Source: Thermodesulfobacteriota bacterium (GTDB lineage Bacteria > Desulfobacterota > BSN033 > UBA1163). Taken from it: DNA of 64,000 nt. The position numbers and the translations under genes are program-made. Below, piece by piece: positions 1-64,000 of the stretch. The stretch covers positions 1-64,000 of the forward strand of contig JAOAHX010000006.1 in the NCBI GenBank assembly GCA_026415035.1, given 5' to 3'. Under the pieces are notes generated by a model. That model ran no database searches and had not been told where the DNA came from. It saw nothing but the letters and a program-made list of their open reading frames with translations. Numbering within the stretch: position 1 is the stretch's first letter; each line of letters begins with the position of its first letter.

Positions 1-644
1 TGTTTATCTTGATGCCTCAGGCCTGCGGTCAGGATCTTCGTCCTCGCCTCTTCGATCTTCTTATTGTGGGTGTAGAGGGCCCCTCGAGGGGTGCCGGTGG
101 TGCCGCTCGTGTAAAAGATAATGAAGGGGTCGTTTTCATCCACATCGGTCTCCGGCTCCGTTTCCGTAAATCGGGCGAGAAGATCGTCGTAAAAGGTCAT
201 CTCCGGAACCTTCTCTTCAAGGGAGATGAACTGTCCGATATCGGGAAGGCGCTCTTTCAGGGAATTCACCAAGGGGATGAGTTCCTTTCCTACGAAGAGG
301 ATCTTGACCCCAGAATCGGTGATGACCTCAATGAGCTCCCCCGCCTGGAGCCTGGGGCTGAAGGGCACGGCGATGAATCCGCCTTTCATGGCCGCGCCGT
401 TGATTTCCGTGACCTCGAGGCAATTCCAGGAGAGGAGGCCGATGCCATCGCCCTTCTTCAGCCCCATCGCTTGAAGGGCATGGACGAGCCGGTTCACCTT
501 GGCATTGAAGGCCGAAAAGGTGACCCTTTTCGGACCGTAGACGAAGGCCTCTTTGTCCGGGTACAGAAGCGCATTCCGGTAAAGGACGTCGGCATAGGTG
601 CCGATCTTATAACGGCATAATTCTTGGAGGAGCTTTTTGACCAT
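1..644 (-). CDS. AMP-dependent acyl-CoA synthetase, N-terminal part (runs off the window)
   Basis: The first 214 residues of an ANL-superfamily acyl-CoA ligase are visible; the C-terminal part lies beyond base 1. Such enzymes adenylate a carboxylic acid with ATP and then form its CoA thioester in the cytoplasm. The phosphate-binding loop YTSGTTGTPRG sits at residues 178-188 and is followed by YTH, as in the family. The start at 644 is set by a strong AGGAGG about 7 bases upstream. It lies 53 bases after the TRAP permease gene and is probably the last visible gene of the transporter operon, so its substrate is likely the imported acid. The substrate cannot be named from this fragment. Confidence 0.9.
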   Translation of the reverse strand, partial: MVKKLLQELCRYKIGTYADVLYRNALLYPDKEAFVYGPKRVTFSAFNAKVNRLVHALQAMGLKKGDGIGLLSWNCLEVTEINGAAMKGGFIAVPFSPRLQAGELIEVITDSGVKILFVGKELIPLVNSLKERLPDIGQFISLEEKVPEMTFYDDLLARFTETEPETDVDENDPFIIFYTSGTTGTPRGALYTHNKKIEEARTKILTAGLRHQDK

Positions 645-697
645 CGGTTTCTCCCTCCTGAACGTTGGGGGGTTCGAATTCCTTGGAGGGACGATCT

Positions 698-1999
698 TCA
701 CTTGATCACAGCGGGCAGGAAGAGGGCGATCTGGGGAAAGGCCACCAGAAGGATCACGAAGGCCAGGATCGTCAGGCAGAAGGGAAAGATCCCCTTGAAG
801 ATGGTCTCCATGGGAACGTCTTTGGCCACGCCGGCGATGATGTAGACGTTCATCCCGATGGGCGGGGTGATCATGGCCATCTCCACCAGGAGGACGATCA
901 GGATGCCGAACCAGATGGGATCGAAGCCGAGGTTTTTGACCACGGGGAAGAAGATGGGGACCGTCAAAAGGACCATGGCCATCGTATCGATGAAACAGCC
1001 GAGGATGATATAGAGGAGGATGATACAGCCCATCACCAGGACGGGATGGATGCCCAGCCCCACGATGTAATTGGCCAGCTCCATGGGGATCGTGCTCACC
1101 GCGAAGAAGGGGATGAGGATGAAGGCGCCGAGGGCGCAGAAGAAGATCATTCCTGTCGTTTTCACAGCATCCGTGACGCTATCCTTGAGCCCCTGCCAGT
1201 TGATTTTCTTTCTGATGAGAGATAAGACGATTGCACCAAAAGCGGCTATGGCTCCTGCTTCTGTAGGGGTAAACCATCCGATGATCAACCCACCGAGCAC
1301 CAGCACGATCAGGATTAACATCTCTCCACATTCAGCGGCGGCACTCAATTTTTCTTTGAAGGTGGTCTTCTCTCCACGAGGGGCAATCGAGGGATTGAGC
1401 CGTACCCGACCGTAGACCATCGCCATGAACATGAGGCTCAGGATGATCCCGGGGACGATGCCCGCAGTGAAGAGCTTCACGATAGAGGTCTCGGTAAGAA
1501 TCCCGTAGATGATCATGATGGTGCTGGGCGGGATGAGAAATCCCAGGGTTCCCCCTGCGGCGATGCAGCCCGTGGCCAGGCTCGTATCATATTTGTAACT
1601 TCGCATGGCGGGGATGGCCGAGGTCCCGATGGTTGCGGCCGTGGCGATGCTCGAGGCGCTCACTGCCGAGAAGATGCTGCAGGCTCCGAGGGCGGCGATG
1701 GCCAGGCCCCCGGGCAATCGGCCGAAGATACTATAGGCCAACCTGAAAAGGCTCTGCCCAAGACCTGCCCGGAACAGGACCGTCCCCATGAGGAGGAAGA
1801 GCGGAAGGACCAACCAGTCATAATTGGAGATCAGCCCATAGGAGACCGTTCCCAGGACATTGAAGGCCGCCTTAAGGGTCGTGAGGTAGGCGAACCCGAG
1901 AAAGCCCACCAACATCATGGCTGCGCCGATGGGGACTCCCAGCAGCAGGAGAAGGAGGATGACGATTATCCCTAAGATACCGCAGAGGAACGGGCTCAT
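698..1999 (-). CDS. dctM: TRAP transporter large permease, DctM family
   Basis: A 433-residue very hydrophobic protein of the length and pattern of DctM, the 12-helix ion-coupled permease of tripartite ATP-independent periplasmic transporters. Typical DctM stretches are seen, such as the Gly/Pro-rich segments GFLIPPSTIMIIYG in the first half and a related MITPPIGMNVYI near the C-terminus. It follows the small permease gene by 6 bases and is clearly in the same operon. It forms the inner-membrane carrier that accepts substrate from the periplasmic DctP protein. The substrate is probably an organic or aromatic acid, inferred only from the flanking CoA ligases. Confidence 0.95.
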   Translation of the reverse strand: MSPFLCGILGIIVILLLLLLGVPIGAAMMLVGFLGFAYLTTLKAAFNVLGTVSYGLISNYDWLVLPLFLLMGTVLFRAGLGQSLFRLAYSIFGRLPGGLAIAALGACSIFSAVSASSIATAATIGTSAIPAMRSYKYDTSLATGCIAAGGTLGFLIPPSTIMIIYGILTETSIVKLFTAGIVPGIILSLMFMAMVYGRVRLNPSIAPRGEKTTFKEKLSAAAECGEMLILIVLVLGGLIIGWFTPTEAGAIAAFGAIVLSLIRKKINWQGLKDSVTDAVKTTGMIFFCALGAFILIPFFAVSTIPMELANYIVGLGIHPVLVMGCIILLYIILGCFIDTMAMVLLTVPIFFPVVKNLGFDPIWFGILIVLLVEMAMITPPIGMNVYIIAGVAKDVPMETIFKGIFPFCLTILAFVILLVAFPQIALFLPAVIK

Positions 2000-2005
2000 G
2001 GCGTT

Positions 2006-2500
2006 CTAATCAACCTCCTTCCTCAGTAAGGTCTTGAAGGTCTCCACCAGATGAAGGGCAAAATAGCCCAAGAGAAGGAGACATCCCAAAACCAAGATCA
2101 CCCTGAAAGGCGCAGCTGGAAGGTGAAGAATAGGGGTTTTCGAACCCCGCTTGATGACAGCGTCGTAGGTATAAAGCAGCGCCCCCCATCCCAGAAGCAT
2201 GACGGCCGCAGAGCTGATCAGGAGGGAGAAGATCATGAAGACCGACCGGGCTCGTTTGGGAAGCCTGTGGATCAGGATCTCGATAATGATGTGGGAACGC
2301 TCCGCCTGGGTGTAGCTTAACGCAAAGGAGATGAGAAAGATTCCCGCGAGGCTAATGATCTCCACGCCCCCATACAAAGGAGAGGCGAAGAAGAGTCGGC
2401 CGATGACGTGGACCACCGTGACCAACATCATCACGACAAGGGAGACGGAGGAGACGAAGAGGGGAATCTTTTTAAACGTAAACTTTGAGGGAGAAGCCAT
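2006..2500 (-). CDS. dctQ: TRAP transporter small permease, DctQ family
   Basis: A 164-residue protein with four predicted membrane helices, the usual size and topology of DctQ. DctQ is the small membrane subunit that pairs with DctM. Conserved-looking features are the ERSHIIIEIL segment after helix two and a short basic tail. It sits between dctP and dctM, separated from dctM by 6 bases and from dctP by about 85 bases that contain a stem-loop. Confidence 0.9.
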   Translation of the reverse strand: MASPSKFTFKKIPLFVSSVSLVVMMLVTVVHVIGRLFFASPLYGGVEIISLAGIFLISFALSYTQAERSHIIIEILIHRLPKRARSVFMIFSLLISSAAVMLLGWGALLYTYDAVIKRGSKTPILHLPAAPFRVILVLGCLLLLGYFALHLVETFKTLLRKEVD

Positions 2501-2527
2501 CGGTTAATCCTCGCCCAGATCAGGTAA

Positions 2528-2567
2528 GGGTTCGCCCCCTCCCCGGAATGGGGTCGGAGGCGAACCC
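2528..2567 (-). promoter_or_regulatory. Intercistronic stem-loop between dctP and dctQ
   Basis: Perfect 9-base arms GGGTTCGCC (2528-2536) and GGCGAACCC (2559-2567), with further GC pairing inside the loop. No T-run follows on the transcribed strand, so this is more likely an mRNA-stabilising or attenuating element than a full terminator. Such hairpins after binding-protein genes are a known way to keep the binding protein more abundant than the permease. Confidence 0.55.
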
Positions 2568-2585
2568 GTCAGGAGGGGATTGCTC

Positions 2586-3590
2586 CTACTTCCTGATGCT
2601 GTTGATAAACTCCAGCACCTTGGTCGCCGGGTACCCCTTGGCATCCAGGGCTGCCGCATGTCTCCGGTTGCTTGCATCCACCTTGGCGAACCAGGCCGCT
2701 TCTTCCGCAGGAGCCAGCTTGATAAACTCCACCCCCTGGCCTTTCGCATAATTCACGGCAGAGGCATCGGCCGCATCGAAGGCCTTGATCGATTCGCTTC
2801 TTCCCCATTCGAGGCTGGCATCGATGATCTTCTGTAGGTCCGGCGGAATCTTCTTCCAGCTGTCCCAGTTCATCACCATGAACCAGTTGCTTGAACAGTA
2901 CATCCCGAATTCCGTGACATACTTGATGGGGATCTTAAAAGATTCGATGGCTTCTTTAAAGACCAGACCGCCGTGGACCGTCCCCTTCTGGATGCCGATG
3001 ACCATGTCCGCACTGGTCATGCTGACCGGGGTACCCCCCAATTCTTTCAACGCATCGGAGGCTTCGGGAACAGGGGATCTCAAGGAGAGCCCTTTGAGGT
3101 CGGCCATGACCCGGACCGGTTTGGTGGTGGCCACCACCGCTGGCCCGGAGGCATGGGTCCATAAGACCTTGACGCTCTCCCATTCCTTTCGGAATTCGGG
3201 AAACTTTTTCCAGACCTCCAAGGTGATCCGGGAGGCTGTGGTGGCATCCGGCAGGCCGGCCAAGAACATGGAGATCATTCCGGTCAGCTCGGCCCCTGCC
3301 CTGGCATACCGGTAGCTGGCGCCGATATCTGCCACACCCTTTTCGATCCCGTCATAGGTCACAAAGGGACCAATCAGGGTGCCTCCGGGAAAGATCCGGA
3401 AGGTCAAACGGCCCTTGCTCTCCTCCTCGATCTTCTTGGCCCAGGCCGTGATCTGCTTGTCGTACATCGAGCCTGCAGGGGCCATATGGCTGATTCGGAG
3501 CTCCAGGGCGTCTGCCGTTTTCAGATAACCGCCAGAGAGGAGGGCGACTAAAAGTAGAGCAGCGAAGATTCCTAAGGTGCTTTTATTCAT
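2586..3590 (-). CDS. dctP: TRAP transporter substrate-binding protein, DctP family
   Basis: A 334-residue exported solute receptor. It begins with a signal peptide (about residues 1-28, ending near TADA) and then the DctP opening, with LRISHMAP followed by a WAKKIEEES/GRL segment and the FPGGTL motif. It captures an organic acid in the periplasm and delivers it to DctQM. The ATG at 3590 has AGGAGG 7 bases upstream; an in-frame GTG at 3599 is less likely because it overlaps that site. The DctP fold's RSP-type motif is seen as LRSPVPEASDALKELGGTPV, placing it in the DctP rather than TAXI group. The ligand is unknown. Confidence 0.92.
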   Translation of the reverse strand: MNKSTLGIFAALLLVALLSGGYLKTADALELRISHMAPAGSMYDKQITAWAKKIEEESKGRLTFRIFPGGTLIGPFVTYDGIEKGVADIGASYRYARAGAELTGMISMFLAGLPDATTASRITLEVWKKFPEFRKEWESVKVLWTHASGPAVVATTKPVRVMADLKGLSLRSPVPEASDALKELGGTPVSMTSADMVIGIQKGTVHGGLVFKEAIESFKIPIKYVTEFGMYCSSNWFMVMNWDSWKKIPPDLQKIIDASLEWGRSESIKAFDAADASAVNYAKGQGVEFIKLAPAEEAAWFAKVDASNRRHAAALDAKGYPATKVLEFINSIRK

Positions 3591-3711
3591 CCTTTCCACC
3601 TCCTTTGTGGTCTTTGGTGCCGATCGTTGGGTGTAAATCCTCTTTGGAAGAACATCGTGGCCAATCCTTGGGTTTTCGAACCATTCCGTTATTTCGTTGT
3701 CGAGGGTGCAT
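3583..3711 (-). CDS. Possible 42-codon leader ORF overlapping the dctP start
   Basis: A short reading frame begins at ATG 3711 right after TTAAGGAGGTG, a very long match to the 16S anti-SD sequence, though the gap to the ATG is short. It ends with TAA at 3585-3583, overlapping the dctP ATG in another frame, the arrangement used for translational coupling. The predicted peptide is hydrophilic, Lys/Arg/His-rich and unrecognised. It could equally be a chance ORF in a leader. Confidence 0.25.
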   Translation of the reverse strand: MHPRQRNNGMVRKPKDWPRCSSKEDLHPTIGTKDHKGGGKDE

Positions 3712-3796
3712 CACCTCCTTAAAAGATCGTTTGCTTCGAGCTATGATACCCCTTGGGAGGAGATCGAGGTCTCAAGCCCGGAGTAGAGATGAATCC

Positions 3797-5299
3797 TCAT
3801 CTCTTTTCGAGAAATTGCCTCTTCAACTCCCTTTTCAGAATCTTTCCCGCCGGGCTTTTCGGCATCTCTTGAACCAGGATGTATTCCTTCGGGACTTTAA
3901 AAGGAGAGAGGCGAGATTTCAAGAAGAGTTTGAGCTCATCGGGTGAAACGGTCTGCCCAGGTTTGGGGACGATAAAGGCGGTCACCCGCTCGCCCCATTC
4001 TTTATCCGGCAAGCCCACCACAGCGCACTCCTGAATCTCAGGGCGAGTGTAGAGCACCTCTTCAACCTCTCGCGGATAGACGTTCTCCCCTCCCGTGATG
4101 ATCATATCCTTGAGACGATCGACAATATACAAATAGCCATTTTCATCGAAGAGGCCGATATCGCCCGATCGGAGCCATCCCCCCTCCCAAAAGGCGGCGA
4201 GGTTCCCCTCCGGATTGTTCAGGTAGCCTTTCATCACAATGGGCCCACGGAAACAGATCTCGCCCTCGCGTCCTCGCTCCACCAAATGACCTTCGGTGTC
4301 GCGGATCTGGACTTCAACCCCATGGATCGGCTGTCCCACCGAACCCACGACATGCCAGTCGGGGTAATAATGATTGTAGGTCACGGGCATCCCTTCGGTC
4401 ATGCCATAAGATTCGCAGATTTTGATTCCCGTCCGTTCTTTCCACTGTTTGACGATCTCCCTGGGGAGAGAAGCGGCGGCAGAGAAGCAGTATCGAAGTC
4501 TGCCCAATTTTTCGCTCAGGTCGCTCACGCCGAGGAGGCGGACATAGACGGTGGGCACGGCAAAGAATTTGGTGACCCGACCGGCGGCCATCAGCTCAAG
4601 GGTCCTTCCAAGATCGAAGGAGGGAAGGATTTCCAAACACCCCCCGGAAAGGATGGTGGCGTTCATAATATGGATTTGACCGAAGACGTGGTTGAAGGGC
4701 ATGAAACATAGGGCCCGGTCGTTTTCGGTATTGCGCTCGAAGTGGGCGATGCTGAAACTGGAGAAGCCGATCCCTTCATGGGTGAGCATGGCCCCTTTCG
4801 GGGTGCCCGTTGTCCCTCCCGTATAGAGGATGGCGGCCGTATCCGTCCGGTCTCGGTCGATGGCTTTGAAGTCCGAAGAACCCGATTCCGTCAACCGGGA
4901 CAAAGAGAGGTCTCCATTGGGTGAAACGATCTTTTCCAACCCGATGGTCTCTCTTAATCTATAAAGTTCATCCAGTTTCTCGTCGTAGGTGAATAGGATT
5001 TTTGGTCTCGAATGGCCTACCAAAAGGGAGAGTTCGTTTCCTCTTAGAAGGCTCGAATAGGTGATGGCGACCGCGCCAGCCTTTAATACCCCGAAATAGA
5101 CCGCGATCCAATCGGTCGAATTGGGGAAGAGAAGGCCAACGAAATCCCCAGGTTTAACCCCCATTTTCAAAAGGGCTGTTGCGATTCTATTGGCCCTCTC
5201 ATTGAGCTGTTTATAGGTGATGGTTTGATCATTTTCACATACGGCGGGCCTTTCCGGAAAGAAGAAGGCAGATCTTTCGAGGTTGGAGGCAAGGTTCAT
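3797..5299 (-). CDS. AMP-dependent acyl-CoA synthetase (fatty or aromatic acid-CoA ligase type)
   Basis: A complete 500-residue ANL-superfamily ligase. The phosphate loop YTGGTTGTPKG lies at about 159-169, the adenine-binding region includes YGMTEGMP, and the C-terminal lid holds the catalytic Lys in SPAGKILKREL (Lys486). Both half-reactions should therefore be intact: the acid is first turned to acyl-AMP, then to acyl-CoA. The start at 5299 has a GAGAGGAG site just upstream. The gene heads the leftward TRAP-ligase cluster and faces the GntR regulator across a shared promoter region, which suggests that it activates the imported substrate. Chain length or aromatic preference is not predictable. 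Confidence 0.93.
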   Translation of the reverse strand: MNLASNLERSAFFFPERPAVCENDQTITYKQLNERANRIATALLKMGVKPGDFVGLLFPNSTDWIAVYFGVLKAGAVAITYSSLLRGNELSLLVGHSRPKILFTYDEKLDELYRLRETIGLEKIVSPNGDLSLSRLTESGSSDFKAIDRDRTDTAAILYTGGTTGTPKGAMLTHEGIGFSSFSIAHFERNTENDRALCFMPFNHVFGQIHIMNATILSGGCLEILPSFDLGRTLELMAAGRVTKFFAVPTVYVRLLGVSDLSEKLGRLRYCFSAAASLPREIVKQWKERTGIKICESYGMTEGMPVTYNHYYPDWHVVGSVGQPIHGVEVQIRDTEGHLVERGREGEICFRGPIVMKGYLNNPEGNLAAFWEGGWLRSGDIGLFDENGYLYIVDRLKDMIITGGENVYPREVEEVLYTRPEIQECAVVGLPDKEWGERVTAFIVPKPGQTVSPDELKLFLKSRLSPFKVPKEYILVQEMPKSPAGKILKRELKRQFLEKR

Positions 5300-5398
5300 T
5301 TAACTCCTCTCATGGCTAAACCTCATAGTATTTTAACCCATTGAATTTATAAAATATTTTTTTAATTTCGAGGCGCCCTCCGAAAGAATGGTCTAATA

Positions 5399-5425
5399 TT
5401 TATATCATTTTTAAATATTTGTCAA
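5399..5425 (-). promoter_or_regulatory. Sigma70-type promoter for the leftward ligase/TRAP cluster
   Basis: Read on the minus strand: TTGACA (5425-5420), 15-base AT-rich spacer, TATAAA (5404-5399). The spacer is slightly short. The predicted start lies about 90 bases before the ligase ATG at 5299. The region is strikingly AT-rich against its GC-rich surroundings. Confidence 0.55.
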
Positions 5426-5431
5426 TATTAT

Positions 5432-5472
5432 TTTGCAAAAAGTTCCCATTTGTAGTATGATTGCTACCAATG
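5432..5472 (+). promoter_or_regulatory. Rightward promoter and candidate GntR self-operator
   Basis: TTTGCA (5432-5437), 18 bases, TATGAT (5456-5461) form a weak sigma70 promoter whose start site would fall almost on the ATG at 5470, so the mRNA would be nearly leaderless. An imperfect inverted repeat, CATTTGTAG (5447-5455) and CTACCAATG (5464-5472), straddles the -10 box and start codon, where a regulator would block expression. That the GntR protein binds here is inference. Confidence 0.35.
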
Positions 5473-6228
5473 ACAGCCAAATTTAACCCTGTTAAACAGT
5501 CAAGGGTTTCAGAAGGGGTGATCAACCAGATCAAAAATTCCATCCTTCTCGGCCAGTTCAAGGCGGGCGAACGGTTGCCCTCGGAAAGGGAGCTTGCCGA
5601 GGAGTTCAGGGTGAGCCGGATGGCGATCCGGGAGGCCCTCCGAGCCCTGGAGTTATCGGGTTTCATCGAGACCCGACAGGGAATCAATGGCGGAGCCTTT
5701 GTAACGGATCTCACCTTTGAACACCTGGGCAATGCCTTTCTCGACCTCTTCTTGGCCGACAAGATCTCCATCCCCGAGATGTTACAGGTTCGCCTCCTCA
5801 TCGAACCGGAGGTCGCCCGGCTTGCCACCCAGAACATCAATCCGACCTCAATTCAGAGATTGAGAGAGGCCCTTGAGCTGGAAGAACTCCCTCCCACCTC
5901 CTTACTTCACGATGTCGAGATCAAACAGAACTTCCATTTCATCCTGGCCGAGATGGCGGGCAACCGGTTCTTCGAGGCCATCGTAAGGTCCCTCTTGAAG
6001 TTGACCAAAAATTTGGTCTTGGGAGTGGATGTGGGGCCCCGTTTCATTCACCCTGCAGGGATGCATCGAAAGGTGGCAGAGGCCGTTTTTTCAGGAAATC
6101 CTGAAGAGGCTTATGAGGCGATGAGGCGACACACCCTCGAATTCGGTGAAAAACTGATCGAATTGGAGAAGACCTATCGACAGAGGAAGGCCCTTCTCTC
6201 CTACGAAGGCCCGTTCTCCGATCGATAA
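5470..6228 (+). CDS. GntR-family transcriptional regulator, FadR/FCD type
   Basis: A 252-residue DNA-binding regulator. The N-terminal winged helix-turn-helix (about residues 10-75) shows the family pattern GERLPSERELAEEF followed by SRMAIREALRALELSGFI and an RQG wing. The C-terminal all-helical FCD domain includes FHFILAEMAGNRF and later His residues that usually hold a metal and an organic-acid effector. The ATG at 5470 is preferred over an in-frame TTG at 5461. It is divergent from the ligase/TRAP cluster, so it most likely controls that cluster in response to an organic acid or acyl-CoA. Its 3' end overlaps the convergent PAP2 gene by 28 bases. Confidence 0.92.
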   Translation: MTAKFNPVKQSRVSEGVINQIKNSILLGQFKAGERLPSERELAEEFRVSRMAIREALRALELSGFIETRQGINGGAFVTDLTFEHLGNAFLDLFLADKISIPEMLQVRLLIEPEVARLATQNINPTSIQRLREALELEELPPTSLLHDVEIKQNFHFILAEMAGNRFFEAIVRSLLKLTKNLVLGVDVGPRFIHPAGMHRKVAEAVFSGNPEEAYEAMRRHTLEFGEKLIELEKTYRQRKALLSYEGPFSDR

Positions 6229-6752
6229 ATCTCCTTCCCCTTTCTTTTTAGATAATAAAAGAGCCCCTTCGAAATTCCGTAACCCAGCAAGACTCCGGCC
6301 AGGATATCGGTAGGGTAATGGAGCCCCAGATAGAGGCGGCTCCATGCGATGAATCCCGCCAAGATATAAAAAACGATCGCGTATCGAGGATACCTCTGGG
6401 AAAAGAAGGCCGCCATCATAAAGCCTAAAGCGGAATGGGCACTGGGAAAACTGGGGTCGAGGATCTCTCCTGGACCGAAGGATAGTTTCGAACCGATCTC
6501 TGGCAGGAAATGAAGGGGCCTCTGGCGCTGGACGAGAAACTTCAGACCATAGATCACGACCAACTGGATCCCATAAAGGGAGAGGAGATGGGGAAAGGCC
6601 TTTCTCTGTCTGGGGAGGACCAGGCTGAGCCCCAGAAGGGCGATGACGGCAAGATGGCTCCCGAGATGGGTGAGCCAAGGAAGGAGATGATCGAGTAGCG
6701 GGCTGCTCCACCACCCGTTGGCCCAACGCATGAATTGCAATTCCCAATCCAT
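6201..6752 (-). CDS. PAP2-family (undecaprenyl-pyrophosphate-type) membrane phosphatase
   Basis: A 183-residue membrane protein with several hydrophobic helices and all three PAP2 signature motifs: KFLVQRQRP (residues 71-79), PSFPSAHS (100-107) and SRLYLGLHYPTDILAG (138-153). The conserved His residues for phosphoenzyme formation are present. PAP2 enzymes remove phosphate from lipid phosphates such as undecaprenyl pyrophosphate or phosphatidic acid. The closeness of motifs 1 and 2 is normal for the bacterial group. It lies 39 bases after a SerB-like phosphatase gene on the same strand. The exact lipid substrate is unknown. Confidence 0.9.
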   Translation of the reverse strand: MDWELQFMRWANGWWSSPLLDHLLPWLTHLGSHLAVIALLGLSLVLPRQRKAFPHLLSLYGIQLVVIYGLKFLVQRQRPLHFLPEIGSKLSFGPGEILDPSFPSAHSALGFMMAAFFSQRYPRYAIVFYILAGFIAWSRLYLGLHYPTDILAGVLLGYGISKGLFYYLKRKGKEIYRSENGPS

Positions 6753-6790
6753 CTCGACGTGTCTGGGTCAATCCTCCGTGAAGGTTTGGG

Positions 6791-7441
6791 TTAAACGGGA
6801 AGTTTGGGAATCACATCGGCCAGGTTCTCGCTCCGAACGGAGACGCTGGCGATCTTTTCAAGGTCGGGACAGGAAGGGTTAAAGGCCACCGAAAAGCCAA
6901 CCCTCTGAAACATCTCCAGGTCGCCGTGGCTGTCACCGATGGCAAGGGCCTCTTCGGGAGGGAGATTGAACCGGGTGAGGATCCTCCCCACCCACTCCGC
7001 CTTCTGGTCATAGTGGACCCGGATGTTCACCTTTCCGTTTAAGACCCCATCTTCCAAAAGGAGCTCGTTGGCAACGGAAAAGTCAAAACCGAATCGTTGA
7101 TGGACCCAGTCGGAGAGAAGGGATAGGCCGGAGGAGATGATGGAAAGTTTCAACCCTTTTGTCTTCAGATAGGAGATCAATTCTTCAGCCCCAGGGTAGA
7201 AAGGAACGGTTTGGATGATCCGCCTCAACTCATCCACCCTCATCCCTCTCCAGACCTCGGCATCGCGTTCGCAAAATTCCTGGTAGGAGATCTTTCCCGC
7301 CAAAAACTGCCTCTGATACTCCTCGGCCTGGCCATGCCACTTCCCCAGGCGGACATGGATATATTCCCAGATGGATCGTTCCTTCGTAAGCGTCCCATCC
7401 AGATCGAAGATGGCTAACCTGTAGGTGCCACTTTTTCCCAT
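6791..7441 (-). CDS. HAD-superfamily phosphatase, SerB-like (HAD-IB)
   Basis: A 216-residue protein with the HAD nucleophile motif FDLDGTLT (Asp13 and Asp15), motif II in SIISSGLS, a Lys in HYDQKAEWV and motif IV in IGDSHGDLEMF. This is the layout of phosphoserine phosphatase-like HAD-IB enzymes with a helical cap. The start ATG at 7441 is chosen because upstream in-frame codons cross a terminator hairpin. Substrate could be phosphoserine or another small phosphomonoester; proximity to a lipid phosphatase does not settle it. Confidence 0.82.
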   Translation of the reverse strand: MGKSGTYRLAIFDLDGTLTKERSIWEYIHVRLGKWHGQAEEYQRQFLAGKISYQEFCERDAEVWRGMRVDELRRIIQTVPFYPGAEELISYLKTKGLKLSIISSGLSLLSDWVHQRFGFDFSVANELLLEDGVLNGKVNIRVHYDQKAEWVGRILTRFNLPPEEALAIGDSHGDLEMFQRVGFSVAFNPSCPDLEKIASVSVRSENLADVIPKLPV

Positions 7442-7497
7442 GGCAAAAGGGTCATTCAGGGGTTGCCTTCCCAAGGCCGGGGCCCTTGGGGAGAAGA

Positions 7498-7514
7498 AAA
7501 AAGGCCCCCTTTTT
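7498..7514 (-). terminator. Intrinsic terminator after the molybdoenzyme operon
   Basis: On the minus strand AAAAAGG-GGG-CCTTTTT forms a 7-bp stem and ends in a run of T, 26 bases past the stop of the VOC gene. The symmetric A/T runs mean it could also work in the other direction. A second GC-rich inverted repeat (CCAAGG ... CCTTGG, about 7480-7490) lies next to it. Confidence 0.6.
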
Positions 7515-7539
7515 GGAGGGTAAGGAATCGGCGGTCTTC

Positions 7540-7962
7540 CTACCCTTTTTTCCACTCGTCCCAGGGATAGTCGATCAGCTCCAGGAGCACGCCGTTCACC
7601 GTTTTGGGATGGATGAACGTATATTTGCAGTTCCGAAAGGTCCTCATCCCTCCGACAAATTGGTAGCCTTTTGCCTTCAACTCCTCGGTCGCCTCTTCGG
7701 TGTTGTCGACATTGAGGCTGAGGACCATCATCCCCTCGCCCTTTTTTTCGATGTACTTCGTCACCTCGCCATCCGGTGTGGTCGATTCCATCAGTTCGAA
7801 ACCGACCTCCCCGATCCAGTATCGGGCCACCCTGATCTTTTCCGTCTCGTCAATATAGGAGTCGTCGGGCCCGGACTTTCCGAGGATAGGCTCCCAGATC
7901 TTTCGGGCCGCCTCAAGGTCTTTGACGGCAATGCAGATGTGATCTATCTTGTTGACTTTCAT
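7540..7962 (-). CDS. VOC-superfamily protein related to methylmalonyl-CoA epimerase
   Basis: A 140-residue single-domain VOC (glyoxalase/bleomycin resistance) fold protein. It opens with KIDHICIAVKDLEAA like methylmalonyl-CoA epimerase and keeps two of the usual metal ligands, His8 and Glu128 (in LLELIDY). The region that reads GIHHIAL in epimerases is GMMVLSL here, so the central metal-binding His is absent (residues 79-80 are Met-Val). It is therefore probably not a standard epimerase. It is the last gene of the leftward operon, 54 bases after the aminotransferase, and may act on a CoA thioester or keto intermediate made by it. Confidence 0.75.
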   Translation of the reverse strand: MKVNKIDHICIAVKDLEAARKIWEPILGKSGPDDSYIDETEKIRVARYWIGEVGFELMESTTPDGEVTKYIEKKGEGMMVLSLNVDNTEEATEELKAKGYQFVGGMRTFRNCKYTFIHPKTVNGVLLELIDYPWDEWKKG

Positions 7963-8016
7963 CGGAGGCCTCGTCCTTTCCCCTCGAAGGTTGTTTTCCC
8001 TGTGATTTCCGACCGA

Positions 8017-9279
8017 TCAAAAGCTGACTTTAAATTTTTGGCTCAGATAAGCGAGGGACTCGTCAATCGCATCGGCCACGAAGTCGAGGTCCTGATCGGT
8101 ATGACGGTAACAGATGTATCCGTGATGATGGGGGGCGAAGAAGATTCCCCTCCGGATGAGCTGGGTGTAGAAGGTCTCCCTTCTGGCCCGATGGGTCTCG
8201 GCCTTGTCCCGCTTGAAGGTGATGAAGAACATCGGCGCCACCCCGCTCAATTCGGCTCCGACCTCATACTTGTCGACGATGGTCTGGAGCTTTTTTAAAA
8301 AACGTCCTCCCCTCTCCCAGATCTTATCAAGGACCTTGTCCCGCTCGAGGATCTCGATCGTCTTGAGGGCGGCGATGAACCCGTCGCTGTTCGGGAAGAA
8401 GGTGGAGGAGATGAAGAGCTTCTGGGCCGCCGCCATCATGACCTCGGCCTTTCCGGTCACGACGCTGATCGCATATCCGTTGGCCATCCCCTTTCCGAGG
8501 ACGGCCAGATCTGGGGTCACGCCGTAAAGCTGCTGGGCCCCTCCGAGACGAAGCCTGAAGCCCGTCCGGATCTCGTCGAAGATCAGGACCGCGCCATATT
8601 TCGTGGCCAGCGCCCTCACCCCTTCGAGGAAGCCGGGCTTGGGTTCCTCCATCTTCTGGTGGAGGGGATGGCCGAAAGGGGTCAGGATGATGGCCGCGGT
8701 CTGATCGCCGTGCTGTTTCATCAGGTCCTCGAGCTGATCGAGATCGTTATATCGGAACTCATAGACGTCCTCGTATAACTTCGGGGGGATCCCGCCTTTC
8801 ATCTCGACACACCAGTCGTGCCAACCGTGATAACCACACCGGATCACCTTGATCCGGTTGGTGTGGGCCCGGGCGATCCGGATGCTGGCCGTGGTGGCAT
8901 CGGAGCCGGTCTTCAAAAAGATGGACATCTCGGAGCAGGGGACGATCTGGCTCAGCTTCTTCGCCAGTTCGTTCTGGTATCTCTGGGTGAGGGTGAAGCA
9001 GAACCCCTTCTCCCGGATCTGTCGGATCACCGCTTCGTCCACCTCTTCCTCCCGGTAGCCCAGGATGATCGGCCCGTAGCCGCAGAGAAAGTCGATGTAC
9101 TCGTTGCCGTCCACATCGATCAGACGGCAGCCCTTGCCGTATTCGAGGAAGATGGGATATTCGCCCTCGATGAAGTCGCTCGGTTTGCGGGCGCCGAGGA
9201 CCCCGCCCGGCACCAATGTTTTGGCCTCCTCAAAGAGTTCCAGACTTCGACGGATATTCAACCTTTCCACGTTCTTCAT
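8017..9279 (-). CDS. Class III PLP-dependent aminotransferase, glutamate-1-semialdehyde aminomutase-like
   Basis: A 420-residue fold-type I PLP enzyme. Seen are the phosphate-binding GSDATT (125-130), the aromatic stacking GYHGWHD (149-155), DEIRTGFR (235-242) whose Asp holds the PLP ring nitrogen, and the Schiff-base Lys263 in LGKGMANGY. This is closest to the HemL-like branch, but HemL normally has LGKxxGGG-type sequence after the Lys, so a role in heme synthesis is unlikely. It is embedded in the molybdoenzyme operon, between a saccharopine-dehydrogenase-like gene (32 bases upstream) and the VOC gene, so it probably moves an amino group in a catabolic pathway. Substrate unknown. Confidence 0.87.
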   Translation of the reverse strand: MKNVERLNIRRSLELFEEAKTLVPGGVLGARKPSDFIEGEYPIFLEYGKGCRLIDVDGNEYIDFLCGYGPIILGYREEEVDEAVIRQIREKGFCFTLTQRYQNELAKKLSQIVPCSEMSIFLKTGSDATTASIRIARAHTNRIKVIRCGYHGWHDWCVEMKGGIPPKLYEDVYEFRYNDLDQLEDLMKQHGDQTAAIILTPFGHPLHQKMEEPKPGFLEGVRALATKYGAVLIFDEIRTGFRLRLGGAQQLYGVTPDLAVLGKGMANGYAISVVTGKAEVMMAAAQKLFISSTFFPNSDGFIAALKTIEILERDKVLDKIWERGGRFLKKLQTIVDKYEVGAELSGVAPMFFITFKRDKAETHRARRETFYTQLIRRGIFFAPHHHGYICYRHTDQDLDFVADAIDESLAYLSQKFKVSF

Positions 9280-9311
9280 CGGTGTCGTCTCCTTGCAAGC
9301 TCATGATTGGG

Positions 9312-10454
9312 TTAAAGGGAGAGGATCGACCGGATCGTCTCGGTCAGGTGGATTTTTGCCCCTCTCTGAATCATCGCCGATAGAAACTTCTTTGGATCGA
9401 TACAGCCTTCCGGGGCGACGACCCCTTTTACGGTCACATCGCCTGCGGCCATCATCAGGGCGGCAATCGAGGCGGGAAGTCCGGTTCCCGGCGCCATTCG
9501 GCCCGCCATATCAGCGGTATAGGTCACCCCTTTCCCCTGCCGCTCGCCCTTGACGATCACCTTCAGGCCCGAGGATTGGGGCCCCCGATCTCGGTTCTGG
9601 GGGATGGTGCCCCAGAGCTGAAGGGTGAGGTCGTAGGGGGCGACCTTGGCGCCCTTGACCTCGATCGGTTCCTTGCTCAGAAAGCCCGTATCCCTCTGCT
9701 CCTTGATCAGGTCGTCGACCCAGGCTGGGATGAGGGCGCCTTTGATCACCACGTTCTTGACCCCTGGGAGGTAGCGAGGGATGGTGAGGGGCTGGGGATG
9801 GCCCACATACCGGACCTTGCAGACCCCGAGGGGCTCGAGGAACTCGGCCATCTCCTCTCCCGTTCCCCCTTCCACGTAAACGAGTTTCCCATCGAGATAC
9901 TGGGGGATCTGTCCGAGGGTCATGTGGAGGCTGTGATCCCAGGCCGCTCCCGAGAGCTCCGCAATGCTGACGACCCAGAAGAGGGCGATGTCCTCCACCC
10001 GGTCGAGTTGTTCGGCGAAGTATTTGACGAGGACGTTGTTCGTTCCGGGGTCGGAGCCCATCCCCGTGAGAACGGTGATCCCCGCGGCCCTGGCCGCTTG
10101 GTCGATCTCGGAGGAGAAGAGGATCTCCGTGGCCTCGTAATCATCGCAGATATCGATGTAGTTGACCTTGGCTTCGACCGCCGCGCGGGCCACGGCGACC
10201 GCCGTCTTATAGAAAGGGCCGGCACAGTTGATGACCACGTCGGCCTCTCGGATGGCCTCCACCATGCCCCGAGGGTCATTCACATCGATCCTTTTGAGCT
10301 GGACCTTATCGCTGGTGCGGAGTTTCTCCTGCACCCGGCCGGGATCGACATTGATGTCCCCCAAAATCACTTGTTTCACCTTGTCCTGCTTGACGAGGTC
10401 ACGGGCCACTCCCTGACCCATGCCTCCTGTGCCACCGACCACCAATGCCTTCAT
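9312..10454 (-). CDS. Saccharopine dehydrogenase-family NAD(P)-binding protein
   Basis: A 380-residue protein with an N-terminal Rossmann fold: the glycine-rich loop GGTGGMG is at residues 7-13, followed by an acidic end of strand two (GDINVD). The middle part contains the family motif GMGSDPGTNNVL. Members reduce or oxidise imines at amino-acid nitrogen atoms (saccharopine, lysine, carboxynorspermidine), usually with NAD(P)H. Its position beside an aminotransferase suggests an amine or amino-acid intermediate. The lengths of the neighbours and their spacing (80 and 32 bases) show one operon. The real substrate is not known. Confidence 0.82.
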   Translation of the reverse strand: MKALVVGGTGGMGQGVARDLVKQDKVKQVILGDINVDPGRVQEKLRTSDKVQLKRIDVNDPRGMVEAIREADVVINCAGPFYKTAVAVARAAVEAKVNYIDICDDYEATEILFSSEIDQAARAAGITVLTGMGSDPGTNNVLVKYFAEQLDRVEDIALFWVVSIAELSGAAWDHSLHMTLGQIPQYLDGKLVYVEGGTGEEMAEFLEPLGVCKVRYVGHPQPLTIPRYLPGVKNVVIKGALIPAWVDDLIKEQRDTGFLSKEPIEVKGAKVAPYDLTLQLWGTIPQNRDRGPQSSGLKVIVKGERQGKGVTYTADMAGRMAPGTGLPASIAALMMAAGDVTVKGVVAPEGCIDPKKFLSAMIQRGAKIHLTETIRSILSL

Positions 10455-10534
10455 GCTGAGGTCCTCCGTCTGGGGTTTTGTTCTATGGGTTGAGCGGGAT
10501 CCTTCCTCGCAGGGCTTCTCCTACTCCATTCCCC

Positions 10535-12823
10535 TCATTTGTCTCCGACCCCCTTCTTTTTCTCCTCGATCGCTTTCAAGATCTTGTCGGGCGTGATGGG
10601 AAATTCGTGGAAGTAATAACCGACCGCATTGGAGATGGCGCCGCAGTAGGCCTGGGCCGCGCTCATCGCCACCGACATCCCGGCCTCCTTGGCGCCGTAG
10701 GGGCCATTGGGATCGATCGTCTCGACGATGATATTGTTGATCTTCGGCATGTCGATCGCGAGGGGCAGAAGATAGCCGAGCTGGGTCGGGTTCAAGACCC
10801 TTCCTTCATGCCACTGGAGGAACTCCGTGAGCATGCCGCCCTGTCCTCCCATGGCCACACCGCCCTCGAACTGTCCCTCGATCAGCTTCGGATTGAGGGC
10901 ATAGCCGACATCCTGAGAGGCCGTCACCTCCAGGACCTCCACCTGGCCCGTTTCGGGGTCGACCTTGACCTCGCAGATGACCGTGCCGAAGGAGAAGGTC
11001 TCCGAGAGCTGACCGTAGGGATTTTTGACCCACTCCCGCTTCCAGTCCACCTTGGGCCAGTAGGACCCAGATCCGCTCACCGACTCGTTTCGGGAAAGGG
11101 CCATCCGCACCGCCTTGTCGATGCCGATGGATTGTTCGGGATTTCGGGTGACGAAGATCTTTCGGTCCTTCGCGCTCAGCTCCTCCTCGGCCACCCCGAG
11201 CTCTTCGGCGACGATTTTGAAGAGTTTCTTCTTCACGTCCTGGGCGGCCAGGCGCACGGCATTTCCTCCGATGAAGGTCTCGCACATCGAGTACGACCCG
11301 GGATCGCTGGGCGTGACCTCGGTATCGGCATTGATGAGCTGGATGTCGTCCGGGGTGAGGCCCAGCTCTTCGGCGACGATCTGGACCACCATGTGGTCGT
11401 TGCCCTGACCGTTGTCCACGATCCCGGTGATCACGGTGGCGCCGCCGTCCTCGTTCAGCTTGATGAAGGCCTGGGAGCCTCCCCGGATGCCCATCGGAAA
11501 TCCGGTCTGGACGGAGTTGCAGCCGATGCCGATGCCGTGATAAGGGGGCAGTTTCCCGAACTTCTCGGACCAGCGGGCCTTCTCGGCAGATCGCAGGATC
11601 GTCTCCGTGAGGCCGCAGCTCGATACATAGGAGCGGGTCGGCGTCATGTCGCCCGCCTGCCGGGCGTTTCGGAGTCTCATCGTCACCGGATCGATCCCCA
11701 GCTGCTCGCCGAGCATATCGAGCTGGAGATCGACGCCGCAGGCAAAGGCCCTCCCATGGGTTCGGAACATGCCCCGGATCGGTTTGTTCGTCAGGATCCG
11801 GTAGCCATTGTACCGGACGTTCTCCATGCGGTAGGCCTGCTCCATGCAGAGGAAGGGGACCGAGGTGGCGATCGGACCCGTAGAGCTATAGGCCCCTCCA
11901 TCCATGTAGCAGGTGATGTCGCGGGCGATCACCCTCCCTTCCCGGTCCACGCCGGTTTTGATCCGGGTGATCATGGAGTGGGCCTGTCTCGTGCAGACCG
12001 TGTTCTCCTCCCGGGAATAGACGATCTTGACAGGCCTCTGGGATTTCTTCGCCAGCAGGGCGCAGATCACGTCGGCCGGGGAGATCTCGGAGCGGCCTCC
12101 GAAGGCGCCGCCGATCGTGATCTTGCGGACCCTCACCTTGTTGAGGGGCATTTTGAGGACGTTGGAGAGGGGTTTGGCCTTCAGATGGGGACCTGCATTG
12201 GGCATCCAGATCTCGAGGTTGCCCGCATGGTCGAACTGGGCCACCACCGCATAGGGTTCCCCTTGGAAGTAGGAATCCTCCGGTGCGGTGAAGGTGTCTT
12301 CCCTGACGAGATAGGAACGGGCAAAGCCTTTCTCCACATCGCCCACATTGATGTGGACGTGGATGTTGATGTTGTTGGGATAGAGATCGTGGAGCTGGGG
12401 CGCGCCAGGGGCCATGGCCTCCTCGATGGTGAAGACCGCGGGGAGCACCTCATAGGTGACCTCGATGAGCGAGAGCGCCTCAAGGGCGGTATCCTCGTCG
12501 ATCGCAGCCACGGCCGCCACCTCTTCACCCACATACCGGACCTTGTCCGTCGGGAGGAACTGTTGATCCTGGGTATATTTGAAGACCCCCCACTTCTCGC
12601 CGGTCGTGTCCTTTGCGGTGACGACCGCTTTGACCCCGGGCAGCCTTTCGGCCTTCGAGGTGTCGATCGATACGATCCTGGCATGGGCATGGGGAGATCG
12701 GAGGATCTTGCCCACCAACATCCTCGGGAGGGAGAGGTCCGCTGTAAAATGGGCCTCGCCCGTCGCCTTGGAGGTGGCGTCGATCCGCTTCATATCCTTG
12801 CCGATGTAAGAGAATCGCTCCAT
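10535..12823 (-). CDS. Molybdenum-binding large subunit, xanthine dehydrogenase family (4-hydroxybenzoyl-CoA reductase type)
   Basis: A 762-residue molybdopterin-binding subunit. The N-terminal aldehyde oxidase a/b hammerhead domain (about 15-130) is followed by the Mo-cofactor domains with the GGAFGG loop and VDNGQGN. The length matches HcrA of 4-hydroxybenzoyl-CoA reductase, and the partner subunits match HcrB and HcrC too. The C-terminal motif that normally reads GAKxxGE is GAKEAGM: the catalytic Glu of the family is Met716 (codon at 10678-10676). The enzyme would act on a CoA thioester or heterocycle with low-potential electrons, but this change makes the chemistry uncertain. The ATG at 12823 has GGGAGG upstream, within the stop of the preceding gene. 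Confidence 0.88.
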   Translation of the reverse strand: MERFSYIGKDMKRIDATSKATGEAHFTADLSLPRMLVGKILRSPHAHARIVSIDTSKAERLPGVKAVVTAKDTTGEKWGVFKYTQDQQFLPTDKVRYVGEEVAAVAAIDEDTALEALSLIEVTYEVLPAVFTIEEAMAPGAPQLHDLYPNNINIHVHINVGDVEKGFARSYLVREDTFTAPEDSYFQGEPYAVVAQFDHAGNLEIWMPNAGPHLKAKPLSNVLKMPLNKVRVRKITIGGAFGGRSEISPADVICALLAKKSQRPVKIVYSREENTVCTRQAHSMITRIKTGVDREGRVIARDITCYMDGGAYSSTGPIATSVPFLCMEQAYRMENVRYNGYRILTNKPIRGMFRTHGRAFACGVDLQLDMLGEQLGIDPVTMRLRNARQAGDMTPTRSYVSSCGLTETILRSAEKARWSEKFGKLPPYHGIGIGCNSVQTGFPMGIRGGSQAFIKLNEDGGATVITGIVDNGQGNDHMVVQIVAEELGLTPDDIQLINADTEVTPSDPGSYSMCETFIGGNAVRLAAQDVKKKLFKIVAEELGVAEEELSAKDRKIFVTRNPEQSIGIDKAVRMALSRNESVSGSGSYWPKVDWKREWVKNPYGQLSETFSFGTVICEVKVDPETGQVEVLEVTASQDVGYALNPKLIEGQFEGGVAMGGQGGMLTEFLQWHEGRVLNPTQLGYLLPLAIDMPKINNIIVETIDPNGPYGAKEAGMSVAMSAAQAYCGAISNAVGYYFHEFPITPDKILKAIEEKKKGVGDK

Positions 12824-12826
12824 AAC

Positions 12827-13306
12827 CTACCTCCCTGAACCGGCCAGAGACCGGATGGCCTCCACGATCTTCGCATAACCGGTGCATCGGCAGATGTTTC
12901 CGGAGATGGCCCGCCGGATCTCGGGTTCGCTCGGGTTTGGGTTCTCCATCAAGAGGGCATAGGCCGTGAGGATCATCCCCGGGGTGCAGAAGCCGCACTG
13001 GATCGCATGATGACGGACGAAGGCCTCCTGGACGGGGTGGAGTTGCTCGCCCTCGCGCAGCCCCTCGATCGTGGTGATCTCCCTCCCTTGGACGGTGGCT
13101 GCAAGGGTGAGGCAGGACCGCACGGGGATGCCATCGAGAAGGACGGTGCAGGAGCCGCATACCCCTTCTCCGCAGCCCTCCTTGGTTCCAGTGAGGTGGA
13201 GGTCGTTTCGAAGGACGTCGAGGAGGGTCCGGTGGGAAGCAATGAGGAGATCGTAGACCTCGTGATTGACCGTGAGGCGAATGGGCACCTTTTTCATCTC
13301 AACCAT
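12827..13306 (-). CDS. [2Fe-2S] small subunit of the molybdoenzyme (HcrC/CoxS type)
   Basis: A 159-residue iron-sulfur subunit. All eight cluster Cys are present: C45, C50, C53 and C65 for the plant-ferredoxin-type N-terminal cluster (CGEGVCGSC) and C104, C107, C139 and C141 for the helical C-terminal cluster (CGFC and CRC). It carries electrons between the FAD/4Fe-4S subunit and the Mo site. It is packed between the other two subunit genes with 1 and 3 bases between them. Translation could also begin at Met4 (13297). Confidence 0.93.
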   Translation of the reverse strand: MVEMKKVPIRLTVNHEVYDLLIASHRTLLDVLRNDLHLTGTKEGCGEGVCGSCTVLLDGIPVRSCLTLAATVQGREITTIEGLREGEQLHPVQEAFVRHHAIQCGFCTPGMILTAYALLMENPNPSEPEIRRAISGNICRCTGYAKIVEAIRSLAGSGR

Positions 13307-13307
13307 G

Positions 13308-14282
13308 TCACGCCACCCCTTTCATTCTGGCAAGGGCCTCTTTCATGGCCCGTTTCGCCAGCACCCCGGCCATCTTTTTTCGGTAGGAACCGGGCATCTG
13401 GAGATTGTCGATGGCCTCGGCAAGGTCCGAGGCCCTCTGGGCCAGAGCTTCGAAATCGACCTCCCCGGAGAGGTCGTCCATCCGTTTCGGAGCGGCTCCC
13501 ACGGCTCCGAGGACGAGGCAACAACGGTTCCTCTCCCCCTCAGGCGTGGCCGAGACAAAGGCTGCAACGGAAACCAAGGGGTAATCGATGCTTCCTCGGA
13601 GGCGAAGCTTCTGGTAGGCGGAGCCGAAGGGGCCTTCGGGCAGGGGGAGGATGATCTTCGTCAGCACTTCGTCCGGTTGGAGACGAAAAGGGGTTAGGCC
13701 ATTGCCGGTGAAGAGGTCGGCCACGGGGATCGTGCGGCTCGAACCCCTCTTTTCGAGAACGCATCGGGCCTCAAAGGCGATAAGGGCCGGGGCCAAATCG
13801 CCCTGATAGACACTGAAGCAGCGTTTGCTCCCTTTGACCGCGAGGCAGGCGCTCCCCCCCCTTTTGTGGCAAGATTCGAGGCCGTTGAGGACCAAGGGCG
13901 ACTGATTGTAGTAGAGACAACGGGTGTTCTGAAGGAGGTTTCCTCCGGTCGTCCCCATGTTTTGGAGCGTCGGGGAGGCCACCTGGTAAGCGGCCTCCGC
14001 AAGGGCTCGAAAACCCCCCTCCAAGACGGAGGATTTAACGATCTCCCTCAATTTGGTGGCCGCGCCAACGATGATCTCGCGCCCCCTCACCTCGATCCCC
14101 TCGAGTTCCCGGATTTTTCCGAGGCTGATGACGGTCTCAGGGTTGGCCAGCCCCAATCTCACCCGGTTCAAGAGATCGGTCCCTCCTGCCAGGAGCTGGG
14201 CCTTCTCCTTTCGGGCTTCGAGTAGGGTGAGGACTTCTTGGAGGCTTTCGGGCTCCAGGAGTTGAAAGGGCGGAAGTCTCAT
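13308..14282 (-). CDS. FAD and [4Fe-4S] subunit of the molybdoenzyme (HcrB type)
   Basis: A 324-residue FAD-binding subunit of the CO dehydrogenase/xanthine dehydrogenase medium-chain family. The FAD loops LLAGGTDLL (31-39) and GTTGGNLLQNTRC are clear. It carries an insertion with Cys122, Cys138, Cys146 and Cys155, the same loop that holds the extra [4Fe-4S] cluster in the beta subunit of 4-hydroxybenzoyl-CoA reductase. Its length also equals HcrB. This points to a reductive, ferredoxin-driven enzyme rather than a hydroxylase. The ATG at 14282 has GGAGG six bases upstream; an earlier in-frame start would lie inside promoter P1. Confidence 0.9.
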   Translation of the reverse strand: MRLPPFQLLEPESLQEVLTLLEARKEKAQLLAGGTDLLNRVRLGLANPETVISLGKIRELEGIEVRGREIIVGAATKLREIVKSSVLEGGFRALAEAAYQVASPTLQNMGTTGGNLLQNTRCLYYNQSPLVLNGLESCHKRGGSACLAVKGSKRCFSVYQGDLAPALIAFEARCVLEKRGSSRTIPVADLFTGNGLTPFRLQPDEVLTKIILPLPEGPFGSAYQKLRLRGSIDYPLVSVAAFVSATPEGERNRCCLVLGAVGAAPKRMDDLSGEVDFEALAQRASDLAEAIDNLQMPGSYRKKMAGVLAKRAMKEALARMKGVA

Positions 14283-14319
14283 GGGATCCTCCCGGTAAGG
14301 GTTGGTATCGTCCCCCCCC

Positions 14320-14348
14320 TTTATAGGAGAGGGGTTGGGCTTTGTCAA
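14320..14348 (-). promoter_or_regulatory. Promoter P1 of the molybdoenzyme operon
   Basis: On the minus strand TTGACA (14348-14343), 17 bases, TATAAA (14325-14320), one mismatch from the sigma70 consensus with ideal spacing. The start would be near 14313, about 30 bases before the ATG at 14282. Confidence 0.7.
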
Positions 14349-14460
14349 GGAAAGGCCCTTGGCGTCTTCGGCCACCACTGCTGACCGGTGGCCCTCCTTC
14401 GGATTCGAAGAGGGACCTCTTCATCAAGAAGGGGAATGGCGCTCGCCCTCCGCGTTAATG

Positions 14461-14495
14461 TGTATACTGTATACAGAAGAGGCGGCCTTTGTCAA
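14461..14495 (-). promoter_or_regulatory. Promoter P2 with overlapping perfect palindromic operator
   Basis: On the minus strand TTGACA (14495-14490), 16 bases, TATACA (14473-14468). A perfect 15-base palindrome, TGTATACTGTATACA (14461-14475), covers the -10 box and the region of the start site. Palindromes built on GTATAC are typical of GntR-family operators, and a GntR/FCD gene lies at 5470-6228. The assignment to that regulator is inference. The 5' leader from here to the ATG would be about 180 bases and contains two hairpins (14370-14393 and 14397-14410). Confidence 0.6.
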
Positions 14496-14575
14496 GGCGA
14501 AGATCGATCCCTCCAGGGGATGAACAAAGGTGGGGGTTGGAGGAAACCCTCGGGGCCGGAGCGGGTCGGAGTTCC

Positions 14576-16066
14576 TCAGACCTCGATGATGTTGAATTGC
14601 TCCTGGTGGAAACCGGGTTTGGCCTTGATGACGATCTTTTTCTTCAGCTTCTTCTCAAGCTCCTCGACCCTCGCCCGCTCTTCCTCGTAGAGGAGATCGG
14701 CCACGTCCGGGTTCGCCTCGACCACGATGCTATGGCCACCCCAGGCCGAGGCCGTCCTCTCGATTTCTCGGAAGATATCGTAACAGACCGTCACCTTCGA
14801 CTTGACGTACCCCGATCCTTCACAGTAAGGGCAGGGCTCTCCGAGCACCCTCAGGAGGCTCTCCCGAGTCCGTTTCCGGGTCATCTCCACCAGTCCCAGT
14901 TCCGAGATCTTGAAGATGGTGGTCTTCTGACGGTCCTTCTTGATGGCCTCCTCCAGGGCCTGATAGACCCTCTCCTTGTCGCCTTCCCGTTCCATATCGA
15001 TGAAGTCGATGATGATGATCCCTCCGATGTTGCGGACCCTCAGCTGATAGGCGATCTCCTTGGCGGCCTCGAGGTTCGTCTTCAGGATGGTGTCGGCGAG
15101 ATTCCTCTTCCCCACATACCGGCCCGTGTTGACGTCGATGGAGACCATGGCCTCGGTTTGGTCGATGACGATGTAGCCGCCGGATTTGAGCCAGACCTTT
15201 CGCCCGAGGAGCTTGTCGATCTCCATCTCGATACCGTAGGCATCGAAGATGGGTTCCTTCTCATTGTAGAGAAGGATTTCATACCGCTGTTTGGGCATAT
15301 AGGTTTGGATGAAGGAGAGGATGTTTTCGTACTCCTCTTTGGAGTCGATGACGATCCGGCTGATCTGGGGAGAGAGGAGATCCCGGATCATCCTCAGGAT
15401 CAGGGTCAGGTCGCTGTGAAGGAGGGCCGGAGCCGAGGTCATCTCCTTCTTTCTCTGGATGTTGCCCCAGAGTTGGAGGAGGAACTCCATGTCGTTTCGG
15501 ATCTCCTCGGGCTCGGCTCCCTCGCTGGCGGTGCGAACGATGATCCCGCCGGAAGGGGGTTTGATCGATTGGGCGATCTCCCGCAATCGCCTCCGTTCCT
15601 TTTCATCCCGAATCCTTCTCGAGACCCCGATATGGTCCACCGTGGGCATATAGACGAGATACCGTCCCGGAAGGGTGATGTAGGAGGTGATCCGGGTCCC
15701 TTTGGTGCCGATGGGTTCTTTGGAGACCTGGACTAAAATCTCCTGGCCCTCGAAGAGCAGGTCCTGGATCTGCGTGGAAGGGTTGATGGAGTTGGCCATC
15801 TCAAGTCCCAAAAAGGCCATCTCATCAAACTCATCCACTCCGGCATAGACGTCAGCGACGTAGAGGAAGGCTGCCCTTTCGAGTCCGATGTCGACAAAGG
15901 CGGCCTGCATCCCGGGTAGGACTTTGACGACCTTCCCTTTATAGATATTTCCGATGATGCCCCGATCCCGGGTCCGTTCGATATGGAGTTCTGCAAGGAC
16001 ACGATCTTCGAGGAGGGCCACCCTCGTCTCCTGCGGGGTCACATTGATGATGAGTTCGTTGGCCAT
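14576..16066 (-). CDS. rng: Ribonuclease E/G family endoribonuclease
   Basis: A 496-residue RNase G-type protein. It has an embedded S1 RNA-binding domain after the N-terminal strand (GIIGNIYKGKVVKVLPGMQAA), the 5'-sensor region, the catalytic DNase-I-like part with the metal-binding Asp residues (VSIDVNTG and IIIDFIDM), and the CPYCEG Zn-link-like motif near the C-terminus. It lacks the long disordered scaffold of E. coli RNase E, so it is the short RNase G form. It acts in rRNA maturation and mRNA decay. It follows the radical SAM gene by 60 bases and has AGGAG before the ATG. Confidence 0.95.
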   Translation of the reverse strand: MANELIINVTPQETRVALLEDRVLAELHIERTRDRGIIGNIYKGKVVKVLPGMQAAFVDIGLERAAFLYVADVYAGVDEFDEMAFLGLEMANSINPSTQIQDLLFEGQEILVQVSKEPIGTKGTRITSYITLPGRYLVYMPTVDHIGVSRRIRDEKERRRLREIAQSIKPPSGGIIVRTASEGAEPEEIRNDMEFLLQLWGNIQRKKEMTSAPALLHSDLTLILRMIRDLLSPQISRIVIDSKEEYENILSFIQTYMPKQRYEILLYNEKEPIFDAYGIEMEIDKLLGRKVWLKSGGYIVIDQTEAMVSIDVNTGRYVGKRNLADTILKTNLEAAKEIAYQLRVRNIGGIIIIDFIDMEREGDKERVYQALEEAIKKDRQKTTIFKISELGLVEMTRKRTRESLLRVLGEPCPYCEGSGYVKSKVTVCYDIFREIERTASAWGGHSIVVEANPDVADLLYEEERARVEELEKKLKKKIVIKAKPGFHQEQFNIIEV

Positions 16067-16126
16067 TGGGGACTCCTGGGTCGGCCTTAAGGCCCTGGGG
16101 TTCGAATCCCAAGGGGACCCGCCCGG

Positions 16127-18622
16127 TCATTCGATCTTCACGATCCGGGATCGGGCAAGGGCCTCCCCTTTTACATCCAAGAGGGCTTCGAGGGCTTCCG
16201 CGGGCTTGGCCATTCTCCCCCCATGGCTCCGGAGGACCAGCTCGATGACGATGCCCTCCTCCCGTTTCTCCGTTCCGGGGTTCTCCTTCACCTCTACCCG
16301 TTCGATCATGGGCAAAAGATCGATCCTCCGCTCCCTTTCCTTTCTCTCCTGAAGGATGAGGAGTTCCTGTTTCTGCAAGGCCCTGCTCAGCCTCGATCGG
16401 GCCTCTTCGGCCGTCAGGAGAGAATTCAGGGTGATTTCGTAGACGGTTCGTTGGGGCCCGAGGGAAGCAGGAGGGGTCGGGAAGAGGACCTCCCTGGCCT
16501 CAAGGATTTCGATGCCCTCGGGAAGGTGGGGGTTGAGCCTTTCCATCAACTCCTTGGCCGCGATCCTTCCCTCCAGCTCGATCTCCACCCATTCTCTCAG
16601 GCTCTCGACGCCTACTGGAAGGGCTTTTTCGAAGACGATCCTGGGCATCGGATGGTATCCCTCGGAAAAGCAGAGGGCGAGGCCGGCCCGTCTGGCAGAC
16701 CGGTAAAAGAGGGTGGCCAGTTCCAGATGGCTGATGAAACGGCTCTCCCCCTTTTTCGTAAAGGCCAAGCGGAATTTCGTCCGAAGCCCCTTCCTTCGGA
16801 TCTCCCTCCGTCCCTCCCTTTTCAAAGGTTCGATGGGAAGGGAGGGTGCCTCCCGGAGGAGGATCTCCTTTCCGTCACAGAGGCCACAGCGGTGGCAGGG
16901 CTTCCCCTGGCAGGGAGGGCTTACCTCTTCCCGCAACGCCCTCTGATACTCCGTCCAGAGGAATTCCATCGGGATCCCCGTATCGATGAAGGACCATGGT
17001 AGCGTTTCTTCCCTTTCTTTTTTTCGGGTGTAGGCGGTCATCTCGATCCCGGCCTTCTCAAAGGCCTTCTCCCAGAGGTCGAACCTGAACTGATCGCTCC
17101 AGCCATCGAAACGGCATCCCAACCGGTGGGCCTCGACCAGAACCTTGGAGAGTTTCCGGTCTCCCCTGGAGAAGACCCCTTCGAGGTGACTGAGCCTTGG
17201 GTCTTGCCATTTGAGACGGAGGTGTTTCTTCTTGAGGCTCTCCTTTAAATAACGGAGCTTCGCATGAATCTCTGGGAGGGGAAGGAGCGACTCCCACTGG
17301 AAGGGGGTATGGGGCTTGGGGACGAAGGTGGAGACGCTGACGCTGATCTGGGGAGAGACCTTCCTCCCTTCCCCCCGGCTGTAAATCCTTTGAGAAAGAT
17401 CGAGGATGGCTCGAAGGTCTTCCTCCCTCTCTGTGGGGAGGCCGATCATGAAGTAGAGTTTGAGGTTCTTCCATCCCAGGCCAAAGAGCTCTTCGATCCC
17501 GCGGAAAAGGACGGTTTCATCCAGCTCTTTATTGATCACCCTCCGGAGCCGTTCGGTGGCCGCCTCGGGGGCGATGGTGAAACCGGTCTTTCGAACCCGT
17601 TTGACTTCCTCTGCGAGGCGGCCGACGATGCTCTCGATTCTCAAGGATGGAAAGGAGAGGGCCACCCGCTCGGCCTCGAGCCGGTCCATCAGATTCGATA
17701 GGAGAGAGGGCATCAAGGAGTAGTCTCCTGCGCTGAGGGAAAGGAGGGAGACCTCTTCATAACCCGTCCCTTTCAAGCCAGCCCGAAGGAGCTTCAGAAT
17801 CTCCTGCGGGTCCCTCTCCCGATAAGGGCGATAGATGAAGCCCGCCTCACAGAATCGACATCCCCGTTTGCACCCCCGGGCGATCTCCACGCAGAGCCTG
17901 TCATGAACCACCCGCATATAGGGGACGATGGGAGAGGTGGGAAAGGGAGCGAGGTTGAGGTCGGGGACGATCCGTTTTTGGACCTTTTCCTCTCCGGAGA
18001 GGCTCGGCACATAAACCCCTTTGACCTTCGAGAGGGCCTTCAGAAGGTCCTCCTTTTTCCCCCCCGCCTCTTTCCATGTCAGAACGAGATCGCAGATCTC
18101 GAGGCTCACCTCTTCGCCGTCACCGATGACGACGGCATCGAGAAAGTCGGCCACGGGCTCGGGATTGAAGACCGTCGGTCCTCCGGCGATGACGAGGGGG
18201 AAACGCTCATCCCGATCCTTTGAATAGAAGGGGATGCCCGAGAGGTCGAGGATGTTGAGGAGGTTGGTGAAGCAGAGCTCATATTGGAGGGAGAACCCCA
18301 GGATGTCGAATTGGCGGAGAGGGAGGGAAGACTCCAAGGAGGTCAAGGGCGCCTCCTTCTGCCTCAGGATTCGTTCCATGTCGGTCCAGGGGGCGAAGAC
18401 CCTTTCGCAGGCGATCTCTTTTCTCGTGTTGAGGACGTGATAGAGAATCTGGAGGCCGAGGTGGGACATGCCCACTTCATAGACATCGGGGAAGGCGAGG
18501 CAGAACCTCAATTTCACTTCGGAGGGGTCTTTTTGGATGGCGTTGATCTCCCGGCCGAGATATCGGACCGGCTTCGAGACGAGAGGCAGAAACGTTTTCA
18601 CCGGTATCCATCCCAAATGCAA
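16127..18622 (-). CDS. Radical SAM protein with C-terminal DUF2344 domain (TIGR03960/TIGR03936 type)
   Basis: An 831-residue fusion. The first ~230 residues resemble a B12-binding-like domain, then a radical SAM core with C251, C255 and C258 in CKRGCRFC (CxxxCxxC), and finally a DUF2344 domain from about residue 630 (FRLAFTKKGESRFISHLE). A four-Cys motif before it (GKPCHRCGLCDG) may bind metal. This fusion is known next to rng in many Deltaproteobacteria and Firmicutes; its reaction is unproven, with RNA modification the usual guess. It is driven by a strong promoter at 18698-18670. Translation may instead begin at an in-frame GTG seven codons in. Confidence 0.9.
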   Translation of the reverse strand: MHLGWIPVKTFLPLVSKPVRYLGREINAIQKDPSEVKLRFCLAFPDVYEVGMSHLGLQILYHVLNTRKEIACERVFAPWTDMERILRQKEAPLTSLESSLPLRQFDILGFSLQYELCFTNLLNILDLSGIPFYSKDRDERFPLVIAGGPTVFNPEPVADFLDAVVIGDGEEVSLEICDLVLTWKEAGGKKEDLLKALSKVKGVYVPSLSGEEKVQKRIVPDLNLAPFPTSPIVPYMRVVHDRLCVEIARGCKRGCRFCEAGFIYRPYRERDPQEILKLLRAGLKGTGYEEVSLLSLSAGDYSLMPSLLSNLMDRLEAERVALSFPSLRIESIVGRLAEEVKRVRKTGFTIAPEAATERLRRVINKELDETVLFRGIEELFGLGWKNLKLYFMIGLPTEREEDLRAILDLSQRIYSRGEGRKVSPQISVSVSTFVPKPHTPFQWESLLPLPEIHAKLRYLKESLKKKHLRLKWQDPRLSHLEGVFSRGDRKLSKVLVEAHRLGCRFDGWSDQFRFDLWEKAFEKAGIEMTAYTRKKEREETLPWSFIDTGIPMEFLWTEYQRALREEVSPPCQGKPCHRCGLCDGKEILLREAPSLPIEPLKREGRREIRRKGLRTKFRLAFTKKGESRFISHLELATLFYRSARRAGLALCFSEGYHPMPRIVFEKALPVGVESLREWVEIELEGRIAAKELMERLNPHLPEGIEILEAREVLFPTPPASLGPQRTVYEITLNSLLTAEEARSRLSRALQKQELLILQERKERERRIDLLPMIERVEVKENPGTEKREEGIVIELVLRSHGGRMAKPAEALEALLDVKGEALARSRIVKIE

Positions 18623-18669
18623 CCTTGAGGCGGAAGAAGGCTTCCCCTTTGAATTTTGGGATCGTTTTT

Positions 18670-18698
18670 AAGATACGATATCTTGCCCCCCCTGTCAA
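18670..18698 (-). promoter_or_regulatory. Promoter with palindrome for the radical SAM-rng operon
   Basis: On the minus strand TTGACA (18698-18693), 17 bases including a run of G, TATCTT (18675-18670). The inverted repeat AAGATA-CGA-TATCTT (18670-18684) covers the -10 box and half the spacer, so it is a candidate operator as well. The -35 box overlaps the stop codon of the upstream DUF3047 gene. Confidence 0.55.
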
Positions 18699-19405
18699 TT
18701 TGGAGGAGGCCCCGTTGCCTCTTGGCGTTTGGGGGAGAGGGTTCTTCTTCTCAACCTCGGCTCTGCATAGAAGGCCGTGACCATTTCGTTGCTCTGGTCG
18801 GTATCGGTCTGAAGCCCGATCGCGAGGAGCGGGGGAGGTTCGGATCCAAAGGCGGTCTTAAAATCTTTTTGGATGTCTCGCTGATGATAAACCCATTGCC
18901 CGACCCTGGCTTCTCCTGATTCAACGACCATCACCTTGCGGTGCTTCTCTGCGGGGTGGTCGAAGAGGTGTCCTTTGGGGAGATGGGCGGCCCATATATA
19001 TTCGATCTTCAGACCCGAGGGTTCCCCGATTCCAAACCTTCTGAAAGGCCTCTCCCTTCCAAAGATGAGGATCACCCGGGCCGCGGCGTCGTGGCGGTCT
19101 TTCCTCGTTTCGATCGCAGAGCGGACGACATTGGAGACCTTCCAACCCCAGGACAGGAGGGGAAGGTGTCTTTCCTTCTCGCCAACCTCCTTGAAGAGGG
19201 AGGAACGACTTCCAACGCTTTCCGCCTTGATGATCCCTTTTTCTGCGGGGGCGTACCGTGTGGGAGGGACGCCAAAATACTTCACCTCCCACCAGCCTTT
19301 GACCGGAGAGGGAGGCTCTTTGAGCTCCTCCTCCGGCGCACCGAAGAAGGGGATCTGGGCCAAGGAGAGGAGGAGCCCCAGAAGGACCCACAGGCCTCGG
19401 ATCAT
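18695..19405 (-). CDS. DUF3047-family secreted or membrane-anchored protein
   Basis: A 236-residue protein with an N-terminal signal peptide or anchor (about residues 1-20) and the DUF3047 pattern: WWEVKYFG, SWGWKVSNVV, a DAAARVILIFG strand, an HRKVMVVESGEARVGQWV segment and a C-terminal TDTDQSNEMVTAFY segment. Function of the family is unknown. It is transcribed in the same direction as the radical SAM gene, 73 bases before it, and is divergent from the CAP-domain gene. Confidence 0.78.
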   Translation of the reverse strand: MIRGLWVLLGLLLSLAQIPFFGAPEEELKEPPSPVKGWWEVKYFGVPPTRYAPAEKGIIKAESVGSRSSLFKEVGEKERHLPLLSWGWKVSNVVRSAIETRKDRHDAAARVILIFGRERPFRRFGIGEPSGLKIEYIWAAHLPKGHLFDHPAEKHRKVMVVESGEARVGQWVYHQRDIQKDFKTAFGSEPPPLLAIGLQTDTDQSNEMVTAFYAEPRLRRRTLSPKRQEATGPPPN

Positions 19406-19446
19406 ATTCTTTATATACCATATAAGATCCCCATCGAAAAACCTTT

Positions 19447-19475
19447 TTGACAGCTCCTCTTTGGTCGTCTATAAT
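19447..19475 (+). promoter_or_regulatory. Consensus sigma70 promoter of the CAP-HAD-MltB operon
   Basis: TTGACA (19447-19452), exactly 17 bases, TATAAT (19470-19475): both hexamers match the consensus perfectly. The start would be near 19482. An AT-rich stretch at 19406-19425 facing the other way (TATATGGTATATAAAG on the minus strand) may be the weaker promoter of the DUF3047 gene. Confidence 0.75.
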
Positions 19476-19527
19476 TTTTTCATCCTTCTCGATCGAAGAA
19501 GGCGAGGCGAGAGGGCCCCTTCCGACG

Positions 19528-20193
19528 ATGAGAGAGCGGCTGGACGCCATGGTTATCGGTCTCTGTCTCCTTCTCCTCTGCCCCTTTATGGGTTACGCTG
19601 AGGAGGGCGTCACGAAAGGGATCTGTTTCAGAGCGCTTGAGGAAGATCTGTTCCGGGAACTCAATCGGGTTCGTTCGGCTCCCAAGACGTATGCCTTTCA
19701 CCTCAAAGAGATGAGGCCTTTTTATCATGGAAAGGAGCTCAGACGTCCAGGCCAAACGCCTCTTCTGACCCAAGAGGGGGTTAACGCGTTGATCGAAGCC
19801 ATTCATTTTATGGAACGGGCCTCCCCTGTGCCGACGTTAAGGTGGTCGACGGGCCTCTCCAGGGGGGCCAAAGATCATGTGGAGGAACAGGGAAGGACGG
19901 CAGCGGTGGGTCACGGGACCGCTGAAGGAAGCCGGCCCCATGAAAGGATCGCTCGTTACGGGGTCTGGCAGAAGAAGATGGGGGAGAATATCGCCTACGG
20001 GTGCCGTGGGGGGCAAGAGGCCATCGTGACCTTCCTCATCGACGACGGTGTTCCGGGCCGAACCCATCGAAGGATCCTCCTGGATCGAGATTTCCGTGCC
20101 GTGGGAATTGCCTGCGGCCCTCATCCGGTTTACGAAACGGTCTGCGTCCTGATCTTTGCGGCAGAATATCACGAAAAGGGGGACGAGCCCTAA
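19528..20193 (+). CDS. Secreted CAP/SCP-domain protein
   Basis: About 221 residues: signal peptide (LLLLCPFMGYA) then a CAP (cysteine-rich secretory/SCP-PR1) domain. CAP signatures are present: an N-terminal FRELNRVRSAP helix, a central SRGAKDHVEEQG with HGTAEG, the motif GENIAYG and the closing HRRILLDRDFRAVGIACG. The conserved His and Glu of the CAP cavity can be seen. Bacterial CAP proteins are exported and of mostly unknown function. The start may be 19528 or 19549 (second Met); neither has a strong SD site. First gene of an operon with a HAD hydrolase and a murein transglycosylase. Confidence 0.82.
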   Translation: MRERLDAMVIGLCLLLLCPFMGYAEEGVTKGICFRALEEDLFRELNRVRSAPKTYAFHLKEMRPFYHGKELRRPGQTPLLTQEGVNALIEAIHFMERASPVPTLRWSTGLSRGAKDHVEEQGRTAAVGHGTAEGSRPHERIARYGVWQKKMGENIAYGCRGGQEAIVTFLIDDGVPGRTHRRILLDRDFRAVGIACGPHPVYETVCVLIFAAEYHEKGDEP

Positions 20194-20251
20194 GGAGGTC
20201 TGCTCGGTTGAAAAGGGGAGGAGGGAAGGGTTACCCTTGGGGCAGGCGGTG

Positions 20252-20935
20252 ATGGGTGATCTGAAAATTTCGGGGGTCGAGGCCGTCCTCTTCGACTTCG
20301 AGGGGACGCTGGTGGACCATCAATGGAGACGAAAGGAGGCGGTCGAGGAGGTCCTGAAGGGCCTGCTTCAGCTCGGTCTTCCGGTGGAAGGGCTCCGAGG
20401 GAGGAAGTATGCCCTTCTGAAACACGAGGCCATCAATCTTGCAAGGGCTTTGGGTCGAAATCCCGATGAGGCAGGCCAGCTGGTCGATGCGGTCTTCGAC
20501 CGGTTTGACGAAGATGCGCTTCTGAGATGGAACCTCAGACCGATGGCCAAGGAGTTTCTCTCCCTCTTGAGGAGGCATCAGATCCGGACCGGCCTGGTGA
20601 CGAACTTGGGGTCCAAAGCCCTGAGGAAGGGCCTCCAGAAGCTGGCTCTCGATCCCCTCTTCGATACCTTGGTGAGCCGGGATGATGTTGACCACCCGAA
20701 ACCGAACGGGGAAGGGATTCGCCTCGCCCTCGGACGCCTCGAGGTCGAAAAGGAGAAGGCCTTTTACATCGGAGACAGCCTCGATGACCTCCAGGCCTCG
20801 AAGGAGGCCGGGGTGCGGGTGGTGATCATCGTGGGGGGTGAGAGCGCATCTTCGGAGATCCTTTCTCAAGGCCCCGACATGGTGATCGAGGATTATGGGG
20901 AGCTGATCGGCCTTTTCGAGAGGGAGAGACGTTGA
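20252..20935 (+). CDS. HAD-family hydrolase with an atypical DxE motif
   Basis: A 227-residue HAD protein of the phosphoglycolate phosphatase-like type with a helical cap. The nucleophile Asp15 is followed two residues later by Glu17 (FDFEGT) instead of the usual Asp that acts as acid/base. Motif II (VTNLG), the Lys of motif III (DDVDHPKPNGEGI) and motif IV (YIGDSLDDLQA) are present. Its stop codon overlaps the TTG start of the next gene (TTGA), so translation is likely coupled. Substrate unknown; the substitution may lower or alter phosphatase activity. Confidence 0.83.
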   Translation: MGDLKISGVEAVLFDFEGTLVDHQWRRKEAVEEVLKGLLQLGLPVEGLRGRKYALLKHEAINLARALGRNPDEAGQLVDAVFDRFDEDALLRWNLRPMAKEFLSLLRRHQIRTGLVTNLGSKALRKGLQKLALDPLFDTLVSRDDVDHPKPNGEGIRLALGRLEVEKEKAFYIGDSLDDLQASKEAGVRVVIIVGGESASSEILSQGPDMVIEDYGELIGLFERERR

Positions 20936-21807
20936 GACTTCTCTGCTTCATCCTTGTGCTCCTTTTAGCAGGGGGCGGGGCAATGCCGTCTGGACATGCC
21001 GAGGGCCTTCCCTCCCTCCCTCTCCATTACCGAGGCCTCGTGGAACGGCTGATCCAAGACGGCCTGGAGAAGGAATTTTTGATCCCCCTCTTTCTCGATC
21101 CCCGGGCCGAACCCATTCCGAACCGGCTGACCATCTCCCTGATGACCCGAGAGGTCCCGGAACTCTATTCCAAATTCCTGAGCTTCGAATCGATCCTCCT
21201 CGCCAAGAATTTTCTTCGGGAAAATCGCCGCGTACTCCTGGAGATGGAGAGGACCTTCGACGTGGAGAAGGAGATCGCTGTGGCCATCCTCCTGGTCGAG
21301 TCCAGGTTCGGGGAGAATATCGGACGACACCGGGTCATCCCCACGCTGGCCTCTCTGGCGATCCTCAACTCGGAGGAGAATCTCCTCCGAAACTTTTCGA
21401 TCCTATGGCCGGAGAACCCGGAGGTGCCCTTCAGCTGGATCGAACACCTTGCCAGCCGGAGGGCCAACTGGGCCTATAAGGAATTGAAACATTTCCTGCA
21501 GATCGTCCGTTCCGAGGAGCTGGATCCTCTCGAGGTATATGGGTCGATTGCCGGCGCCCTGGGCCTGCCCCAGTTCATCCCCTCCAGTTATCTCGCCTAC
21601 GCCGTCAAACGAAAGGGTTTTAAAGAGTGGTTGTATGACGTCGAATTGGCCATCTTCAGCATCGGCAATTTCCTGAAGTCTCACGGGTGGAGACGAGGGC
21701 TCTCGGAGGCCCAGCAGAGAAAGCTCCTCTGGCATTACAACCGCAGCGAGCCCTATGGGGAGACGATCGTCGAGATCGCCCGCAGGCTGAAGAAGGGACC
21801 CGATTAG
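20932..21807 (+). CDS. Lytic murein transglycosylase, MltB/SltB-like
   Basis: A 291-residue exported enzyme. It has a hydrophobic signal peptide (first ~22 residues), the catalytic Glu123 in VESRFGENIG and the downstream GALGLPQFIPSSYLAY motif that shapes the active site of MltB-type lytic transglycosylases. These cleave peptidoglycan between MurNAc and GlcNAc, forming 1,6-anhydro ends. The start is a TTG overlapping the stop of the HAD gene; no LxxC lipobox is seen, so it is likely secreted to the periplasm rather than a lipoprotein. Confidence 0.87.
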   Translation: MRLLCFILVLLLAGGGAMPSGHAEGLPSLPLHYRGLVERLIQDGLEKEFLIPLFLDPRAEPIPNRLTISLMTREVPELYSKFLSFESILLAKNFLRENRRVLLEMERTFDVEKEIAVAILLVESRFGENIGRHRVIPTLASLAILNSEENLLRNFSILWPENPEVPFSWIEHLASRRANWAYKELKHFLQIVRSEELDPLEVYGSIAGALGLPQFIPSSYLAYAVKRKGFKEWLYDVELAIFSIGNFLKSHGWRRGLSEAQQRKLLWHYNRSEPYGETIVEIARRLKKGPD

Positions 21808-21819
21808 GGTTAAGGCTTC

Positions 21820-23070
21820 ATGAAACCATCTCTCCTCATCATCGCCACCCTCGACACCAAAGGCCGGGAGGTGGCCTATGTGCGGGATTGTGTTCGGGAG
21901 AAGGGGATCGAGACCCTCCTGATGGATGTCGGGACGCTGGGCCCTCCCTTGGTTTCGCCAGATCTTTCCTGCGAAGAAGTCGTCCGAGCTGCGGGATATC
22001 TCCTCGAGGAGATCAGGGGCAGGAAGGATCGCTCCTTGGCGATCCGGGCGGTCCAGGAGGGTGGGGCCCTCCTGGCCAAACGCCTCTACGAGGAGGGAAA
22101 GGTGCAGGGTCTCTTCGGACTGGGAGGCGGGACAGGAACGGCCATCGTCACCCATATCATGCGGGCCCTGCCCTTCGGCCTTCCCAAGCTGGTTCTTTCA
22201 ACCGTGGTCTCACGGGATGTCCGAGAATATGTCGGAACGAAGGATATCGTCATGTTCCATTCCGTCGCCGACCTCCTCGGCATGAACGAATTTATGCGCC
22301 ACCTCCTAGGCCAGGCTGCCTATGCCATCCAGGGAATGATGGAGAGGGGAAGTGCCATCCCGAAAGGGAAACCGATGGTGGCCGTGACCGCTTATGGGAT
22401 CAACTCCCTCTGCGCTCTCCATGCCGAGCCCCTGCTCCAGGAGAGAGGGTATGAGATGATCGCCTTTCATGCCAATGGGTGCGGGGGGATGGCCATGGAG
22501 GAACTCATCGCCCAGGGCCTGATCCAGGGGGTCCTCGATTTCACCCTTCACGAGATCGCGGACGAGATGTTCGGAGGATATTGCCGGGGGATCGGACCGG
22601 ATCGGCTCGAGACCGCGGGCCGGCTGGGCATCCCACAGGTGGTCGTCCCAGGAGGCCTGGACAACGCCGTCTTCAGCCCTTTCTATCCGATGCCGGAGCG
22701 CTTGAAGGGAAGGAAGATCCATCCCCACGATATCCGTTTTTGTGTCCGTTTGGGTCCGGAAGAGATGGTCGAGTTCGCCAGGGTCATCGGAGGAAAATTG
22801 AAGAGGGCAAAAGGTCCGACCTATGTCTTGATTCCGAAGAAGGGCTGGTCCGAGGCGGACAAACCCGGCATGGAGCTTTTCGATCCGGAGACCGACCGGG
22901 TCTTTGTCGAGAAGCTGAGGGAGATCGTCGGCTCCTCCATCCCCATCGAAGAGATGGAGGCCCACATCAGTGACCCCGCCTTTGCCCAGCGGGCCGTCGA
23001 ACTTCTGGACGGGATGATCCGGGGGCCCCGAGGCTTTGAACTCCTTGGAAAGGAGATCGACGGCCAATAG
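21820..23070 (+). CDS. UPF0261 / Tm-1-like ATP-binding domain protein
   Basis: A 416-residue protein starting IIATLDTKGREVAYVRD, the hallmark of the UPF0261/Tm-1-like family. Further signatures are GLGGGTGTAIVTHIM, the long segment with NGCGGMAMEELI, and a C-terminal DIRFCVRLGPEEM. The family has a two-domain fold, and the plant Tm-1 protein blocks a viral replicase; the bacterial role is unknown. It lies 12 bases after the transglycosylase gene, ending the rightward operon. The terminator-like hairpin at 23096-23121 follows. Confidence 0.88.
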   Translation: MKPSLLIIATLDTKGREVAYVRDCVREKGIETLLMDVGTLGPPLVSPDLSCEEVVRAAGYLLEEIRGRKDRSLAIRAVQEGGALLAKRLYEEGKVQGLFGLGGGTGTAIVTHIMRALPFGLPKLVLSTVVSRDVREYVGTKDIVMFHSVADLLGMNEFMRHLLGQAAYAIQGMMERGSAIPKGKPMVAVTAYGINSLCALHAEPLLQERGYEMIAFHANGCGGMAMEELIAQGLIQGVLDFTLHEIADEMFGGYCRGIGPDRLETAGRLGIPQVVVPGGLDNAVFSPFYPMPERLKGRKIHPHDIRFCVRLGPEEMVEFARVIGGKLKRAKGPTYVLIPKKGWSEADKPGMELFDPETDRVFVEKLREIVGSSIPIEEMEAHISDPAFAQRAVELLDGMIRGPRGFELLGKEIDGQ

Positions 23071-23095
23071 AAGGAACGTTTTTTTCTGTTAAAAA

Positions 23096-23121
23096 AAAGG
23101 CCCTTTTTTTCAAGGGCCTTT
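23096..23121 (-). terminator. Intrinsic terminator, best in the leftward direction
   Basis: Ten-base arms AAAGGCCCTT and AAGGGCCTTT with a 6-base loop. On the minus strand the hairpin is followed by eight T, the classic terminator form; on the plus strand the T-tract is only three bases. It would end the transcript of the small peptide gene and may also act on the UPF0261 operon. Confidence 0.7.
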
Positions 23122-23168
23122 GCCTTCCCCCCGAGGGGGTCCCGATTCATCGAAGGCTCAGCGGTTTC

Positions 23169-23186
23169 GAAGACCTTCGGGTCTTC
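23169..23186 (+). repeat. UUCG tetraloop hairpin, similar to one at 53559-53571
   Basis: GAAGACC-TTCG-GGTCTTC: a perfect 7-bp stem with a c(UUCG)g loop on the plus strand. A related element, GACC-TTCG-GGGTC preceded by TTTCGA, occurs in the long intergenic stretch near 53553-53581. They may be copies of a small dispersed palindromic element. Confidence 0.45.
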
Positions 23187-23279
23187 CTGAGGCAGGATTT
23201 CAAACCCTCCCGTTTCGTCCTCTATGGGCGAAGGGCTTGAGGGCTTCCTCCCTTCTTGGGAGGCCGCCCGCAAACGAGC

Positions 23280-23342
23280 TTAGCAGGAAGCCTTGCATTT
23301 GCAGGTCGTGGACGCTTTCTTGGGGATCTTCTTGATGGTCAT
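23280..23342 (-). CDS. 20-residue Cys-rich mini-peptide (unrecognised)
   Basis: ATG at 23342-23340, TAA at 23282-23280. The 20-residue product starts MTIKKIPKKA and ends TTCKCKASC: a basic first half, then three Cys spaced CxCxxxC at the C-terminus. It has an excellent SD (AAAGGAGGTGAGG, six to ten bases upstream), a promoter (23397-23369) and a terminator (23121-23096), so it looks like a complete transcription unit of about 270 bases. It could be a ribosomally made, modified or metal-binding peptide, or a leader peptide for the structured RNA downstream. No maturation enzyme lies beside it. I do not recognise the family. Confidence 0.5.
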   Translation of the reverse strand: MTIKKIPKKASTTCKCKASC

Positions 23343-23368
23343 CTTCCTCACCTCCTTTCTATGAATTA

Positions 23369-23397
23369 AGGGTAGCACAACTCCCGTTCTAAGGCAA
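23369..23397 (-). promoter_or_regulatory. Promoter of the mini-peptide gene
   Basis: On the minus strand TTGCCT (23397-23392), 17 bases, TACCCT (23374-23369). Each box keeps the most important positions (TTG and TA...T). The start would be near 23362, about 20 bases before the ATG with the SD in between. Confidence 0.4.
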
Positions 23398-23413
23398 ATG
23401 TTATTGTTTTTCC

Positions 23414-23442
23414 TTGACATCTCTTCTTCGATTTGTTAATTT
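23414..23442 (+). promoter_or_regulatory. Promoter of the deoxyhypusine-synthase-like gene
   Basis: TTGACA (23414-23419), 17 bases, TAATTT (23437-23442). The start would be close to 23449, about 26 bases before the ATG at 23475. It is back to back with the mini-peptide promoter. Confidence 0.5.
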
Positions 23443-23474
23443 CCGCAACGATCCTATCTCGAAGGGACGCGACG

Positions 23475-24524
23475 ATGAGGGCGAAGGAGAAGGCCGCCTT
23501 TCTTCATCATCCGGTTCATCCCATCGATGTGACCAAGACCCGGAACCTCTACGATCTGGTTCGGGCCTTTGAGCACACCTCCTTTCAGAGCCGGAACCTC
23601 TTCAAATGTTTCGAGGTCTTTCGAAAGATGCTGGCCGATCCCTCCTGCGTCATCTTCTTGGGATTGTCCGGGGCCATGATCCCGGGTGGGATGAGAAAGG
23701 TGATCCGCGACATGATCGCCCTGAGACTGGTCGATGTCTTGGTCTCCACGGGAGCCAATATCTTCCACGATCTCTTCGAGAGCTTCGGTTACCGCCACTA
23801 CGTGGGCACTCCGGAGGGAGACGATGATGCCCTTCGAAAACACCGGATCGTCCGGGTCTACGACGCCCTGATGGACGATCAAGAGATCAACCGGGTTATC
23901 CAGCTTCTCTCAAAGGTGCCCCGGGCCTTGGGAGAGGATGTCGTCTCCTCGAGAAGATATCTGGAGGCCTTAGGGAACCAACTCAAAGACGAGGCGTCGA
24001 TCTTGAGAACCGCGGCCCGGTGCGGGGTTCCCGTTTTCGTGCCCGCCCTCAGTGACAGTTCCATCGGCATCGGGTTGACCTTCCTCCATGCCAGGAAGCG
24101 GAATCCCGCCGAAGGATTGATCATCGACCAGATCCGGGACAGCTTCGAGATCGCCCAGCTGAAGCAGAAGGCCAAGACGACGGGCGCGATTTACATCGGC
24201 GGTGGGGTCCCCAAGAATTACATCCAGCAACTGGGTCCTGTGAGCGAGCTCCTCTTCGAAAGGGAGAGCGGCCATCGATTTGCCTTTCAGGTGACGACCG
24301 ACGATCCCAAATGGGGAGGCCTTTCCGGATGCACCTTCGAGGAGGCCAAGTCCTGGGGAAAGATCGAGAAGAATTCGGCCTATGCAGCCGTCTATATGGA
24401 TGCGACGGTGGCCCTCCCCCTTCTGGTAGGCGCCATCCTTCAAGAGGGAAAGGTTTACAAAAAGAGGAAACGGAGGAAATTTCTCTGGGAGGGAGACCGC
24501 CTCAAATCGATCCTCTTCGTTTAA
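23475..24524 (+). CDS. Deoxyhypusine synthase-family protein
   Basis: A 349-residue member of the deoxyhypusine synthase (DHS) family. Clear family stretches are FLGLSGAMIPGGMRK, STGANIFHD, VPVFVPALSDSSIGIG, and the active-site Lys296 in KSWGKIE followed by YMDATVALPLLVG. In eukaryotes and archaea DHS moves an aminobutyl group from spermidine to eIF5A. Bacteria lack eIF5A; some bacterial homologues make homospermidine or act on other amines. As the NAD-spermidine half-reaction residues and Lys seem intact, a polyamine reaction is plausible. The ATG at 23475 is set by the promoter; it is a single-gene unit. Confidence 0.85.
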   Translation: MRAKEKAAFLHHPVHPIDVTKTRNLYDLVRAFEHTSFQSRNLFKCFEVFRKMLADPSCVIFLGLSGAMIPGGMRKVIRDMIALRLVDVLVSTGANIFHDLFESFGYRHYVGTPEGDDDALRKHRIVRVYDALMDDQEINRVIQLLSKVPRALGEDVVSSRRYLEALGNQLKDEASILRTAARCGVPVFVPALSDSSIGIGLTFLHARKRNPAEGLIIDQIRDSFEIAQLKQKAKTTGAIYIGGGVPKNYIQQLGPVSELLFERESGHRFAFQVTTDDPKWGGLSGCTFEEAKSWGKIEKNSAYAAVYMDATVALPLLVGAILQEGKVYKKRKRRKFLWEGDRLKSILFV

Positions 24525-24642
24525 CCTCCTCTCGATTGCCTTTGAAGGGACTCTCCCTTTCCCAAAAAAACCCCTTAATCCAACGACTTGGGGCCCGTCG
24601 CCCACCCCCCATCCTTCGAGAGCGTCCTTTTTAGGGAGAGGC

Positions 24643-24670
24643 TTGAAATTGGGGGAACAAGGGTTATATT
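24643..24670 (+). promoter_or_regulatory. Promoter of the ClpX-like/DnaJ-like operon
   Basis: TTGAAA (24643-24648), 16 bases, TATATT (24665-24670). The upstream box reads CTTGAAA, the form also used by heat-shock sigma32, but the -10 box is of sigma70 type. The start near 24677 fits an ATG at 24713 with AAGGAG at 24697-24702. Confidence 0.5.
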
Positions 24671-24712
24671 ATGAGAGGTGAACCCCTTGAAAAGAAAAGG
24701 AGTTTATGGCCG

Positions 24713-26494
24713 ATGAAGGACACCGAGTCGAAGATTCCAGACCAGAAGGAGTTGGAAAGAGAACTCAACGAATATCTCGGCAAAAAATACGGGGATCGGA
24801 TCCGGCTCGTTGTGCCCATGCTCTTCCCCAAGCCCCAGACCGAGGAGGTTTCGAAGGAGGAGAAGGAGACGGGCGAGAAGAAGAGGAAGATCCACTTCGA
24901 CATGAAGCCCGAGGAGCTGGAGGCCTTTCTCAACGATTATATCATCCGGCAGGAGGAGGCCAAGGAGATCCTCGCCACCAAGATCTGCACGCACTTTAAC
25001 CGGATCAAGTTCACGGAGACGACGAAAGGGAAGACCCGGTACGAAGGGGTCGGCCATATTAAAAACAATATCTTAATGATCGGACCCACCGGCGTCGGAA
25101 AGACCTATCTGATCAAACTGATCGCCAAAAAGATCGGCGTGCCCTTCGTCAAGGGCGATGCGACGAAGTTCAGCGAAACGGGTTATGTGGGTGGAGACGT
25201 CGAAGACCTCGTCCGGGACCTCGTCTATGAAGCCAACGGAGACATCGAACTCGCCCAGTACGGGATCATCTACATCGATGAGATCGATAAGATCGCCTCT
25301 TCCAACAATTTGATCGGACCGGACGTCTCGAGGACAGGGGTCCAACGGGCCCTCCTCAAGCCGATGGAGGAGACGGAGGTCGACCTCAAGGTCCCCCACG
25401 ATCCGATCTCCCAGCTCGAGGCGATCGAGCAATACCGGAAGACGGGAAAGAGGGAGAAGCGGACGATCAATACGAAACATATCCTCTTCATCATGAGCGG
25501 GGCCTTCAATGGCCTGGAGGAGATCATCAAGAAGAGGCTCAACCGGGAGGGGATCGGTTTCGGGGCCGAGATCCGTTCGAAGGATGAGCGGGCCGAATAC
25601 CTCAAACAGGTGAAGGCGGAGGACCTCATCGCCTTCGGGTTCGAATCGGAGTTCATCGGCAGGCTTCCGGTCCTCACCGTCTTCGAGAAACTGGAGGTGG
25701 AAGACCTCTTCGCCATCCTCAAGAATCCCAACAACCCGATCATCCTGGGGAAGAAGAAGGATTTCAAGTCTTACGGCATCGACATCCAGTTCGAGGAGGA
25801 GGCCCTCTACGAGTTGGCGGTCAAGGCCTACGAGGAGAAAACCGGGGCGAGGGGCCTGGTCAGCGCCGTGGAGAAGGTCCTCCTCAAGTTCGAGAAGAAA
25901 CTTCCTTCCACCGACATCCGCCAGTTCGTCGTCACCCGGGAGGTGGTCCTGGACCCGGAAGGGGAGCTGGAGCGATTGCTCCAGGATCCCATGAACCCCG
26001 AGAGGATCGCCCGTTTTCAGAGGCTCTTCGAACGGGAGAAGATGGAGCTGAAGGAGTCGATCCGGAAGCGGGAAGGGGAGTTCCGGCGGCGATACGGAGT
26101 GGCCTTTCCCGATAGCCGCATCGACCTCATCGCCCATCGGATGCTCACCAAGGGATTCGATGTCAACACGGTCGTCGAAGAGGTGGTCGAGGTCCAGCGG
26201 CAGATCGAGGATTTCGAGAGGCTCTTCGAACAGCGAAACGGGATCCGTTTGAGGTTTGACAACGAGGCGATCGATCGGATCACGGAGATCGCCCTCGAAG
26301 AGAATCAGAAAGGCGAGATGGTTTGCTACCGACTCTTAAAGGATTATGAGCACGGCATTAAGCTGATTCGGGACCGAATAGGCCGCAAGGAGCTGCTCAT
26401 CACCCGGGAGGCGGTCGAAGACCCTGAAGGGTATCTGAATCGAGTCATCCAGGAGATCTACAGCCGGAGAACGGAGTCCGAGGCCGAGGGGTAA
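24713..26494 (+). CDS. ClpX-like AAA+ unfoldase without zinc domain, with duplicated C-terminal lid
   Basis: A 593-residue AAA+ ATPase. Walker A GPTGVGKT is at 124-131, the pore loop GYVG at 157-160, Walker B IIYIDEID at about 185-192, and a ClpP-docking IGF loop (EGIGFGAEI) at 281-283. The ClpX zinc-binding N-domain is missing; instead there is a short charged N-terminus. After the normal small lid domain (about 351-425, ending [19 protein letters not shown]) a second similar domain ends the protein (about 505-593, ending [19 protein letters not shown]). It likely unfolds proteins for ClpP or a partner protease. It is 5 bases from a DnaJ-like gene. Confidence 0.85.
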
Positions 26495-26499
26495 ACACG

Positions 26500-27411
26500 A
26501 TGGCAACGAGAGATTATTATGAAATCTTGGGCGTGAGCAAGAACGCCTCCGAGGAGGAGATCAAGCGGGCCTACCGGAAATTGGCGATGAAGTACCATCC
26601 CGATCGGAACCCGAACAAGAAGGAGGCGGAGGAGCGCTTCAAGGAGATCAACGAGGCCTATGCCGTTTTGAGCGACAAGGAGAAACGGAAACAGTACGAC
26701 ACCTTCGGCGCGGAGGGGTTCCGTCAACGCTTCACCCAGGAGGACATCTTCCGGGGCTTCGACATCGACGAGATCCTCTCGGGTCTGTTCGGCGGCAGGA
26801 TGAGGACGGAGTTCAAATTCGGGGGAGGCCGCAGGGGCTTCGATTTCGGGGACCTCTTTGGATCGGCCTATGGATTTCAGGAGACGGCTCAGAAGGGAGA
26901 GGACATCGTCTACGAATTGCCCCTCACCATCGAAGAGGTGGCCTCGGGCGCCGAAAAGAGGATCACCTACCGGAAAGACGGAAAGGTGGAGGAGGTCTCG
27001 GTCAAGGTTCCCAAAGGGATCCCAGCCGGAAAGAAGCTCCGCCTCGCTGGCAAGGGGATGGAAGGCAAGAGGGGAGGTCCTCCGGGCGATCTCTACCTTC
27101 AGATCACCATCCAGGACCACCCCATCTACACCCGGGAGGGAGACGATCTGATCGTGGAGAAGGAGATCCGCTTCTCGGAGGCCGTGCTCGGCGGGTCGAT
27201 CGAGGTTCCCACCCTCGAGGGAACGAAGAGGGTCAAGATCCCTCCCGGAACTCAGAGCCATACGAAATTGCGCTTGAAGGGACTCGGCCTTCCCCATTTT
27301 CAGAAAGAGGGAAGAGGTGACGAGTACGTGAAGGTCATTGTGAAGGTTCCGAAGAAGATCTCGGAGCGGGCCAAAACCCTGATCCAAGAACTGGCCCGAG
27401 AAGGGATTTAA
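26500..27411 (+). CDS. DnaJ-class co-chaperone (CbpA-like, no zinc finger)
   Basis: A 303-residue J-protein. The J-domain (1-65) has the HPD tripeptide at 33-35 that stimulates DnaK ATPase. A Gly/Phe-rich linker follows ([14 protein letters not shown]), then two beta-sandwich client-binding domains ([11 protein letters not shown]... and ...[11 protein letters not shown]). The CxxCxGxG zinc repeats of DnaJ are absent, as in CbpA. Being directly after an AAA+ unfoldase and before a LonB-type protease, it probably feeds unfolded proteins into this system. Confidence 0.92.
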
Positions 27412-27466
27412 CTCGGGAAGTGTTCTCCTCCCTTCATCCTATCCTGCCCGGGCGTTCCTCTCGACG

Positions 27467-27493
27467 TTGACTTTTTAACCTCGCTGGTATAAA
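27467..27493 (+). promoter_or_regulatory. Promoter of the LonB-like gene
   Basis: TTGACT (27467-27472), 15 bases, TATAAA (27488-27493). It would give a leader of roughly 120 bases containing a 15-bp hairpin. The short spacer lowers confidence. Confidence 0.4.
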
Positions 27494-27517
27494 AAGATTC
27501 TGACCTTTCCAAGGGGT

Positions 27518-27558
27518 CTGTTCCTTAGGGGTGGGCCCAAATCACCCGTGAGGAACAG
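27518..27558 (+). promoter_or_regulatory. Long hairpin in the 5' leader of the LonB-like gene
   Basis: CTGTTCCTTA (27518-27527) pairs with TGAGGAACAG (27549-27558), and inside it GGGTG (27529-27533) pairs with CACCC (27543-27547), giving about 15 pairs with one G-U and one G-G mismatch. A second small hairpin, CAGCCC-GA-GGGCTG, lies just downstream. The SD (GGGGGAG before 27623) is outside the main stem. A temperature- or stress-sensing leader is possible. Confidence 0.45.
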
Positions 27559-27622
27559 GCCTTCGCTCTGGCGACGGCCAGCCCGAGGGCTGACGGAAGA
27601 CCTGTCAAAGGGGGGAGATAGT

Positions 27623-30109
27623 ATGTCCGCTCCGAGATACGAAGAGGTGCCATTGGAAAAGTTGCGCTGGCGTTGCGATCCCAACCTCTTTCCATTCGAG
27701 ACCACCGATGACATCGAGCCCTGCAAGGAGATCATCGGCCAGGAGAGGGCCTTAGAGGCCATCCGGGTCGGCCTGGGCATCGACAGCATCGGGTACAACA
27801 TCTTCGTCACCGGCCTGGCCGGGACCGGCCGTTTCACGACGATCAAAGCGGTGATGGAAGAGATGAAGGTGAAGGGGAAGATCCCCAACGACATCTGCTA
27901 TGTGAACAATTTCAAGAACCCCGACATGCCCCACATGCTCAGCCTACCCGCCGGACAGGGGAACAGCTTCAAGCGGGAGATGGAGACGCTCATCGAAACG
28001 CTCAAGAAGAAGATCCCCCTCATCTTCGAGAACGAAAACTATCTCAACAAGAAGAAGGAGCTGGTCGAGGGATTCCGGAATCGACAGGCCGAGATGTTTC
28101 GGGAGTTCGAAAAGAGGGTCAACCGGGAAGGGTTCACCCTCGTCCAGATTCAGGTGGGCCCCTATTCACGGCCGGGCATCTTTCCTGTGGTGGAAGGAAA
28201 CCCCGTCAACATCGAGCAGTTAGAGGCGATGGCCGAGGAGGAGAAATTCCCCAAAGAGGAGCTCGAGCGGCTCAAGGCGAAACAGGCCGAGCTGATCAAT
28301 TCCCTGGAGGAGATCTTCAAAGAGACCCGGAAGTCGGAGAAGGCGATCCGGGATGAACTCTCGGCGCTGGATCAGGAGGTGATCGCGCCGGTCGTCAAGG
28401 ACTCCATCGCGGACATCAAGGAGAAGTTCAATTACGAAAAGGTCCATCAATATCTCGACGAGGTCCAGGAGGACATCATCGCCAATTTCCAGCGCTTCCG
28501 AGAAAAGGAGGAGGCCCCGGCCATGCCCCTGCCCGGGGTCATGGTCCCTCCCCCCGTGGACACCTTCACCGAATATCAGGTCAACGTTTTGGTGGACAAT
28601 TCAGAGACCAAAGGGGTGCCCATCATCGTGGAGATGACCCCCAACTACCGGAACCTCTTCGGCACGATCGAGAGGGTCGTGGATCGAACCGGCGTCTGGA
28701 GGACGGACTTTACCCATATCAAGGCGGGTTCCTTTTTGAGGGCCAACGGTGGCTACTTGATCTTCAATGCCCTGGATGCCCTGGTGGAACCCGGGGTCTG
28801 GGCTGCCCTGAAGCGGACCCTGAAGAATCAGGTGATGGAGGTCCAGACCTATGATCCCTTCTACTTTTTTTCGACGACGGCGATCAAACCCGAGCCGATC
28901 GAGTGCAACACGAAGGTGATCATGATCGGCGACGCTTATCTCTATCACCTCCTCTACAATCTGGATGACGATTTCAAAAAGATCTTCAAGATCAAGGCCG
29001 ATTTCGACTCGGTGACCACCAAAGATCAGGAAAAGATCTTCCAGTATGCCTCCTTCATCCGGAAGATCTGCGACGAGGAGAAGTTGAGGCCTTTCGATCG
29101 GACGGGCGTGGCCGCCGTGGTGGAGCACGGGGTGAGGATCGCAGGCAGGCAGAAGAAACTCTCCACCCGATTCCACCTCATCGCCGACCTCCTGAGGGAG
29201 GCCAATTATTGGGCCGAGAAGGACAACTCTCCGGTGGTCAAGGAGGCCCACGTCGACAAGGCGATCGAAAAGAGGGTCTACCGCCTCAACCTGATCGAGG
29301 AGAAGATCCAGGAGATGATCGAGGAGGGATTGATCCTTCTCGATTCGGATGGCATGGTGGTGGGACAGGTCAACGGGCTCTCCATCTATAACCTGGGAGA
29401 TTATGCCTTTGGAAGGCCCTCCCGGATTACGGTCAAGACCTCGCTGGGGAAAGCGGGCATCATCAACATCGAGAGGGAGGTCGAGATGAGCGGCCCCATC
29501 CACAACAAAGGGGTCTACATCCTGGCGGGATATCTCCGGGATCGCTATGCCCAGGACAAGCCCATCACCATGAGCGCCAGCATCTGCTTCGAGCAGTCCT
29601 ACAGTGGCGTGGAGGGAGACAGCGCCTCCTCCACGGAACTCTACGCCCTCCTCTCCAGCCTTTCCGGCCTGCCCCTTAGACAGGACATCGCCGTCACGGG
29701 CTCGGTCAACCAGAAGGGCGAGATCCAGCCCATCGGCGGCGTCAACGAGAAGATCGAGGGGTTTTTCGACGTCTGCAAGGCCAAGGGCCTCACCGGCAGG
29801 CAGGGCGTCATGATCCCCCATCTCAACGTCGGCGACCTCATGCTCCGGAAGGACGTGGTGGAGGCCGTCCGGGAAGGGAAGTTCCATATCTATCCCGTCC
29901 GGACGATCGACGAGGGGATCGAGATCCTGACCGGTGTGGAGGCCGGGGAACGCCTGGAGAACGGAAAATTTAAGGAGGGAACGGTCAACGATCTGGTCGA
30001 TAAGAAACTTGCCGAACTTGGGAAAAGGATCAAAGAGTACGAGAGCGGAGGGGGAGAGGAGGCGCCAGAAAAGAAGAAAAAGAGAGGGAGGGCCCCCGCG
30101 AAGGGATAA
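27623..30109 (+). CDS. LonB-like ATP-dependent protease (AAA_32/Lon-C family)
   Basis: An 828-residue protease of the Lon family with the degenerate P-loop typical of its AAA_32 group (GLAGTGRFTT in place of GxxxxGKT), then a coiled-coil insert (about 120-300), a PVDTFTEYQVNVLVDN segment, and the Lon proteolytic domain with the Ser-Lys dyad, Ser667 (GDSASS) and Lys710 (GGVNEKIEGF). The ATG at 27623 has GGGGGAG upstream. It probably degrades misfolded or regulatory proteins in the cytoplasm. It follows the ClpX-like and DnaJ-like genes but has its own promoter and leader. Confidence 0.93.
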   Translation: MSAPRYEEVPLEKLRWRCDPNLFPFETTDDIEPCKEIIGQERALEAIRVGLGIDSIGYNIFVTGLAGTGRFTTIKAVMEEMKVKGKIPNDICYVNNFKNPDMPHMLSLPAGQGNSFKREMETLIETLKKKIPLIFENENYLNKKKELVEGFRNRQAEMFREFEKRVNREGFTLVQIQVGPYSRPGIFPVVEGNPVNIEQLEAMAEEEKFPKEELERLKAKQAELINSLEEIFKETRKSEKAIRDELSALDQEVIAPVVKDSIADIKEKFNYEKVHQYLDEVQEDIIANFQRFREKEEAPAMPLPGVMVPPPVDTFTEYQVNVLVDNSETKGVPIIVEMTPNYRNLFGTIERVVDRTGVWRTDFTHIKAGSFLRANGGYLIFNALDALVEPGVWAALKRTLKNQVMEVQTYDPFYFFSTTAIKPEPIECNTKVIMIGDAYLYHLLYNLDDDFKKIFKIKADFDSVTTKDQEKIFQYASFIRKICDEEKLRPFDRTGVAAVVEHGVRIAGRQKKLSTRFHLIADLLREANYWAEKDNSPVVKEAHVDKAIEKRVYRLNLIEEKIQEMIEEGLILLDSDGMVVGQVNGLSIYNLGDYAFGRPSRITVKTSLGKAGIINIEREVEMSGPIHNKGVYILAGYLRDRYAQDKPITMSASICFEQSYSGVEGDSASSTELYALLSSLSGLPLRQDIAVTGSVNQKGEIQPIGGVNEKIEGFFDVCKAKGLTGRQGVMIPHLNVGDLMLRKDVVEAVREGKFHIYPVRTIDEGIEILTGVEAGERLENGKFKEGTVNDLVDKKLAELGKRIKEYESGGGEEAPEKKKKRGRAPAKG

Positions 30110-30120
30110 GAACGGACGTT

Positions 30121-30891
30121 TTGGACCGGATGGATCGAATCGCTCTCGACAAAACACTCACCCTCGGGAAGGAAGTCTTGCTCGAAGGGCCTCCGCTGGA
30201 GGCCCTTCTTTTTCGAAACGTTCGAGTCGGAAGCCTCGTCACCCTCACCGATCGGGAAGGGAGGGACTTTCGGGGCCGGGTCCTTCGGTGCTCTTCCGAA
30301 AGGGCCGCGGTCTTTCTCTTCGAGGCCTTTTCCTCGTCCACGGAATCTCCCCTGGAGCTCATCCTCCTTCAGGCCCTCCCGGACAAGGAGCGGATGGAGT
30401 GGATCATCCAGAAGACAACGGAACTTGGCGTGGCGGCCATCGTCCCCTTCAAGTCCGAGCGATCGATTTCTCTAGAAGAGCGGGAGGCCAGGCAGAGGAA
30501 GGCCCATCGGTGGCAGGAGATCGCCCTTAAGGCCGTTCGGCAGTCGAGGAGGGCGAGGGTGCCCGTGGTCGAGACCTACCGCTCCTTCGAGGAGGCCTTG
30601 AACTACGGTTGGGGCGAAGGGTTGAAGCTCCTGCTCTGGGAGAGGGAGGGAAGGTCGCTGAAAGAGGTCTTGAAGAGGCCGTCGGGATCCAACCTCCCTC
30701 CCGAGAGGACCTACCTCATGGTCGGTCCGGAGGGAGGGTTTACGCTGGCCGAGGTGGAGCGGGCCTGTCAGCGCGGGTTCATTCCCGTGAAACTGGGCCA
30801 GCGAATCCTTCGGACGGAGACGGCCGCCATCGTCCTGGTGGGCATCCTTCAGTATGAATGGGGAGACCTGGCCTTGGATCGGTCCATTTGA
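30121..30891 (+). CDS. rsmE: 16S rRNA (uracil1498-N3)-methyltransferase RsmE
   Basis: A 256-residue SPOUT-class methyltransferase. It has the N-terminal PUA-like part and the C-terminal trefoil-knot SAM site seen as LMVGPEGGFTLAEVE and LGQRILRTETAAIV, and the FKSERS segment typical of RsmE. It methylates U1498 of 16S rRNA in the decoding centre. It follows the LonB-like gene by 11 bases and is probably co-transcribed. Confidence 0.95.
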   Translation: MDRMDRIALDKTLTLGKEVLLEGPPLEALLFRNVRVGSLVTLTDREGRDFRGRVLRCSSERAAVFLFEAFSSSTESPLELILLQALPDKERMEWIIQKTTELGVAAIVPFKSERSISLEEREARQRKAHRWQEIALKAVRQSRRARVPVVETYRSFEEALNYGWGEGLKLLLWEREGRSLKEVLKRPSGSNLPPERTYLMVGPEGGFTLAEVERACQRGFIPVKLGQRILRTETAAIVLVGILQYEWGDLALDRSI

Positions 30892-30917
30892 ATCCTTCCT
30901 CGGGCTCATCCTATAAT
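30888..30917 (+). promoter_or_regulatory. Promoter of the acyl-CoA ligase/Liv operon
   Basis: TTGAAT (30888-30893), 18 bases, TATAAT (30912-30917). The -10 is perfect. The start near 30924 sits 27 bases before the ATG at 30951. It overlaps the end of rsmE. Confidence 0.6.
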
Positions 30918-30950
30918 TATTGTTACCCGTGCTTCAGAATGGAGAGGACC

Positions 30951-32600
30951 ATGAGAGACCTGCCCCCAAACCTTTCGGATTACGAGAAGACCTATCGCGA
31001 ATTTAAATGGGAGATCCCGGAGTATTACAACTTCGGTTTCGACGGGATCGACCGCTGGGCCGAAGACCGGACCAAGCTTGCCCTCATCTCGGTCGACGAC
31101 ACCGGTTTGAATGCGGTGAAGCATACCTTCTACGATCTGATGAGGCTCTCCAATCAGTTCGCCAACCTCCTGCTCCGGATCGGGATCAAAAAGGGCGATC
31201 GGGTCCTCTTGATGCTCCCGAGGATCCCGGAGTGGTATGTGGCCATGATGGGGATGATCAAACTCGGGGTGATCCCGATGCCCACCTCCGTGCTGGTGAC
31301 GCCGGCGGATGTGAAGTTCAGGGTGAACCAGGCCGAGGCGGTCCTGGCCATCACCACCCTGGAGCACGTGACGAAGGTGGCCGAGGTTCAACGCGAATGC
31401 CCCTCCCTCCAACACTTCATCGTCGTGGGAGGCCGTTGCCACGGCTGGATCGAATATGAAGGGGCGATGGAGGCCTCCTCTCCGAAGCTGGATCAAAAAT
31501 CCGTGGGCAAGACCCGGAGCAGCGATCCCCTGCTCATCTTCTTCACCTCGGGCACCGAATCCTACCCCAAGATGGTCCTCCACACCCACGCCTATCCCCT
31601 TGCCCATATCGTGACGGCGAAGTATGTGGACGACCTCCGAGACACCGATCTCCACATGGCGGTCGCCGACACGGGTTGGGCCAAGACGGCCTTCGGAAAG
31701 CTCTTCGGCCAATGGATCTGCGGAGCCGCCGTCCTACAACGGAATCCCATCGGAGGGTTCAACCCGAAGATTTCCCTGAGCGTGATCGAACGGTTCGGGG
31801 TCACCACCTTCTGCGCCTCCCCAGGGGTCTACCGGATGCTCATCCAGGAGGATCTGAGGAGTTACGATCTGCAGAACCTCCGGATGAGCCTCTGCGCGGG
31901 CGAGCCGCTGACCCCCGAGATCGTGAAGGCCTGGAAGGAGGGGACAGGCCTGGATATTTATGAGTTCTACGGACAATCGGAGACGGTAGCCCTTCTGGCC
32001 AATTTCCGCTGTAAGCCGATCCGCTATGGTTCGATCGGGCTTCCAACCCCCGGCCATACGATGGCCGTCGTCGACGAGGAGGGGCGAGAACTGCCTCCCC
32101 TCACGGAAGGTTATGTGGCCCTCAAGGTCAGACCCGAAAGGCCACCGGGGTTGATGAAGGAGTACTGGAGGAATCCGGAGGCGATGGAAAAGGCCTTTCG
32201 AGGCGACTGGTACTTCACCGGGGACAGGGCCTACCGGGACGAGGAGGGATACTTCTGGTTCGTCGGGAGGGATAAGGAGCTGATCAAAACGGTCGACCAG
32301 ACCATCGCGCCCCTCGAAATCGAAAGGGTTCTTCTCGAACACCCCGCGGTGATGGAGGCGGCCGTGGTTGGGATCCCGGAGGAGAAGCGGGGGGAGGTGA
32401 TCACGGCCTTCGTCGTCCTCAAGGCCTCGAGCCAGCCATCAGAAAGGCTTTCCCGGGAGATCCTGGACTATCTCGGGGAGAGGTTGGATCCTCAAAAGCG
32501 GCCCGAGAGGATAAGGTTTTTAAGGGAGTTGCCCAAGACGACGACGGGCAAGATCCGGAGGGCGGAGCTGAGAAACCGTGAAATCGGGAAGGGGAACTGA
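30951..32600 (+). CDS. Acyl-CoA synthetase, ACSM/benzoate-CoA ligase-like
   Basis: A 549-residue ANL ligase of the medium-chain/ACSM and aromatic-acid type. The phosphate loop is FTSGTESYPKM, the A5 motif reads YGQSETV, and the C-terminal lid Lys is in KTTTGKIRRAEL. The start at 30951 has GGAGAGG four bases upstream. It is the first gene of a run that continues with a periplasmic binding protein and a full branched-chain-type ABC transporter, so it most likely activates the imported carboxylic acid to its CoA ester. Substrate cannot be fixed from sequence. Confidence 0.92.
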   Translation: MRDLPPNLSDYEKTYREFKWEIPEYYNFGFDGIDRWAEDRTKLALISVDDTGLNAVKHTFYDLMRLSNQFANLLLRIGIKKGDRVLLMLPRIPEWYVAMMGMIKLGVIPMPTSVLVTPADVKFRVNQAEAVLAITTLEHVTKVAEVQRECPSLQHFIVVGGRCHGWIEYEGAMEASSPKLDQKSVGKTRSSDPLLIFFTSGTESYPKMVLHTHAYPLAHIVTAKYVDDLRDTDLHMAVADTGWAKTAFGKLFGQWICGAAVLQRNPIGGFNPKISLSVIERFGVTTFCASPGVYRMLIQEDLRSYDLQNLRMSLCAGEPLTPEIVKAWKEGTGLDIYEFYGQSETVALLANFRCKPIRYGSIGLPTPGHTMAVVDEEGRELPPLTEGYVALKVRPERPPGLMKEYWRNPEAMEKAFRGDWYFTGDRAYRDEEGYFWFVGRDKELIKTVDQTIAPLEIERVLLEHPAVMEAAVVGIPEEKRGEVITAFVVLKASSQPSERLSREILDYLGERLDPQKRPERIRFLRELPKTTTGKIRRAELRNREIGKGN

Positions 32601-32649
32601 AGAGACCTCGGTGCGTTGAGGATCTCTAATTCATCAGGAGGGAATCGAC

Positions 32650-33972
32650 ATGAAGAAGAAAGAGAAGGGGCTGAGTCGGAGGGAGTTTCTGAAGAAGACG
32701 GCCATCGGCACCGCGGCCCTCGGTCTGGGAGGGCTTACGGGAAAGAGAATTTATGCCCAGACGAAGGCCCCCATCAAGATCGGGGTCGCCATCTCTCTGA
32801 CCGGGGCTTGGGCCCGCGAGGGAGAGTTGGAGATGGGAGGCTATAAACTCTGGGGCAAGGTGATCAACGAAAGGGGATGTACCTTCGGCGAGGTGGAGAA
32901 GTTGGGCTGTCCTGGGCCAGGGCTTCTCGGAAGGCAGGTGGAGTTTGTCGTCTACGATGACAAGAGCGACCCGAGCGAGGCCATCAAGCTGGTTCGAAGG
33001 CTGGTCGTCTCCGACAAGGTCGATCTCATCCTGGGACCCTATGGAAGCGCGGTCTCCAACGCCATCGCACCGCTCGCCGAGGATTATAAAATCCCCATCA
33101 TCACCCCCTTAGCCAATGCGCCGGTCATCTGGGAGGGGAAGAAACGAGAGTGGTTCGTGGGCGTCCTGCCCCCGGCCTGGAGAAATCTCTTCGGTTGCCT
33201 CCAGATCGGAAAGGAGAAGGGTGCCAAGACCGTGGCTTTCATCTATTCCGATACGGCCTTTCCCATCGGTGCCACCCGCCCCCTCGTGGCGAGGGCAAAG
33301 GAGATGGGGATGCAGGTGGTGCTCGACGAGGCCTATCCAAAGGAGACCGCCGACTGGGAACCGATCCTGTCGAAGGCCTGGGCTCAAAGGCCCGACCTGA
33401 TCCTCGGAGGGGGCTATCTTCCGGATTCGATCGGATTGGTCAAGGCGGCCAAGGCGGTCAATGCCACGCCGAAGCTCTTCGGATTCCTCGTGGGGCCGGC
33501 GATCGCCGATTTTGCGAAATCGCTCAAAGGCGATGCCCAGTACATCACCGGCGAGACCTTCTGGGAACCCTTCGTCAAAACCCCCGGCAACATCGAATTC
33601 TACAATGCCTATTTGAAGGAGTACAAGAGCGAGCCTTCCTACCATGCCGCCGCCGGCTTTGCCGCAGGCCAGATCCTGGAACGGGCGGTCAAGGAGGTCG
33701 GCAATATCGAAGACAAGAAGGCCTTGAGGGACAAGCTCTACTCGATCAAGACCACGACCATCTTCGGCGAGTACGAGGTCAACCCCCTGGGCCATCCCGA
33801 TTCGGGCTGGCAGATCGGTAAGACGACCAACCTCATCCAGTGGCAAAAGGCCGATCCGAAGAGGCTCCTTCCCAATCAGGTGGCCATCGAGGGAATGGTG
33901 AAGCAGATCGTCTTTCCCGGAGGGGCCAAGACCGCGGAGGTCATCTACCCCTTCCCAGGCTGGGGGAAGTAA
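32650..33972 (+). CDS. Branched-chain-amino-acid-type ABC transporter substrate-binding protein (Tat exported)
   Basis: A 440-residue exported receptor. The leader holds a twin-arginine motif SRREFLKK followed by a hydrophobic stretch and a cleavage-like site near IYAQ, which suggests export folded through Tat. The mature part has the periplasmic type-1 fold: IKIGVAISLTG, the YDDKSDPSEAIKLVRRL segment and the GPYGSAVSNAIAPLAEDY segment. Homologues bind amino acids, aromatic acids or amides. In this operon, next to a CoA ligase, an aromatic or other organic acid is likely. Confidence 0.92.
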   Translation: MKKKEKGLSRREFLKKTAIGTAALGLGGLTGKRIYAQTKAPIKIGVAISLTGAWAREGELEMGGYKLWGKVINERGCTFGEVEKLGCPGPGLLGRQVEFVVYDDKSDPSEAIKLVRRLVVSDKVDLILGPYGSAVSNAIAPLAEDYKIPIITPLANAPVIWEGKKREWFVGVLPPAWRNLFGCLQIGKEKGAKTVAFIYSDTAFPIGATRPLVARAKEMGMQVVLDEAYPKETADWEPILSKAWAQRPDLILGGGYLPDSIGLVKAAKAVNATPKLFGFLVGPAIADFAKSLKGDAQYITGETFWEPFVKTPGNIEFYNAYLKEYKSEPSYHAAAGFAAGQILERAVKEVGNIEDKKALRDKLYSIKTTTIFGEYEVNPLGHPDSGWQIGKTTNLIQWQKADPKRLLPNQVAIEGMVKQIVFPGGAKTAEVIYPFPGWGK

Positions 33973-33983
33973 GTTCCTTCGCG

Positions 33984-34835
33984 ATGACGACCTTTCTTGA
34001 GATCTTGATCCGGGGGGTGATGTTGGGCTCCCTCTATGGCCTGGTCGGGATGGGACTGACCCTCGTCTGGGGAGTGGTGGGGATCGTCAACATCGCCCAC
34101 GGCGAATTCGTGATGCTCGGGGCCTATCTGGCCTTCTGGTCCTTCACCCTGCTTCGCCTCAATCCTTTGCTCTCGGTGGTTTTGGCCATCGTGATCTTCT
34201 TCTTCGCCGGCACCGTGATCCATCGGAGGGTGACCGAGAGGTTGACCAGGGCGCCGGAGCTCTCCGCATTGATCCTCACCTTCGGGATGTCGATCTTCCT
34301 CTGGAACTTGGCCCAGTTCTTCTGGACCAACACCTATCGATCCGTTCCCTATCTGACGGGCAATTTCACCCTCTTCGGCCTGGTCCTGGCCAAGAGCAAG
34401 GCGGTCTCCTTTCTCCTCTCCGTGGCCCTCACCGCGGCCCTCTTCGCCTTCCTGAAATATTCGAAGACGGGAAAGGGGATCCGGGCGACTGCCCAGAACC
34501 CGGAAGTCGCCCTGGTCTGCGGGATCGACACGGTCAAGATGAGGGCCTTCACCTTCGGGATGGGGATCGCCCTGGCGGGCGCAGCCGGGTCCATCGTCAG
34601 CCTTCAGTGGGTCATCTTCCCGCAGATGGGCACCAGTTACGTCTCGAAGGCCTTTGCCATTGTGGTGTTAGGAGGGTTGGGACATATCCAAGGGGCGCTG
34701 GCCGGAGGCCTGATCCTCGGGATCTTGGAGAGCCTGGTGACCCAGTATTGGAGCGCCAAGATGGCCCAGATCATCCCCTCGGTCACCATCCTCCTCATCC
34801 TTCTGTTCAGGCCCACGGGGCTGTTCAGGAGGTGA
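33984..34835 (+). CDS. Branched-chain-type ABC transporter permease, LivH family
   Basis: A 283-residue inner-membrane permease. LivH signatures are GLVGMGLTLVWGVVGIVNIAHGEFVMLGAY at the N-terminus (only part quoted: the GLTLVWGVVGIVNIAHG core) and the coupling helix region near GIDTVKMRAFTFG. Eight or so helices are expected. It pairs with LivM to form the channel. The gene is 11 bases after the binding protein; the ATG at 33984 was chosen because the earlier in-frame codons belong to the previous gene's end. Confidence 0.93.
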   Translation: MTTFLEILIRGVMLGSLYGLVGMGLTLVWGVVGIVNIAHGEFVMLGAYLAFWSFTLLRLNPLLSVVLAIVIFFFAGTVIHRRVTERLTRAPELSALILTFGMSIFLWNLAQFFWTNTYRSVPYLTGNFTLFGLVLAKSKAVSFLLSVALTAALFAFLKYSKTGKGIRATAQNPEVALVCGIDTVKMRAFTFGMGIALAGAAGSIVSLQWVIFPQMGTSYVSKAFAIVVLGGLGHIQGALAGGLILGILESLVTQYWSAKMAQIIPSVTILLILLFRPTGLFRR

Positions 34836-34851
34836 GGGAGCGAAGGCAGCC

Positions 34852-35799
34852 ATGAAGCCTCTTTTTGAGAGAAAGGGGATCCTGATCGCGACCGGCCTGC
34901 TTTTGGCCTTTCTCGTTTCGATCCCCTTCTTTGCGACGGACTACTGGATGACCCTCCTTGTGGTGATCCTGATCTTTTCGGTCTACGCCTCGGGATGGAA
35001 CCTCTTCTCAGGCCTGACCGGCTACACCAATCTGGGCCTCTCCTGGTTCATCGGCGTGAGCGGCTATGTGAGCAGCCTTCTGATCGCCGATTATAAATGT
35101 TTCTACCTCCTGGCCTGGCCGATCGGCGCCCTCTTCATCAGCCTCGTCTCCATCGGCGTGGGTTATATCCTGCTCAGGATCAAGGGGGTCTACTTTGCCA
35201 TCTCCATGGTGGCGCTGACCGAAGGCACCCGGGAGCTCTTCGGGACGGAATATCTCGAACCGATCACCCATGGCGGGAAAGGCGTCCCTTTTGTGGCAGG
35301 CGCAAGCCTCTCCGAGCTCTACTGGTCCGCCCTCGCCCTGGCCTTCTTGACGGTCCTGATCTGCTACAAGGTGACCTCCTCCAAATTCGGGCTTCGGCTC
35401 ATGGCCATCCGGGAGGACGAGCAGGCTGCGGAGACCTTGGGGATCCACACGACCCGCGAGAAGATCTCGGCCTTCTGCCTGAGCGCCTTTCTCACAGGGT
35501 TGGCAGGGGCGATCCATTTCACCTATCAGAATTACATCGACCCCTCTTTCGGTTTCACCATCCATCTCACCCTCACGCCCATCGTGATGACCCTCTTCGG
35601 AGGCGTGGGGACGGTCTTCGGACCGGTGATCGGGGCGACGCTCTTCACCTTCATCCACGAGATCCTCTGGGCGGAGTTGACGTTGCTCTATATGGCGATC
35701 TTCGGGCTGATCCTCATGGTCTTGATTCTCTTCTTCCCGCAGGGGCTTTTGGGATGGATGAAGGAGAAGGGGATGGTCCCGAGAAGTCGCGAGGTTTAG
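34852..35799 (+). CDS. Branched-chain-type ABC transporter permease, LivM family
   Basis: A 315-residue membrane protein with the LivM pattern: SVYASGWNLFSGLTGYTNLG after the first helices, a GVYFAISMVALTEG segment, and the ATP-binding coupling helix in LRLMAIREDEQAAETLGI. It pairs with the LivH-like permease. It lies 16 bases downstream of it. Confidence 0.93.
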   Translation: MKPLFERKGILIATGLLLAFLVSIPFFATDYWMTLLVVILIFSVYASGWNLFSGLTGYTNLGLSWFIGVSGYVSSLLIADYKCFYLLAWPIGALFISLVSIGVGYILLRIKGVYFAISMVALTEGTRELFGTEYLEPITHGGKGVPFVAGASLSELYWSALALAFLTVLICYKVTSSKFGLRLMAIREDEQAAETLGIHTTREKISAFCLSAFLTGLAGAIHFTYQNYIDPSFGFTIHLTLTPIVMTLFGGVGTVFGPVIGATLFTFIHEILWAELTLLYMAIFGLILMVLILFFPQGLLGWMKEKGMVPRSREV

Positions 35800-35803
35800 T
35801 CGG

Positions 35804-36514
35804 ATGCAGCCGGAACCTCTTTTGAGAATCGAGGACGTGGTGAAGAAGTTCGGGGAGGTGGTCGCCCTCGATCACTGCTCCTTCGAGATCGAAAAGGGTT
35901 CGATCACCGGTCTGATCGGTCCGAATGGCGCCGGCAAGACGACCCTCTTCAACCTCATCACAGGCCTCCTTCAACCCGACTCCGGCCACATCTTTTATAA
36001 AGGCGAGGAGATCACCGGCTTGAAACCTTATGAGATCGCCCGGAGGGGCATCGGCCGGACCTATCAGATCGTCCGCATCTTTCCCAAGATGACCCTCCTC
36101 GAAAACCTCCTCGTCGTCGGCAAGGGGACGAGGCGGGCCGTGGAGGAGAAGGCCATGGCCCTCCTCCACCTGGTCAGGCTCTCGGAGAAGAAGGACGAGT
36201 ATGCCTCCGACCTCTCCTTCGGCCAGCAGAAGCTTCTCTCTTTGGCGCAAGTGTTGATGCTCGATGCCGAGCTCATCCTGCTCGATGAACCTGCCGCAGG
36301 GATCAACCCGACGCTTCAGAACGAGCTTTTATCCCTGATCCATCGGCTCAATGGTGAAGGGAAGACCTTCATCATCGTCGAGCACGACATGAACGTCATC
36401 ATGAACCACTGTCAGAGGGCGATCGCCCTCAACTCCGGCCAGAAGATCGCCGAGGGGAGCTGCCAGGTCCTTCAACAGGACGAAAGGTTGTTGGAACATT
36501 ACTTCGGAAGATGA
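35804..36514 (+). CDS. Branched-chain-type ABC transporter ATP-binding protein, LivG family
   Basis: A 236-residue ABC ATPase. Walker A is GPNGAGKTT, the signature region is LSFGQQKLLSLAQ (a LivG-like variant of LSGGQ), and Walker B is LILLDEPAAGINP, followed by EHDMNV. The GINP after the Walker B is typical of LivG. It powers import together with the LivF-like subunit, whose start codon overlaps its stop. Confidence 0.95.
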   Translation: MQPEPLLRIEDVVKKFGEVVALDHCSFEIEKGSITGLIGPNGAGKTTLFNLITGLLQPDSGHIFYKGEEITGLKPYEIARRGIGRTYQIVRIFPKMTLLENLLVVGKGTRRAVEEKAMALLHLVRLSEKKDEYASDLSFGQQKLLSLAQVLMLDAELILLDEPAAGINPTLQNELLSLIHRLNGEGKTFIIVEHDMNVIMNHCQRAIALNSGQKIAEGSCQVLQQDERLLEHYFGR

Positions 36515-37239
36515 TGGAGAGAAGAGAGGATTCCATTTTGGTGGTCGAGGACCTGGTGGCCGGTTACGGCAAGATGGAGATCCTCCACGGCGTCTCCCTC
36601 TCGGTCGGAAAGAACGAGATCGTCGGCCTGATCGGGCCAAACGGAGCGGGCAAATCGACCGTCCTCAAAGCGGCCACAGGCCTCTTACGGCCGACCTCGG
36701 GGAGGGTCCTCTTCCGAGGGGAGGAGGTGACCCACCTGCCCCCTTATCGGAGGGTCGAGAAGGGAATGGCCTTCAATCCCCAGGGCCGGGTGGTCTTTCC
36801 TTATATGACGGTCCTCGAGCACCTCGAGATGGGCGCCTGGACCATCAAGGAGAGAGGGGTGAGAGAGAGGGCTTTCGAGCGGGTCTATCAACTCTTCCCA
36901 TGGCTCAGAGACCTTAGGCAACGAAAGGCGGCCCAGATGAGCGGAGGCGAACAGCAGATGCTCTCCCTGGCCAGGGCGATGATGACCGAGCCCCAGATCC
37001 TCCTGCTCGATGAACCCTCCCTCGGCCTTTCACCCAAATGGGTCAAGACCGTCTTCGAGAAGATCGTGGAGGTCAAGGCCTCGGGAATCCCCTGCCTCAT
37101 CGTGGAGCAGAAGGCCGCCCTGATCCTCGAATATTCCGATTACGCCTACGTCCTGGAGATGGGAAAGAACCGGTTCGAGGGGAAAGGCCGGGATCTTTTG
37201 GCCAATCCCGATGTCCGCCGCCTCTACCTCGGGGGATAA
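36511..37239 (+). CDS. Branched-chain-type ABC transporter ATP-binding protein, LivF family
   Basis: A 242-residue ABC ATPase with Walker A GPNGAGKST, signature MSGGEQQMLSLARAMM, Walker B ILLLDEPSLGLSP and the VEQKA segment of LivF. Its ATGATG start overlaps the TGA of the LivG-like gene, indicating coupling. It is the last gene of the operon; no clear terminator is visible in the 107 bases to the convergent gene. Confidence 0.95.
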   Translation: MMERREDSILVVEDLVAGYGKMEILHGVSLSVGKNEIVGLIGPNGAGKSTVLKAATGLLRPTSGRVLFRGEEVTHLPPYRRVEKGMAFNPQGRVVFPYMTVLEHLEMGAWTIKERGVRERAFERVYQLFPWLRDLRQRKAAQMSGGEQQMLSLARAMMTEPQILLLDEPSLGLSPKWVKTVFEKIVEVKASGIPCLIVEQKAALILEYSDYAYVLEMGKNRFEGKGRDLLANPDVRRLYLGG

Positions 37240-37346
37240 GCTTCAGGCCCTCGGAGATTTTTCTGCCCATCAACCATTTCGAATCAAAAGGCCGATTTCC
37301 GCTTCAGCCATTTCGAAGGTTAGAGGTTCGGGAAACGAAGGCCCGG

Positions 37347-39050
37347 TCACGGGGAACGAGCCCATCTCTCTTTCAGCTGGTGGAGGGGGAATTGATGGGT
37401 ATAGGGGACGAAGGCCAGGCTCACGTCTCCCTGCTTAAGGATCTTTTCGAGGATCTCCGCAATCTCCTGCTTTGGCGCCAGCTCCAGCCCCACGGCCTCG
37501 TTGCTCTTCCAGTCGAGGATCCAGATCTTCATCATCACGCGATGGGGATCGCCCACGCTCTCGATGGCCTTTCGGGCCGCCTCGGCCATCAGGTCGATCG
37601 ATTCCTTTAAGGCGATGTTTCTTCCCTTCATGGCCTGGCGGTGGTAGGCCATTACGGCATAGTAGTCGATATCCCTTTTAAGGGCCTCAGAGAGCGTCTG
37701 GGAAAACCAGGCCATCCCGTTCGAATCGTTGAGAACCGTTTCGAAAGAGAGATTGAGGGCCACCTGCAGTCTCGGATTGGACTCCCTGGCGGCTGAGATC
37801 AGCCGATCGGCCACGCTCATGAGGTAACCGTTCTTCCACCTCGCCCAGGTCCAGAATTGTTCCGTGTATCCCTTCACATAATATTTTCCCGAATCGGATT
37901 TATAGGGTTCGATGTAGAAGAGATCGGGATGGGGCGAGTATCCGAACTCTTTTAAGAAGGCCCGGTTGGCCTCGGGGCTGAAATCCTCGTTGTGACGGAG
38001 GATGAGGTCGTCCTGTATCAGGATGCCATCCAAAGGGTAACGGCCCAGATCTCGAAAGAGGCCCTCCAGCCGGTTCAGGACCTCGGGATGGAAGAGGTTA
38101 TATCCCCGGCCGAGCTCCATCCTCTTCGTTTCGAAATTGTAGAACCGAGAGCGATAGGCGGGGTTGGAGTCCGTACCGTAGGTGGCATAACGCGTCGTCA
38201 CCCAGGCGAAGAGGTCGAGGCCATGGCGGCGGGCGATCTCCGAAATCCTGCCCAAGAGGTCGTCGACGACCGGGGCGTGGCCCGTCTTGAAGAAGACGCC
38301 CTCCTCATGACGTCCCTTGGCAAACTTATACATCCGATCGCCCCGGTTCTGAAAGACCCGAAAGATGAGGGTGTCCACCCCCGCTTCCTTCAACTCTTTG
38401 ATCCTCCTCTCCACCTCCGCGAAGGTCTTTGCCTCGAGATAGGAGATCTGGGCGCAAATCCGCCTCTTTACCTTTTTGGCGACGATTTTCTCCGGAGCCT
38501 GGATCGGCGCCTTTACCCCCTCTGCCCTGTCCCCTACCTCAGGAACCGTGGCCCTCTCTCTTTTCAAGGTTTCCTCGGCCTCCTTTCGAGGTTCTTCCTT
38601 TAAAGTCGGCGGGACGGCCACCGGAGGTTCGGCCTTCTTCTGCTCATCGGGAGGGGGCTTGACTTCGACCGCCGCCTCGGGGGCTTCCTTTTTCGGTTTA
38701 AACCTCTCCTTTGCCAGTGCCAGCCCCTGCCTTGATTGCTCTGTGCGGTCTCCCTCAGGATAGGCCTTGAGGTAGTGCTCGAATTTCTGGATGGCCTCCT
38801 CATCCCTTTCCATTTTCAGATAGCACTGTCCCATCATGTAGTGGGCATAGGGCACGAGCTTGCTTAGGGGAAAGGACTGGATCAACCTTGAGAACCCCTC
38901 GAGGGCCTCCTGAAATCTTCCCTTGTAAAAGAGCTCCATGGCTCCATCATAGAGATCCCCTGGCGAGGCGGGTTTCTCCCTGGTCTGAGGAAGAACCTGG
39001 GCGACTGACAGGGATAGGATCAAGCTTAGGACGAGAAGACACCGCTTCAT
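37347..39050 (-). CDS. Exported TPR protein with C-terminal glycosidase-like domain (PgaB C-terminal/GHL type)
   Basis: A 567-residue exported protein. A signal peptide (about 1-20) is followed by tetratricopeptide-like repeats (about 30-110, as in outer-membrane assembly and polysaccharide factors), a Pro/Glu/Lys-rich linker (about 115-195), and a TIM-barrel-like domain (about 200-560) with AGVDTLIFRVFQNRG, LDGILIQDD and AVMAYHRQAMKG segments. The last resembles the C-terminal hydrolase domain of PgaB (GHL13). It may modify an extracellular polysaccharide, but no polysaccharide genes adjoin it. Catalytic residues are plausible Asp in LIQDD; not confirmed. It is 8 bases from radA, perhaps co-transcribed. 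Confidence 0.7.
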   Translation of the reverse strand: MKRCLLVLSLILSLSVAQVLPQTREKPASPGDLYDGAMELFYKGRFQEALEGFSRLIQSFPLSKLVPYAHYMMGQCYLKMERDEEAIQKFEHYLKAYPEGDRTEQSRQGLALAKERFKPKKEAPEAAVEVKPPPDEQKKAEPPVAVPPTLKEEPRKEAEETLKRERATVPEVGDRAEGVKAPIQAPEKIVAKKVKRRICAQISYLEAKTFAEVERRIKELKEAGVDTLIFRVFQNRGDRMYKFAKGRHEEGVFFKTGHAPVVDDLLGRISEIARRHGLDLFAWVTTRYATYGTDSNPAYRSRFYNFETKRMELGRGYNLFHPEVLNRLEGLFRDLGRYPLDGILIQDDLILRHNEDFSPEANRAFLKEFGYSPHPDLFYIEPYKSDSGKYYVKGYTEQFWTWARWKNGYLMSVADRLISAARESNPRLQVALNLSFETVLNDSNGMAWFSQTLSEALKRDIDYYAVMAYHRQAMKGRNIALKESIDLMAEAARKAIESVGDPHRVMMKIWILDWKSNEAVGLELAPKQEIAEILEKILKQGDVSLAFVPYTHQFPLHQLKERWARSP

Positions 39051-39058
39051 AGGGCCTC

Positions 39059-40429
39059 CTATGAGAAAAGTCTTTCCACCGCCTCTCGGATGGTTCTTAC
39101 GCCGATCAATTCGATCCCCCGGACCCTTTCACAGATCATCTCCTGATTCTGCTGGGGCAAGAGGACCCTTTTAAAGCCCATCCGGGAGGCCTCCTTTACC
39201 CTCCCCTCGGGCTGGTTCACGCCCCTCACCTCGCCGGCCAGGCCCACCTCTCCAAATACGGCCATCTCGGGATCGACCACTTTGTCCCGAAAGCTGGACA
39301 GGATGGCTGCGATCACCCCCAAATCGGCCCCAGGCTCCTCGACCTTCATCCCCCCCGCCACGTTCAGAATGATGTCATGACTGAAGAGATGGAGCCCAAG
39401 TCGTTTCTCCATGACGGCGACCAGAAGGGATACCCGATTGGCATCGACCCCCTGGGCCGTCCTTCTGGGAACCCCAAAGTTGGTCTGGACGACGAGGGCT
39501 TGGAGTTCGATGAGGATCGGTCTGGAACCTTCGAGGCTGGGCATGACCACGGACCCCGAGGCGGGTTGGGTTCTTCCAGAGAGGAAGAACTCCGAAGGGC
39601 TTCGTACTTCCACCAGACCCGAATCCTTCATCTCGAAGACGCCGATCTCATTGGTGGGACCAAAGCGGTTCTTCACCGCCCTCAAGATCCGGAAGGCGAG
39701 ATAGGCCTCCCCTTCGATGTACAGGACGGTATCGACCATATGTTCCAGGACTTTGGGACCGGCGAGATAACCTTCTTTGGTCACATGGCCCACGAGGAAG
39801 AGGGGGATCGATCGCCGTTTGGCAAGGTAGAGGAGCCGACTGGCGGTCTCTTTGAGCTGGCCGATCGAACCCGGCGCCGAGGGGAATTCAGGAGCGTATA
39901 TGGTCTGGATCGAATCGACCACCACCGTGAAGGGGCTCAGACCTTCGATCGCCTGGAGGATCTTTTCGAGGGAGGTTTCGGACATCAGATAGAGGAGGTC
40001 GGAAGAGATCCCCAGTCGATCCGCCCTCATTTTGGTCTGTTGAAGCGATTCTTCACCGGAGACGTAGAGGACTTTTTTCCCCTTCGAAGCAAGGCTATTC
40101 ATCACCTGAAGAAGGAGGGTCGATTTTCCAATGCCTGGGTCGCCTCCGACCAGGATGACGGATCCGTGAACCAGGCCGCCTCCCAGGACCCGATCGAACT
40201 CGACGATGCCGATCGGGCATCTTTCCTTCTCATCTCCTGGGATCTCCGAGATCGGGGTCGGACGGGCCTGGCTCTCGAAACTTAGGTCCTCCCGGGAACG
40301 GGCCTTCTCGTCATAGGCCCGCTCCTCGACCATGGTGTTCCATCCCTGACATCCCGGGCACCTCCCCAGCCATTTGGGGGCCGAATGTCCGCAGGCTTGG
40401 CAGACGAATTGCGTCCTGACTTTGGCCAT
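39059..40429 (-). CDS. radA: DNA repair protein RadA
   Basis: A 456-residue RadA (Sms) protein. The N-terminal zinc finger CQACGHSAPKWLGRCPGC, RecA-like Walker A GGDPGIGKST, the RadA-specific KNRFG motif (KNRFGPTNEIG) and the C-terminal Lon-protease-like domain are all present. RadA helps branch migration of recombination intermediates. The ATG at 40429 begins MAKVRTQF; upstream in-frame codons to 40486 are not needed. Its own promoter lies at 40543-40514. Confidence 0.96.
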   Translation of the reverse strand: MAKVRTQFVCQACGHSAPKWLGRCPGCQGWNTMVEERAYDEKARSREDLSFESQARPTPISEIPGDEKERCPIGIVEFDRVLGGGLVHGSVILVGGDPGIGKSTLLLQVMNSLASKGKKVLYVSGEESLQQTKMRADRLGISSDLLYLMSETSLEKILQAIEGLSPFTVVVDSIQTIYAPEFPSAPGSIGQLKETASRLLYLAKRRSIPLFLVGHVTKEGYLAGPKVLEHMVDTVLYIEGEAYLAFRILRAVKNRFGPTNEIGVFEMKDSGLVEVRSPSEFFLSGRTQPASGSVVMPSLEGSRPILIELQALVVQTNFGVPRRTAQGVDANRVSLLVAVMEKRLGLHLFSHDIILNVAGGMKVEEPGADLGVIAAILSSFRDKVVDPEMAVFGEVGLAGEVRGVNQPEGRVKEASRMGFKRVLLPQQNQEMICERVRGIELIGVRTIREAVERLFS

Positions 40430-40513
40430 AAAGTTGGGATACGATCCTTTTACGTGGCTTCGAGGTGAAGCTCGTTCATGGAACACCTGCGTTTCATAAA
40501 TGGGGATGGGGGC

Positions 40514-40543
40514 ATTTTAACAAAAAAGGCTTTTATAGGTCAA
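40514..40543 (-). promoter_or_regulatory. Promoter of radA
   Basis: On the minus strand TTGACC (40543-40538), 18 bases, TAAAAT (40519-40514). The start near 40507 gives a leader of about 78 bases. The surrounding sequence is AT-rich. Confidence 0.5.
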
Positions 40544-40593
40544 AGATTCTTTCTGACCCCAATCCCGATTTAGAAGAAAGGCCAACCTTTGCT

Positions 40594-40781
40594 CATGGGT
40601 CAGGGCGAGGGCGTGGCCCTGGCCTGCACGCCGAGGTGCGTTACGGCAGGCAGGCATGGCCATCCCTTGAGCCTTCAAGGCGGGATTGCGAAGGACATCC
40701 TTTAAGCCGTCATGGCGAGCCCGAAGGGCGTGGCCATCCCTGAGAGGGCTTCGTCGGGATGCTCCCCGCAAGGACCCTCTC
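40594..40781. repeat. Degenerate REP-like intergenic repeat element
   Basis: Two related blocks: an imperfect one from 40594 with GGCGAGGGCGTGGCC and GGCATGGCCATCCCTTGA, and a clear one from 40708 with CGTCATGGCGAGCCCGAAGG, then GGCGTGGCCATCCCTGAG. This is the family of imperfect palindromes starting GTCATTGCGAGC that is spread through many bacterial genomes. The GAGAGGG (40742-40748) and CCCTCTC (40775-40781) arms form a hairpin at the end. Confidence 0.6.
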
Positions 40782-40832
40782 TTAATCGAAATTTGAGTCT
40801 GAGGTTGCTCTTTCTCAAAGAAGGGTTGAATA

Positions 40833-40861
40833 TTGACAGGACTCCTCCCCCCTTCTATACT
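40833..40861 (+). promoter_or_regulatory. Promoter of the HerA-like gene
   Basis: TTGACA (40833-40838), 17 bases, TATACT (40856-40861), close to consensus. The start near 40868 is 34 bases before the ATG at 40902. Confidence 0.65.
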
Positions 40862-40901
40862 GAATCTCAAATTCCGTTCGACAACCGCCTTGGAGGAGAC
40901 G

Positions 40902-42368
40902 ATGGCAACCGTTTCACCCTCTTTTCTCATCGCCAAAGGGAAACAAGATGTTTGGATGATCCCCAAAATGGCCAACCGCCACGGGCTGATTGCGGGCGCC
41001 ACAGGGACGGGAAAGACGGTGACATTGCGAGTCTTAGCAGAACAATTTAGTGCGTTGGGCGTACCCGTCTTTATGGCAGATATTAAAGGAGACCTCTCCG
41101 GCTTTCCTTTTCCGGGCGGCGATCATCCCAGGGTGGTGGAACGGGTTGGTGCGTTAGAGCTCAAGGAGTTTTCCTTCGAAGGGTATCCTACCGTCTTCTG
41201 GGATCTTTTTGGCGAACAGGGTCATCCGGTTCGGACCACCGTCTCCGAGATGGGTCCCCTGCTGTTGAGTCGAATCCTCATGCTCAACGAAATCCAGACC
41301 GGGGTCTTGAATATCGCCTTCAAGGTGGCCGATGACCATGGCCTTTTGCTTCTGGACTTAAAGGATCTTCGAGCGATGATCCAATTTCTGGGCGATCAAG
41401 CGGAAGCGTTTAAAACCGCCTATGGGAACATCTCCCCCGCCAGCATCGGCGCCATCCAGCGAAGCCTTCTCACCCTCGAAGGCCAGGGTGGGGAGAGGCT
41501 TTTCGGTGAGCCCGCCCTCATGGTGGAGGACCTCCTCCAGACCGGCCCCCAAGGCAAGGGCGTGGTCAACATTCTGGCGGCCGACCGTCTCATTCACTCG
41601 CCGCGAATGTATGCGACGTTTTTGCTCTGGTTGCTGGCGGAATTGTTTGAACAGCTTCCCGAGGTGGGCGATTTGGAAAAGCCGAAACTGGTCTTCTTTT
41701 TCGATGAGGCCCATCTGCTTTTTAATGACATGCCCAAGATTCTCGAAGAGAAGATCGAGCAGGTCGTTCGCCTGATCCGTTCCAAAGGGGTCGGGATTTA
41801 CTTCATCACCCAGAACCCCCTCGATCTCCCAGAGACGATTCTGGGCCAGTTGGGACATCGGATCCTGCATGCCCTCCGCGCCTTTACCCCGAAAGATCAG
41901 AAGACCGTGAAGGCGGTCGCCGAGACCTTTCGGATCAACCCGGATCTGAATGTCGTCCAAGCGATCACCGAGCTGGCCGTAGGGGAGGCGCTCGTCTCCG
42001 TGCTCGATGAGAACGGGACTCCCACGATGGTAGAGCGGGCCTTGATCTGTCCTCCCCGAAGTCGACTCACCCCCCTGACCTTAGAAGAACGAAGGTCGCT
42101 TATCCGGAGTTCGGTCTTATATGGACATTATGAAAAGATGGTTGACCGTGAATCTGCCTATGAAAAACTGAAGGCAAAGGCAGACCAGAGGCAGGAGGAG
42201 CCTTCCAGGGAGATCTCAAAACGCCAGAGGGCTGGGCCGAAATCAGAGGCAGAGAAAATCCTCGGAGCAGCGGTCAAAAGCGCGGCCCATGCGATTGGAA
42301 GCCAATTGGGACGCCAGATCATCCGGGGGGTCTTAGGTTCCCTGTTCGGCAGCAGCCGTAAGCGATAA
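40902..42368 (+). CDS. HerA-like/DUF853 DNA-translocase-type ATPase
   Basis: A 488-residue P-loop ATPase of the HerA/FtsK superfamily, DUF853 branch (close to E. coli YjgR). Walker A is GATGTGKTVTLR near residue 30, Walker B is LVFFFDEAHLLF, and the arginine-rich RLIRSKGVGIYFITQNPLDLP stretch follows. The C-terminus has an Ala/Gly-rich tail with SQLGRQIIRGVLGSLFG. The start ATG at 40902 has GGAGGAG before it. The family's role is uncertain; translocation on DNA or protein remodelling is inferred. It is a single-gene unit. Confidence 0.85.
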   Translation: MATVSPSFLIAKGKQDVWMIPKMANRHGLIAGATGTGKTVTLRVLAEQFSALGVPVFMADIKGDLSGFPFPGGDHPRVVERVGALELKEFSFEGYPTVFWDLFGEQGHPVRTTVSEMGPLLLSRILMLNEIQTGVLNIAFKVADDHGLLLLDLKDLRAMIQFLGDQAEAFKTAYGNISPASIGAIQRSLLTLEGQGGERLFGEPALMVEDLLQTGPQGKGVVNILAADRLIHSPRMYATFLLWLLAELFEQLPEVGDLEKPKLVFFFDEAHLLFNDMPKILEEKIEQVVRLIRSKGVGIYFITQNPLDLPETILGQLGHRILHALRAFTPKDQKTVKAVAETFRINPDLNVVQAITELAVGEALVSVLDENGTPTMVERALICPPRSRLTPLTLEERRSLIRSSVLYGHYEKMVDRESAYEKLKAKADQRQEEPSREISKRQRAGPKSEAEKILGAAVKSAAHAIGSQLGRQIIRGVLGSLFGSSRKR

Positions 42369-42377
42369 GATTTTTCA

Positions 42378-42406
42378 TTGACAATCTTTTTAAACCATAG
42401 TAAGGG
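42378..42406 (+). promoter_or_regulatory. Candidate promoter of the small exported protein gene
   Basis: TTGACA (42378-42383), 17 bases, then only TAAGGG (42401-42406). The -35 is perfect but the -10 is poor; a downstream TAAAAT without a -35 is an alternative. Confidence 0.3.
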
Positions 42407-42440
42407 TTTTGGTAAAATATCTCAAAGGAGGATGTCTGTG

Positions 42441-42728
42441 ATGAAACGTGTCCTGATCGTGGCGGTTGTGTTATTGGTGGTTGTGGCTTTTGCTTTCGCT
42501 CGAGCTCCAAAGAGCGATTATCAATGGACCGGAACGGTCCTGGAAGCGGACGGCGATCATCTGGTGGTCCAGAAGGGGGAGGAGAAGTGGGAGTTCGCCT
42601 ATGACAAGGATACGAAGGTCACCGGAGAACTGAAGGTGGGGTCGAAGGTGACGGTCAAGTATCTGATGAAGGCGACCAGCATCGAGGTGAAGGAGACGCC
42701 TGCCAAGGCTGCCCCCAAAAAGAAATAG
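42441..42728 (+). CDS. Small exported protein with OB-like beta domain
   Basis: A 95-residue protein with a clear signal peptide (VLIVAVVLLVVVAFAFA) and a beta-rich mature part (TGTVLEADGDHLVVQ followed by KVGSKVTVKYLMKA), ending in a Lys/Ala/Pro tail. This pattern is like small periplasmic OB-fold proteins of the DUF5666-like type. ATG 42441 is preferred to ATG 42432, since the AAGGAGG site at 42425-42431 leaves room only for the later one. Function unknown. It converges on fabH with 11 bases between them. Confidence 0.7.
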   Translation: MKRVLIVAVVLLVVVAFAFARAPKSDYQWTGTVLEADGDHLVVQKGEEKWEFAYDKDTKVTGELKVGSKVTVKYLMKATSIEVKETPAKAAPKKK

Positions 42729-42739
42729 ACGATCAGGGG

Positions 42740-43726
42740 TCAAAAACGAAACAGGGCGGCTCCCCAGGTAAGCCCTGCCCCAAAGGAGCTGACAAGGACA
42801 AGGTCGCCCTTTTTAATTCGACCCTCCCGGACCGCCTCGTCAAGGGCGACCGGAATCGAAGCGGCCGAGGTGTTCCCATATTTGTGGACGGTGACGATCA
42901 CCTTCTCTGAGGGGATCCCCAGTTTTTCTGCGACGACATCCATGATCCGGATGTTGGCCTGATGGGGGATGAACCAGTCGATGTCGTCGCTCGTGACGCC
43001 TTGCTGGGCCATGATCTTCTGCGAGGAGTTGACCAGCGTCCGCACCGCATGTTTGAAGACCTCGTTTCCGTTCATCCGGACATACTGGAGCCTTTGGTCC
43101 AGCATCTCATAAGAGGGCGGGATGCGAGATCCCCCTCCCGGGACATGGATCAGATGCCAGAGGTCCCCGTCTGACTCGATGTCCGTCGAAAGGATTTCCC
43201 CATCGTCTTTTCCGTTGGCATGGGTGAGGACCACGGCACCGGCCCCATCCCCGAAGAGGACGCAGGTCGAGCGATCCTGAAAGTCGAGCCGGTTCGAGAC
43301 GATCTCACCGCCCACCACCAGGGCCGTCTTGTAAGTCCCATCCTGGAGAAATTTCTGAGCAACGGCCAATCCATAGATGAACCCCGGGCAGGCCGCGTTT
43401 ACGTCGAAGGCCACCGCCTTTTTGGCTTTCAATCGGTGTTGGACGAGGCAGCCCGTCGAAGGGCTGAGCATGTCCGCGGTCGAGGTTCCGATGACGATCA
43501 GATCCAGCGCCTCTGCCGGGAGGTCGGCCATCTGGAGTGCGGAGGCCGAGGCCAGGGTGGCCAAATCGGACATGGCCTGTCCCTTCTCGATCATCCGTCG
43601 CTCTTTGATCCCGGTGCGGGTTGTGATCCACTCGTCGCTCGTATCGAGAAAGGTCTCGAAATAGGAATTCGGGACGACCCGTTCAGGCACACAGGAGCCC
43701 GTCCCGATGATGGCAATCTTCTTCAA
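42740..43726 (-). CDS. fabH: 3-oxoacyl-[ACP] synthase III (FabH)
   Basis: A 328-residue thiolase-fold enzyme. Catalytic Cys113 is in AACPGFIYGL (many FabH have CAGF), His in IPHQANIRI and Asn in KYGNTSAAS complete the triad. It condenses acetyl-CoA with malonyl-ACP to begin fatty-acid synthesis. The start is TTG at 43726, with AGGAGG ten bases before; a hairpin (GAGAAC-GTTCTC) abuts the SD. It is the last gene of the leftward envelope block. Confidence 0.94.
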   Translation of the reverse strand: MKKIAIIGTGSCVPERVVPNSYFETFLDTSDEWITTRTGIKERRMIEKGQAMSDLATLASASALQMADLPAEALDLIVIGTSTADMLSPSTGCLVQHRLKAKKAVAFDVNAACPGFIYGLAVAQKFLQDGTYKTALVVGGEIVSNRLDFQDRSTCVLFGDGAGAVVLTHANGKDDGEILSTDIESDGDLWHLIHVPGGGSRIPPSYEMLDQRLQYVRMNGNEVFKHAVRTLVNSSQKIMAQQGVTSDDIDWFIPHQANIRIMDVVAEKLGIPSEKVIVTVHKYGNTSAASIPVALDEAVREGRIKKGDLVLVSSFGAGLTWGAALFRF

Positions 43727-43742
43727 AGGGCCCTATCCTCCT

Positions 43743-43758
43743 GAGAACCGCTGTTCTC
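43743..43758 (-). promoter_or_regulatory. Hairpin adjoining the fabH ribosome binding site
   Basis: GAGAAC-CGCT-GTTCTC, a perfect 6-bp stem with a 4-base loop, lies directly upstream of the AGGAGG (43741-43736) of fabH. It could modulate access to the SD or protect the 5' end of a processed mRNA. Confidence 0.4.
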
Positions 43759-43821
43759 CGAACGAAAATTTCCTGTTCTATACCCCATTTTCTTGAAATT
43801 TTCCAGAAGGGGCAGAAAAAT

Positions 43822-45165
43822 TCAGGAGGGGATGACCATCTCTCTGACTAAAAGATCGGGTGGCCCTTTCCGGAGGACTTCGGAGAGATGTTTTAAATCG
43901 TCCAAAAGGAACCTCTCTTCTCCCGACGAAGAAACGCCATCAAGGGAGAGACCCCGGCGTTCGTAAGCCTCCAGCACCTCTTTTACGGTGAGGGTTTCGA
44001 TGGCCCGGCCCGGTTGGTAGGCGCTCTGATGTTTTGGCCCGCCGGTGGTCTCAGCGACCAGGCCGACCTCCATCCATTCCTCGAGAAGCTGATGGGTCAG
44101 GCGGACCGGAATTCGCAAACGGTCCGAGATCTCCTTGGCCGTCAGGGGACTTTCCCCTCTTGAGAATCGCTGGGCCAGGAGATGAAAGACCCTGAAGGCC
44201 AGGAGCCTTCGGGATGCGAAGCTCAACCTCGAAGGGTCCGGATGAAACCCATAGGTTTCCACGTGTCCGCTTGCACAGGACATCTCCGCCCCGAAGAGGA
44301 CGATCATCCAGCTCATCTGAAGCATGGCCAAAAAGAGGGGGAGGGCGGCAAAGCTACCGTAGATGGCCCCGTAATTGGCGGCCCCGATCTGAAATTTGAT
44401 ATAGACCCACTGGACGATCTGGGCGATGGTGCCGGCCACGATCCCCCCCAGGATGGCCGACCTCAACGGGATTCGGGTGTTGGGAAGGAGGAGATAGACC
44501 AGGGTCAAGAGGACCCAGATGGAGATGTAAGGGAGGAGATTGAGCAGGAAGAGGATGACGGGGCTGAAGATCCCGAGGAGGGCGATCTTTTTCATGATGA
44601 GCTTGATCTGGCTGGCGATGAGGACCGTGGCACTGCTGGAGATGATGAGCAAAACAGGGGCGAAGACCATGATGGAGATGTAGTCGCTGAACTTCCTCAC
44701 GAGGCTTCTCCCCTGTTTCACCCCCCAGATTTCGTTGAGGGACTCCTCGATTTTTCCCAGGATGGAGACCACGGTCCAGAAGAGCAGGACCACGCCCACC
44801 CCTGCGATCACCCCGCCCTTGGCCTGATCGAGAAGCCTGTGAGAGAAGGTCAGGATCTGCTGGGTGAGCTCGGGTTGGAGGTTGGCCTGTTCCGAGATCT
44901 GGAGGATCTGCCGTTCGATCAGTTTTTCGAGGCCGAACCCTTTGGAGATGGCGAAGGCCACGGCCACGATGGGAACGATATTGAGCAGGGAGTAGTAGGT
45001 TAAGACCGCCGCCGTCTTCTGACACCGGTGTTTGAAGAACCCCTGGAGGGCCAGGAGGATCACCCTCCCTGTCTTGATCAGAAGGGCTTTTTTGCGGGGG
45101 AGTTCAGCAAGTTGAATTTGCCAAATCCCGGTGCTCAAGAAATCGAGGAGAGAGGAAACCTTCAT
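43822..45165 (-). CDS. YihY/virulence factor BrkB-family membrane protein
   Basis: A 447-residue inner-membrane protein. The first ~300 residues carry the YihY/RBN domain with about six helices and the motifs KTAAVLTYYSLLNIVPIVAV and FLLNLLPYISIWVLL. The C-terminal ~110 residues contain a winged-helix-like segment (LTAKEISDRLRIPVRLTHQLLEEW), an extension known in one branch. It was once annotated as RNase BN, a wrong name; its function is unknown. It follows mscL by 31 bases. Confidence 0.86.
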   Translation of the reverse strand: MKVSSLLDFLSTGIWQIQLAELPRKKALLIKTGRVILLALQGFFKHRCQKTAAVLTYYSLLNIVPIVAVAFAISKGFGLEKLIERQILQISEQANLQPELTQQILTFSHRLLDQAKGGVIAGVGVVLLFWTVVSILGKIEESLNEIWGVKQGRSLVRKFSDYISIMVFAPVLLIISSSATVLIASQIKLIMKKIALLGIFSPVILFLLNLLPYISIWVLLTLVYLLLPNTRIPLRSAILGGIVAGTIAQIVQWVYIKFQIGAANYGAIYGSFAALPLFLAMLQMSWMIVLFGAEMSCASGHVETYGFHPDPSRLSFASRRLLAFRVFHLLAQRFSRGESPLTAKEISDRLRIPVRLTHQLLEEWMEVGLVAETTGGPKHQSAYQPGRAIETLTVKEVLEAYERRGLSLDGVSSSGEERFLLDDLKHLSEVLRKGPPDLLVREMVIPS

Positions 45166-45196
45166 CTTTTTTCATCCTTCGGCCAATCGAAGCCGG

Positions 45197-45661
45197 TCAT
45201 CCGCCCGCCTTCAAGTCCGACGTGCAGTGAGGACACCGCGTCGCTTTGATCGGGATCGTCGAAAAACAGTAAAGGCACTCTTTGGTCGCGGGGGCTGGAG
45301 AGGGGGCTTGCTCCTGGCGTTTCAGCCGATTTACGGTCCGGATGAGGAGGAAGACCGAAAAGGCGACGATGAGGAAGCTGATGATGGTATTGACAAAGAC
45401 CCCCACGTTGACCGTCACCGCCCCTGCCGCCTTGGCAGCCCCCAAGGAAGCGTAGGGTCCGGCCACCTTCCCCTCTTTGAGGACGAGGAAGAGGTTCGAA
45501 AAATCGACGCTTCCGAGGAGCAGGCCGATGGGGGGCATGATCATATCCTGGACGAGAGAGTTGACAATGGTGCCAAAGGCTGCCCCCATGATGATCCCGA
45601 CCGCCATATCCAAGACATTTCCCCTCATCGCAAACTCCTTGAACTCTTTCAGCATGGCCAT
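45197..45661 (-). CDS. mscL: Large-conductance mechanosensitive channel MscL with a C-terminal zinc ribbon
   Basis: A 154-residue protein: [26 protein letters not shown] is the TM1 region (only core shown: [17 protein letters not shown]), TM2 follows around residues 75-100, and the pore releases solutes on hypo-osmotic shock. The C-terminus, beyond the cytoplasmic helix, has CLYC...CPHC, a four-Cys zinc ribbon seen in a subset of MscL. The gene lies 20 bases after the DUF748 gene. Confidence 0.93.
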
Positions 45662-45681
45662 CCCTCCTTTTGGTCGACGTT

Positions 45682-48600
45682 CTATTTGATCTTCAATTCC
45701 ACACGGCTCTCCTTCAGTTTCTCCTTCTTCTCCGGCGAAAGCGATTTGGGCTCCAGGAGGAAGATCCGCTCCGGCTCCACGGGGCCCGCCTTGACGATCG
45801 CCTCTTTGACGGCCATCGCCCTCTGGGAGGCAAGGGTCCTCAAATCCCCCTCTTTAATCTCCAGATGGGTCAGGATCAACTTCTCCATCTCAGGGGCAGG
45901 AAGGTCCTTGGGAAGGCCCAGGACGTTCTTAGGTTTGGGAAACCTCTCCTCTTTATAAGCCAGCTTCAGATATTTCTCGTATTCCTGCTTTTCGATCTTT
46001 ACATCATCCACCGGAACGGGTGGCCCTCCCTTTTTGATGATCTCCTTCAGCTTCTGGGCCTTCAACTTGCGCTGAAAGAAGAGCTGCTTCAATCCCTCTC
46101 GGTCCTTTTCCACATCGACGTGCCCCACGATATCGAGTTTGAGGCCGGGCCTCTCGTTCAAGGCCTTTGCCATGGCGTTGAGCTTTTTGGCATTGGGTTC
46201 ATGAAGGGCGGCGCTCCCATAGTCGAACTCGATGAAACTGAGCTCTTCTCCTCCTCCGACAATGGCCCCCAGAAGGGCAAACGGGGAGGTGGCTGCTTTG
46301 ACGATCAGGTTGACGAGGATTTTTAGAATGATCCCCCAGATGCTGAATTTGGGATCGTCGAGGCTTCCGCTGACCGGGATATCTAACTTGATCTCTCCCT
46401 TCCGGTCCTTCAGGAGGGCAACGGCAAGCTTCACAGGTAACTTGGTCGCCTGAGGGCTTTCCACCTTCTCTCCGAAATTGAACTGATCGATGAAAATCTC
46501 GTTCTTGGCATCGAGCTTCCTCTTGTCGATCAGGTAGCTCAAGTCGAAGGAGAGCTTCCCCTTCTCCACCGTATAACCCACATATTTCCCGGAGTAGGGC
46601 GTAAGCGGGCTGAGCTCCATGTCCTTAAACCTCGCCTTGAGGTCCACGTAGAGATCCTCTTTGAGGGGATTGATCTTTCCCGTGATCTCAAGGGGAGCAA
46701 AACCGTCCAGCTTCGTGCGAAGCTCCAGATCGGCACGAGAGGTCTCTTCGGAAGAAAGGCCGGAGATTCTACCACCGATTTCCATCAGTCTGGTCGAATA
46801 TTCCGGCTGGACCGACCGATCCAGGAAGTCCACCTGCCCTCCCTGGAGGGTGACGGTTCCGATCTTGATCGCCTTTGGAGGTCCTGCCGGCTTCTTCTCG
46901 GCCGAAGGAGCAGGAGGGGCTTCCTTCTTCGCAGGGGGCTCTTTCTTTACTTCCTCCTGGCCGAAGATCTGCTGAAGGTTGAGGACTCCCTCCGGTTGGA
47001 CGACCACGCGGGCATAAAAGTTACTCAATGCGATTCCCCCGATGTCCAGAGAGAAGGGATCGGAGTCGAAGCGAAGGTCTTCCAGGGCAAGGGATTCTAA
47101 TTTCAGGAAGTCCTCTGCATTCTTTTTGTCAATGGATGCAAAACGGATTAAAGAGGCCTTCCCGCTGTAAACCGTTTTAAACTCCTTCTTATCGGACATC
47201 CCAAGGATGACATTTCCGGTCGTATTTAAGGAGCCATCCGTAATCGTTATCTTGACCTTGTCCGTAAAGTAAGGCTGAAAAGGTTTGATCTCTAAATCTT
47301 TCAACCCCACTTTTAAGTTTGCCGCCAAAGGATCGATTCCAAGGGTCCCCTCTGTGGAAAACGTCCCTTTTTGATTCAGGCGCAGAGCCAGCGCCACATT
47401 ACCCTTCTGGCCCTGGGCCGTCGAAAGGTTTTCAGCTCTCAGTCGAAACTCATCCACGATCAGTCTGACCGGCTCTGTGAGCGTCTGGTCTTCGGCGATG
47501 AGGGTATAACCCTCCACGGAGACCTTGCCCACTCTGACCAGCCAGGGTTTTTCAGCGGGGAGGGCTTTTTCCGGGGCGGGTTTTCCCTCGAGTCTATCCG
47601 ATTTTTCTTCCTTTTTAGCCGGTTCCGGAAAGAGCGTCATGAGATTGATCTTTCCGTCTTTTAGGCGCCGAACCAGAAGACTCCCATTCTGCGTCGAAAA
47701 ATCTCCGACAGAGATCTCCCTCTGAGGGAGGTCGAATGAAGTGTTTTTGACGATTAAGGAAGGAATGTCCACGAAGACTTCTTCTTCTCCCTTCTTCTTC
47801 AACTTTAAGTTTTTCAATGAAGCGGCCAACCCCGAGAGTTTTGTGATCGCCTCCTTATCCGTCTTTCTGTACTGATAGCTGGTCGAAAGATCGAGCTCTC
47901 CCTCGGCAATCTTAAAGAGGACCTGATCCTGATAGTAAGGAGCATACTGATTCAGGACGAGGCGGTTGATCTCTAAAGACCCTTCGATTTGAAGAGGATC
48001 CATTCCGATCGTATTCTTGGTCGAGAGCGTCGTCGCCTTGTCGAGCAGGAGGGACAGGGACAACTTTCCCAAAACATTCTTTGCCGTGGAGAGGTTCTCC
48101 CCCCTGATCGTGATCTTCTCAGCGGTCAGGGTTATGGGCTCAGAGGGAGTCTGGTCTCCCATGCGGATCGTATATTGATCGACGGAGAGCGCCTTCAGGG
48201 TTAAAGCCCATGGCTTCTCTTCTCCCTTGCCTTTTTCCGGTTCAGGAGGGGTTTTTTCCGGTGGAGAGGAAGGAAGAAGTTTCATCAGGTCCAGTTCCCC
48301 GTTCTTTAGACGGTTGAAGATCAGCCTCCCCTTTTCTGTCGAGAAAGCGCCAATGGTCACGTTCTTCTGAGTCACATCCACGAGCGTGTCTTTCACCGAA
48401 AGAACGGGTATGTTCAGGAAGTCCTCTTTTTCCGCTTCTCTTTTAAGCCTTAAGGAACTTATCAGGACGGACATCGCCGATAAGGAAAGGTCAGGCTCTT
48501 TCTCTCTCTGGGCATATTTGAAGCGGGTCGAGAAGTCGAGGTGCCCCTCCTCGAGGTTGAAGAGGATTCGATCCTGGTAATAGGGCGAATACTTCGCCAA

Positions 48601-49971
48601 GGGCACCGATCGAATCTCCAATCTCCCCTCTGCCCACAAGGGCTCGACGGTGAGTTCGCCCTCCAATTTGATCGTCTCTTTGACCTCTGAAGTGATGGAG
48701 AGGGAGTAGGCTGTTTTCTTATCTTTACGGTTGCTGAAAGGGGCGACTTTCAATTCAACGGGAGTGAGAACGGTTTTAAAGGGTCTCTTGGTGGACCCGT
48801 CTGAAAAGGAGACCTTTCCTCCAGTCAATTCCACTTCGTCGATATCGAGAGACAGAAGGGGTTGATCCGCCTTCTTTTCAGTGGCGGGAGCAGGTTTCAT
48901 CTCCTTTTTCTCGGGGAGAAAGGCTTCGATATTCAAAGCCCCTTCCGCATTGCGTTTGACATCCAGATCTGGCGACTGGATCGAGACCTTCGAGAGATGA
49001 AAGGACATCCGGAGAGGTTCGGTTGGGGCAATTCCGATCGTAAGAAGGGGCAGTCTGAAGAGGGGATTTTTCTTGAGATCATCCAGCGCCACCTTTTTCA
49101 AGGCCACATTGCCGGTTACGGTTAAGGAGGGTTGCTTGTCCCGATGTTGAATAAAGGAAATCTTGGTCTGGACATCGAGAAAGGCAGAGACGATCTTCAC
49201 ATTCAACTTCATCGGAAGATAGGCCAGATAGTAAGGGAGGTCGAGATCGTTGATGTTGATATCGAAAACGGTCTCAAGGGTGTCGCGAAAGGGTTTGGTA
49301 TTCCCCTGAAGCCGATAGGGGGTCTCATTGACCTTGGCCGAGAAGGCGGGCCGGACAAAGATATCGATGTAAGCCGGGATGTTGGAGAGAAAGGGAAGGC
49401 CAATGTTCAACTCTCTGACCGTATGCTTTGTCTTTTTCGGACCGTCCCAGAAATCGATGCTTCCGTCGATGAGGCGGATGTTATTGAGGGAGAACCTCAG
49501 GGGCTTCGGTTTCTCCGCGGGTGTCTCGGGAGACTTGGCCTCCTTTTTCTCAAGGAGGTCCGAAAAATTATAGGTCTCGTCCTCGTTGCGCGAGATCCGG
49601 AGATAAGGCTTCGTCAATCGGATCTCTTTGAGGATGAGAGCCCATCGCAGAGCGGACAAGCTCTGAAGATTGATGTAAAGCTCGTCGAAGGAGAAAAAGG
49701 TCTCCGAACCCTGTCGCTCCTTCACCTGAAGCCCTCTGACCGTGACCGAAAGCGTATAAGGGTTTATCTTGACCTGTCGAATCGCCACTTCCCGATGAAG
49801 GTTTTCCGTAAGTATCTTGATGAGAATGGATTTCAAGAGGGGAGGGATCGCAAAAAAACCGACGAGGGTAAAGAGGACAAAAAAGAGGACGGCCCCGATG
49901 AGGATCTTCTTAAGGTGGGGCTTTATTTTATTTTCATAAATCCTGAGGATCCTTCCGAACACACAGAGCAC
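45682..49971 (-). CDS. Very large DUF748/AsmA-like inner-membrane envelope protein
   Basis: A 1429-residue protein with one N-terminal membrane helix (about residues 15-45), a long periplasmic part of repeated beta segments in which several similar blocks recur (for example [42 protein letters not shown]), Pro/Lys-rich linkers, and a C-terminal DUF748 part ending in an OmpA-like stretch ([19 protein letters not shown]). Such proteins of the AsmA-like group form bridges that move lipids between membranes. The two YYQD blocks suggest internal duplication. It lies 11 bases after the AsmA gene. Confidence 0.87.
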
Positions 49972-49982
49972 CCCCCGTTTTT

Positions 49983-51557
49983 TTACTTCTTCTTCTGAAA
50001 GAGCCTCTTTTCGATCTCCCGGGTGATCTCCGGAACGATCTGCCTGGCCAATTTCTCCGTATCGAGGGTGACATCGGGTTTATCGGTCGTCCCTTTGATT
50101 TTTAAAGGGATCACCGTCCAACCCTTTTCATCGGACATGAACTTCCATTTCTCCAAGCTCTTTGAAAGGCCTTTGCTAAGTTCAGGTGAGAGCTTAAGCT
50201 CGGCAGGGATATCCAGCTTCTGGTCAAATCCCAAATAGCCTTTGAGAGCAAGCCAAAAAAGGGCGGAGCTGATGAACCCGTCGATAAAGACCTTCTCCTC
50301 TTTGAGGTCGAAGTGGAAGGAACCCTCATCCACCACCGGCTCTTTCAGAGCCTTAAGGCCGGTGAGAGACGAAAGGGCATTGAAAATCTGGGAGCCTTGG
50401 ATCACCCCTTTGCCGAGCTTTAAATCTGCATCTCCCTTCAGGGTCTCCTGCGGCCTGGCGCTTGCCAGTTGGAGCTTTCCGGTAAGTTTTCCCTCCGTTT
50501 TGTAAATATCACCACCTGAGAACTCCAATCCCAGAGGTTCCACGGTTAAATTTCCATTGAGGTATCTAAAATTCACCTTCAGATGTTTCACGGTATAGCC
50601 CTGATACCTGGCTGAATCGACCTTCACCTGGCCCGAGGCCTTCAGTCTTTTTTCGAAGTCCCCTTCTGCCCCTTTGGCAGGCTTCTCCTTTTGTTGAGGA
50701 GGTTTTTTTGAAACTGCCTCTTTGGATTTCTTCTCCTCTCCTGCCAACCCCATGAGCTTATCCAGGTCCAGCTCTTTCGCATAAAGATTGGCGCTAAGGT
50801 CAGGCGCCTTGAGGTAATCCTTGACAGTAAGGGTTAAATCGATGCTCTCCTTTCCGATCAGAGTCCTAAGGTTGGCTCGGAGGGCATGGACATCCAGATC
50901 GATCTTCCCTGTCGTTTTAATTTCATTCCCTTTTAAAACCACGTTGATCTCCTTGATGGAGATCTGTCCCGATTTCATCTTGGGAGTCCCATCCTTCTCC
51001 ACCGATCCCACAAATTCCATGTCAAAGGCCCCTGAGACATCGGGCAAGGCCTTCTCCTCATCCACAAACTTTAACTGGGCATTTTGGATAAACAAACGGT
51101 CGGCAGTGACAGAGAGGGGAAGTCCTTCTCCCTTGGGCTCAACGGGTTTTGAGGGCGTCTGGGAACGCTTCTCAAGGATACTGCTGAAGTTATATTTCCC
51201 GCTTCGGTCCTTTATGATCGTCACCGAGGGAGAAAGGATCTCGATTTTACTGATGACAAACTCCCTTTTCAAAAGGGGGAGGAGACGGTAGGAGAGGACG
51301 AACTCCTTCATCTTGAAGAAATCCCTCTGTCCGTCCATCTCTTTGACGCTTAACCCTTTGGCAATCACCCCCTTGAAGAGAGAGACCTTGATCTCGTCCA
51401 GGGAGACTTTCCTGCCGGTCAGGGCTTCGGCCCTCGGAAGGATCATCGCCTTTAATCGCTCGCTGGAAAGATAGCTCTTGATGAAGATATTGAGACCGAC
51501 GACGAGAAGGACAAGGATTCCGAAGATGACGATTCCAGCTTTCATCCATTTCTTCAT
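49983..51557 (-). CDS. AsmA-family membrane protein
   Basis: A 524-residue protein with an N-terminal membrane helix (residues 7-29), an AsmA N-domain with SDEIKVSLFKGVIAKGL-type strands (short core shown: EIKVSLFKGVIAKGL), a Lys/Pro-rich linker around residues 280-305 and C-terminal AsmA_2-like beta strands. AsmA-like proteins are thought to form lipid-transfer bridges or to help outer-membrane protein and lipid assembly. It is in one operon with DUF4197 (12 bases before) and DUF748 (after). Confidence 0.85.
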   Translation of the reverse strand: MKKWMKAGIVIFGILVLLVVGLNIFIKSYLSSERLKAMILPRAEALTGRKVSLDEIKVSLFKGVIAKGLSVKEMDGQRDFFKMKEFVLSYRLLPLLKREFVISKIEILSPSVTIIKDRSGKYNFSSILEKRSQTPSKPVEPKGEGLPLSVTADRLFIQNAQLKFVDEEKALPDVSGAFDMEFVGSVEKDGTPKMKSGQISIKEINVVLKGNEIKTTGKIDLDVHALRANLRTLIGKESIDLTLTVKDYLKAPDLSANLYAKELDLDKLMGLAGEEKKSKEAVSKKPPQQKEKPAKGAEGDFEKRLKASGQVKVDSARYQGYTVKHLKVNFRYLNGNLTVEPLGLEFSGGDIYKTEGKLTGKLQLASARPQETLKGDADLKLGKGVIQGSQIFNALSSLTGLKALKEPVVDEGSFHFDLKEEKVFIDGFISSALFWLALKGYLGFDQKLDIPAELKLSPELSKGLSKSLEKWKFMSDEKGWTVIPLKIKGTTDKPDVTLDTEKLARQIVPEITREIEKRLFQKKK

Positions 51558-51568
51558 GACTTCTCCTT

Positions 51569-52279
51569 CTATTTGCCGAACACCTCTTTCAGAAGGTCCG
51601 TGGTGCGGGCAGCAGGATTGGTGCGGATCTTCTTCTCCTCCTCGCCGAGGACGTGAAAGAGCCCGTCAAGGGCCTTGGTGACCACATAGTGATCGATATC
51701 AAAGGTCTCCTTTTTGACGAAAGGGATGGATTCATACCGTCCGACCAGTTCCTTGTACTGACGGGTCACCCCCACTTCGTTCATCGCCCGGTCGACGATG
51801 GGTTTGAAGAGGGCCGCAAGCTTATCAGCGGTTTTTCTCTTAAAATATTCTGTCGCCGCGGTCTCGTGGCCCGAAAAGATCTTCCTCACGTCTTCGAAGG
51901 TCATCTCTCCGATCGCATCCCAGAAGATCTGTTTGGCAGAAGGGGCGGCCCTTTCCGCGGCCCGGTTCATGCTCAAGATGAATTCATCGACCTGAGGCCC
52001 ATAGCCCACTGCCCTCAACCCTTTCTCGAGGGTCCGGAGTTTCTCGGGCATCAAAATCTTGATGGCCTCGTTGAGGAAGTAGCCGTCGGTCTTTCCGGTG
52101 AGTTTGACCGTGTTTTCCGTGCCCACCTTCAGGGCCTCCTTCAACCCTTCGCCGATCTTCGCATCGGTCAATCCTTTCTGCTCGCCGATGCCTATGCCTT
52201 TGAGGAGGCGGTCGAGCTGGGCAGAAGCGGGAGGTGAAAATAGGAAGAGGATGAAAAAAAGGGGGATGATACGAACCAT
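51569..52279 (-). CDS. DUF4197-family secreted protein
   Basis: A 236-residue exported protein. A signal peptide (about 1-19, ending SPPASA) precedes the DUF4197 domain: [43 protein letters not shown] and the C-terminal [20 protein letters not shown]. The ATG at 52279 has AAAGGAGG before it; upstream codons are 5' leader. Function unknown. It leads the leftward envelope operon from a good promoter and is divergent from rsmG. Confidence 0.87.
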
Positions 52280-52325
52280 CTGGCCGACCTCCTTTCTCGA
52301 TGGTCGTTTCGGACCTTCCAACCCA

Positions 52326-52354
52326 TCATACCCCTCCTTTCGTTGGATTTCAAT
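52326..52354 (-). promoter_or_regulatory. Promoter of the DUF4197-AsmA-DUF748 operon
   Basis: On the minus strand TTGAAA (52354-52349), 17 bases, TATGAT (52331-52326), close to consensus. The start near 52319 gives a leader of about 40 bases. Confidence 0.6.
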
Positions 52355-52404
52355 CGAAAATTTCCCAATGGCCAAAGCGTTAGGTCTGTGATATAAGAGA
52401 GCCG

Positions 52405-53061
52405 ATGGAGGCCCGAAACAGGATCCTTCTGATCAAAGGGGCCAAGGCCTTCGGGATCGTCCTGACCGAACGTTCCGTGGAGGCCTTCGATCTCTACCTC
52501 CGGGAGCTTCTCAAGTGGAACCGGAAGATGAACCTCACGGCCATACGGAGTGAAAAGGAGATCGTGGTGAAGCATTTTATCGACTCCCTCGCCGTGGTCC
52601 CCCATCTGTCCGGAGCTACTGCCCTCCTCGACATCGGCTCAGGAGCGGGTTTCCCAGGCCTCCCCATCAAAATGGTCATGCCTGACCTCGAGGTGGTGCT
52701 GCTGGAATCCGTTCAGAAAAAAGTCCATTTCCAGTCTCATGTCATACGGATTTTGAGACTCCAAGGGGTCAAAGCCATTCACGGTCGGGCCCAGGACGAA
52801 GAGGTCCTCGGATATTGGGAGGGGAGATTCGATGCGGTGGTCGCACGGGCTTTTTCCGACCTGAAGACCCTGCTCCGCCTTGGAAATCCCTTTTTGAAAT
52901 CCAAAGGCCTTCTTATCGCATTGAAAGGACCGGCATTTAAACGGGAGTTGACCTCCCTCTCTTCTCCGGAGGTCTTTCCTCTCCGGTTAGACCGAAGGGT
53001 CGATTATACCCTCCCTTTCACCACGCTCCATCGAACCCTCCTGCTATTTAGGAGGGATTGA
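52405..53061 (+). CDS. rsmG: 16S rRNA (guanine527-N7)-methyltransferase RsmG
   Basis: A 218-residue SAM-dependent methyltransferase. It has the RsmG opening LLKWNRKMNLTAIRSEKE, the SAM site LLDIGSGAGFPGLPIK and the C-terminal VVARAFSDLKTLLRL. It methylates G527 of 16S rRNA. No other 'gid' or chromosome partition gene, which often adjoins rsmG, is next to it. It is divergent from the DUF4197 gene. Confidence 0.95.
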   Translation: MEARNRILLIKGAKAFGIVLTERSVEAFDLYLRELLKWNRKMNLTAIRSEKEIVVKHFIDSLAVVPHLSGATALLDIGSGAGFPGLPIKMVMPDLEVVLLESVQKKVHFQSHVIRILRLQGVKAIHGRAQDEEVLGYWEGRFDAVVARAFSDLKTLLRLGNPFLKSKGLLIALKGPAFKRELTSLSSPEVFPLRLDRRVDYTLPFTTLHRTLLLFRRD

Positions 53062-53825
53062 GGTCAGGCTCTTCCTCGTTCCCAGTGGTTTTCTGTCAAA
53101 GAGGCGAGGTGGCTGGGAAGATCTGCATCGACCATCAGGAAGGAGGTGTGGAAAGGAGAACTCCTTCCGCCCACCTTTTCGCCTCGATCTTGGGAAATGG
53201 GGGCATTAAGGGGATTGGGGCAACGGTAATTCGGGTCTACAAACCCCTACACTCCCCACCGGCTCTTGGAGGTAAAGAGTTTGTGCTTAATCGAGGTCCC
53301 TCTTTCTTCTAAAAAGAGTTGCAAGGGCTACCCTCCCATCCTTTGCCTTGATTCCCTCCTCACTGAAGGAGAGGGTCTATCGAGCGGATGGAGTCGATCT
53401 CGGGGTCAAGCAGGGCCAAGGGCTTTTTCATCGGCTTCGGTTTCAAGGCCCAGGAGGTCCTTAAAAGAATCAATCTCTAAGGGCTCAATTGACCGAAATC
53501 CAACCGATCGGTTTTGACCATGGTCCCTCGCCTTTTCACCCAAACCCGGTACTTTCGAGACCTTCGGGGTCGAATCGACCCGGTTTAAACCCATTGGCTC
53601 TTTGACGGAGACCTAACGCTACCCTGCGCAAAAGATGCGTAATGAGTCAAGCCCTCGGGGATAAAAAAGGGGAAAAGATATTCATTCCGACCGTCTCTCC
53701 CTTTTCCCAGTAGAGGTCTTAATCAAAATATGTTATCCAGAATGGAGGAGAGGCAAAGGAAGGCCTCCGATTCAAATCGGGAGGACCTGATGGATGAGAC
53801 ATCGAGCTTGAGGGGAGGGATGACC
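53062..53825. other. Long non-coding stretch with several hairpins
   Basis: About 760 bases with no supported gene. Hairpins seen are GGAAAGGAG/CTCCTTCC near 53146-53164, a UUCG-type hairpin near 53559-53571, GGGTCG-AAT-CGACCC at 53567-53581 and GGGAAAAG/CTTTTCCC at 53670-53708. Small reading frames at 53058-53312 (+) and 53406-53594 (-) have no SD or recognised domain. No tRNA fold was found. It may be decayed coding sequence plus structured RNA. Confidence 0.6.
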
Positions 53826-54437
53826 ATGAAGGCCTATCGTTGGCTTTTTGCGTTCCTGCTGGCCTTCGTTCTCTCCGGCTGTGCCAAAGGCGGGACCCAT
53901 CTCATTCCCATTCGGTATGAACCCCAAAGGGATTTCGCCTCCCTTTCGGCGAGGATCGGGCCGACCCTGGGTCTGGTCGACTTCCGGGATGAGCGACCCG
54001 ACCCGCTCTATATTGGCCGCCACACGCCCTACGAAGGCACGCCGTCCTATTTCAAGAGCGATCCCTTTCCCCTGTCTCAGGCGATGATGGAATCGATCTC
54101 CCGAACCCTATCGCGCTTCGGGGTGAAGACCCTCTCCATCCCGAGCTGGGATGGGAAACCGGAGTCCCTGAAGGGGATCGAGGCCGATTCCGTCCTGAGG
54201 GTGGAGATCCGGAGGTTCTGGACCGAGGGACGGGCGGCCGCGTTTCGGACCCACGCCAAGACCTCGGTTCATCTGGTGATCCACCTCGGAGTGAAGCGGG
54301 AGGGGAAGGTCTTCACGAGGAATGTCGAGGTAGAAAAGGAAGGGACCTGGGCCAGATTGACCCCCCAGAGGGTCGAGGCCCTGGTCAATCAGGCCCTGGC
54401 CGAGATCCTTGATGCCTTTTTTGCCAACCCTTATTGA
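53826..54437 (+). CDS. Lipoprotein of unknown function
   Basis: A 203-residue protein with a lipoprotein signal: hydrophobic LFAFLLAFVLSGC with Cys20-like lipobox LSGC. The rest (DFRDERPDPLYIG, a Ser/Arg-rich helix, LRVEIRRFW, and a C-terminal VEALVNQALAEIL) resembles the YajG-type lipoprotein layout but is not firmly assigned. ATG 53826 is favoured because GGGAGGG lies six bases ahead; ATG 53820 would be too near it. It may be an outer-membrane lipoprotein. It is 16 bases before pyk. Confidence 0.75.
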   Translation: MKAYRWLFAFLLAFVLSGCAKGGTHLIPIRYEPQRDFASLSARIGPTLGLVDFRDERPDPLYIGRHTPYEGTPSYFKSDPFPLSQAMMESISRTLSRFGVKTLSIPSWDGKPESLKGIEADSVLRVEIRRFWTEGRAAAFRTHAKTSVHLVIHLGVKREGKVFTRNVEVEKEGTWARLTPQRVEALVNQALAEILDAFFANPY

Positions 54438-54453
54438 ACAAGACAAAGGAACG

Positions 54454-55881
54454 ATGAACGACCTCCGCCCACGAAAGACGAAGATCGTCTGTACCCTCGG
54501 TCCCGCGAGCGAATCCCCGGCCGTCCTCAAATCGCTGATCCAGGCCGGGATGGACGTGGTCCGGCTCAATTTTTCTCACGGAACGCACGAGGAGCATCTC
54601 AACAAGATCAAGGAGATCCGGAGGCTCTCCGACCAACTTCAGAAGCCTGTGGCCATCCTTCAGGACCTTTCCGGACCGAAGATCCGGGTCGGCAGGGTGA
54701 AGGAGGGAGGCGTGGAATTGAAACGGGGTGAGAAATTCACCCTGACCAACCGGAAGATCTCGGGAGATGAGAGAGGCGTCTCTGTCAACTATGCGTCTCT
54801 TCCAAGGGAGGTGAAGGCTGGAGACACCCTCCTCCTGGCCGATGGGGCCATCGAACTTCAGGTCCTGAAGAGCAATGGCCAGGACATCGAGTGCCAGGTG
54901 ACGGTGGGAGGACGGCTCACCTCTAACAAGGGGATCAACTTTCCGACCGGCACGATCCGTATCTCCCCCTTTACCAAGAAGGACAGAGACGATCTTCTCT
55001 TCGGCCTTCGGAACGGTGTGGACATGGTGAGCCTCTCCTATGTGAAGGATGCGGGGGATATCGAGAGGGTGAAGGGTTTCTTGAAGAAATATTCCTCCTC
55101 CCTTCCGGTCATCGCCAAGATCGAGAGGAAGGAGGCCCTGGAGAGGATCGACGAGATCCTCTCGGTCTCCGATGGCATCATGGTCGCCCGTGGAGATTTG
55201 GGCGTGGAGACTCCGATTGAGAAGATCCCCAATGTTCAGAAGAGGCTGATCCTGAAGGCCAACGGCCTGGGAAAGCCGGTGATCACCGCGACCCAGATGC
55301 TCCGGTCGATGGTCGATCAGAACCGGCCCACCCGGGCAGAGGTGACCGATGTGGTCAACGCCATCTACGACGGGACCGATGCGGTCATGCTCTCGGAGGA
55401 GACGGCCATTGGGCGGTTCCCCGTGGAGACGGTCCGGATGATGGCCAAAATCGCCACGGCGGCCGAAGAGGAATTCCCCCACCATCGGTTTATCGAGAGA
55501 GGAAGCGAAGGGGAGGGCGGCCTTCCAGAGGCGATCAGCCATGCGGCCTCGATCCTCTCCGAGAGGGTGAAGGCCGTGGCCATTGTCGTTCCCACGGAGT
55601 CTGGGAGCACGGCACGATGGGTGTCGAGGTTACGTCCGCGGCAGCCCATCCTCGCCCTGAGCCGCCATTATTCCACCGTCAGAAGCCTCAATCTCTGTTG
55701 GGGGGTCTATCCGATCCTCGTCTCCGATTGGAGGGACACGGACGATATGCTCGAGCGGGCGAAACAGGTCCCCAAGAAGATCGGGATGGCCTCCAAAGGG
55801 GACCGGATCGTCATCATCGCGGGGGTTCCCATCAGCATCCCCGGCACCACCAACTTGATCAAGGTGGAGGTCGTGGAATAA
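54454..55881 (+). CDS. pyk: Pyruvate kinase
   Basis: A 475-residue pyruvate kinase. The N-terminal TKIVCTLGPASES, the MDVVRLNFSHG, LQDLSGPKIRVG, the catalytic IAKIERKEAL (catalytic Lys) and the MVARGDLGVE, TQMLRSM segments are all there. It transfers phosphate from PEP to ADP in glycolysis. The ATG at 54454 has AAAGGA upstream. It is followed by hflK after 41 bases. Confidence 0.97.
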   Translation: MNDLRPRKTKIVCTLGPASESPAVLKSLIQAGMDVVRLNFSHGTHEEHLNKIKEIRRLSDQLQKPVAILQDLSGPKIRVGRVKEGGVELKRGEKFTLTNRKISGDERGVSVNYASLPREVKAGDTLLLADGAIELQVLKSNGQDIECQVTVGGRLTSNKGINFPTGTIRISPFTKKDRDDLLFGLRNGVDMVSLSYVKDAGDIERVKGFLKKYSSSLPVIAKIERKEALERIDEILSVSDGIMVARGDLGVETPIEKIPNVQKRLILKANGLGKPVITATQMLRSMVDQNRPTRAEVTDVVNAIYDGTDAVMLSEETAIGRFPVETVRMMAKIATAAEEEFPHHRFIERGSEGEGGLPEAISHAASILSERVKAVAIVVPTESGSTARWVSRLRPRQPILALSRHYSTVRSLNLCWGVYPILVSDWRDTDDMLERAKQVPKKIGMASKGDRIVIIAGVPISIPGTTNLIKVEVVE

Positions 55882-55922
55882 AATGGAGGGCATCCGCTTT
55901 TAGCACCGCAAGAGGCGAGACG

Positions 55923-56954
55923 ATGGCTTGGCAGGACGATGATTACGGGAGAAGGTCGAGGCCTCCGACGATGGAGGAGGTCCTGGGTGGCGTTCGGGAA
56001 AGGTTCAGGGGGTGGGGAAGCAGAAAATTTCTCATCGCCCTCTTGGCCCTTCCAGTCCTCCTCTGGCTGGCCTCCGGGATTTACATCGTCGGTCCGGGCG
56101 AGGAAGGGGTGGTCCGGCAGTTCGGAAAGGAGGTGGACCGGACGCCTCCTGGGTTGCGGTACCGGCTTCCCTGGCCCATTCAGACCCACAACGTCGTCCA
56201 CCTGACCAAGGTGAGACGGGCCGAGATCGGTTTCAGGACGGACCCCTATTCTGGAAAGGTGAAGCCCGAGCCGAAGGAGGCCCTGATGCTCACCGGCGAC
56301 GAGAACATCGTCGATGCCCAGCTCTTCGTCCAGTATGTGGTGAAAGACCCCTCCCAGTTTCTCTTCCGCGTTCGAAATCCGGAGGCGGTCTTGAAGTCCT
56401 CCGCGGAGGTCGCCCTCCGGAGCGTCGTGGGAAGAAATACGATCGACTTCACCATGACCGAGGGCCGGGTGGTCGTTCAGGACGAGATCAAGAAGTACCT
56501 TCAGGCCCTTCTCGATGAATACGAGACGGGACTGATGGTGACTGAGGCGAGGCTCCTCGTGGTAGATCCGCCCGAGGAGGTCAAGGATGCCTTTCACGAT
56601 GTGGTCAGGGCGTGGGAAGACCGGGAGCGATTGGTTCGGGAGGCGGAGGGTTACCGGGAGGACCTCATTCCCAAAGCCAAAGGGGAGGCCGCCCAGATGG
56701 TCCAGGCTGGAGAGGCCTATAAGGAACAGCGGGTGATCCGGGCCCAGGGAGATGCGGGCCGATACTTGGATGTCCTCAAGGCCTATCGAAAAGGGAGAGA
56801 GGTCACCCGGGAGCGGCTCTATCTGGAAACCCTCGAGAAGATCCTGGCGGGTAAGGAGAAGTATATCCTCCCCCCCGACGGAGGCTCGGTCCTCAAATGG
56901 CTTCCGCTCAAAGAAGGGGCTTCCGTCAAAGAGAAGGAAGGAAAAAAGGAGTAG
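55923..56954 (+). CDS. hflK: HflK, SPFH-domain subunit of the FtsH modulator
   Basis: A 343-residue membrane protein. A short N-terminal cytoplasmic tail, one helix (about 38-55) and then an SPFH domain (PGEEGVVRQFGKEV, PGLRYRLPWPIQ) and C-terminal coiled coil. HflK with HflC makes a large ring around FtsH and limits its proteolysis. The start ATG at 55923 lies after the pyk stop; GCAAGAGGCGAG gives only a weak SD. Confidence 0.94.
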   Translation: MAWQDDDYGRRSRPPTMEEVLGGVRERFRGWGSRKFLIALLALPVLLWLASGIYIVGPGEEGVVRQFGKEVDRTPPGLRYRLPWPIQTHNVVHLTKVRRAEIGFRTDPYSGKVKPEPKEALMLTGDENIVDAQLFVQYVVKDPSQFLFRVRNPEAVLKSSAEVALRSVVGRNTIDFTMTEGRVVVQDEIKKYLQALLDEYETGLMVTEARLLVVDPPEEVKDAFHDVVRAWEDRERLVREAEGYREDLIPKAKGEAAQMVQAGEAYKEQRVIRAQGDAGRYLDVLKAYRKGREVTRERLYLETLEKILAGKEKYILPPDGGSVLKWLPLKEGASVKEKEGKKE

Positions 56955-56957
56955 GCG

Positions 56958-57830
56958 ATGAATGGAAGGAAACGGATGGCCACGATCCTCCTGGTCTTGA
57001 TCACCCTTCTCCTCCTTTCCGGCTCCGCCTTCACGATCGACGAGAAGGAACAGGCGATCATCACCCAGTTCGGAAAGTATGTCCGGACGATCAAAGAGCC
57101 GGGGTTGCACTTTAAGATCCCCTTCATTCAAAAACTGCACCTCTTCGACAAACGGGTCCTCACCACGGATGCGGCCGCGGTGGAGTATATCACCCTCGAC
57201 AAGAAAAGGGTGGTCGTCGATCACATCTCGAGGTGGAAGATCGAAGACCCCTTGGAATTCTACCGGAGCGTGAGGACCGAAGCAGGGGCGCTGGCCAGGC
57301 TTGAGGATATTCTCGTGGCCCGTTTAAGGCAGGAGATCGCCAAACACACCTTCATCGGGTTTATCCGGGAGGAGAGGGAGAAGATCGTGGAGGCGGTTGC
57401 CAGGGATGCCCATGAACTGGCCAAGCGTTTCGGCATAAGGGTCATCGATGTGAGGATCAAGCGGGCCGACCTCCCCAAGGAGGTCCAGGCCAGCGTCTAT
57501 GCCCGGATGCAGGCGGAACGGCATCGGATCGCCAAGCGTTATCGCGCAGAAGGAGAGCAGCGGGCCAAGGAGATCCGGGCCGAGACCGACAAGGAGCGGG
57601 AGATCATCCTCGCCAAGGCCTATCAGCAGCAAATGAAGCTTATCGGGGAAGGCGACGCCCGGGCCACCGAGATCTATGCCTCCGCTTACGAACAGGACGC
57701 GGAGTTTTACTCCTTCCTCCGGAGGCTTCAGGCCTACGAAAAGTTCTTCGAGGGAAAGACGACCGTCCTCCTCGAGTCAGATTCCGAACTCCTCAAATAC
57801 TTCCGAAGCCCCCGCCCCTCGGGCAAATAA
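56958..57830 (+). CDS. hflC: HflC, partner SPFH protein
   Basis: A 290-residue SPFH protein: N-terminal helix, FTIDEKEQAIITQFGKYV and PGLHFKIPFIQ motifs, then a coiled-coil stretch with a high Arg/Glu content and short C-tail. It assembles with HflK around FtsH. The 3-base gap to hflK points to tight coupling. Confidence 0.95.
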   Translation: MNGRKRMATILLVLITLLLLSGSAFTIDEKEQAIITQFGKYVRTIKEPGLHFKIPFIQKLHLFDKRVLTTDAAAVEYITLDKKRVVVDHISRWKIEDPLEFYRSVRTEAGALARLEDILVARLRQEIAKHTFIGFIREEREKIVEAVARDAHELAKRFGIRVIDVRIKRADLPKEVQASVYARMQAERHRIAKRYRAEGEQRAKEIRAETDKEREIILAKAYQQQMKLIGEGDARATEIYASAYEQDAEFYSFLRRLQAYEKFFEGKTTVLLESDSELLKYFRSPRPSGK

Positions 57831-58016
57831 GTCTGTTAGAGGCGAGCCCTTTAAGGGGGGAGGAACTTCTCTCCCTGCTCCTATCCTGTTCATGGACACT
57901 CCCTGACGTTTGGAACGGGTCCGGAGGGAGGGCGATCCGGACAGACGGGGGATTGGGTGACCCAGAGGGGGCGATGGACGGAGGCATCTGCCTCGGAGGA
58001 CGAAAGAGGGGGCTCA
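57831..58016 (+). promoter_or_regulatory. Structured 5' leader of mgtE
   Basis: The 186 bases before mgtE hold several hairpins: GTCCGGA (57919-57925) with TCCGGAC (57936-57942), and GAGGCA-TC-TGCCTC near 57980. It starts with CTGTTAGAGGCGAG, reminiscent of the GTTAGGTGAGG core of the M-box magnesium riboswitch, but the remaining M-box parts are not recognisable. A magnesium-responsive leader is possible, not shown. Confidence 0.3.
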
Positions 58017-59369
58017 ATGAAATTTTATCGATTGATCAAACCGGAGGTCCAGGCCTTAATCGAAGAGAGAAGATGGGCCGAGTTGAAAGAGGCCCTGAAG
58101 GGAATCGCGGTCCCGGATATCGCCGATCTGTTGCTCGATCTGGGAAAGAAGGACCGGATCATCCTCTTCCGCCTCTTGCCCAGGCCATTATCTTCCGAGG
58201 TATTTACCTATTTGGAGTCGAGCCACAAGGATGCCCTCCTCAAGGAGATGACGGACGGGGAGACCCGCTCTCTTCTGGCCGATCTCAGCCCGGATGACCG
58301 CACCGAGATCTTCGAGGAGCTCCCGGGACAGGCCACCCAGAGATTGCTCAACCTCCTCGATCCCGAGGACCGGAAAGAGACCCTGAAACTGCTTGGCTAT
58401 CCCGAAGAGAGCGTGGGGAGGCTCATGACCCCGGACTACGTGGCCATCCGCCCCGAGTGGACGGTGGAGGAGGCCCTCAACCATATTCGGACGAGGGGGA
58501 AGGACAGCGAGACGATCAATGTCGTCTACGTGGTCGATCCCTCCTGGAAACTGTTGGATGACCTTCCCCTTCGACGCTTGATCCTTGCCAGGCCGTCCGA
58601 TCCGGTTGAACAGATCATGGATCATGCCTTCGTCAGCATCTCCGCCTACGAAGACCGGGAGAGGGCGGTCCGGCTCATCCAGCACTACGACCTCGACGTC
58701 CTTCCGGTCGTCGATTCGGAGGGGATCCTGGTCGGCATCGTGACGGTCGATGACGTCATGGACGTGGCCGAGGAGGAGGCGACCGAGGACTTTCAGAAGG
58801 TGGCCGCCGTTGCCCCGTTGAAGATGAACTATCGGGAATCGAGCATCTGGTCTCTTTACCGGAAACGGGTCGGGTGGCTCATCGCCCTGGTGCTGGTCAA
58901 CCTGGCCTCCTCGGGGGTGATCGCGGCCTACGAGGAGACCCTGGCCTCGGCGATCGTCCTGGCCTTCTTCATCCCCCTCCTGATCGACAGCGGTGGGAAT
59001 ACGGGCAGCCAGTCGGCAACCTTGATCGTCCGGGCCATCGCGATGGGCGATGTCAAACTGCGGGAGTGGTTCTGGGCCGTCAGCCGGGAGATCGGGGTGG
59101 GCCTCCTCCTCGGGTTGACGATGGGCGTGGGGGCTTGGTTGCTCGGGGTCTTCAAGGGAGGATACGAGATCGGGATCGTCGTTGGATTATCCATGGCCTC
59201 GATCGTGGTGGTCGCCAACCTGGTCGGGGTCGTCCTCCCCTTTCTGCTGAGTCGACTTCGAATGGACCCCGCGGTGGCCAGCAGCCCCCTGATCACCTCC
59301 ATCGCTGACGCCGTCGGTTTAGCGATCTATTTCTCCATTGCCACCTGGGTGCTTCGCACCCCCGGATGA
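58017..59369 (+). CDS. mgtE: Magnesium transporter MgtE
   Basis: A 450-residue protein with the full MgtE plan: N-terminal helical superfamily domain, two CBS domains (about 130-260; LMTPDYVAIRP, VEQIMDHAFVSIS, LPVVDSEGILVGIVTVDDV), the connecting helix and five C-terminal membrane helices with the ion-path motif GGNTGSQSATLIVRA. Mg2+ binding to the CBS part closes the channel. The ATG at 58017 has an AGAGGGGG site upstream. Confidence 0.95.
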   Translation: MKFYRLIKPEVQALIEERRWAELKEALKGIAVPDIADLLLDLGKKDRIILFRLLPRPLSSEVFTYLESSHKDALLKEMTDGETRSLLADLSPDDRTEIFEELPGQATQRLLNLLDPEDRKETLKLLGYPEESVGRLMTPDYVAIRPEWTVEEALNHIRTRGKDSETINVVYVVDPSWKLLDDLPLRRLILARPSDPVEQIMDHAFVSISAYEDRERAVRLIQHYDLDVLPVVDSEGILVGIVTVDDVMDVAEEEATEDFQKVAAVAPLKMNYRESSIWSLYRKRVGWLIALVLVNLASSGVIAAYEETLASAIVLAFFIPLLIDSGGNTGSQSATLIVRAIAMGDVKLREWFWAVSREIGVGLLLGLTMGVGAWLLGVFKGGYEIGIVVGLSMASIVVVANLVGVVLPFLLSRLRMDPAVASSPLITSIADAVGLAIYFSIATWVLRTPG

Positions 59370-59479
59370 AGCTGGGCTCAGGGTTGAGAGTCCCTCTGTT
59401 CGGGTAGGGTCAAGGATCATTCCACAGGCGAGGATTCGAGTAGACATCCCATCGTTCCGGGAGAAAGGAAGCGTGGGCC

Positions 59480-62200
59480 ATGCGTCGCTGGCATTCGATG
59501 GAGGCAGAGCAGGTTCTTCAGCATCTCGAGACGAACCTCGAGCAGGGGCTGAGCGAGGGAGAGGTTCAGAGGCGCCTCCGGAGATATGGCTTCAATGAAT
59601 TGAGAAGGGAAGAACGGATCTCTCCCCTTTCCCTCTTCTTCCGCCAGTTCAAAAACCCCCTTCTGATCATCCTCATGGTGGCCATCGGGCTTTCCGGCCT
59701 GGTGGGAGAGGCGGTCGATGCGGCCATCATCGCTGTCATCCTCCTCTTCTGCGTCCTCCTCGGCTTCATTCAGGAGTACCGGGCCGATCGGGCCCTGGAG
59801 GCCTTGAAGAGGATGCTCACCCCGACGATCACCGTGAGAAGGGAGGGCAGAGAGAAGGAGGTCACGATCAGGGAGTTGGTCCCGGGAGATCTTCTGGTCC
59901 TGGAGGCAGGAGACCGGATCCCGGCGGACGGAAGGATCGTGGAGAACCACTTCCTGAGATGCGACGAGGCCGCTCTGACCGGCGAGTCCATTCCCGTCGA
60001 AAAGGAGATTGCTCCCTTGCCCGAAGGGGTGAGGGCTGGCGATCGGAGGAACATGGTCTTTGCGGGCACCAGCGTCACCTTCGGAAGGGGGATGGCCGTC
60101 GTCACCTCCACCGGGATGGAGACCGAATTGGGAAGGATCGCCGGACAGGTGACCTCGGTCAGGGCGGAGAAGACGCCACTCGAGCGAAGGACGGAGGAGA
60201 TCGGAAAGTGGCTCGGAATCGGCGCCCTTTCGGTCTGTTTTTTAGTGGCCGCCTTCAGCATCCTCCGGGAGGCCCTCACCGGAAGGGTCGATTTCCCCTT
60301 CCTCGTCCGGATGGCGATGTTCACCGTGGCCTTGGCCGTGGCCGCGGTCCCAGAAGCCCTCTCCGCCATCGTGACCGGCGCCCTGGCGATCGGAATGCGG
60401 CAGATGGCCAAGAAGAATGCTCTGATCCGTAAGATGCCCGCGGTCGAGACCCTGGGCTGCACCACGGTGATCTGCACGGATAAGACCGGCACCCTCACCA
60501 GAGGCGAGATGACGGTGCGGAGGATATGGGCCGGAGGCCGTTGGGTGGAGGTTTCGGGCTCGGGTTATGCGCCGCAGGGAGAGATGAGAGGGTCGGGCCT
60601 TCTCCATCCGGAAGACCTTCCCGGCCTCCGGCTCCTCCTCCTGGGAGGGTTGCTCTGCAATGACTCCTCTTTGGAGGCCGAGGAGGGGAGATGGACCATC
60701 AAGGGCGATCCCACGGAAGGGGCCCTGGTGGTGGCAGCGGTCAAGGCGGGGATGCGCCAGGAAGAGACGAGGCGCGAGAACCCGAGGATCGAGGAGATCC
60801 CCTTCAGCTCCGAAAGGAAGAGGATGACGACCATCCACCAGATGAAAGACGGCCGAAGGCTCGCCTTCATGAAAGGGGCTCCCGAAGAGGTTCTGGCCAA
60901 GTGTGAACGGTGGATGGTGGAAGGGGAGCTCCGACCCCTGGGAGAGGCCGAGAGGGCGGAGATCCTCAAGGCGAACGAGGAGATGGCCCGGGATGCCTTA
61001 AGGGTCCTCGGGTTCGCTTACAAGGAGTGTCTGGAAGGAGCCGGATGTGAAATCGAATCGGTCGAGGCCGGGATGGTCTTCCTCGGGCTGGCAGGCATGA
61101 TCGACCCGCCCAGGGAGGAGGCGGTCGAGGCGATCCGGGTCTGTCAACAGGTGGGCATCAAGCCGGTGATGATCACGGGCGACCACAGGATCACGGCCCT
61201 CGCCATCGCCAAGGAGATGGGGATTTACCGCGAAGGCGATTCGATCCTGACAGGCGAGGAGCTGGAGCGGATCTCGGAGGAGGAACTCACCGAGAGGGTC
61301 GATCGCATCACGGTCTACGCCCGGGTCTCCCCTTTGGACAAACTGAAGATCGTCAAGGCCTGGAAACGGAGGGGGGAGGTCGTCGCCATGACGGGCGATG
61401 GTGTCAACGATGCGCCCGCCCTGAAACAGGCCGACATCGGGGTGGCCATGGGGATCACGGGCACGGAGATCACCAAAGAGTCAGCCGACATGATCCTGAC
61501 AGACGATAATTTTGCGACGATCGTGACGGCCATCGAACGGGGACGATGGATCTACGACAATATCAAGAAGTATCTGATCTACCTCCTCGAGAGCAATGTG
61601 GTGGAGGTGACCTTTGTGGGCGGGATGGTGATCCTGCTCGGACCGGAATATCTTCCGATCCTTCCTGCGGCGATCCTATACATCAATCTGGCCACCGATG
61701 GGCTGCCGGCCCTTGCCCTCGGGGTGAGTCCCCCCGACCCAGACATCATGCAGAGACCCCCTCGGGACCCCAAAGAGAGCGTCTTCACTTGGGACGTGAA
61801 GGCCTTCGTCCTGATGATCCTCGTCGTCGAGATCCCGATCCTCTCGTTTCTCTTCCTGAGGGAGCTTTCCGATCTGACCCACGGGAGGACGTTGATCTTT
61901 TTCTTCTTCGTCATCACGGAGCTGGTCATCGCCCTCCATCTCCGTTCCACCAAATATAGCGTCTTCACCGTGCCCCCGCACCGATGGCTCTGGATCGCCC
62001 TGGCCTGGGAGATCGTTCTCCTTTTGGCCATCCTCCAATTCCCCCGGTTGCTGGCCACCTTCGGGATCGACAAGCCCTCCCTCGAGGACCTCTGGATCAT
62101 TTTTGGCGCTTGCGCGGTGCTCACGATCGGGATGGAGGTGGTCAAAGGCCTGGTGAGGAGAAGAGCCTCCTTCTTTAGGAAGGGGGATTCACTGGGCTAA
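59480..62200 (+). CDS. P-type cation (calcium-like) ATPase
   Basis: A 906-residue P2-type ATPase. The phosphorylated Asp334 is in [12 protein letters not shown], with TGES in the actuator ([11 protein letters not shown]), [16 protein letters not shown] in the hinge, and membrane motifs PEAL (M4; SERCA has PEGL) and [12 protein letters not shown] (M6). It pumps Ca2+ or a similar cation using ATP. The M4 change and lack of a typical C-terminal tail leave Mn2+ or another ion open. Its 3' end overlaps the convergent pfk gene by 12 bases. Confidence 0.93.
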
Positions 62201-63157
62201 TATCCTGGCCATCTTCAAGAGCTCGAGGTCGAGGGGCTTCCTCTTCGAGGCCACGTCGCCGAGCGAGGTGAGGGTGATTTTCCCTTCCTGGAGGCCCACG
62301 AGCACCCCGCACTCCCCTCGGGCCAGGGTATCGGCGGCTGCCGAACCGAGGCGGGTTCCGAGGAGGCGATCGAAGGCGGTGGGCGTTCCGCCCCGTTGGA
62401 CATAGCCCAGGATGGTGCTTCGCAGCTCGAAGCCGTGTTCGGGATGCTCCTGAAAATATTGGGCGAGCCTCCGGGCGTTATAGTAGGCGCCCTCGGCCAC
62501 GACGATGAGGGCGTGGGACTTTCCCCGTTGGTAGGCCTCTCTCAGCTCCCTTGCCACCGCCTCTGGTGCGGTCTCGACCTCCGGGAGGATGATGGCCTCG
62601 GCGCCGCCTGCGATCCCGGTCATCAGGGCCAGATAGCCACAATCCCTTCCCATCACCTCCACGAGGATCGCCCTCTGGTGGGAGGAGGCAGTCACCTTGA
62701 GCCGATCGATGGCCTCGAGGGCGATGTTGAGGGCGGTGTCGACCCCGATCGTGATCTCCGACCCGTAGAGGTCGTTGTCGATGGTGGAGGCCACGCCGAC
62801 CACCGGAAAGCCCTTGAGGGAGAGGGCATGGGCGCCTGTCTGGGACCCGTTTCCTCCGATCACCACCAGGCCTTCGATCCCCATCTGGCGGAGGAAGGCG
62901 AGGGCCTTCCCGATCCCCTCTTCGGTCTTGAACTCGGGGGATCGGGAGCTTCCGAGGACCGTGCCTCCGTGCTGGAGGATGTTGCTCACGTCCCTGGGCC
63001 CGAGCCGCCTTGCCCTGCCCGCGATCAATCCCGCAAAGCCCCTCTCGATCCCATAGACCTCCATGCCATGGCCGATGCCGGTTCGAACCACGGCCCGGAT
63101 CGCCGCGTTCATGCCGGGCGCATCTCCTCCACTGGTCAGGACTGCGATTCGTTTCAT
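62189..63157 (-). CDS. pfkA: 6-phosphofructokinase
   Basis: A 322-residue ATP-PFK-family enzyme. The P-loop-like TSGGDAPGMNAAIRAVV opens it; STIDNDLYGSEITIGVDTA supplies the catalytic Asp. The ATP/PPi-discriminating region is GGNGSQTGA: the first acidic residue (Asp in GGDGS of E. coli) is Asn, as in a subgroup. The ATG at 63157 begins MKRIAVLT. It phosphorylates fructose-6-phosphate, in the same window as pyruvate kinase. Activity with ATP or PPi is not certain. Confidence 0.93.
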   Translation of the reverse strand: MKRIAVLTSGGDAPGMNAAIRAVVRTGIGHGMEVYGIERGFAGLIAGRARRLGPRDVSNILQHGGTVLGSSRSPEFKTEEGIGKALAFLRQMGIEGLVVIGGNGSQTGAHALSLKGFPVVGVASTIDNDLYGSEITIGVDTALNIALEAIDRLKVTASSHQRAILVEVMGRDCGYLALMTGIAGGAEAIILPEVETAPEAVARELREAYQRGKSHALIVVAEGAYYNARRLAQYFQEHPEHGFELRSTILGYVQRGGTPTAFDRLLGTRLGSAAADTLARGECGVLVGLQEGKITLTSLGDVASKRKPLDLELLKMARILAQ

Positions 63158-63227
63158 CCGACAACGCCTCCGTTCCCGTTTCGATGGGCCGGGATTCAAC
63201 CCCGTCGACGAAGGATCCACCCCTCAC

Positions 63228-63866
63228 TCAACCCCGATCCAACATTCCGGAGAGTTCCTTCCGGAGCTGATCCGAGGAGAGAAAGTGGATCCCTTTCATG
63301 CCCATCGAGATCGCGGCCTCCACGTGGGTTTTCATGTCGTCGATGAAGAGGATCCTTCCGGGTTCGACGCCTGCCCACTCGATGGCCCTCTGGAAGATCT
63401 CCTTGGCCGGTTTTTTCCATCCCACCTCGTGGGAGAGGATCCACCGCTCCAGTTCCCTCACCACGGGGAATTTGGAGAGGATGTAATCGAAATGGAGGGG
63501 GTTGGTGTTGGAGACGAGGCCGAGCCTCTTTCTTCCTTTCAACGCCCGGATCGTCTCGCTCACCTCCACGTCCTCCCAGAAGATGTCGTTCCAGATGGGG
63601 GCGAACTCCTCGAAGGAGAGGCCGAGCTGGAGTTCCTCCTTCAACGCGTTGAAGAAGCGGTCGGTCGTGATCCTCCCCTTTTCGTAATCGTTGATGGCCC
63701 CATGTTCGAAGTCGAAGAGGTAGGAGAAGATCCGTTGGGGATCCCGATAGGAGGGATTGGCCGTGTACCGGGAGAGCTTCTCGGCGATCTGATAATGATT
63801 GAAGGGCAGGATGACGTTGCCCAGGTCGAAGAGGATGACCTCGATCGGGCCCCGATCGGTGCTCAT
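63228..63866 (-). CDS. HAD-family hydrolase, YihX-like
   Basis: A 212-residue HAD protein with FDLGNVILPFNH (DxGxV, with Gly at the position of the second Asp, as in YihX), then LVSNTNPLHF, GWKKPAKEIFQRA and FIDDMKTHVEAAISMGM. YihX-like proteins dephosphorylate sugar phosphates. Its ATG overlaps the TGA of the upstream gene (ATGA), so it is translationally coupled with it. Confidence 0.88.
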   Translation of the reverse strand: MSTDRGPIEVILFDLGNVILPFNHYQIAEKLSRYTANPSYRDPQRIFSYLFDFEHGAINDYEKGRITTDRFFNALKEELQLGLSFEEFAPIWNDIFWEDVEVSETIRALKGRKRLGLVSNTNPLHFDYILSKFPVVRELERWILSHEVGWKKPAKEIFQRAIEWAGVEPGRILFIDDMKTHVEAAISMGMKGIHFLSSDQLRKELSGMLDRG

Positions 63867-64000
63867 CGCGGCCTCCTGGGCGGATAGGCCTCCCGACGAA
63901 AATATCGTTCGATCGCCCGGGTCAGAGCAGGGATGGTATATACCTCCGGCTGAATATGAACCCTCAAACCCGCCTCCCTCGCGCTTTCGGCGGTCACCGG
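63863..64000 (-). CDS. hemD: Uroporphyrinogen-III synthase, C-terminal end (partial)
   Basis: The last 45 codons of a gene that enters from beyond base 64000. They read as PVTAESAREAGLRV, then PEVYTIPALTRAIERYF, the C-terminal pattern of HemD (also seen in CobA-HemD fusions), which makes uroporphyrinogen III for heme, siroheme and cobalamin. Whether it is a lone HemD or a fusion cannot be seen. It is followed at once by the YihX-like gene. Confidence 0.82.
   Translation of the reverse strand, partial: PVTAESAREAGLRVHIQPEVYTIPALTRAIERYFRREAYPPRRPR

Follow-up and report, generated by a model that had tools for sequence, protein, structure and literature searches.

The window, i.e. the whole stretch of 64,000 nucleotides that was analysed, carries on its minus strand a 20-codon open reading frame, accompanied by signals for translation and termination. 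This ORF is flanked on both sides by plus-strand genes, UPF0261 at 21820-23070 and a deoxyhypusine-synthase-like one at about 23475-24524. The features of the locus are the following:

23091..23121, minus strand: intrinsic terminator, 10-pair stem followed by a T tract
23241..23269, minus strand: conserved hairpin with a 12-position stem and an AAGAA-type loop (covariation in 11 sequences)
23280..23342, minus strand: putative precursor peptide gene, 20 codons plus TAA, MTIKKIPKKASTTCKCKASC (read as an ORF; conserved in relatives)
23283..23303, minus strand: putative core segment CKCKASC (CKCxxSC in the family), the presumed site of modification
23304..23342, minus strand: putative leader segment MTIKKIPKKASTT (position counts over 74 distinct peptides; the boundary between leader and core is a presumed one)
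23348..23358, minus strand: Shine-Dalgarno sequence AAAGGAGGTGA
23369..23397, minus strand: formerly claimed promoter, TTGCCT-17-TACCCT (7 of 12 consensus matches, not above background)

Much of this layout agrees with the earlier note, which had described a complete transcription unit for a Cys-rich peptide on the strand opposite to its neighbours, of a kind usually missed by annotation. The ORF is present at 23342-23280, and no Pfam or NCBIfam model passes for the peptide. The Shine-Dalgarno sequence, described as outstanding, is an essentially perfect anti-16S match, AAGGAGGTGA (23357-23348), located 8 nt before the ATG when counted from GGAGG; sequence and spacing recur in relatives. The strong terminator is also found: its stem (23121-23096) is followed by T8, the T tract is seen on the minus strand only, and the structure lies 160 nt further on, past the stop codon and the hairpin right after it. 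The promoter with 17-base spacing did not hold up: several other hexamer pairs within the same 150 bases match the consensus as well as its 7 of 12 positions, and the promoter scan reported nothing at 23397-23369. Rfam gives no match in the window. The neighbouring gene at 23475-24524 codes for a bacterial member of the deoxyhypusine synthase family (DS family, E 1e-91); it scores below every NCBIfam subfamily cut-off, and its product could be a polyamine enzyme of related kind.

A DNA search of 99 genomes found the ORF in 9 further genomes of the same taxonomic family, while the sole match outside it covers 24 bases and does not contain such an ORF. The same-family translations read MTI[KR]K[VI]xKxx...CKCKASC, with an identical C-terminal CKCKASC, and are preceded by the same Shine-Dalgarno sequence: frame and ribosome binding site, on whose conservation the earlier note had made its reading depend, are both kept, and so is the C-terminal CKCxxSC. 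Pairwise differences among the ten sequences fall on codon positions 1, 2 and 3 in the numbers of 112, 105 and 436; such third-position-dominated change is a clear sign of selection at the protein level. The ORF is a real gene, conserved far beyond chance.

Over the 74 distinct peptides collected, the consensus is a peptide of about 20 residues, with a leader of the type M-x-I-[KR]-K-[VI]-x-[KR] and a CKCxxSC end. Part of the strictness with which CKCxxSC is kept comes from the search pattern itself; a looser pattern gave nearly the same motif. Pattern matches in genomes G012, G034 and G058 were left out of the peptide count, the one in G012 belonging to a 90-aa protein and the other two coming with no listed ORF. 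The peptide of the window features three Cys in 20 residues, with neither Glu nor Tyr. Its leader is unusual in having P7 and A10, where relatives in the genus mostly have A and F, a point that counts against reading it as a precursor. A selenocysteine reading of the stop was considered and rejected, since the stop codon varies between TAA, TGA and TAG among relatives.

The earlier note had also suggested that the RNA itself may matter, which is borne out in part only. The region 3' to the ORF does fold better than its shuffled versions (z -3.6), and one hairpin is conserved, its stem starting about 13 nt past the stop codon in 11 sequences from the window's taxonomic family. In these sequences 94.7% of the cells pair and both sides of the stem have changed at six positions; at 0.402, the covariation score is higher than that of each of the 500 shuffles and of every slid version. 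Elsewhere, a terminator-like hairpin follows the stop in most bacterial members, while archaeal members do not feature it. Hairpins of this kind, raising the amount of precursor over that of enzyme, are common in RiPP operons, and a 3' stabiliser or attenuator with that effect is the simplest reading here; the hairpin is not in itself evidence of an RNA acting on its own.

The distribution of the peptide follows that of one radical SAM enzyme. In a survey of 395 genomes of the phylum, in which the enzyme, here called the maturase, was called at E<=1e-60, 38 genomes contain it. A loose pattern (CKCxxSC before TRR) is found in 37 of these 38 genomes vs 26 of the other 357 (Fisher 8e-34, a value to be taken as a guide only, because related genomes are not independent); the 26 matches are close to the background obtained with the reversed pattern. 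The specific pattern, including both leader and core, is found in 28 genomes, all of them maturase-positive (28 of 38 vs 0 of 357), and has no control matches.

Scanning GTDB genomes yielded 80 loci, spread over several bacterial and archaeal phyla and nearly all of the peptide's maturase family. At about 57 of the 77 usable ones, as counted by hand from the lists, a CKCxxSC-type peptide is encoded within about 2 kb. When 17 genomes lacking an adjacent peptide were searched throughout, 14 were found to have one elsewhere (about 13 if the match in G410, which looks like chance, is discounted), and up to three copies were seen in a Methanoperedens genome. Trans-encoded precursors are therefore common in the peptide family; they share no common neighbour across lineages. 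Among the conserved neighbours of the system as a whole neither an exporter nor a peptidase was seen. The earlier note had left the choice between metal binding and post-translational modification of the CxCxxxC end: co-occurrence and usual adjacency with an enzyme of the radical SAM/SPASM peptide-maturase type strongly favour modification.

The enzyme, about 390 aa long, features a CxxxCxxC motif and the full SPASM set of cysteines, both in invariant alignment columns, and all these cysteines are intact in the protein of the window genome. A homolog scores 2e-25 with Pfam Radical_SAM. The AF2 model of the maturase has a pLDDT of 92, its closest PDB structures being the RiPP maturases SkfB and SuiB; SkfB, CteB, PqqE and TigE are among its profile relatives. 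All NCBIfam radical SAM models score the maturase far below cut-off, the best one reaching about 100 bits vs cut-offs of several hundred. PqqD proteins of related genomes can be aligned in register with its N-terminal domain (hhalign probability 66%; 0.1% for the reversed control). This domain gets no score from the Pfam PqqD model and, used by itself as a PDB query, finds nothing significant: with a moderate PqqD match, this makes the assignment as an RRE likely, not proven. In a tree of 36 maturases, where only midpoint rooting was used, the window enzyme groups with those of its genus (support 81/94) and bacterial members separate from archaeal ones; the Lokiarchaeal row forms a long branch, and its place is unsure.

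In the window's taxonomic family the two genes are mostly contiguous. The peptide gene overlaps or directly follows the 3' end of the radical SAM gene in G008, G010, G011 and G013-G016, in most of which an ATP-grasp-like gene comes next; in G005 all three genes are found together. The window genome has an intact maturase gene on a different contig (G000:C8:53605-54771), where no peptide accompanies it, and in G009, from the same genus, peptide and maturase are likewise on separate contigs. The site of the window peptide corresponds to that of the whole cluster in G005, as shown by the shared HAD, SLT_2 and UPF0261 neighbours. Within the genus, peptide-bearing genomes contain the maturase at 62-72% identity, while six genomes have neither peptide nor maturase and give generic radical SAM matches only.

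The window genome has no ATP-grasp gene, although other carriers of the same taxonomic family have one with the system, and this too counts against the precursor reading. As a core component of the system, however, the ATP-grasp gene was rejected, being confined to that taxonomic family and absent from the window genome. In its product (L013:5923-6837, L015:10017-10931, L020:3686-4597) the normally C-terminal DFLI...EVN motif seems to be N-terminal, as if the protein were circularly permuted; the AF2 model (pLDDT 40) is too poor to judge this.

A different small protein, of ~55 aa and with the conserved pattern ICxxCxFYKExxxDLECxAFKIL..., is encoded upstream of about 26 maturase loci (L064:9458-9622 on G000:C8 in the window genome). 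In many genomes its end falls inside the start of the maturase gene, and the maturase of G229 (L222:2616-4151) seems to have a similar stretch fused to its N-terminal end. The small protein has no Pfam or NCBIfam match above cut-off; it probably works with the maturase as a metal- or Fe-S-binding partner.

Carriers of the system belong to Desulfobacterota, Nitrospirota, Chloroflexota, Actinomycetota, Bacillota, Methanoperedens, Archaeoglobales, Hydrothermarchaeota and Lokiarchaeota. The peptide lies downstream of the maturase in the window's taxonomic family and in Nitrospirota, upstream in Desulfobacteraceae and archaea. Two Lokiarchaeota precursors (L150, L154) contain three tandem CKCGxxC cores, of the ACKCGSTC-TCKCGSGC-ACKCGSSC type; in L150 the peptide is just upstream of the maturase gene.

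The general features of radical SAM/SPASM RiPPs are present, a short precursor being linked to an enzyme with CxxxCxxC and SPASM cysteines, and by analogy the logic of the pathway may be of the sacti/ranthipeptide or of the PQQ type. PQQ and mycofactocin combine a tiny precursor, PqqD-like recognition, a PqqE/MftC-like SPASM enzyme and a wide, conserved distribution. The system described here shares these traits with them (PqqA/PqqD/PqqE in the case of PQQ), with PqqD-like recognition as a likely one, but its core is Cys-rich and its PqqD-like domain is fused to the maturase. It does not belong to the PQQ family: the conserved Glu and Tyr of PqqA are absent, the PqqE model gives homologs of the maturase about 55-62 of 381 bits, and no PQQ or mycofactocin enzymes were seen among the conserved neighbours.

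With SCIFF/ranthipeptides (CteA/CteB) it shares a Cys-containing precursor, a SPASM enzyme with a (here likely) RRE and a housekeeping-like distribution, but the lineages are different, and membership was rejected on the basis of three Cys in 20 residues, vs six in about forty-five, and of the lack of an NCBIfam match. More generally, the SkfB, SuiB, CteB and TigE systems, radical SAM/SPASM RiPPs with RRE-bearing maturases, similarly pair a short ribosomal precursor with a SPASM enzyme; here, in contrast, the precursor is only 20 aa long, ends in CKCxxSC and is often encoded in trans, and the maturase passes no NCBIfam maturase model. The graspetide class was also discarded: its defining enzyme, ATP-grasp, is found only in the window's taxonomic family, and the window genome itself lacks it.

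The SbtA/SbtM thio(seleno)oxazole system (TIGR04081/TIGR04082), described in section 14 of PMC11002830, comes from the same phylum, and in it a short Cys/Sec peptide is likewise partnered by a radical SAM enzyme. A relation was hinted at by weak matches of TIGR04081 to two family peptides (about 12 bits, cut-off 30.5), the window peptide giving none. It was rejected on the real SbtA loci of related genomes, where the leader is of the K-L/KK-LLAGL type and the core contains TGA/Sec; the maturase, in addition, is shorter than SbtM and reaches about 70 of the 350 bits of the SbtM cut-off. A term search in the main text of the SPASM survey PMC9062424 gave no CKCxxSC-type motif, and a PLoS One paper that was checked for SbtA makes no mention of it. 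The full-text literature searched contains no description of the motif or of the peptide family; most subscription papers and preprints fall outside that search, and an earlier description is possible.

Taken together, these data indicate, with a probability of about 0.85, that the gene codes for a RiPP precursor; its family, radical-SAM-dependent and with a Cys-modified C-terminus, would be an undescribed one, here served by a maturase in trans. That the peptide is translated and is a substrate of the radical SAM/SPASM maturase appears highly probable. In the mechanism that we infer, a K-rich leader of roughly 13 residues (M-x-I-K-K-[VI]-x-K) would dock on the PqqD-like N-terminal domain of the maturase. 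The radical SAM cluster would produce a 5'-deoxyadenosyl radical, and hydrogen would be abstracted from the CKCxxSC core. One or more Cys sulfurs, perhaps bound at a SPASM auxiliary cluster, would then be joined to carbon, most plausibly in a sactionine- or ranthionine-like linkage. Such a Cys-to-carbon thioether, suggested by the Cys content of the core only, is an even bet. The core might finally be set free to serve as a small cofactor, either redox-active or metal-binding.

Three other explanations were weighed against this precursor reading. The copy in the window could be a leftover: the maturase would have moved away from the old cluster site and the ATP-grasp gene would have disappeared, so that the precursor remaining there may no longer be matured. 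Synteny with the intact G005 cluster, the missing ATP-grasp gene and the two unusual leader residues are what such a history would leave behind. Yet ORF, Shine-Dalgarno sequence, hairpin and core are all intact, the maturase has kept its catalytic and SPASM cysteines, precursors encoded in trans are common in the peptide family, and members outside the window's taxonomic family also do without ATP-grasp; decay at this locus is therefore improbable.

Still less probable is a small metal-binding peptide, metallothionein-like and unmodified, in which case the radical SAM enzyme would have another substrate. A metallothionein would need no dedicated radical SAM partner, whereas the tight and exclusive link with a single radical SAM/SPASM family, shaped like RiPP maturases, and the multi-core precursors of Lokiarchaeota are both RiPP hallmarks; these outweigh the facts that the CxCxxxC end could bind metal and that no Pfam or NCBIfam class contradicts such a role. 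Finally, the covarying hairpin past the stop codon and the strongly folded 3' region could be seen as an indication that RNA is the conserved entity, be it the hairpin or a small regulatory RNA, and the ORF incidental. This is hardly credible, given the third-position-dominated variation, the strict conservation of residues across domains, the archaeal members keeping the peptide without the hairpin, and the absence of Rfam matches in the window.

If the precursor reading is right, an annotation-invisible 20-codon gene marks a peptide-modification system that spans two domains. Biochemical reconstitution would have a precise precursor and maturase to start from, any genome could be screened for the system by a simple DNA signature, and a candidate conserved modified peptide would be at hand for methane-oxidising archaea, Nitrospirota, sulfate reducers and Asgard archaea. 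RiPP searches restricted to the surroundings of the maturase will overlook trans-encoded precursors. The role of the peptide is the least certain step. Its wide, weakly diversifying spread over mostly anaerobic lineages, together with the lack of a conserved exporter, suggests a housekeeping, intracellular function, as redox or metal cofactor or as carrier, and the lack of a conserved exporter or peptidase neighbour argues against a secreted toxin. A bolder proposal, on balance doubtful, is that CKCxxSC peptides give rise to an ancient, previously unseen cofactor, or redox/metal carrier, with a housekeeping role in bacteria and archaea that are mostly anaerobic; it would be comparable in spread to PQQ or mycofactocin and made by a dedicated SPASM enzyme, from precursors among the shortest known and often encoded away from the maturase.

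Additional copies were observed at some loci. G010 has a second, interrupted copy of maturase and ATP-grasp (L066, G010:C81), whose flanks are nearly identical to those of L015 (G005:C3), so that the contig may represent a recent transfer or a binning error. G013 features, besides its clustered copy, a second, orphan precursor, MKIKKIEKKLSGICKCKASC (L221:6397-6459 on G013:C7), followed by the same post-stop hairpin. At L225:1-3492 (G324) and at L091, two near-identical precursor genes are present, one beside the maturase and the other about 1.4 kb further on, with a methyltransferase-like and a cupin-like ORF, as named by eye, in between.
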